This document shows positions 1 through 28,388 of a stretch of 28,388 nucleotides of DNA, in pieces. Under the pieces are notes generated by a model. That model was given only the letters and a program-made list of their open reading frames with translations. It was not told the DNA's origin and ran no database searches. Within the stretch, counting starts at the first letter, position 1; every line of letters begins with the position of its first letter. The position numbers and the translations under genes were made by a program. Origin of the DNA: Planctomycetota bacterium (GTDB lineage: Bacteria > Planctomycetota > PUPC01 > JACPCR01); the NCBI GenBank assembly GCA_030740295.1, contig JASLXP010000501.1, forward strand, positions 1-28,388, given 5' to 3'.

Positions 1-94
1 CATGGTTCCAGGTTGAATCTGAAAGTGGTAATTGAGCCCGACTTGTCGATGTTTCTTCCTGTGGCTCAATCGTTTACGGCTCAGAATGCACTGA

Positions 95-141
95 TTGAAA
101 GGCCTGAGCCGATTGCTATAATGCGCCGCCTTTGCCAAGGC
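95..141 (+). promoter_or_regulatory. Promoter and leader of rplM-rpsI
   Basis: A sigma-70-like promoter is visible: TTGAAA at 95-100, a 16-base spacer, then a perfect TATAAT at 117-122. This predicts a start near 128-130 and an untranslated leader of about 60 bases before rplM. The leader opens with a small hairpin, GCCTT (128-132), loop TGCC, AAGGC (137-141). Ribosomal protein operons are often autoregulated through such leaders, and L13 leaders are known in other bacteria. Whether this hairpin has that role is inference. Upstream of base 95 I see no gene. Confidence 0.7.
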
Positions 142-191
142 AGAGCAGCGGAAAAAGCGCAACAGGACATTTCGACATAAAGGTTTAAGTG

Positions 192-620
192 ATGAAAACG
201 ATCACTGCGAAGAAGAATCAAGTGGATCAGAAGTGGCTCATCGTGGACGCGACGGATGTGTCGCTGGGACGAATGTCCGCCCAGATCTCAAAAATTCTGC
301 AGGGCAAGCACAAGCCCATTTATACGCCCCATGTAGACACCGGTGATTTTGTCATCGTGGTCAACTGCGAAAAAGTGGGCATCCAAAAGAAAAAACTCAC
401 CCAGAAGCTGTATCGCCACCATACCGGTTACCCGGGCGGTCTGCGTGAGGCCACTCTGGAAGAAATGCTCGAGAAGCGACCGGACGACGTCATCCGGCTT
501 GCCGTCCGCGGCATGCTGCCGAAGAGCAAGCTTGGTCGGCAGATGTTGACCAAACTCAAGATTTACTCAGGGCCCGAGCATCCGCACGAAGCCCAGCAAC
601 CCGAAACTCTGGAACTGTAA
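192..620 (+). CDS. rplM: 50S ribosomal protein L13
   Basis: This is large-subunit ribosomal protein L13, an early assembly protein that binds 23S rRNA. The 142-residue product matches the usual length. It shows the family pattern: an N-terminal KKWLIVDA-type strand, the LGRMSAQ segment, the HVDTGDFVIVVNC segment, the HTGYPGG loop and RLAVRGMLPKSKLGRQ near residues 104-120. A GTG lies directly in front at 189, but ATG 192 gives the family N-terminus (MKTITAK) and is 8 bases from the AGG at 181-183, so I prefer it. It is followed at once by rpsI, the conserved bacterial pairing, and both are driven by the promoter at 95-122. Confidence 0.97.
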   Translation: MKTITAKKNQVDQKWLIVDATDVSLGRMSAQISKILQGKHKPIYTPHVDTGDFVIVVNCEKVGIQKKKLTQKLYRHHTGYPGGLREATLEEMLEKRPDDVIRLAVRGMLPKSKLGRQMLTKLKIYSGPEHPHEAQQPETLEL

Positions 621-629
621 GGAGCGAAC

Positions 630-1067
630 GTGGCAGAGGAAGTAGCTGAAACAACCGAAGAAACGGAAACCAAGGAACAGCAGGTTCACTGGGGAACGGG
701 CCGCCGTAAAACATCGATTGCCAGGGTGCGGTTGTTCACCAATGGCTCGGGCCGATTCATTGTGAACGAAAAAGACATAGCAGAATTCCTTCCGGTGGAA
801 CGCCTTCAGCAGATCGCCACATCCCCTCTGGAGGATACTGGCAAGAAAATCGAGTATGACGTCTTCGCCCGTGTCAATGGCGGTGGCATCACCGGCCAGG
901 CCGGGGCCATCCGTCTCGGCGTCGCCCGAGCACTTCTCCTGGCCGAGGTCTCACTGGAAGAAGACCTGCGCGGCAAAGGACACCTGACTCGTGACAGCCG
1001 AATGGTCGAACGCAAACACTACGGCCGCCGCGGAGCACGCCGAGGTTTCCAGTTCTCGAAGCGTTAA
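630..1067 (+). CDS. rpsI: 30S ribosomal protein S9
   Basis: This is small-subunit ribosomal protein S9, whose C-terminal tail reaches the P-site tRNA. The 145-residue product has a short acidic N-terminal extension of about 19 residues (many Glu and Thr), then the family core starting with GTGRRKTSIARVRL. It also has VNGGGITGQAGAIRLGVARALL, RDSRMVERKHYGRRGARR and the diagnostic C-terminal SKR. The start is GTG 630, supported by TAAGGAG at 618-624, which overlaps the rplM stop. The two genes are separated by 9 bases and end in a shared terminator at 1094-1127. The acidic extension is the only departure from a typical S9. Confidence 0.97.
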   Translation: MAEEVAETTEETETKEQQVHWGTGRRKTSIARVRLFTNGSGRFIVNEKDIAEFLPVERLQQIATSPLEDTGKKIEYDVFARVNGGGITGQAGAIRLGVARALLLAEVSLEEDLRGKGHLTRDSRMVERKHYGRRGARRGFQFSKR

Positions 1068-1093
1068 TCGAAGGAAAACATCAAAGTCTGCCG

Positions 1094-1127
1094 AAGCCCT
1101 TCATGGAAACATTGAAGGGCTTTTTTT
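1094..1127 (+). terminator. Rho-independent terminator of rplM-rpsI
   Basis: A perfect 10-bp stem (AAGCCCTTCA at 1094-1103 with TGAAGGGCTT at 1113-1122) encloses a 9-base loop. The last two T of the right arm run on into more T, giving seven T in a row at 1121-1127. It lies 26 bases after the rpsI stop and should end the ribosomal transcript. Confidence 0.93.
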
Positions 1128-1242
1128 GATCTGGGCAGTAATCTCTAGCCATGCCCCTGTACTTTTTCGTTACTACAATCTGCGAAGCAATGGCCCTTCG
1201 GGCAACCCCGATGAAGAACTCCGAGTTATACGTAGGTATCCC

Positions 1243-1731
1243 ATGAAAATCACTGATTGGGTTTCCAGCATCAGTCTCTACCGCATCACATCTGACACCC
1301 TCGACAGGAAGTGCTCTCAGTTCATAAGCTATTCCTGTGGTTTACTGGCTTCGAGCATATTTCTTGGCCGACTCCTCAAAAGCTCTCCCTCCGGTTTTGA
1401 TCTGCTGCTTGGCGTTTTTCTGGCCGTCACCCTCGCCGGATTATTCTTCATCAACGGGACACTGACTTCGCTACAGTATGCTCTCCAGCTTTCAACAGGC
1501 AGCAAGCATCAGTTTGTGCAGTACGGTGCGTTTGTCATTGCTCTTGCGGCAATGTTACTGTTCGCCCGTTTGCTTCCAGGAATGGGTCTCAATGAACTGC
1601 AAGTTCTGATCGCAACCATCACCATTCTCTGCACAGCCGTGCTGTTAATAGCCCTCGGGCAGGTTGCTTACTTGTACCTGATCATCAGCCGGGCAAAGGC
1701 GGAGGACGGTGCACTGGGTGATCTGGGTTAA
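1243..1731 (+). CDS. Hypothetical four-helix membrane protein
   Basis: I do not recognise this 162-residue protein. An open frame runs back into rpsI, but the likely start is ATG 1243. It has AGG at 1234-1236 as a ribosome binding site, it lies after the rpsI terminator, and it begins just before the protein-like part of the frame. Four hydrophobic stretches are visible, around residues 26-43, 50-72, 88-110 and 118-150, with short charged connectors. The N-terminus is cytoplasmic-looking (MKITDWVSSISLYRITSDTLDRK) and the tail is short and acidic. It is convergent with the DUF4870 gene, 22 bases away. No clear promoter precedes it. It may be a small integral membrane protein of a lineage-specific family. 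Confidence 0.6.
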   Translation: MKITDWVSSISLYRITSDTLDRKCSQFISYSCGLLASSIFLGRLLKSSPSGFDLLLGVFLAVTLAGLFFINGTLTSLQYALQLSTGSKHQFVQYGAFVIALAAMLLFARLLPGMGLNELQVLIATITILCTAVLLIALGQVAYLYLIISRAKAEDGALGDLG

Positions 1732-1753
1732 GGGCAGACAGAACTGCGTCGAT

Positions 1754-2248
1754 CTATTTAATAAACCGCACGATCGCCGGATACCTGTAAAACACACCCT
1801 CGTTCGCCTTCAGTCCCGCGATGATTGGCATGACGAGGCCGGCAATAAACCCTACCGCGAGCATCGGGATACCGATGATCACAAAGGCAAGAATCGCGGA
1901 TACGATCATGTACATGGACAGGGAGATTTGAAAATTCAGGGCCTCTTTGCCGTGGTAATCCACGAAAGGCATTTCCTTCTTCTTTATGGACCAGACCAGC
2001 AGCGGCCCGAGCACGTTGCCCAGCGGAACAAAAAAGGCGCTGAATGCGGCCAAGTGACAGAGCATGGCCATGTTTCGCTCATCGGTCTTCGCCGTTGAAT
2101 AAGCGTGCGGATCTTCATCCAGCATTGGTTCGGCATCCCCCTGCCGAGTTTCCGGCTTATCGCTCTGCCGATTCTGGTCTTCACCCCAATCGAACTGATC
2201 TTCCTCCCACTTCATCCTCTTGTTGGAGGGATCGTCCTGTTGCCACAT
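1754..2248 (-). CDS. DUF4870 domain-containing membrane protein
   Basis: The 164-residue product has a hydrophilic acidic N-terminus of about 55 residues (rich in Asp, Glu, Gln), then a DUF4870/Tic20-like membrane domain. That domain begins DERNMAMLCHLAAF and continues with GPLLVWSIKKKEMPFVDYHGKEALNFQIS and two more hydrophobic helices. The conserved HGKEALNFQ and AGLKANEG motifs are characteristic. The frame is open further upstream, but ATG 2248 is chosen because GAGGG at 2258-2262 precedes it at the right distance. It starts 5 bases after the stop of the protease gene, so the two are almost certainly co-transcribed. The biochemical role of DUF4870 proteins is not established. The link to a periplasmic protease operon hints at envelope function, which is inference. 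Confidence 0.88.
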   Translation of the reverse strand: MWQQDDPSNKRMKWEEDQFDWGEDQNRQSDKPETRQGDAEPMLDEDPHAYSTAKTDERNMAMLCHLAAFSAFFVPLGNVLGPLLVWSIKKKEMPFVDYHGKEALNFQISLSMYMIVSAILAFVIIGIPMLAVGFIAGLVMPIIAGLKANEGVFYRYPAIVRFIK

Positions 2249-2253
2249 TATGA

Positions 2254-4443
2254 TTATCCCTCGCGGGTCTGGTTGACGTAGTCGGAAAGGATGCTGAGCG
2301 CCTCTTCCACCATGTAATCGCGCCACGAGCGGGCTTCCCACGCGTCCCTTTCCGATTCAGGGAGTTTCCTCAGGTTCTCACGAAACTGAATCTGTTCGTG
2401 TTCCAGCTCTTCCGGGTCGATATCCTCCGCGTTCGCTTCACGTTTCTCCCACTTATCGAACTGCTCCTGCGAAATAATTTTCTGTTTCAACTGCCAGCGG
2501 CGTTGGAGACGATTGCTTGCAAGGGTCACTTTTCGGTCGGCCTTGTTTTTATTCAAGACTTCCTCCTCGTTCAGACTGACGAGGGTTCCGTTGCGATTGC
2601 GGGTGATGATCGCCTGGCGTTGCAGGACATTCTGGAAACGCTCGTTGCTCTTGATGCGTGCTCGACTGTTTTTGCGAAGGTAGGAGAAGGGGAAATCGGC
2701 GCCGAACCTTTTGTATTTTGCCGGGGGGATCTCATCCCACGGAAGGCTGTATTCATATACCGTCTCCCCTATTTTAATATTGTCGTACAGACCAGGCAGA
2801 AGAATGTCTGGCCGAACGCCCTTGAGCTGTGTAGAGCCGCCTGAAATCCTGTAAAACTTGGAGATGGTGAGTTTGACAAACCCCTGTTTGTCGCCCGTGT
2901 TGCTGAATCGAAAGCGGTCCAGGTCCACGGTCGTCTGAACGGTCCCTTTTCCATGGGTGCGCGGGTTACCCACAATGATAGCCCGGCCATAATCCTGCAG
3001 GGCCGCGGCAAATATCTCAGACGCTGAAGCGGAAAACTGATCGATCATCACCAGCAGCGGGCCCCGGTAAAGAATGCCGGAATCCGGATCGACTTCTTTG
3101 GCCACCTTGCCGGCCCGGTCTCGTACCTGCACTATCGGGCCTTCTTCGTTGAAAAGCCCGGCCATCTTGATCGAGTCGGGCAGCGAGCCGCCGCCGTTGC
3201 CTCGGAGGTCGATGATGATCCCGTCCACCTTATCCTTCTTCAGTTTCTCAACGAGCTTTTTCACGTCTGTAGCACAGGAGCGTGTGTTCGGCAGTTTCGA
3301 GCTGAAGTCCCTGTAAAAAGAAGGCAGTTTGATAAAGCCAAAGCGATTTCTTTTGCCGTTCGCCTCAATATCAAACACTGCAGATTTGGCGGACTGCTCC
3401 TCCAGTTTCACTTCGTCTCGTTTGATATCGATGATGCGGCGCACACTCTCGTCTGCTGCATTTGCTGGCTTGACCGTCAATTTCACGATCGTGTTCTTCT
3501 TGCCGCGAATGAGCTGGACCACTTCATCGAGATCCATATCGACCACGTTCGTCGCCTCCTTATCGCCCTGCGCTACTTCGATAATCAGGTCTTCCGGCTG
3601 CAAACGGCCGTCCCGCTCTGCCGGGCCGCCTGGGATAATCCGAACGACTTTGGTATAGCCGTCGCGGGACTGCAGAGCGGCACCGATGCCTTCGAACTTC
3701 AGCTTCATCTGGATATTGAAATTAGCCACTTCGGAAGGCGAAAAGTGCGTGCTGTGAGGGTCAAAGACCTCGGCCACGGTGTCTACAAAAAAGTCGACCA
3801 TCTTTGGGGCTCGGGTTTTCAGAGCGAAGCGCTCCACCCGTTCGTAGCGCTTCATCAACTGTTCGTGAATCTCTTTCATGATCTGCTCTTTGCTTTTCTT
3901 CTTTTTCGCGTGTTTGTTCGCCCGGTCTTTGACGATCTTTCTCGACAGGACCTGGAACTTGAGGAGCTTGAACCAGCGTTCATCGAGATCTTCTGTGCTT
4001 CGGACAAAATCCCTCTTGTCGCCGTCCAACTCAAACATCTCCTTCTTTGTGAAATCCATTGGCCGTTTCAGCAGTTCGGGCAGCTTGGCCATCCGTTCCT
4101 TCACCCGCTTCACGTAGATGTCTCGCAGCTTGTATACAAAGGTCAGATCGCCTCGCTCAATCCCGTCATCGAGGGTGAGTTCCCACGCCCTGAAACGAGT
4201 GTAGTCCTTTAGTAGAAAGAATTTCTTTTCCGAATCGAGGGCCTTGAAGACCTCCACAAAAATCTTCTTGGAAATGTCGTTGTTCAACTCCAGATGGTTG
4301 TAGTGATATTTTTCAAGGACGGTGACAATCTGGCTGGCGAGTTGACCTTCACGGCGCTTTGCGTCCTCTGTGAGATTGTCCTGCGCGATGCTGGCTGAGA
4401 GGGTGATGGACAGAAAAGCCAGAATTTTGAGGCAGTTTTTCAT
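2254..4443 (-). CDS. prc: Tail-specific C-terminal processing protease (S41A, Prc/Tsp type)
   Basis: This is a periplasmic serine protease that cleaves proteins at or near their C-termini. The 729-residue product begins with a signal peptide (residues 1-20, ending SASIAQ). A helical N-terminal region follows (about 25-225), then a PDZ domain (about 245-325, with GIGAAL and PGGPAERDGRLQPEDLI). The S41 protease core (about 365-540) carries DLRGNGGGS and DQFSASASEIFAAALQDYGRA. By alignment with E. coli Prc (S430, D441, K455), the catalytic residues are S473, D484 and K499 (in HGKG). A long charged C-terminal region, as in Prc, completes it, and the length is close to the family (682 in E. coli). 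ATG 4443 is used rather than an upstream in-frame ATG because it starts the signal peptide and has GGAG 6 bases ahead. The methyltransferase gene lies 110 bases upstream and DUF4870 follows. Confidence 0.94.
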   Translation of the reverse strand: MKNCLKILAFLSITLSASIAQDNLTEDAKRREGQLASQIVTVLEKYHYNHLELNNDISKKIFVEVFKALDSEKKFFLLKDYTRFRAWELTLDDGIERGDLTFVYKLRDIYVKRVKERMAKLPELLKRPMDFTKKEMFELDGDKRDFVRSTEDLDERWFKLLKFQVLSRKIVKDRANKHAKKKKSKEQIMKEIHEQLMKRYERVERFALKTRAPKMVDFFVDTVAEVFDPHSTHFSPSEVANFNIQMKLKFEGIGAALQSRDGYTKVVRIIPGGPAERDGRLQPEDLIIEVAQGDKEATNVVDMDLDEVVQLIRGKKNTIVKLTVKPANAADESVRRIIDIKRDEVKLEEQSAKSAVFDIEANGKRNRFGFIKLPSFYRDFSSKLPNTRSCATDVKKLVEKLKKDKVDGIIIDLRGNGGGSLPDSIKMAGLFNEEGPIVQVRDRAGKVAKEVDPDSGILYRGPLLVMIDQFSASASEIFAAALQDYGRAIIVGNPRTHGKGTVQTTVDLDRFRFSNTGDKQGFVKLTISKFYRISGGSTQLKGVRPDILLPGLYDNIKIGETVYEYSLPWDEIPPAKYKRFGADFPFSYLRKNSRARIKSNERFQNVLQRQAIITRNRNGTLVSLNEEEVLNKNKADRKVTLASNRLQRRWQLKQKIISQEQFDKWEKREANAEDIDPEELEHEQIQFRENLRKLPESERDAWEARSWRDYMVEEALSILSDYVNQTREG

Positions 4444-4553
4444 GGGTTTCTCCAAAGGTAAATGCAACTGCGCCGCGGGCAGTTGAGCCGCCTGTCGATC
4501 TGCAAGGCGGTGAATCGAGGGAGTTTAAAGAATCAGCGAATCAAATGCGAATG

Positions 4554-5678
4554 TCAGGAATCCTTAATTCCCCTGACGACACTATACCCCCTGCGGGTAG
4601 TGATCTCGGCATTTCCAAACATTTTTTCAAACATCTCAACATGCGGAGCGGGACTCTTAGTCACAAGTTGAAGCGTGCCCGATGGGTTCAGGAGCTCGTG
4701 CGAACGGCGGATGAACAGGTCCGAAATGCTGTAGTTTGAAAAGTAAGGGGGATTGGCCAGCACCCGGTCAAACCGCCGGTCACCGGCATCGACCGTGGCA
4801 GTCAGTATGACTTCCCCGTTGGTAGCTTTGTTCAAAGAAAGGTTCTCATTTGCCAGCGCAGCCGCCCTGGCATTGGAGTCCAACAGCGTCACCTTTCCGT
4901 TCATCTGCGCGGCCATAATCACACCGACCGAGCCGTATCCACAACCGAGATCGAGGAGGGAGTCTCCCGGATTGAATTCCGCCACATCGAGGAGGGCTCG
5001 GGCTCCGTCGTCGAACTTGGCGTGGCTGAAAACGCCGGGCCGGGTCTGGAACTCAAACTCTCTGTTCTGAAAACGCGTCTGAATAGTGCAGCGGTAGCCC
5101 CGGCGTTTGAACTTCTGCGCCCCCTTTCGCCGGCATAAATACAGCCGACCGGCGCGGTTCTTTTCTTCGAGCTTCACTCCTCCAAAGACACGCTGAAGCT
5201 CCTGCGCGAGTTTCGAATCGCGAGGGTTGTCTGTGGCCACCAGTAAGTTCCCGCCCGGGGCCAGTGCGGAGAAGGTTTGTTCGAGGATGTCCCTCGCCAA
5301 TTGCCATTCGGTGTTCTGATGAAACGCAAAAAAGGCGGAATCGAATGGGCCAACAGGTAAATCGGCATCAAGAACGATGTCGACCCCCGGCACCGCATTT
5401 GACTCAAGAGTGTCACGGGCCGTATCCGTGTGAAACGCGTCGAGATGGAAGAAGGTGACCTCGCCCTCGGACTGCAGTGCCTTACAGGCCATCGCGATCA
5501 GCGGCTCGGAAGACAGGCCGGTCAACACGCGGCCTTTCTGCACTGAGGGCAGAGCGTTGATGAGCATGCGGTCCGTCACAGGTGGTGTGCGGTGCGCAAA
5601 GATGGTGAGCTCGCCATCAAGCAGCCTGGTTTCGCGGTGCGCCTTTCTCCTCGATCCGATTCGAATGATCTGTGGCAT
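4554..5678 (-). CDS. Class I SAM methyltransferase, RsmC/RlmG-like
   Basis: This is probably an S-adenosylmethionine-dependent RNA guanine-N2 methyltransferase. The 374-residue product has the two-domain layout of RsmC/RlmG. The N-terminal Rossmann-like half (about 1-190) has lost clear SAM motifs. The C-terminal half has the RPGVFSHAKFDDGA lead-in (about 213-226), motif I LLDLGCGYG (241-249) and motif IV NPPY (309-312). RsmC and RlmG methylate 16S G1207 and 23S G1835 respectively. Which target applies here cannot be told, so no symbol is given. It begins 17 bases after the patatin gene stop, so the two probably share a transcript. The ribosome binding site is weak (GGA about 8 bases ahead). 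Confidence 0.85.
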   Translation of the reverse strand: MPQIIRIGSRRKAHRETRLLDGELTIFAHRTPPVTDRMLINALPSVQKGRVLTGLSSEPLIAMACKALQSEGEVTFFHLDAFHTDTARDTLESNAVPGVDIVLDADLPVGPFDSAFFAFHQNTEWQLARDILEQTFSALAPGGNLLVATDNPRDSKLAQELQRVFGGVKLEEKNRAGRLYLCRRKGAQKFKRRGYRCTIQTRFQNREFEFQTRPGVFSHAKFDDGARALLDVAEFNPGDSLLDLGCGYGSVGVIMAAQMNGKVTLLDSNARAAALANENLSLNKATNGEVILTATVDAGDRRFDRVLANPPYFSNYSISDLFIRRSHELLNPSGTLQLVTKSPAPHVEMFEKMFGNAEITTRRGYSVVRGIKDS

Positions 5679-5695
5679 GCGGGAATTCCGGCGCG

Positions 5696-6775
5696 CTATC
5701 TCTCAGAGCTTCCGGGACGATTCTGCTCCGTCTGCTTCAGAACTCTTTGGATGGATTTAAGATTCTCTTCAATCAATTCACGGCCGTGCTTGACAAGCAG
5801 ATCGAGTTCCTTCTTTTTCAGCTTGACCTTGAACAAGTTCATTTCGTCAATCTTCTTATCTGTGATCGTCATATGGATGAATCGGTCGCCGAGCCGTTCT
5901 TTCGTGTATGTCTCGAGAAGAGATCGATACCGCCGCCGGGTAATCGGGATTACTTTACTGCCTCCTGGCGCAAAAAAAGTGTATCCCTCCTTTGTCAATA
6001 CCGAGCGTGAAGAATCTACCGCGACAATCACATCACACTTGCGCACCAGAAGAGGCTCTAAACCGGCGTTGTCAAAAATACCACCATCGATAAGGCGGAT
6101 CGTCTTTGTATCCCGCTTTCCTTTCTTGCTGACCCCCTGGTTTACGGCCTTGATCTTATGTGAGCTGAAGAGCGTCGGTACCGCGGACGATGCCGCTACA
6201 GCATGGGAGACCTGGATCTCGTGCAATTGTGAAGGGCTGACCATGTATTGGGGAAGCTGCCCGTTTTCGACAAGGTTTTCATCGGAAGCTCCGTCTCGAG
6301 TGAAAACGAACAGGCTGGCGTTTTCCACATTCACGGTATTGATCAGAAGGAAAGGCTGCTCGCATAACTCAGTGATTCTCTTGTTCCCAAAGAACACCTG
6401 ATCCAATGCCTCAGCAAAGCCGATGACGCGCGTATCTTCTTTATCGTTGAAAAGCTTCTTTGGATTCAGGGCCTTGCCCAGAGAAGTGGTCAGCAGATTC
6501 TTGCTCAGCTTAGGCCCGAATTCTTTCAAAGGCAGGCCGAGGCAATAATAAGAACCAACAATACTGCCGCCGGACACGGCGGAGATGAAGTCAATCCTCT
6601 TCAGTAGTCCCCGCTCCTCCAGCTCGAGCATGGCCCCATAACTGACTCCCGTCGAACGCAGCCCGCCGCCTGATAGTGCCAGCCCAACGACTAATCCGTC
6701 GCCGGTTCTGTCCAGAGCCCTTTCCGCCGAGATTTCGCCCAGCGGGAGGAACAGTAGAACGATAACGAATCTCAT
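5696..6775 (-). CDS. Patatin-like phospholipase family protein, exported
   Basis: This is a predicted serine lipid acyl hydrolase of the patatin family. The 359-residue product starts with a short hydrophobic signal-like segment (MRFVIVLLFLPLGEISAE). It carries the oxyanion loop SGGGLRS (35-41), the nucleophile elbow AVSGG with Ser68, and the second dyad member Asp230 in LIDGGIFDNAG. The elbow has Ala in place of the first Gly of GxSxG, a variant seen in other patatin-like proteins. The C-terminal third is rich in Lys and Glu and may form helices. It heads the run patatin -> methyltransferase -> Prc -> DUF4870. An N-terminal export signal is less usual for bacterial patatins and places activity at the envelope or outside. 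The start has only a GAG about 6 bases ahead. Confidence 0.88.
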   Translation of the reverse strand: MRFVIVLLFLPLGEISAERALDRTGDGLVVGLALSGGGLRSTGVSYGAMLELEERGLLKRIDFISAVSGGSIVGSYYCLGLPLKEFGPKLSKNLLTTSLGKALNPKKLFNDKEDTRVIGFAEALDQVFFGNKRITELCEQPFLLINTVNVENASLFVFTRDGASDENLVENGQLPQYMVSPSQLHEIQVSHAVAASSAVPTLFSSHKIKAVNQGVSKKGKRDTKTIRLIDGGIFDNAGLEPLLVRKCDVIVAVDSSRSVLTKEGYTFFAPGGSKVIPITRRRYRSLLETYTKERLGDRFIHMTITDKKIDEMNLFKVKLKKKELDLLVKHGRELIEENLKSIQRVLKQTEQNRPGSSER

Positions 6776-6855
6776 AGGACACTCTTTGTACGCAGCCTGA
6801 ACATAGCAGTGCTTAACCTAACAGAAGCTTCCCTCTTTGAAACACGGTTTGGAGA

Positions 6856-9087
6856 ATGGCCGAAACCCCACCTCAAATTGAAAAGAAAAGACGGGGGCAG
6901 AAATCCCTGGTGTGGCTGGTTCTTGCTGCGGCGGGGGCAGAGGGGTTTTCGTTCCATCTGCTGCAATACGCTTTTCTGAACGATTCGTCTCTCGCCGGCG
7001 CTCCAATAATCGATCTTCCTGTCTTCTGTGGCGCGGGCGCGGTTCTGCTGGTTTGGTTTCTGCAGATTCGATGGAAGTGCAGCCGGGAGGACATTCAGCG
7101 GACCCAGGCTGTAACCGTTTCAGCCAAGGCGTGGTTTCCAGTGCTTCTGCTGTGGATACCCGTACTCCAATGGCTTGGTGGCGCCGAGAAATCCTCGGTC
7201 TACTGGTACTTCGGATTTATGATGACGAATGCAATCTCGATGGGTGCGGCCCTTTCGCCGATCCTTCAGGTGTGCACTAAACGACCCACAATCATCCTCT
7301 GGTCCGCTGTCGCCGCATTCACGATTATCTTTTCCTGGATCTGCTTTCATCTCTACTGGCATCTTCAGTGGGGATACCCGGACAGCGGGTTCTACGCTGA
7401 GGCATTTCAGCAGACCCTGCGCGGCCGATTCATGCATAACAACACCTGGACTTTTGCGAACCTTCTGGGAGATCATTTCTCACCAATTGTTCTCCTGTTG
7501 TTGCCCTTTTATGCATTATTTCCGAGACACGAGACATTAATGGTCCTCCATGCTGCGGGTATTGCACTTGCCGCCGTTCCCATTTACCTGATAGGCCGAA
7601 AAGCTACGCCGGCGAGCGCGTATACTGGACTGGCCCTCGCGTTGGCCTGGTTGTTTTATCCGCCGGTCCAGATGCAGGTAACGAATCATACTTACGGAAT
7701 GAAGATGCCCAGCTTTGCCATGGCTTTCATTTTGTGGGCGGCCTATTTTGTATTAGTAAAAAAGCGGATCGGCACGATCGGATTCTGCCTGCTGGCTCTG
7801 TGCTGCGAAGAAAGCGTGGCGCCGGTCGTGGCTATGTTTGGGCTGGGACTGTTCTTCTATGGGGACAGAAAAGCTGGGGCAGGCATTTTTGCAGGAACGC
7901 TGATTTGGTTTTCTGCAGCAACTCAGTGGATTATGCCGGCAATCAGGGGGAGTGAGATTCTGCAGACTGGGCTATTTTACGATCATATGGGAAAAACAAT
8001 GCTGGAGGTGATTATGTACATGATAAGTCACCCGGTTAAGACGGCACTGATGGTTTTCCGCTATCCTGTAATCTTCTTCTTAATGCATCTCATACTTCCT
8101 CTCATCCTTTCGCCGCTTATAAGATGGAGGTACCTGGCAATTGTTCTACCTACATTTATTCTCCTATGTACCAGTAAGCAACCGGCATTTGTAGACTACG
8201 AGTTCCAGTACAAAGCGACATTACTGCCTATTCTATTCCTGGCCTGCTTGAGCGCTGTGTCAGCGCCCCCTGAGTGGCTGAAAGGGAAGCTGAAGGACTG
8301 GCTTGGTGTCACTGATGAAACGCCGGCCCTCGCTTCTATCGTGTTCTTCGGGTGTGCAATTAGTTGTATATTCTTCGGGAATCTACCTTTCTCATGGGGG
8401 AAACCGGGCATAGGGCAACACCAGCGCGCAGTGAGCCCTGTTGTAGAAAAAGTAAAACAATTAGTTCCACTCGAGACAGATGTCTTTGCCACTGAAAGAC
8501 TGGCTTCACACCTGACGGATCGAAGAAACCTATACCGCTTTCAGGCCATTGGCCGCTCTGAATTTGACTATGCTGTCTTTGATTTCCTCAGTGACTGGCC
8601 TCCTTTGCGCGAGGTCTATGAACTGCGCAGAGAATTAGTGCAAGGGGAGTTTGTACCAATCCTCGTGGAAGAAGGAATAGTCGTCTTAGAGGAGGGCGGC
8701 AGCATGCCTCCTGAACTCAACCGCTTTGGGAAGACCTCCGACGCCCCGCCTCGAATGAAGATCGAATTTGACGAGATTATTCGTGCTGGAATCGGGCAGG
8801 CCGCGATTTCTGATTCCGAAATCCGCATTCTTGTGGTCTGGGAGGCTGTCTCTCGTCCACCACATGATTACACCGTCGAAGTTGAACTAGTGACACCTGA
8901 CGGCCTGATTGGCAAGCGTTTCGACCTGTGTGGTGGGATCTGGCCGAGCTCATTGTGGAAACCCGGCAAGAGATACGGGGACGAGTTCCTGTTCCAAGTT
9001 TCGCCGACGGAGATCCAGGGAATTCAGATGCGCTTGATGCCGCCGCATTATGTAAAGGACGGGAAAGTAATTTCAGGACGTTTCTGA
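6856..9087 (+). CDS. DUF2079 polytopic membrane protein
   Basis: The 743-residue product is a DUF2079 family membrane protein, a group with a fold related to GT-C glycosyltransferases. After a 16-residue charged N-terminus there are about a dozen hydrophobic segments up to residue about 510, then a soluble C-terminal domain of about 230 residues. Family hallmarks are the acidic periplasmic loop DSGFYAEAFQQTL near the first third, NLLGDHFSPIVLLLLPFYALFP, YLIGR after it, and the CCEESVAP segment corresponding to the conserved K/E-D/E loop. ATG 6856 is the only available ATG, since an in-frame TGA lies at 6838. GGAG at 6851-6854 is only one base from it, too close for normal use, so a weaker upstream site or leaderless initiation must serve. 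It is divergent from the patatin gene across 80 bases. Confidence 0.85.
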   Translation: MAETPPQIEKKRRGQKSLVWLVLAAAGAEGFSFHLLQYAFLNDSSLAGAPIIDLPVFCGAGAVLLVWFLQIRWKCSREDIQRTQAVTVSAKAWFPVLLLWIPVLQWLGGAEKSSVYWYFGFMMTNAISMGAALSPILQVCTKRPTIILWSAVAAFTIIFSWICFHLYWHLQWGYPDSGFYAEAFQQTLRGRFMHNNTWTFANLLGDHFSPIVLLLLPFYALFPRHETLMVLHAAGIALAAVPIYLIGRKATPASAYTGLALALAWLFYPPVQMQVTNHTYGMKMPSFAMAFILWAAYFVLVKKRIGTIGFCLLALCCEESVAPVVAMFGLGLFFYGDRKAGAGIFAGTLIWFSAATQWIMPAIRGSEILQTGLFYDHMGKTMLEVIMYMISHPVKTALMVFRYPVIFFLMHLILPLILSPLIRWRYLAIVLPTFILLCTSKQPAFVDYEFQYKATLLPILFLACLSAVSAPPEWLKGKLKDWLGVTDETPALASIVFFGCAISCIFFGNLPFSWGKPGIGQHQRAVSPVVEKVKQLVPLETDVFATERLASHLTDRRNLYRFQAIGRSEFDYAVFDFLSDWPPLREVYELRRELVQGEFVPILVEEGIVVLEEGGSMPPELNRFGKTSDAPPRMKIEFDEIIRAGIGQAAISDSEIRILVVWEAVSRPPHDYTVEVELVTPDGLIGKRFDLCGGIWPSSLWKPGKRYGDEFLFQVSPTEIQGIQMRLMPPHYVKDGKVISGRF

Positions 9088-9151
9088 TATCAGACCACGA
9101 TTCCGTGTTCTCCCAATGAGTGTGATACGACAGTCTCAATCTGCGTGGTAC

Positions 9152-9180
9152 GCGTATCGGCATAATACGCATTACTCATT
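9152..9180. repeat. Small hairpin plus heptamer-type repeat
   Basis: The 167-base gap between the DUF2079 gene and the next gene holds a 6-bp inverted repeat, GCGTAT (9152-9157) with ATACGC (9165-9170). The right arm runs into CGCATTACTCATT (9168-9180). This 13-mer is the exact reverse complement of 11378-11390 in the sulfatase junction, so it belongs to the heptamer family described there. TATACT at 9184-9189 could be a -10 box, but no matching -35 is seen. Confidence 0.6.
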
Positions 9181-9254
9181 CCATATACTCCTTCCTTTCT
9201 TTTCTGTTATTCTCTCGCTGCTTCAGGTTGTTTCACCGGAAGGAGGGTCTAATT

Positions 9255-9901
9255 GTGAGCATTTTAGTTCTGATTGTCGGGGCGGTTCTGTTGTTACTTA
9301 TCGCAGGTGGCTGTGTTGCTGCATTTGCTGCCTTTACTAAGAACTCGGGGGGAGGCGGGCCGGCCATTGGGATTGCGGTGGGATGCGGCGCGTTGGGCAT
9401 CCTTGGACTGCTGGTCTTAGGTGGGGCCTTTTTTTCACGAGCGCCAGGGCACCCGTTGCAGTACAGATGGCTGCCCCTATGGGTCAGACGGTGGAGGTCT
9501 CCCCTCCGGACGTCGCTGGTGGAGGCCCCGCGCCGGCCATTCCTGAACGGGAGGCGGAACAGACAGGTGTCCCGGTCAAACTTTTACTCAAAGTGCCAGG
9601 CGACGGCGGGCTTCAGTTGACCATAAAAAACCTGACTTCGGGGCCGATCAGCCCATTGACACTCCAGGGGAACAGCCCTTCCTGGTTCCTGGTGCATGCT
9701 TCCAAAGGGACGAAATCGGAGATCGAGCAATGGGAGTCTCCCAATCTCCTCGTGACACCAGGAGAAAGCCAGGCTTTCAAGATCAGCGATCCGCTGGATG
9801 ACCTCGGTCTGGCAGAGGGCGATAAAGTTCTGGTGTCGTTCGAACAGAATATGGGTGACGTGCAGATGAGCGTAAAAAGTAACGCGGTGCAGCCGAAGTA
9901 G
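9255..9901 (+). pseudogene. Membrane-anchored hypothetical protein interrupted by a frameshift
   Basis: I do not recognise the family. The gene starts at GTG 9255 behind an excellent AAGGAGG (9240-9246). The first frame encodes two hydrophobic segments separated by a Gly-rich linker (TKNSGGGG). At TTTTTTT (9429-9435) the protein-like frame changes. From 9431/9434 onward the frame one base back encodes a hydrophilic region ending at 9901, with QTVEVSPPDVAGGGPAPA and a beta-rich domain (LLLKVPGDGGLQLTIKNLTSG, ISDPLDDLGLAEGDKVLVSFEQN). The unshifted frame gives only Arg-rich, shadow-like sequence. An eighth T would restore one 215-residue protein: two helices, a Pro/Gly linker and one extracytoplasmic domain. 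A sequencing or assembly indel, a real mutation, or -1 frameshifting (near-slippery C TTT TTT T) would all fit. The gene ends 6 bases from the convergent sulfatase. Confidence 0.65.
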
Positions 9902-9907
9902 CTCCCA

Positions 9908-11359
9908 TTACGACGGCTGCGGAAACGGCGGCCAGTGGCTGCCACGCTGGCCAGAGAGACCGCGGTTGGGGCCAGGCTGAAATTCCTGGTCGGGCAGACC
10001 GACCAGTTCCCCGTCTTTCACCCACTCCTCGTCCCCTCCATAGAGTTCCTGGATGAGCTTGGATTTTAATTCGGCGATGATGTCCTGATGTGCGGCACTG
10101 TGGAGGAGGTCATAGAGTTCCTGCGGGTCGTTCTCCACATCGAAGAGCTGAACAACATTTCCGACCGGGTAATAGATGAGCTTGTAAGAGTGAGAGCGGA
10201 TCATGCGGCTGGCACCCGCACCCGCGCCGCATTCGCCGTAAAGAGATTCCCGCTCTTCACCGACCATGGACTGTCCTTCAACCGTTTTTGGGATTTCGAT
10301 ACCGGCCAAATCGAGCAGCGTCGGCATGACGTCCTGCCAGCCGACGATGCGATGCTCAACGCGATGATGCCCGACGCGCTCATCCCCCGCGACGCCCATC
10401 AACAGCATGGGGACGTTCGCCGAGTCTTCATAGAACACTCGCTTGGCCCACATGCCGTGATTGCCGAGCATGTCCCCATGATCGGAGGTAAACATGAGGA
10501 TTGTGCTATCGAGGAGTCCTTCTTCCCTGAGCGTTCCGATGACCACCCTGAGCTGGTGGTCGATGTGTGTGCACATAGCATAAAACGCGCGGCGCGCCTG
10601 CGCGATTTCGTGCGGCCGCCTCGGGTCTGAATCACGTGTCTGAGATTTGAGGCGGTAGGGCAGGGCATCGAAATCTTGCGACCACTCACCAAAGTTCGGT
10701 TCACCGGGGTCGAGATCGCTATACATATCCATATAGCACTGGAGCGGCGCCAGCGGTGGATGCGGATGGCAGTATGAGAGATACCAGAAGCCTGCCTTTC
10801 CAGGCTCGCGGCGCTGGATCGTCCTGGCCATCTGCTGGGTGGTCCAGTTGGTGACGTGAAGCTCTTCGGGCAGGTTCCATGGCCGGTTGAGGTATTCGTT
10901 ATTGCACATGCCGTGGGCGAATTGTTTCCCCGCGTACCCCTGGTCCCCAAGGAAGAGCTCATAATCATCCACGAAGCCAAACTGCAACCGTCCCTCTTCA
11001 GCGAGTATCACATCATCAAACCCGATTCGGGAACGCTGCGGGGCGACATGCAGCTTGCCGACGGCGTACGCCTGGTAGCCCGCGTTCCGAAAGGTCTGGG
11101 CCATCGTCTGAAGTCGTGCGGGCGCGGGTTGATCCTGGAACGTGCGGTCCCCATGAGTCCGGCAGCTCGTGCCGGTCATCAGCGTCTTGCGGGCGGGTAT
11201 GCAGACCGGGCATTCGCTGTAAGCGTTGACGAAGCGAGTGCCGTTGCGAGCGATCTGATCGAGCGTGGGCGTGAGGATGGTCGGATGCCCGGCTTCGCCC
11301 AGAAGGGACGCGGGCCAGTGGTCGGTACAGATGAGGAGGACGTTTGGTTGGTCGGACAT
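9908..11359 (-). CDS. Type I sulfatase (formylglycine-dependent)
   Basis: This is a predicted sulfate ester hydrolase of the alkaline-phosphatase superfamily. The 483-residue product begins MSDQPNVLLICTDHWP, where Asp13 is the usual first metal ligand. Residues 53-57 read CIPAR, the CxPxR sulfatase signature, whose Cys53 would become formylglycine. A second metal site is seen in TSDHGDMLGNHGMW. No signal peptide is visible, so it looks cytoplasmic unless the start is wrong. The open frame extends upstream to 11452, but that part is encoded by tandem heptamers and is not protein-like, so ATG 11359 is chosen. No Shine-Dalgarno sequence precedes it. The substrate cannot be predicted. No sulfatase-maturating enzyme is in the window. 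It follows the epimerase-like gene on the same strand, 96 bases downstream. Confidence 0.9.
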   Translation of the reverse strand: MSDQPNVLLICTDHWPASLLGEAGHPTILTPTLDQIARNGTRFVNAYSECPVCIPARKTLMTGTSCRTHGDRTFQDQPAPARLQTMAQTFRNAGYQAYAVGKLHVAPQRSRIGFDDVILAEEGRLQFGFVDDYELFLGDQGYAGKQFAHGMCNNEYLNRPWNLPEELHVTNWTTQQMARTIQRREPGKAGFWYLSYCHPHPPLAPLQCYMDMYSDLDPGEPNFGEWSQDFDALPYRLKSQTRDSDPRRPHEIAQARRAFYAMCTHIDHQLRVVIGTLREEGLLDSTILMFTSDHGDMLGNHGMWAKRVFYEDSANVPMLLMGVAGDERVGHHRVEHRIVGWQDVMPTLLDLAGIEIPKTVEGQSMVGEERESLYGECGAGAGASRMIRSHSYKLIYYPVGNVVQLFDVENDPQELYDLLHSAAHQDIIAELKSKLIQELYGGDEEWVKDGELVGLPDQEFQPGPNRGLSGQRGSHWPPFPQPS

Positions 11360-11369
11360 GGGGGAGGAA

Positions 11370-11397
11370 TAGTGAGTAATGAGTAATGCGTAATGGG
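11370..11397. repeat. Heptanucleotide tandem repeat (TAATGNG)4
   Basis: Four consecutive 7-base units are visible: TAGTGAG (11370-11376), TAATGAG (11377-11383), TAATGCG (11384-11390) and TAATGGG (11391-11397). They fill the spacer just upstream of the sulfatase start. The same heptamer occurs at 12362 and, inverted, at 9168-9180 and 12406-12419. Confidence 0.85.
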
Positions 11398-11410
11398 CTC
11401 CGGTTTCGGA

Positions 11411-11448
11411 ATTCTGAATCCTGAATCCTGCTGAATCCTGAATCTTCA
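11411..11448. repeat. Heptanucleotide tandem repeat (ATCCTGA)n
   Basis: Units of 7 bases occur at 11411 (ATTCTGA), 11418 (ATCCTGA), 11425 (ATCCTG, with the register then broken), 11435 (ATCCTGA) and 11442 (ATCTTCA). It is a second heptamer family in the same spacer as the TAATGNG array, ending 7 bases before the stop of the epimerase-like gene at 11456. Confidence 0.8.
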
Positions 11449-11455
11449 ACAATCC

Positions 11456-12355
11456 TCAGTCTCTCAAAAGACTCTCTGCATGCATCCTCAGTCCCTCCTG
11501 AATCGAGGTTGCCGGTACCTTCAATCCCGATTCGTGGAGGCGGGTAAGATCGTAGATGCGATGGCAGATGAACGCGTCTTTTTCCGGGTTTTCTTTCAGG
11601 TATTCATCCACCGAGATTTCTTCAAAATTCGTTTCGACTCCCAGAACGTCGCCAATGATCTCGTAGTACTTCTTTGATTCGATAATGTCTGGCCCAGCCG
11701 CGTTGAAGATGCTGCTTTCGCAGCTCTCGTTGTCTGCGCAACTCAGAATGAGCTCAGCAAGGTCGGGAGCAAAAATGGGCTGTTGCAGAAAGTAACCCCC
11801 GCCGACAAGCGCGAGGGATTGGCCGGCTTTCATCTTCTGAAGCAGTTCCGGGTCGCGGCTGTAATTGGGCAGACAGCCCGGCAAGGAGCCTGGGCCGTAG
11901 ATGTGGCATGGACGCAGGATGGTCCACGCCATACCTCCAGTATCGCCGTTGAGAATCTCCAATTCGCACAGCCTTTTCTTGTGTCCATATGAACTGTCCG
12001 ACCGATAAAGTCCATCTTCCGGCTGCGGGTGGACCCTCCCGGAAGGGGCGTAAACGAAATCCGTGGAAACGAAGACCAGGTGCCGGGCCCGATTCTTGAA
12101 ACACTCGATATCCTGCTTTGCGTCTTCCGGCTCATAGCCGATGCAATCAGCCACCAGATCCCACTCGCCGCCATGGGCATCGATTGTCTGGGCGAAGGCT
12201 TCTCTATCCTTGCGATCCACAACAATTGATTGTGCGCCTTCCGGTATCTCACGCTGACCGCGCGTGACTGTGCTGACCGAGTGGCCATGCTCCAGGGCAA
12301 TCCGGGCGAGCGTGCCACTGACAAAGCCGCTGCCGCCGATGATGAGAAGGTTCAT
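11456..12355 (-). CDS. NAD-dependent epimerase/dehydratase (extended SDR)
   Basis: The 299-residue product is an extended short-chain dehydrogenase of the sugar-nucleotide epimerase type. It starts MNLLIIGGSGFVSG, a GGxGFxG Rossmann motif that binds NAD(P). It has VFVSTDFVYAP, with the active-site Ser/Thr near 97-98, and the catalytic pair Tyr123 and Lys127 (YGHKK). LRPCHIYGPG and the C-terminal YDLTRLHESGL segment are typical of the superfamily. All catalytic residues seem intact. The substrate is unknown. The sulfatase lies downstream on the same strand, and the gene is divergent from a second SDR-like gene (122-base gap). The ATG at 12353-12355 overlaps the first heptamer of the inverted repeat in that gap. 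Confidence 0.88.
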   Translation of the reverse strand: MNLLIIGGSGFVSGTLARIALEHGHSVSTVTRGQREIPEGAQSIVVDRKDREAFAQTIDAHGGEWDLVADCIGYEPEDAKQDIECFKNRARHLVFVSTDFVYAPSGRVHPQPEDGLYRSDSSYGHKKRLCELEILNGDTGGMAWTILRPCHIYGPGSLPGCLPNYSRDPELLQKMKAGQSLALVGGGYFLQQPIFAPDLAELILSCADNESCESSIFNAAGPDIIESKKYYEIIGDVLGVETNFEEISVDEYLKENPEKDAFICHRIYDLTRLHESGLKVPATSIQEGLRMHAESLLRD

Positions 12356-12419
12356 AATACGTAATGAGCAATATGCGCTAGGTACGTGCCGTCTGTGGTC
12401 TCTGCTTACTCATTACTCA
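12355..12419. repeat. Inverted heptamer repeats in a divergent promoter region
   Basis: The left side has TAATACG (12355-12361), TAATGAG (12362-12368) and CAATATG (12369-12375). The right side has TTACTCA (12406-12412) and TTACTCA (12413-12419). GTAATGAG (12361-12368) pairs perfectly with CTCATTAC (12409-12416), and a 13-base stretch matches at 11 positions. The arms enclose about 35 bases. The element lies between two divergently transcribed SDR genes, so it could affect both promoters. Confidence 0.75.
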
Positions 12420-12477
12420 CGCCCCGATCAACAGAACACGTTTGATTTCCCAGCCCAAATCTGGGATTAGAAGCGGC

Positions 12478-13209
12478 ATGAAGATTCTCATCACCGGTGC
12501 CAATACACCACTTGCCACAACGATCTCTGAACGGATTTCCGCTGATCATGAGGTCGTAGCCACAGACGCGGAATCTGAACCCGCCAACGGACGGCTTCTC
12601 GATCTGAGAGAGCTGGAGGGTGAATGCGAACTTCTGGACGGCGTCGAGGTCATCCTTCATTGCGGCGTTTTGCCGTCCGATTGCGGCGATGAACAGCACG
12701 TTCTCGATTTTGCGAACCGGGGCACCTTCAATTTGCTGAATGCCGCAAAGGCGGCCGGTGTCCGCCGGTTCATTCATTTCTCCACCCTTGACTTTATGAC
12801 AGACAAGGTCGACGAATACTGGGTGGACGAGCGATTCAAGCCGCGGCCCGATACCGAGGCCACGCAGTTGGCACACTTTCTCGTGGAGAAGATGGCGTAT
12901 CAGTTCGCCATTGAGACACCGATCGAGGTCATCAGTCTGCGTCTGGCCAATGGGGTGCTTGAAGAAGAGACCTCCGACCAGGAGTTTGATCCGGATTGGG
13001 TCGATCTCCGTGACGTAGCCCAGGCGGCTGAAAAGGCCCTTGATTTTGAGCTCCCGGATCGCTACAGAATATTTCACATAGCCGCGAATACGTTCGAAAG
13101 CCGATGGGAAGTCGGCCATGCGGTTCAATCATTAGGATATCGGCCGGAGCACAACTTTGGAGGTGCTACCCGCCGGGATCGTGACGGAAGAATAGTGACG
13201 AATAGTTAA
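12478..13209 (+). CDS. SDR-like NAD(P)-binding protein with altered motifs
   Basis: The 243-residue product has an SDR-like fold: the N-terminal strand MKILITG, VILHCGVLPSD, FNLLNAAKAAGVRRFIHFST, and a C-terminal segment naming a domain boundary (DWVDLRDVAQAAEKAL). Two key motifs are unusual. The glycine-rich loop is GANTPLA instead of GxxGxxG, and the YxxxK pair reads F134-L-V-E-K138, so the catalytic Tyr is replaced by Phe. It may bind a nucleotide or ligand without normal SDR chemistry. ATG 12478 is preferred over the in-frame ATG at 12442 because it begins the Rossmann strand. The ribosome binding site is weak (AGAAG). The last codons (IVTNS) are encoded by repeat-like sequence. It is followed by the Gfo/Idh/MocA gene, 80 bases on. 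Confidence 0.8.
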   Translation: MKILITGANTPLATTISERISADHEVVATDAESEPANGRLLDLRELEGECELLDGVEVILHCGVLPSDCGDEQHVLDFANRGTFNLLNAAKAAGVRRFIHFSTLDFMTDKVDEYWVDERFKPRPDTEATQLAHFLVEKMAYQFAIETPIEVISLRLANGVLEEETSDQEFDPDWVDLRDVAQAAEKALDFELPDRYRIFHIAANTFESRWEVGHAVQSLGYRPEHNFGGATRRDRDGRIVTNS

Positions 13210-13272
13210 TGGCTGATGGTTCATGCAGAGCCACCATCACCACCATCCTTTAACCATCAACCATCAACCATA
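13208..13272. repeat. Inverted heptamer repeats (AACCATC)n
   Basis: The right side has AACCATC, AACCATC and AACCATA (13252-13272). The left side has AATGGCTGATGGTT (13208-13221), whose reverse complement matches the right array at 12 of 14 positions. Between them lies CCACCATCACCACCATC, itself repetitive. The element fills the gap between the SDR-like gene, whose stop codon it overlaps, and the Gfo/Idh/MocA gene, ending 5 bases before that gene's Shine-Dalgarno sequence. Confidence 0.75.
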
Positions 13273-13289
13273 TCTGCAAGGGGGTCACC

Positions 13290-14327
13290 ATGGGCGACTT
13301 AAATGTAGGCATCGTCGGACTGGGCTGGGTAGCAGGAGCGCACATCGAAACATTAAAGGCTGTCAACGGTGGGAACGTTACCGCTATCTGTTCCCGTCGC
13401 GAACATGACGAGGCAGCGCTTGAAGAGCAGTTTGGAACACCGCTCAAGGCGTATACCGATTTCGACGAGATGCTCGCGAATCCTGATATTCACATCATCG
13501 ATATCTGCACACCGCATCCGCAGCATGCGGAGCAGGCGATTGCGGCCGCGAAGGCCGGCAAGCATCTGATCATTGAAAAACCGATCTGCATCACCTGGGA
13601 AGATGCCAAGGCCATGAAGGCCGCGATCGAGGAGGCGGGGGTCAAGGCATGCGTCTGTTTCGAGGTGCGGTTCAGCAAACATTTTCAGCTCGTCAAGTCT
13701 GTCATTGATGAAGGCCTTCTGGGTGAGATTCACTTCGGTGAGATCGATTACTACCACGGCATCGGGCCCTGGTATGGCCAGTTCGGCTGGAACGTCAAGA
13801 AAGATTTCGGTGGCAGTTCTCTGCTCACCGCGGGCTGCCACGCGTTGGACAGCCTGCTGATGTGCGTGGGCAGCGAGGTCGAAGAAGTGACGAGCTATGA
13901 GACTGGGTCCAAGAGCGAAATCTTCGAGCCCTACGAATACGCGACCACCAGCGTCAGTATCCTCAAATTCAAAAACGGAGCGCTCGGAAAATGCACCTCC
14001 TGCGTGGATTGCCTGCAGCCTTACTACTTCCATACACACTTGGTCGGCAGCGAAGGCAGTATGCTCGATAACCGCTTCTACTCGCACAAACTCAGCGGCA
14101 TGGTCAAAGATCGCTGGAGCACCCTCGAAACTACGCTCATCGATTCCGGCGACGTCTCCGACCATCCGTACGAGCCGCAGTTCCAGGCGTTTGTGGACAG
14201 TATCAACGACGATTCAACAATGCCGCTGACTGACTTTGACACGGCCTTCGAATCTCATCGGGTGGTGTTCGCCGCCGACCTCTCAGCCGCTGAAGGCAGA
14301 CCGGTGAAGCTGAGCGAATTGGAGTAA
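13290..14327 (+). CDS. Gfo/Idh/MocA family oxidoreductase
   Basis: This is an NAD(P)-dependent oxidoreductase of the glucose-fructose oxidoreductase/inositol dehydrogenase family, acting on a sugar or cyclitol not predictable here. The 345-residue product has the N-terminal Rossmann motif [13 protein letters not shown] (6-18) and the [22 protein letters not shown] segment. The family EKP motif has Lys97 (96-98), and a later GCHALD motif carries His184 and Asp187, the usual active-site His being in this region. There is no signal peptide, so it is cytoplasmic. ATG 13290 has a strong AAGGGGG at 13278-13284. It is followed after 8 bases by the EboE-like gene, so the pair is surely co-transcribed. 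Confidence 0.93.
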
Positions 14328-14335
14328 CTGACTCA

Positions 14336-15550
14336 GTGCCCCAGCTCAACGACTTCCGCCTCAGCTACTGCACCAACGTCCACCCTTCAGAAAAACTCGA
14401 CCAGATGCAATCGTCTCTGGAGGAGTTCACGCTGCCTCTGAAGAAACGGCTCTTTCCCGATCAGGAAATGGGTCTCGGTATCTGGATGGCCGCCGAGGCT
14501 GCGAGCACGCTCCATGACGACCCGGCGCAGTTGGATCACTTCAGAGAGTTCCTGTCCTCGAATGGTTTCTTTCTGTTCACGATAAACGCGTTCCCGTACG
14601 GAAATTTTCACTCCAATCGCGTCAAAGAGAAGGTCTACCTGCCCGACTGGACCGAGCAGGAACGCATCGACCACACGTGCCATGTCGCGGATGTACTGGC
14701 AAGCCTGCTGCCTGAAGGCGAGACCGGATCCATCAGTTCGCTTTCCGGCGCTTTCCGCCCGGCAAAACACGGCGAGGAAGTGTTCGAAAGTATCGCGGTC
14801 AGCATGGCCAAAGTGGTCGCGCACCTGAAACGCCTCGAGGATGAGACCGGCCAGCTCATCCAACTTGGCATCGAGCCCGAGCCCTGGACGACACTGGAAC
14901 TGACATCGGACTGTATCCACCTCTTCAACGAGCACATCTATCGAGGGGGCCGGCAGAAGCTCAGTCAGGAGCTTGGCATCAGTGCGGATGATTCCGAAAG
15001 CCTGCTGCGCCGCTACCTCGGCCTCTGTTACGACTGCTGCCACCAGGCCGTGGAATTCGAAGACCTCGGAGAATCCCTTTCAGCCCTCCAGGCTGAAGGC
15101 ATCCCGATCGCCAAGATGCACCTTTCCTGTGCCCTTTCGATACCTGACCCGGCGAACAATCCGGATGGCATCCGCGATTTGCTCTCGTTCGACGAGGAGC
15201 GCTACCTCCATCAGGTCGTCGCAATGGACCAAGGCCGGCGCGTCACTCTTCGCGACCTTGATGAGCTCACGCCTGAAGTGCTTGAAGTTTGGAAGGCTTA
15301 CCCCGAATGGCGCTGCCACTTTCACGTCCCCATTTTCCTCGAAAAGCTCCCCAACATGGGCACCACCCGGCCGCAGCTCGAGGCAGCAATAGACCACCTG
15401 AAAATAAACGGGAGCACACACCACCTGGAGATCGAAACCTATACCTGGCTGGTCATTCCGGAAGGGGTGCGAGAGGAACTGTGTGGCGGCACACTGTCCG
15501 GCAGCCTTGAACAGGAATTTCGGTGGGTGATGGAAAGGCTGACGAATTAA
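14336..15550 (+). CDS. EboE-like xylose-isomerase-type TIM barrel protein
   Basis: The 404-residue product resembles the EboE proteins (annotated as metabolite traffic protein), members of the xylose isomerase-like TIM barrel superfamily. Visible marks are LSYCTNVHPSE at the N-terminus, FLFTINAFPYGNFH (about 83-95), LGIEPEPWTTLE (about 178-190), LCYDCCHQAVEFE (about 230-242), IAKMHLSCAL, and CHFHVPIFLE with HLEIETYTW near the end. The Glu, Asp and His residues of these segments are where such barrels place metal ligands. EboE is known from the six-gene ebo operon, but no other ebo gene is here, and it pairs with a Gfo/Idh/MocA gene instead. The start is GTG 14336, with GGAG at 14321-14324 inside the upstream gene. 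The function is unproven. Confidence 0.75.
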   Translation: MPQLNDFRLSYCTNVHPSEKLDQMQSSLEEFTLPLKKRLFPDQEMGLGIWMAAEAASTLHDDPAQLDHFREFLSSNGFFLFTINAFPYGNFHSNRVKEKVYLPDWTEQERIDHTCHVADVLASLLPEGETGSISSLSGAFRPAKHGEEVFESIAVSMAKVVAHLKRLEDETGQLIQLGIEPEPWTTLELTSDCIHLFNEHIYRGGRQKLSQELGISADDSESLLRRYLGLCYDCCHQAVEFEDLGESLSALQAEGIPIAKMHLSCALSIPDPANNPDGIRDLLSFDEERYLHQVVAMDQGRRVTLRDLDELTPEVLEVWKAYPEWRCHFHVPIFLEKLPNMGTTRPQLEAAIDHLKINGSTHHLEIETYTWLVIPEGVREELCGGTLSGSLEQEFRWVMERLTN

Positions 15551-15574
15551 GTTTCAGGTGCCGGACATTGTGGC

Positions 15575-15596
15575 CGCAGGCTGCTGCCAGCCTGTG
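15575..15596. repeat. Palindrome between convergent genes
   Basis: CAGGCTG (15577-15583), loop CTGC and CAGCCTG (15588-15594) form a perfect 7-bp stem, extendable by a G-T and a C-G pair to 15575-15596. It lies 24 bases after the EboE-like gene and 48 bases after the convergent STAS gene. There is no T-run on either side, so it is not a classical terminator. It looks like a REP-type palindrome or a bidirectional 3' hairpin. Confidence 0.6.
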
Positions 15597-15644
15597 AGCC
15601 GAGAGAGATTACGGAAGAACCTGGCCAGCCCAGCCCCCAATTAA

Positions 15645-16487
15645 CTAAAACTGATACGCCTGGATGAGGTCGTCGTCCGAGCGGTTTTCGATTTCCAGGA
15701 CCGCGAGCAGTCTGAAGATCTTTAACACGTTCATGAGCACTTCGGGAACGTTGAGCAGGCGGAGGCGGCATCCAATCGCGCCCAGCCGCTTCTCCGTGCG
15801 GACGAGCATGCCGATGCCCTGCGAGCTGAAGAATTTGATTCCGCCGAGATTGAGATCCACATCAAAGTCTGCCTTGTCCAGTTCGACTCTGAGTATCGAA
15901 GCAGTTTCCGAATCCACCGTGCCATTTACGGTCATGTAATCCGGTCTGACCCAATCAAGGGTGATCTCCTGGCTGGTGTTCGCGACGATCCCCAATTTGA
16001 GAGAGTTCATTTTTTCGTTTCGCTCAGCACTCTCGGGTGCAGGAAGAACAATGGTGTAGTTTCCTGCCGTATTTTCGATGAAGGCAACATTGGCGTCTCC
16101 GGCGATCTCGAGGCCAGCCTGCTTCAAAGCTTCACCTGGGGAGGTCAAGAGTTGTTCACGGAGCGAGCTGTCCCCCTGGGCCTGGGCGATCAGTTTCTTC
16201 AGGGGGTTCACTATGAATTCCGAGGACATGGAAACGCTCTTACCGGCCTCCGGAAGCACGGTGGTAATATCGGAGTTCGAGAGCTGTTTGAAATCCACGG
16301 TCGCACCATCCGGCAGTTCGACGCCGGCATCGGCCATCGCCTCTGCAGGTGATTCAAGAAGCCTGGAAAGGAGCGTCGAATCACTGCCAGCCTCGCGCAG
16401 AAGCTTGCCGAAGGGATCTTCCGGATTCCACGCGTTAACAAGATCTTTGATGAATCGCTGTGCTGATATGAAAAGGTCGTCAGGCAT
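15645..16487 (-). CDS. Tandem NHLP-like domains fused to a STAS domain
   Basis: The 280-residue product has three parts. Residues about 24-81 and 95-150 are two copies of a domain resembling NHLP leader peptides: a helix ending LLESPAEAMADAGVELPDG in copy 1 and LLTSPGEALKQAGLEIAGD in copy 2. Each is followed by a strand pair ending TTVLPEA in copy 1 and ENTAGNYTIVLPAPE in copy 2. Residues about 175-268 are a STAS domain of the anti-sigma factor antagonist type (DVDLNLGGIKFFSSQGIGMLV, then RLLNVPEVLMNVLKIFRL). The usual DSSG phosphorylation loop reads FSSQG. The leader-type C-terminal cleavage motif (GG) is absent, so it is not an ordinary RiPP precursor. There is no signal peptide. The start at 16487 has GGGAG 6 bases ahead. 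It follows the giant secreted-protein gene by 79 bases on the same strand, so they are probably co-transcribed. STAS assignment is firm, NHLP similarity is by eye. Confidence 0.8.
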   Translation of the reverse strand: MPDDLFISAQRFIKDLVNAWNPEDPFGKLLREAGSDSTLLSRLLESPAEAMADAGVELPDGATVDFKQLSNSDITTVLPEAGKSVSMSSEFIVNPLKKLIAQAQGDSSLREQLLTSPGEALKQAGLEIAGDANVAFIENTAGNYTIVLPAPESAERNEKMNSLKLGIVANTSQEITLDWVRPDYMTVNGTVDSETASILRVELDKADFDVDLNLGGIKFFSSQGIGMLVRTEKRLGAIGCRLRLLNVPEVLMNVLKIFRLLAVLEIENRSDDDLIQAYQF

Positions 16488-16566
16488 GCCAGGCTCCCGA
16501 ATTTATCGAAGTTTCGAAGGGTGGCTATGTACCGGATTTCAGTGAGGCGTGCAAGGGATTCAAAGA

Positions 16567-19500
16567 TCACCGGATGTAGAGTGCGTCGATCAAAAAGTCT
16601 GCTTTCTTGTCAGCGCATTCAAATTTCAGATGTATCTCTTTGATGGCCTCTTTACTGCCCAGAACTGAGGTGTATCTGCCGCTGTCGCCCCTTTCGGTGA
16701 ATCGTCGGCCAGTGAGGTCAAAGCTCACCGGGGTACTCCATTGGCCTCCCGGAACAGATTGGGGCCGAGAGACAAGCGTCCGGCTGGATGTGCTCAAAAG
16801 GACTCTACAGGTCACCTCCTCTCCCTGGTGAAACAGGTGGAAGGAGAGCCGCTTGTTTCTGCCCCGAGGAACACTCCTTTTTAGAGAGAGCATCAGCTCG
16901 CGGTTCTTCCTGCTTTGGAATGAGTGCGTGACGGAGAGCACTTTCCCGCCGGCCGCGGAAGGCAACGATCGAAGTTGGGGAGGGCGGTCCGGCTTATCCT
17001 CGGCCTGGGCGGTCCAGTTGGGCTTGGATTCGAGTCCATCGCGTTTGTTTGGAGCTGCCGCGTCTGTGTAGAAAGGATAGCGATGGGCAGGCCCCCAGTT
17101 CCCGGCCTTGTCCCGGGCTCGAACGCTGAAAAAACGGAGGCCGGTTTTCTTTGCCACCGGCAATTTTACGAGACCTGCGGCGGAGCGAATCTTCGGCGCT
17201 GGCATTGACGCAGAAGAGGAATCCAAAGTCCACGCCAAGCCCGCAATGCCGGATGGATCTGTCGCGTGGACGCTGAATCTCGGCTCCGGTGTGCCACTGC
17301 CGGTCAGGATGAAATTATCAATATAGTATTCGCTTCCTTTCGCGTTCCAGAGATTGCTCCAGTTGCCGAACGCAAACTGGCCGACCGTGTGGGCTTTGGT
17401 TTCGGGGTCAGCATCTTTCAGGATGTCATGAAGATTGAAGATCGCGTGGTGCCATTTGCCATCCGCAACGATCCCGGGAATTTCGCCGATCTTGTCATAT
17501 CCGTCAGGGTCCTGGGTCAACGAAATGCATCGGTATTTACTGTTGGCATAAACGCGTAATAGGATTCTCAGACCGGGCGGGAATTTATAATCAAACGCGA
17601 CAATGGGATTCGGAGCGACCGGGACATTCTTCTTCAACTGGAGGTAAACGCCGGACTCATCCCAGGTATCAGCAATCGTCGCTTTCAGGCAATTGTCCTG
17701 GCGATCCTCATCCCGGGAAATGGCAATGCGTGCCCCTGATTGTCCGAGCGGCTTCCAATCGCCAAAATCCTGAGTAAAGCTCGTGAATGATTGCACCAGG
17801 TTGCCTTCGCCTTCGATGGCCAGGTCGACCGGGCCGTCCTGATCTTTCTTAAAATCCAGCACCCAACTCCAGGAAGCGGGCTCGGACCCGTTACCTGCAA
17901 AGTCCTTCGCCGGATCGAGCTCGAAACTGAGTCTGCTCTTGTCATCAGGGTCAGGGAACAGACCTGCCCCGGCCCAGTCGTAGGTCAACACGCCCGTCTC
18001 CGCATCGAATTCAGTGTGCTCTGATTCGAGCGAAACAGGTAAACCGTTCAACTTCAGTTGAATGGAACGCGGGTCGATGCCGGAGCCCTTTTCATGAAAG
18101 TGAAGCTTGATTTCCGGACTTGCCGTTTTGCTGCCCTGCGCGGGAAAGACCTCCTCGAGTCTGGGAGGAGTATTATCGACGAGGTAGCGAATATGCGTCG
18201 CACGGCCCCAGTTGCCGACGGTGTCCTGTGCACGGACATGGAAAAACAAGTCGCCTTCAGGCAGGTCTTCGAATGTGCTGTAAGGCTCCGTGGAATCGAC
18301 TTTGGTATCCGGGTCATCGGTTGCCCTTTTGCTCCAGGAATAGCTGTAGCCCCCGATGCCACTGATGTCTTCCGCTCCCCAGCGAAGCCTCAATCCGCCA
18401 TTTGAGCTGACGGCCTGGACGAGCGAAAAATTATCCAATTGCAGATTTGCACCGGGAACATTCCCCCGGTGCCCGAAATCGCCGAGCACGAATTGCGAAA
18501 TCGTGCTCGCATTCAGTTCGAAGTTTCTGAGATAGACGCCGACGACTTTTCTGAGGTCGACCTCCGCACGATGCCACCGCTTGTCCGCAACGACATCAAT
18601 CTTGCCAACGAACTCGAGACCGTCGTCACTGTCTGTGAATCCCATATATTTGTTCCCGCCCCGTGTCTGGAACTGAAAATCAGCCTTCAGGTTCCCATCG
18701 GTTCGATAATCAAAAGTGAGAAAAGGATACCGACCGAGATTGAATTGCCCTCGATGGAGCAGAATGCCGGAATATCCAGCAAGCTGTTCGTTAATGATGT
18801 TCAGGAATTGCCGGCCTTCCTGCTCTTGCCTTTTCAGCGTAATCCCCCTCTGAGCATAAGGGAGAATCTTGCCGAATCCCTCTTCAAAATCCTCATCGAG
18901 AATACGTGCCTCCAGGCGCACGGGTGAGGGTGGCGTTTTATCCAGGGACGGATCAAAAATAAGAGTCAGGGGAAAATTTCTGTAAAGCTCTTTGTTCACC
19001 TTCCTTTTGCGTTGCGAGGTTCTCCACCACTTGGTCGGGGTCCGAAGAGCTGCGGGCAACAACGTATCGGCGAAACTGATTTCAAGGGATACTTCCTCGT
19101 CTTTCTTCAGATCAACGCTGGTGTTCTCGAGATTAAATCTGAGCACGCGATGGCGTGCATCGTAATCAAGATTCCCGGGCGCGAGCTCTTGATGCTTAAT
19201 AACAACACTTACCGTTGAGAGCAGTGGATCGATGATGGAGTCTTTCTCAAAAAAGATCTTTACCTCTCCTCCGCCCCATTTCGCCCCATCCTTCGGCTTC
19301 GTTCGCAACATCTTGAGCGGGCCGGAAACTAGCAAGGGGTAGTGGACCGGTGGTGTCCATTTTCCATTTTGAGTCTTCATCGAAACATGAAAGAACCAAT
19401 TGCCAGGCGTCAGGCCTTTCTGTTGGACCCTCAGACTTTTGCAGTCTTTACCGAGTGCCTGAGTTTTATCGGGAAGGACCTTCAAGCTGCCTTTAGCACT

Positions 19501-22500
19501 GATTGGATGAGTTTTCGGGCTGTTATCAAGAATGTAGCAAAACTCCTGCACGTCTTTTGATTCTGTTCGGGCTGTCAAATCAAGATCTGGGCCACCAGCG
19601 GCTTCAAGGCGAAAATTGTCGATATGGTACGCCGCTCCGGCCATGTTCCCGCCAAATCCGGCCTGGATGTAACCCTCATGGAATTGGCCCAGCCTCATGG
19701 CTTGGAGGGTAAGCTGTGCGTTTTCCGGAAAACGCTCCTTCATCGCAAGCCCCAGATGGATCCGTGCCGTGTGCCAGTTCCCATCAGCTACTGCGTTGAA
19801 GTCCCCCGCCATCCTTTCCTTTGCACTCGTCCTTCCCGATCCGGTCAATCGAATAAAATAAAATCCATCCTTGCCTTTCAGTTGAAAATAAAGATTCACA
19901 AGGACGCCGCTAGGAATGCGGTAATCAAAACTTAAAGCTACTATTTTCGAGACGTCCAAATCCTGCACTGGTGCAACGACCCCGGAATCGCCGCCAGGGT
20001 GCTTGTTGACTAATTTTAGGCTGCCGGCGCCTTCTGCCTTAATTTCTTTGTCAATTGAAAGCAGTGCGCTCTGTTCAGAGTCAGTGACACTCCAGTCAGT
20101 AAAGTGTTTATCAAATGATTGTTCGAGAAATGGATGAGTAAGGGATGTGATTTCGATTGGATAAGTTTCTGTCGAAGCCTTATCAATTAGGCTGTCTGGT
20201 TCGGAGCGAAGGCTTACGCGCGCTTTCGGTTTTATTGCTTTTTCGTAAGAGATCTTTGCCCGCGCAACGACGATGCTGTTGTTTTGTGTCCACAGAGCAA
20301 TGTGCTTTCCTGGAGGTGGCTCTTCATCCTCAAATGACATCACTTTTACATTATCAAAGAAGAACCCGATGCGATTTTCGCGGCGGCGAAGTTTCAGAAA
20401 ATACCATGCGCCGTGAACCGGTCTCCCGCCCGGATCCCAAGGCACCTTAATTACCCTCGCCCTGGGCCGCCCGTCTCGAACGCGTGGGATCATCTCACGC
20501 TCTGTTTGAGCAACTACTATGTTCTTTCGGTAAATAAGCGATTGCTTTTCGGACCAGTATGGATCCCAGGCGGCCAGCACAAGCGCGTACCCACTGAACA
20601 TGTTCTGGCCGTCGCCGCAGAAGGATAAATTGATATCTCCCACTCTGGGATAAATGCCGCCCGCGCCTTCTCTCAACTCCTGTCGCATGCGCATGCCTGC
20701 AAAGCATTCGATGGTGAAATCGCCTTCAAACTCGTGCTTGTTCCACAATGCAGCAAGGCCCTTGCTGCGCCCGTTCATGTGGGACCATCTGGGATCACAT
20801 GAAAACCGATTGATGACCTCCCACGTTCCGACTCTTTCCCAGTCGGCGGGGGCCTGTTCGAACATATAGTCTTTTACCTGGTCTCGGAGCACCTGCACTT
20901 TTGCGAAGTCTGTATGACTGTGGAGAACTGTTCCGAGAGTGACTCCCTTCGACGGTTCAGGCTCATTTACTGACAGCAGCTCTTCATTATTTAAAGTGAC
21001 CCAGATTAGATTTCCGGCGACATTCAATTCCAACTTGCCCCAGTTAGTTTCCTCTTTCCTGCCAAGCTTTTTCTTTTTAGTTTTCGGTCTGACCTTACGG
21101 ATGGCCTGTTTTAACAGCCTCTGTTTTCTGTAAAGCGCGAGCTTGCACGATTTTTTTGCAGTATTTGTCGAAATCCGGAGTTCATATCCCTCGCCGGGTT
21201 CAGTCGCGTCTGCACCAAAGAAATAGGTTGCGTCACCAACAATGGGCATGTCGACGCGGAAATCACCATAAATATCCCCCTTGTAAATATAGGTGGCTGG
21301 CAGCCGGCGGCTTTGCGATTGACCTGCAGGCCACCATTCCCACCTGGGCGATGCCCAGCCGGCCATATAGGGATCCTGAGAAAATATCGAACGCCTGACT
21401 TTTTTCTCAATATCGCGCTCGTAGGACCCGAAAAGAGTCAGATCCCGGTATCGGCATTTTCCGTGACTGGTAATTGCCAGTTTCCCTGCTCCTGCGGGTA
21501 CCTGCCGTGCCACCAGTTGTCCGTCAAGAATGATTCTCAGCTCATTGTTCTTGTGATTTAGAAAGAGGCGGCGCCATTGGCCTGGCTGCAGTCGAGCGTG
21601 CACATCCTGTGTGCTTGTGCGGCCCTGCAGCTTGCCAGATGTATCTGTGTTGAGTTGGAGAACAGTATCTCCAACCTGGATGGCGACCGAGTCGTTGTTA
21701 CCAATGGCCTGAACACTCAGTTCGCAGTTGCCGCCGGTCCATGATTCGTCGAGGTACCGTGTTCCGTCTGTTCCTTCAAGAATCCAGGCATCCTGGTCTT
21801 TAACTATATTCCAGTCGCCTGACGTGGTTCGCGTGCAGGACTCCAGCAGCTTTTTTGTATCCAGCGTCAGTGAGGGATCCGATTCCACCAGGAAATCATC
21901 AAAATAAGCCCGGGCCTTTGTTGAATAGAGTCCGACTTTGCCGCCCACCGCATCGGGCCTTTCAGAACTGAAGAGCTGCGTATCGTCAACACCCGCGATA
22001 ACCCGCCCGCCTCTGATTGCCAGTTGCAGGCGGTACCAATTGCCTGCGCGGCCCTTCACGTATCGGATGCCAAGCGATTCCTCGCCCTTGGGAGACCTCT
22101 GAATCAGTTCGAGTTTGCCGGGATGCCTCATATCGAGCAGTAATGCGTAGCGCAAGAGAAAGTAATTCTCAGGGCCTCGATAGCCGGCCACGAGTCCGAC
22201 TTCTCCGCCGTCCGTTTTGGCGGAAACCTCGGTTCGATAATCTTCCCAGAACCAATGCCCTGCAGTCACCAGAGAGTTTTCCGGTATCAGACTGGAAAGG
22301 GAGAATGGATTGGCGCTCCTTTGGGCTTCGGGCTGATTACCCGGGCGAACGTTGGCAAACTTCCTTTCCCGGACCTGCTCGAGGATTGAGTGGCGCTGCC
22401 ATTCGCCGAGGGCCACGTTCCACTGGCCGAGATCTTTCACGCTCTCATTTGTGCCCATGAAATCGTCACGAAATGAAATTCCTGAAAGAGGTTGATACCG

Positions 22501-22965
22501 AACCTTTTGAATGTGATTGGTGCTGCCTGCTCGGGTCAGCAGTTTTCCGCGGAAGAACCGGTTATTCGCGGCCCAGGACGCGTAACGGCCGTTTACCAGC
22601 ACGGACACGGAATGGGGCTGCCTGCGGATCTCGATGTTCGCTTCGTCTGCGAGAGCAACGGGCCTCTTATCCAGAACGGTTCGCGTTCCGCCGTGATTAG
22701 ATTCCAGTGTGCCGTTTCCGTTATCCAGTCTGAAGCTGTAATAGTCAGTCGTCCCACTGCAGGCGAATATGAGCTCAGCCTTTTCCGAAGGTGCTGCCAA
22801 AGCGATCGAGAAAACGTAATGGTCGTGCCGGGCGTCTCCTATTAGCTGGAATGTGTTCCCGTCAATCTCCAAAGTCTCTGCCGTGCTCAGAGAGCCAAGG
22901 CTGAGAGAAATCAGGTAAAAGAGAAGAGCCATTCCGGGAATGCTCTTGATTGAGAATCGGGTCAT
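16567..22965 (-). CDS. Giant secreted multidomain protein (2132 residues)
   Basis: This exported protein begins with a signal peptide (MTRFSIKSIPG..., hydrophobic to about residue 29). Residues 30-905 look like five successive concanavalin/LamG or DUF1080-type lectin-fold domains (about 30-155, 163-360, 375-515, 530-695, 700-905). Residues 945-1968 are three degenerate copies of a module. Its first part is a jelly-roll of about 165 residues with the pattern (A/T)FDY...VADxxWH...IDNF (945-1122, 1350-1516, 1712-1888). An FN3-like part of about 85 residues follows, clearest as VRAxDxxGNWG near 1578-1587 and 1948-1957. An Ig-like domain follows the first two copies, for example GSGIDPRSIQLKLNG. 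A last jelly-roll ends the chain (1985-2132). No membrane anchor or catalytic motif is seen. Binding of polysaccharide or surface adhesion is inferred. It precedes the NHLP-STAS gene and is divergent from the rhomboid-like gene. Confidence 0.85.
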   Translation of the reverse strand: MTRFSIKSIPGMALLFYLISLSLGSLSTAETLEIDGNTFQLIGDARHDHYVFSIALAAPSEKAELIFACSGTTDYYSFRLDNGNGTLESNHGGTRTVLDKRPVALADEANIEIRRQPHSVSVLVNGRYASWAANNRFFRGKLLTRAGSTNHIQKVRYQPLSGISFRDDFMGTNESVKDLGQWNVALGEWQRHSILEQVRERKFANVRPGNQPEAQRSANPFSLSSLIPENSLVTAGHWFWEDYRTEVSAKTDGGEVGLVAGYRGPENYFLLRYALLLDMRHPGKLELIQRSPKGEESLGIRYVKGRAGNWYRLQLAIRGGRVIAGVDDTQLFSSERPDAVGGKVGLYSTKARAYFDDFLVESDPSLTLDTKKLLESCTRTTSGDWNIVKDQDAWILEGTDGTRYLDESWTGGNCELSVQAIGNNDSVAIQVGDTVLQLNTDTSGKLQGRTSTQDVHARLQPGQWRRLFLNHKNNELRIILDGQLVARQVPAGAGKLAITSHGKCRYRDLTLFGSYERDIEKKVRRSIFSQDPYMAGWASPRWEWWPAGQSQSRRLPATYIYKGDIYGDFRVDMPIVGDATYFFGADATEPGEGYELRISTNTAKKSCKLALYRKQRLLKQAIRKVRPKTKKKKLGRKEETNWGKLELNVAGNLIWVTLNNEELLSVNEPEPSKGVTLGTVLHSHTDFAKVQVLRDQVKDYMFEQAPADWERVGTWEVINRFSCDPRWSHMNGRSKGLAALWNKHEFEGDFTIECFAGMRMRQELREGAGGIYPRVGDINLSFCGDGQNMFSGYALVLAAWDPYWSEKQSLIYRKNIVVAQTEREMIPRVRDGRPRARVIKVPWDPGGRPVHGAWYFLKLRRRENRIGFFFDNVKVMSFEDEEPPPGKHIALWTQNNSIVVARAKISYEKAIKPKARVSLRSEPDSLIDKASTETYPIEITSLTHPFLEQSFDKHFTDWSVTDSEQSALLSIDKEIKAEGAGSLKLVNKHPGGDSGVVAPVQDLDVSKIVALSFDYRIPSGVLVNLYFQLKGKDGFYFIRLTGSGRTSAKERMAGDFNAVADGNWHTARIHLGLAMKERFPENAQLTLQAMRLGQFHEGYIQAGFGGNMAGAAYHIDNFRLEAAGGPDLDLTARTESKDVQEFCYILDNSPKTHPISAKGSLKVLPDKTQALGKDCKSLRVQQKGLTPGNWFFHVSMKTQNGKWTPPVHYPLLVSGPLKMLRTKPKDGAKWGGGEVKIFFEKDSIIDPLLSTVSVVIKHQELAPGNLDYDARHRVLRFNLENTSVDLKKDEEVSLEISFADTLLPAALRTPTKWWRTSQRKRKVNKELYRNFPLTLIFDPSLDKTPPSPVRLEARILDEDFEEGFGKILPYAQRGITLKRQEQEGRQFLNIINEQLAGYSGILLHRGQFNLGRYPFLTFDYRTDGNLKADFQFQTRGGNKYMGFTDSDDGLEFVGKIDVVADKRWHRAEVDLRKVVGVYLRNFELNASTISQFVLGDFGHRGNVPGANLQLDNFSLVQAVSSNGGLRLRWGAEDISGIGGYSYSWSKRATDDPDTKVDSTEPYSTFEDLPEGDLFFHVRAQDTVGNWGRATHIRYLVDNTPPRLEEVFPAQGSKTASPEIKLHFHEKGSGIDPRSIQLKLNGLPVSLESEHTEFDAETGVLTYDWAGAGLFPDPDDKSRLSFELDPAKDFAGNGSEPASWSWVLDFKKDQDGPVDLAIEGEGNLVQSFTSFTQDFGDWKPLGQSGARIAISRDEDRQDNCLKATIADTWDESGVYLQLKKNVPVAPNPIVAFDYKFPPGLRILLRVYANSKYRCISLTQDPDGYDKIGEIPGIVADGKWHHAIFNLHDILKDADPETKAHTVGQFAFGNWSNLWNAKGSEYYIDNFILTGSGTPEPRFSVHATDPSGIAGLAWTLDSSSASMPAPKIRSAAGLVKLPVAKKTGLRFFSVRARDKAGNWGPAHRYPFYTDAAAPNKRDGLESKPNWTAQAEDKPDRPPQLRSLPSAAGGKVLSVTHSFQSRKNRELMLSLKRSVPRGRNKRLSFHLFHQGEEVTCRVLLSTSSRTLVSRPQSVPGGQWSTPVSFDLTGRRFTERGDSGRYTSVLGSKEAIKEIHLKFECADKKADFLIDALYIR

Positions 22966-23000
22966 GGATTAGGCTGAGAGACCTTGGACTGTTTTCGATC

Positions 23001-23025
23001 TCGCCGCGGAGCGTCGAGACCGCAG
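23001..23025. repeat. Diverged single copy of the 31-bp GC-rich repeat
   Basis: TCGCCGCGGAGCGTCGAGAC followed by CGCAG (23001-23025) matches the tandem unit at 23880-23905 at all but a few positions. It lies in the 92-base gap between the divergent giant-protein and rhomboid-like genes, so the rhomboid-like gene has related repeats on both sides, in the same orientation. Confidence 0.7.
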
Positions 23026-23057
23026 TATTATGCCTTCTGGCCACCCTTTAACTGCAA

Positions 23058-23867
23058 ATGGAATTGAACTTTCTTGACAGGCTGGAAAAGAGGCTTGGGA
23101 CTTTCGCTATCCCTCATCTCACTTTTGTGCTGGTAATGGGGCAACTGTGCATATTTGTATTTGGGCATGTGGATGCCCGGATACTGGACCTGCTCAACTT
23201 CGATCCCGTGCTGTTTCAAAGTGGAGAGGTCTGGCGGATTGTAACCTTCCTTTTCATTCCGCCGAGCATGCATCCGATCAGCGCCTTCTTCGGCCTGTAC
23301 CTGTTCTACCTGATGGGCGGGGCCCTGGAAGCCGAGTGGGGCTATTTCAGGTACAACATTTATATCTTTACCGGCAGTCTGGCGACTGTCATTTCGGCAT
23401 TTCTTGCTCAGGATGCTGTCGTCACCAACGCATACATTGGCGGTTCTGTCTTTCTGGCCTTTGCCTATCTGTATCCGAATTTCGAGATCCTCCTTTTCTT
23501 CATCCTGCCGATAAAGGTCCGGTACCTGGCGATGTTTACCTGGATCATTTACGGCTTCTCGTTCGTTACCGGGGATTGGATGACCAGGTTCCTGGTCTTT
23601 GCCTCCGTGAGTAATTTCTTCCTGTTTTTTGGCAAACACATCCTCGGCCGGATGCGGCAGTCACAGCGCAAGATGAGCAGGGATGTCAAGCAACTCAAGA
23701 ACAAGATGCAGCCCTTCCACATCTGCCAATCCTGCAAGAAAACGGAACGGACAGACCCGGAAGAAGATTTCAGGGTCTGCCCGGAATGCGCCGGCGGAGA
23801 GGAGTACTGTCAGGAGCATATTTTTGATCACGAACACGTGACGGAGGCGCGCGGCCATTTTATGTAG
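23058..23867 (+). CDS. Rhomboid-like membrane protein with C-terminal zinc-ribbon tail
   Basis: The 269-residue product has about six hydrophobic segments in residues 15-200 and a rhomboid-like layout. FDPVLFQSGEVWRIVTFLFIP has the conserved WR of loop 1, and LYLFYLMGGALEAEWG matches rhomboid helix 2. The catalytic GxSG motif is degenerate, reading GGSV in YIGGSVFLAF, and no His is found in the last helix (ASVSNFFLFFGK), so proteolysis is doubtful. After a basic linker (about 200-222) comes a Cys/His-rich tail, CQSCKK...CPECAGGEEYCQEHIFDHEH, with two CxxC pairs able to hold zinc. ATG 23058 has no clear Shine-Dalgarno sequence. The protein is probably a non-proteolytic rhomboid relative. Its partner is unknown. 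Confidence 0.8.
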   Translation: MELNFLDRLEKRLGTFAIPHLTFVLVMGQLCIFVFGHVDARILDLLNFDPVLFQSGEVWRIVTFLFIPPSMHPISAFFGLYLFYLMGGALEAEWGYFRYNIYIFTGSLATVISAFLAQDAVVTNAYIGGSVFLAFAYLYPNFEILLFFILPIKVRYLAMFTWIIYGFSFVTGDWMTRFLVFASVSNFFLFFGKHILGRMRQSQRKMSRDVKQLKNKMQPFHICQSCKKTERTDPEEDFRVCPECAGGEEYCQEHIFDHEHVTEARGHFM

Positions 23868-23877
23868 TTTGGGTCAG

Positions 23878-23953
23878 ACTTGCCGCGGAGCGTCAAGACC
23901 ACGAACAAACTTGCCGCGGAGCGTCAAGACCACGAACGAACTTGCCGCGGAGC
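23878..23953. repeat. 31-bp tandem repeat, 2.5 copies
   Basis: Units start at 23878, 23909 and 23940 with a period of exactly 31 bases. The first two are almost identical (ACTTGCCGCGGAGCGTCAAG followed by ACCACGAAC and two variable bases). The third breaks off after 14 bases at 23953. The array begins 10 bases after the rhomboid-like gene and ends about 75 bases before tRNA-Ser. There are no unique spacers, so it is not a CRISPR array. A diverged copy lies at 23001-23025. Confidence 0.9.
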
Positions 23954-24028
23954 TGGCCGGCGTATGTTTGAAAAGGCCGCGGGCACCAGTATAGTTCCGC
24001 CCGTCCCATCCGGGACGAATTTTCGATT

Positions 24029-24118
24029 GGAGAGATGCCAGAGCGGCTGAATGGGCCGGTCTCGAAAACCGGTGTGGCTTCATTGTCACCGAGGGTTCGA
24101 ATCCCTCTCTCTCCGCCA
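24029..24118 (+). tRNA. tRNA-Ser (anticodon CGA), CCA encoded
   Basis: The 90-base gene folds as a class II tRNA. The acceptor stem GGAGAGA (24029-24035) pairs perfectly with TCTCTCC (24108-24114), followed by discriminator G and an encoded CCA (24116-24118). The anticodon stem CCGGT/ACCGG encloses loop CTCGAAA with anticodon CGA at 24063-24065, reading UCG. The long variable arm is TGTGGCTTCATTGTCACC, and the T arm is GAGGG-TTCGAAT-CCCTC (24091-24107). A run of six T (24119-24124) follows at once and may help end transcription. Confidence 0.97.
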
Positions 24119-24122
24119 TTTT

Positions 24123-26477
24123 TTAGAACGCCTCCAGTGGGACAAGTTTGAAGTTGCGGAAATATCCCATGGATTCCGCGGCCCACTGGATCGCAAAGCC
24201 ACCATACAGGAGGGGAGACGTCCCCTCTTTTTTTACGCCGTCGTTAATCTGGATCTGGAAATTGTTGTTGAATTGAATCTTCAATGTTCCGCCAATTGCC
24301 TGGACGTTCAGGTGATGTTCCTTATCCAGAAACGCAGGGAATTTTCCTTTACCGAGGGCCACTTTGCGGCCCCGTGCTTCTGGCAGGCCGCGCATTCTCC
24401 GGATGTTGTGCAGGCGATGGAACTCCCATTCTCCGCTTTGAAGGAATGACAGCCGGTACGCGGTTAGCCCTTGCTCCAGCCAGTTCTCCCGCAGGTTCTG
24501 GACACGGAACAGGAAATGAACGCCGGCCGATTCTTCCGGCATGTTATGCTGATTCAATTCGGGGCTGGCCTGCTTCACCAGAAAATCGAAATCCATGACG
24601 AAGTCCTTCCACGACCGGTCGCCTAGATGAGTAGACAGCAGGGGACCGCGTCCATTGACCCCATAGGAAAAGCCCTCTCGAGCTTTCGGCACTGTATGGA
24701 GACCGTCCTGAATCTTGAATTTCGTCCGACCGGCCGACCACACGTAATCGTCTAGCTTTATTCGCGGCGCGGTCGAATAGTTCATCATCGTTTCGATCTC
24801 CTCGCCGGTAAGTGAGCGGTTGTGGATTCGGATATCGTCGAGTTGGCCATCGAATTGATTCTGGGCCTGCCAGCTCAATGCTCCGATTGCCAGGCGATCA
24901 TGCTTGTACGGCTGAAGATAAGTGGTGCGAGCTTGCGTGCTGTACTGCCCGGCCGACTTAGCATTGACAAAGAAGTGGACCCGCCCTCTGAGGAAGGTTA
25001 CGGCGACATGGGTCCATTCATCCACAGGGATATTTCCCTGGTGTGAAAACCCCGACACCTGGCGTGGCTTGTTACCCATCAGCCTGAGACGCAGCCTCCC
25101 TTTATCGATTTCGAGAATATAGTCACCGTGGGTGGTCCCGCTGTGCCACTTGGAAAATATGTAGCGTGGGCGACCAAACTTATCATTAAAAGAGCGTGGC
25201 CTAATCCACGCGCTCAATGTGAATGCCTCATCAGTATTCAGAGTCTGTTCTGCGGGCAGCAGAATCGGCTTGCTCCCGTCATCGAGATCGAACGCGCTTT
25301 CAGGCCAACCATGCCTGTCAGATGCATAACGACTCTTTGCCGATTCAATCGGATGGTTGAGCTGGCTGCGATCGAGCGAGTGTCCATCCCCCGTCAGCCA
25401 GGCCACCAGTCCATCCTGCCAGGTCTGTTTGGGCTCTTTCTGCAGCAACGGCCGCGCAGTCTCGATCCCCAAGCCATAATTATCCCTCGGCCATTGTGCA
25501 AGGGCTCTGATTCGGTCGGCAGTCAGAATGCGGCTGTAGACGGTGACTTCATCCGCGCGGCCGACGAACTTGTGATCGCTCCAGCGGCCTATCTTCAGTG
25601 AAAACCGGGCGACCAGAGGGCCCAGTTCGCCCTCGGCCTGTTCAATGGCGGATGGCTTGCCGTCCATGAAGAAATTGACCCGCGACTCATCGTCCCAGGT
25701 AGCCGCAATGTGGTGCCACTTTTCTGCAAATGTCGGATGTTGAGTGTTACCACCGACATAGTTGTTGCCATGATTCGTGATGAACCAGAGGCCACGGCCG
25801 GCAGAGATTTGGAATCCAAAATCGATACCACGCGCGCCGATCTGTCCTTTCTGAATCCAAAACCGGTTGTCCTTGAAGAAAGGCAGCCATACCCAGGCTG
25901 CAACGGTCAGGCGCGAGAGTTTCAAGCTGGGCGCATCGCCCGCGTCAATGTAATCCCCCGGGTCAAACTTCATGCCACTGCCGTTGATGCCAGGCGCGAG
26001 GCTCGTACCGTAAAGTTTGCCGTGATTCTTCTCTCCGCTCAGGTCGATTACCTTTCCCGCTTGAATATTCTCGAAGTCATAGTGCAGAACCAGGCCCTCC
26101 TGCAATGGCTTGGGTAACGGGCGTGAAACTGAAAGGCTGAGAATCTGTTGTACCGGCAGATTCATCGCGCCTAGCCTGGAAGCTACCGGCAGAGCCTTGA
26201 GCTCCAGCTTCCCTTTCAAACGCATCGAGTTCGCAAGATCGATGACATACAACTCCTCCTCCCGACTCACAGTTCTGATGTGCCGAAAGGGAATCTCCAC
26301 AGGCCCGAGCACGGTCATGAGTTTCAGCTTCCGTACGTCTTTCGGCACGCCGCGGACAAAGCCGCCGTCCTTGAGCCTTATATCCAGTTGGATAGGAGCA
26401 TCGGTCCGAGCTTCCTCCCCGGGTGTATCAGTGGCAGCGCCAAGGAGAATCAAGAAAAAAAAGTGAGAGTTTGGCAT
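24123..26477 (-). CDS. Secreted protein with two LamG-like domains
   Basis: The 784-residue product starts with a short hydrophobic signal-like segment (MPNSHFFFLILLGAAT). Residues 28-116 form a small beta-rich domain with two similar halves (IRLKDGGFVRGVP... and LANSMRLKGKLEL...), each ending in a hydrophobic strand before the next element. LamG-type concanavalin-like domains follow at about 129-326 (LVLHYDFE, WHHIAATWD, VDEVTVYSRIL-like) and 356-570 (LVAWLTGDGHSLDR, WTHVAVTFLRG, LDDIRIHNRSL). Residues 575-784 look like a third lectin fold of DUF1080 type (DFLVKQASPELN, LNVQAIGGTLKIQFNN). No catalytic motif is visible. Carbohydrate binding is inferred. The gene is convergent with tRNA-Ser, its stop lying 4 bases after the tRNA CCA. 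The start has no clear Shine-Dalgarno sequence. The 201-base gap to the divergent DUF1961 gene shows nothing definite. Confidence 0.85.
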   Translation of the reverse strand: MPNSHFFFLILLGAATDTPGEEARTDAPIQLDIRLKDGGFVRGVPKDVRKLKLMTVLGPVEIPFRHIRTVSREEELYVIDLANSMRLKGKLELKALPVASRLGAMNLPVQQILSLSVSRPLPKPLQEGLVLHYDFENIQAGKVIDLSGEKNHGKLYGTSLAPGINGSGMKFDPGDYIDAGDAPSLKLSRLTVAAWVWLPFFKDNRFWIQKGQIGARGIDFGFQISAGRGLWFITNHGNNYVGGNTQHPTFAEKWHHIAATWDDESRVNFFMDGKPSAIEQAEGELGPLVARFSLKIGRWSDHKFVGRADEVTVYSRILTADRIRALAQWPRDNYGLGIETARPLLQKEPKQTWQDGLVAWLTGDGHSLDRSQLNHPIESAKSRYASDRHGWPESAFDLDDGSKPILLPAEQTLNTDEAFTLSAWIRPRSFNDKFGRPRYIFSKWHSGTTHGDYILEIDKGRLRLRLMGNKPRQVSGFSHQGNIPVDEWTHVAVTFLRGRVHFFVNAKSAGQYSTQARTTYLQPYKHDRLAIGALSWQAQNQFDGQLDDIRIHNRSLTGEEIETMMNYSTAPRIKLDDYVWSAGRTKFKIQDGLHTVPKAREGFSYGVNGRGPLLSTHLGDRSWKDFVMDFDFLVKQASPELNQHNMPEESAGVHFLFRVQNLRENWLEQGLTAYRLSFLQSGEWEFHRLHNIRRMRGLPEARGRKVALGKGKFPAFLDKEHHLNVQAIGGTLKIQFNNNFQIQINDGVKKEGTSPLLYGGFAIQWAAESMGYFRNFKLVPLEAF

Positions 26478-26678
26478 GAACGATGAAAAGTGGTTCAGTC
26501 TGACCGGTGATTGACTTTCAGAATATTAACATCACAACCACTGTTCATGCATGTTTCAGGACCGAAACCTCCAACCAGTTCGTACGGCAACCTTCGGCAG
26601 TAGCCGAAGCACCACACGTGTCGCGCGCCGCACGGAAGATCAGCACAGTAGATTCTTGTAACTCAGAGAGGCACCACC

Positions 26679-27377
26679 ATGCCCGTTGAATACGAAAATG
26701 TTGAGCTCCTTCATTCCGATGATTTTCACGAGCTTTCGAACTGGCATCACGAGGGGATCGGGCGTCTCGAGTCACTGCCCGGCGGCGGCATGCGCCTGGC
26801 GTGTCTGGGCAGCCGCCAGGGCGGCGAAGGCTGCATGGCTTTTTTCCGGCACGACCTGCCGGACCATGTGGCTTACGAATACGACCTGATCGTAAGAACC
26901 CAGGGCGGGCTCGTGATCAATTATCTCGCGATACGGGGCATCAACGGTGAGGACATGATTGCGGACATCGACGACCTCGAACCGCGCACAGGCATCATGG
27001 CGAACTACTTCAGCGCAAAGTGGGGGCTGCAGTCCTACCACGCTTCGATCAGCCGGTTCAACGACGCAGGCGAACATACGGAGACATCCAACTGGCGTCG
27101 CAATCCTGGCTGCAAACTCATTGGCCACGGCATCGACCCCTGCATGGAGATTGGCCGAAAATATCACATCCGAATCGTGAAGGATCGAGGCCATTGCCAA
27201 CTCTTCGCCGATGGCAGATTCGCGCACGGTTTCATGGATCACGACCAATCATCGCCGATACCGGATACCGGCAAATTTGGCTTTCGCCTAATCGGTTCTG
27301 AGGTGGTTGCCGAGGTGTTTAACTTCCAGGTGCATCGGGTCGAGGCGAATGAATCCATTTGGAGATGCCAGGAATGA
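26679..27377 (+). CDS. DUF1961 family protein
   Basis: The 232-residue product resembles DUF1961 proteins, which have a concanavalin-like beta-sandwich fold and often sit near polysaccharide-degradation genes. Typical segments are LHSDDFHELSNWHHEG at the N-terminus, MAFFRHDLPDHVAYEYDLIV, YFSAKWGLQSYHASISRFNDAG, YHIRIVKDRGHCQLFADGRF and FGFRLIGSEVVAEVFNFQVH at the end. There is no signal peptide. The start at ATG 26679 has GAGAGG 7 bases ahead. A catalytic role is not established for the family. Its neighbours, a LamG protein and the giant lectin-fold protein, fit a carbohydrate-related setting. It is divergent from the LamG gene and convergent with the YeeZ-like gene. The 92-base gap to that gene shows no clear terminator. 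Confidence 0.85.
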   Translation: MPVEYENVELLHSDDFHELSNWHHEGIGRLESLPGGGMRLACLGSRQGGEGCMAFFRHDLPDHVAYEYDLIVRTQGGLVINYLAIRGINGEDMIADIDDLEPRTGIMANYFSAKWGLQSYHASISRFNDAGEHTETSNWRRNPGCKLIGHGIDPCMEIGRKYHIRIVKDRGHCQLFADGRFAHGFMDHDQSSPIPDTGKFGFRLIGSEVVAEVFNFQVHRVEANESIWRCQE

Positions 27378-27469
27378 GCAGCGGTGGTCAGGCTGGTGGG
27401 TAGTGACCGTCTTTGAATGCTTCGCCAGTCTCAAATTCGCCTGCCTTAAGAATCGTCTGGTCGTCCGAA

Positions 27470-28300
27470 CTATTCCAAGAACAATGCCTCGTATCCCTCA
27501 CGATACGAGGGATACCTGAACTGGTAGCCGCTTGCTCGGAGCCGCGCGTTTGAGCAACGTTTGCTGCTGAGACGTCGTCGTTCGGAGTAGTCTTCGGTTG
27601 GTGCCGGCACACCGATTCTCTCGGCTATCCATTTGACTACTTCCCGGAGATCGCACGGATCATTATCGACGCCAATGTAGAGTGAGTCCGGTGACTTCAG
27701 ATTCATCAGGTGAGCGAGTGCGCCGACGACGTCTGTGAGATGGATGCGATTGATATAAATTGGCGGCCCGTGGATGGAGATGGCCTTGCCCGACCGGACA
27801 CTTTCCAGCAGCCTCATGCTTCCGGGCCTGTAGATGCCTCCGGCACGCAGGATGGTCGCAGGGAAAGGGCCGTCGAGTATCAGGCGCTCGGCATCAAGTA
27901 TGGTCCGGCCCCGGAAACTGGCCGGCTCTGTCACTGAATCTTCATCAAGCCACTCGCCATCCGTCTGAGCGTACACGCTGGTGCTGGAAGTAAAGAATAT
28001 GCGGCGAAGGGATTGTCTTCCGAGCGAAGCGATCAGGTTACTCAGACCGCCGATATAAGTGGATTCGTATGCTTCCTCGGTTGTGTTGTCGGGAGTTGCA
28101 GTAAAGAAGAGGAAATCCAGATCCTCAGGAAGATCACCGAGCTCTTCCGGGTCCGTGATATCCGCAGCAATTGGAGTGATGGCCTCCGGTAAGAGATGAG
28201 CGTTGCGGCGCAGGCCGAAGACTTCATTGCCTTGTGCAAAAAGTAAGAGGCCCAATGCTGTGCCAACGTCTCCACAGCCTGCGATGAGTATGCGTGCCAT
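27470..28300 (-). CDS. YeeZ-like atypical SDR family protein
   Basis: The 276-residue product is an NAD(P)-binding atypical SDR like E. coli YeeZ. It begins MARILIAGCGDVGTALG, with the GxGxxG motif, and has FFTATPDNTTEEAYESTYIGGLSNL, then IFFTSSTSVYAQTDGEWLDE, LRAGGIYRPGS, and INRIHLTDVVGALAHLM. The standard YxxxK pair is absent at its expected place (GRTILDAERLIL), which is normal for this subgroup. The reaction of YeeZ proteins is not known. ATG 28300 begins the Rossmann strand, and the ribosome binding site is weak. The upstream 88 bases to the window end hold no visible gene start. The 3' end of the gene contains a 9-bp palindrome at 27487-27510. Confidence 0.87.
   Translation of the reverse strand: MARILIAGCGDVGTALGLLLFAQGNEVFGLRRNAHLLPEAITPIAADITDPEELGDLPEDLDFLFFTATPDNTTEEAYESTYIGGLSNLIASLGRQSLRRIFFTSSTSVYAQTDGEWLDEDSVTEPASFRGRTILDAERLILDGPFPATILRAGGIYRPGSMRLLESVRSGKAISIHGPPIYINRIHLTDVVGALAHLMNLKSPDSLYIGVDNDPCDLREVVKWIAERIGVPAPTEDYSERRRLSSKRCSNARLRASGYQFRYPSYREGYEALFLE
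27487..27510. repeat. Palindrome at the 3' end of the YeeZ-like gene
   Basis: CCTCGTATC (27487-27495) and GATACGAGG (27502-27510) form a perfect 9-bp stem with a 6-base loop, inside the last codons of the gene on the minus strand, 17 bases before its stop codon. The right arm runs on into GGATAC, repeating part of the arm. No T-run follows on the minus strand, so it is not a standard terminator. It may protect or stall the mRNA end, or be chance. Confidence 0.5.
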
Positions 28301-28388
28301 GTGATATCTTGACGGTCACTCGATCACGTGTGGTTCTTGTGCTCTACGGTTTCAGTCTGAGTGCAGAATCATCTGCCCCACCGAGACG

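Follow-up and report, generated by a model that had tools for sequence, protein, structure and literature searches.

The window, a 28,388-nucleotide stretch of DNA from a planctomycete, encodes on its minus strand a protein of 280 residues in which two successive NHLP-type units are followed by a STAS domain. This rare planctomycete protein suggests that a peptide-tagging fold has been reused as a regulatory input module. NHLP units are long, folded RiPP leaders with surfaces that are read by different enzymes (PMC12455567). Here, they are conserved without a core, a cleavage site, or detected RiPP enzymes, which suggests that the fold can be an ordinary protein module; with the NHLP-STAS fusion, the idea that signalling has recruited a recognition fold from biosynthesis can be put to the test. 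A literature search that did not cover most subscription journals yielded no previous description of NHLP units in signalling, and nothing on NHLP or nitrile hydratase together with a STAS domain. The gene, its parts, and its upstream neighbour are the following:

15645..16487, minus strand: whole gene with an ATG start; 280 aa, comprising an N-terminal helix, two NHLP units, a linker, and a STAS domain
16416..16487, minus strand: N-terminal part, residues 1-24; helix at 5-19 in the structure model
16242..16415, minus strand: NHLP unit 1, residues 25-82; 26.0 bits alone; modelled with three helices plus two strands
16032..16211, minus strand: NHLP unit 2, residues 93-152; 41.5 bits alone; modelled like unit 1, with three helices plus two strands
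15972..16031, minus strand: linker, residues 153-172; helix at 154-162 in the structure model
15648..15971, minus strand: STAS domain, residues 173-280
15822..15824, minus strand: codon of S222, putative phospho-acceptor serine by alignment to the SpoIIAA chain 1th8_B and to RsbV
16567..22965, minus strand: upstream neighbour, a 2132-aa protein with LamG-like domains and, by eye, a signal peptide

The structure model was computed from an alignment (A4) that was shaped by hand through trial alignments and contains 8 full-length rows, 11 NHLP fragments (L013, L015, L016, and L017 excluded), and 26 STAS fragments, the latter being 26 of 30 fetched domains after the exclusion of L057, L058, L063, and L069. 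An earlier model from five close sequences had a pLDDT of 40. Within residues 1-24, R11, F12, D15, and W20 are invariant in the eight family members. A scan of positions 15500-16800 found no promoter or terminator.

An earlier note on this DNA had proposed two NHLP-type units, and both profile searches and the comparison of the units with each other agree with it. Against NCBIfam TIGR03793, the whole protein gives two stretches with an E-value of 4.2e-17 and 61.8 bits (cut-off 50.9). When cut out, unit 1 (residues 1-92) has an E-value of 6.2e-6 and unit 2 (residues 93-160) one of 8.8e-11, and since the 26.0 and 41.5 bits that they reach are each below the cut-off, formal membership is the sum of the two stretches. 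The units cover profile positions 7-65, each with VLP at its end, and the protein also matches the solved NHLP structures 8tb1 and 9cjx. Aligned with each other, the two units run ungapped over 56 columns with a score of 103 (z 16.2), and none of 2000 shuffles scored as high. The same likeness is found in seven of the eight family members (scores 67-112, 0/2000 shuffles each), and the shuffle test rules out a chance repeat in all except P0007, whose units score 35, a value reached in 66 of 2000 shuffles and thus no more than chance. Of the 77 profile positions, the match of unit 1 reaches no further than 62 and that of unit 2 no further than 65, so that the GG-bearing end of the leader is missing. 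The absence of a GG-type end and of a core peptide after either unit, which the earlier note had also claimed, is real; the place that they occupy in an NHLP leader is taken by the linker, and the STAS domain follows.

The profile matches could also be read in another way, in which the N-terminal 150 residues, instead of being a leader pair, derive from something like nitrile hydratase alpha and form a degenerate module without its former metal site. We consider this unlikely. The nitrile hydratase alpha subunit does have two NHLP-like stretches per chain. For instance, the sole clear nitrile hydratase alpha in our 392-genome sample, which served as a control (L017, G052; see also L074), yields two TIGR03793 stretches and 56.7 bits, above the leader cut-off. 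Thus, TIGR03793 alone can call proteins that are not precursors, including a nitrile hydratase alpha, and mislabel an enzyme, and this HMM by itself cannot tell a pair of leaders from a single module of the hydratase type. The details of the profile alignments differ: residues 10-148 of P0007, with its mutually unlike units, align to positions 37-159 of Pfam NHase_alpha in one stretch, a point in favour of the hydratase module, but unit 2 of our protein matches TIGR03793 from position 7, while the best nitrile hydratase stretch, the second half, does so from position 17. Structural comparisons also bear on the question. In a PDB search with query A2, 4zgj is collinear with the module (16-153 on 35-166), as are the thiocyanate hydrolase gamma chains 2dd4 and 3vyg (E 0.16 and 0.18; 10-152 on 49-195), and Foldseek lists nitrile hydratase alpha over about 150-163 columns with a best E-value of 1.2e-3 and an rmsd of 7.6; against this, all five of the PDB alignments that were printed pair the units crosswise. 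In the VIA list, STAS chains took up all the places, so that it has no bearing either way on nitrile hydratase alpha.

Other observations speak against a hydratase-like origin. In contrast to the alike units in seven of eight members, the halves of nitrile hydratase alpha hardly match each other (score 34, z 2.3, 36/1000 shuffles). The metal-binding cysteine cluster is also missing, as CxxCxC occurs in no member: the window protein has a single cysteine, C240, and hence none in residues 1-172, where the other members have one or two. Finally, in an unrooted tree of 55-residue units that included hydratase halves and the units of precursors from another genome of the phylum sample (G077), the family units group together, apart from both the hydratase halves and the G077 units, with a support of 0.77; inside this group, the sequences of unit 2 are not united in a single clade. 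Considering the crosswise PDB alignments, the strongly alike units as opposed to weakly alike hydratase halves, and this tree, we think it more likely that the family arose with a doubled NHLP unit than that it inherited a hydratase-like module.

If these units are leaders by origin, the protein could conceivably still be a RiPP precursor or carrier, with the NHLP pair recognised by a modifying enzyme or an NHLM exporter and the STAS domain as cargo. Tandem leaders do exist in such settings. Tandem fused NHLP-Burk precursors (TIGR03795) from Delftia and Acidovorax were described in 2010 (PMC2887384). In our phylum sample, TIGR03793 has a match at 1e-5 in 10 of 392 genomes and one above the cut-off in four, and seven such proteins are encoded on two contigs of G077. 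Read by eye, all seven carry another NHLP-like part at the N-terminus and finish with AGG and a short Cys-bearing tail; of the two scanned by HMM, one has two TIGR03793 stretches and the other a single one, and a comparison of the two parts in five of the proteins gave scores of 49-70 (at most 1/1000 shuffles as high). Near these precursors, contig C62 encodes LanM (590.7 bits, cut-off 304) and the transporters TIGR03796 (1058.7 of 853.3) and TIGR03797 (880.8 of 709.4), which places tandem leaders in the context of lanthipeptide synthesis. This cluster (L079 5349-17034, L080 2138-4881) combines LanM and both NHLM transporters with several tandem-NHLP precursors that have variable tails.

The NHLP-Burk and G077 proteins share with ours two NHLP-type units per chain, but they are peptide precursors, whereas here a regulatory domain replaces the core. 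Similarly, compared with proteusins and other NHLP leaders, our protein has tandem units, a STAS fusion, no GG end, no core, and no RiPP enzymes found. The earlier note had seen no modifying enzyme nearby, and a Pfam scan of 15 ORFs in the window did not reveal any RiPP enzyme. The class to which the window's relatives belong is represented by nine genomes; none has a YcaO match, and neither LanM nor TIGR03796 is found above cut-off, the nearest being one LanM match of 27.2 bits in G008 and lower ABC-transporter matches in all nine. Among the latter, a C39-type ABC transporter of G001 (L028 499-3633) reaches 581.9 bits against TIGR03796, below the cut-off, and could be counted in favour of a precursor, as could unit 2 of P0002, whose match extends to position 75 of 77 and might be a remnant of a leader end, yet has no GG. 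By eye, the L028 transporter has cyclic-nucleotide-binding-like parts and lies beside an HlyD-like protein. Given the lack of a GG end, a core, and RiPP enzymes above cut-off in the nine class genomes, we regard a precursor as very improbable.

The STAS domain reported in the earlier note is recovered by Pfam STAS_2 (E 2.6e-7) and STAS (E 8.1e-6), both above the Pfam cut-offs, at residues 186-270. The anti-anti-sigma model TIGR00377 gives 35.4 bits, below its cut-off of 53.45 bits (51.2 for P0007). The loop had been given as FSSQG, and it indeed reads FFSSQG; what finds no support is the conclusion drawn from it, that phosphorylation of a serine might be lost or altered. In the HMMER alignment, S222 pairs with residue 58 of the SpoIIAA chain 1th8_B (position counted by eye), which we take to be the phosphorylated residue, and with the corresponding serine of RsbV; the 1tid chain carries Ala at this position. 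Both S-S-Q-G and the acceptor serine are kept in all eight family members. Furthermore, a preceding Asp is rare in the class: in 30 other STAS domains, chosen from 55 matches, the acceptor is preceded by Ser (18 domains), Asn (8), Asp (2), Glu (1), or Gly (1), and the acceptor position itself is occupied by Ser (24), Thr (3), Gly (2), or Pro (1). With the acceptor in register, conserved in the family, and preceded by Asp in only 2 of 30 class domains, the PDB alignments and the survey of loops led us to reject loss of the phosphorylation site. Thus, the earlier interpretation stands as regards the NHLP pair, the missing cleavage site, core, and RiPP enzyme, and the regulatory fusion, while the loss of serine phosphorylation is not supported.

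A review and a research article both describe a conserved serine that is phosphorylated (PMC8256260, PMC4517449). A partner-switching regulator is, in our judgement, an even bet for the NHLP-STAS protein. Being probably cytoplasmic, it would have a C-terminal STAS domain that acts like RsbV or SpoIIAA, S222 would be phosphorylated by a HATPase_c_2-type kinase encoded away from the gene, and the phosphorylation state of S222 would select the partner that is bound. RsbV and SpoIIAA share the STAS fold and the acceptor in register, but they are single-domain proteins, whereas in ours the STAS domain is preceded by a module of 150 residues, and a search beside the gene found no kinase. The layout of an N-terminal domain followed by a C-terminal STAS recalls RsbR of the stressosome, from which our protein differs in an N-terminal part that is NHLP-like by profile and a STAS domain closer to RsbV.

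Some results weigh against partner switching, including the TIGR00377 score. The Pfam scan of the same 15 ORFs, a subset of those in the window that includes the gene, detected neither a kinase nor a PP2C phosphatase nor a sigma factor. HATPase_c_2 (PF13581) matches number 10 in G001 and 6 in G006, all on contigs other than the gene's own (C231 and C123, respectively), and their presence says little, as seven of the nine class genomes have such kinases. An alternative is a structural adaptor of the MlaB type: there would be no phospho-cycle, the STAS domain would dock to a partner protein or stabilise it, and the NHLP pair would offer another surface for docking; we think this improbable. A docking role for the NHLP pair as such is plausible, because structured NHLPs are bound through protein-protein contacts on different surfaces (PMC12455567, PMC10858898). 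Returning to partner switching, a further step is possible, which we put forward tentatively: the structured leader fold of RiPPs may have been doubled and then taken over by such a regulator as its input domain. If so, a fold that evolved for binding by peptide-modifying enzymes would now gate a signalling STAS domain.

The family is small. Searches among about 5.8 billion proteins returned 4, 6, and 5 matches for the three queries, together corresponding to seven clusters (P0001-P0007) of 278-288 aa; because the search depends on shared 5-residue words and one query scored the best 7998 candidates, remote relatives were possibly missed. The fusion of NHLP units to a regulatory domain, as first described, is conserved across these clusters. 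P0007, which was reached via its STAS part, has the same domain order by reading, with a shortened unit 1, and TIGR03793 finds its unit 2 alone. The genome_contigs collection contains one locus (patterns taken from the first 20 residues only). Among whole genomes, two of nine in the class of G001 carry the gene, and the same two of 392 sampled across the phylum: G001, where the contig with the homologue is from the Planctomycetota MAG casp150-mb.279, and G006, whose copy keeps the full layout at 40% identity. No viral relatives were confirmed by sequence, the best match in a viral fold library being 1.2e-3 (threshold 0.001), and a defence system was discarded as there was no PADLOC match.

Comparison of the window gene with the L001 copy, a single pair, gave dN/dS values of 0.23 for the whole gene, 0.14 for the STAS domain, 0.30 for unit 1, and 0.21 for unit 2. 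The linker has the lowest identity of the compared parts (0.47) and a dN/dS of 0.60; the 11 inter-unit codons give 2.45, but with very small synonymous change. Codon 20 of L001 was omitted from this comparison. The L001 copy, in a metagenome-assembled genome, has an in-frame TAG there (L001 10058-10060), whereas P0003, which differs from it at few other positions, has Trp; it is either a sequencing error or a broken copy.

As for the genomic neighbourhood, the gene for the 2132-aa LamG-like protein lies 79 bp away on the same strand. L001 keeps it as well as the EboE neighbour, but the G006 locus has different flanks, without the LamG-like protein upstream, and relatives of this protein (about 2000 residues) are numerous in G001 and G006. 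A functional tie was therefore rejected, and we take the arrangement as local synteny. Positions 24029-27377 contain a tRNA-Ser together with genes for a LamG protein of 784 aa and a DUF1961 protein; these two protein genes were not seen in the corresponding part of L001. On its other side, the NHLP-STAS gene faces the EboE gene (14336-15550; 413.5 bits, cut-off 250), which adjoins a gene for a Gfo/Idh/MocA oxidoreductase.
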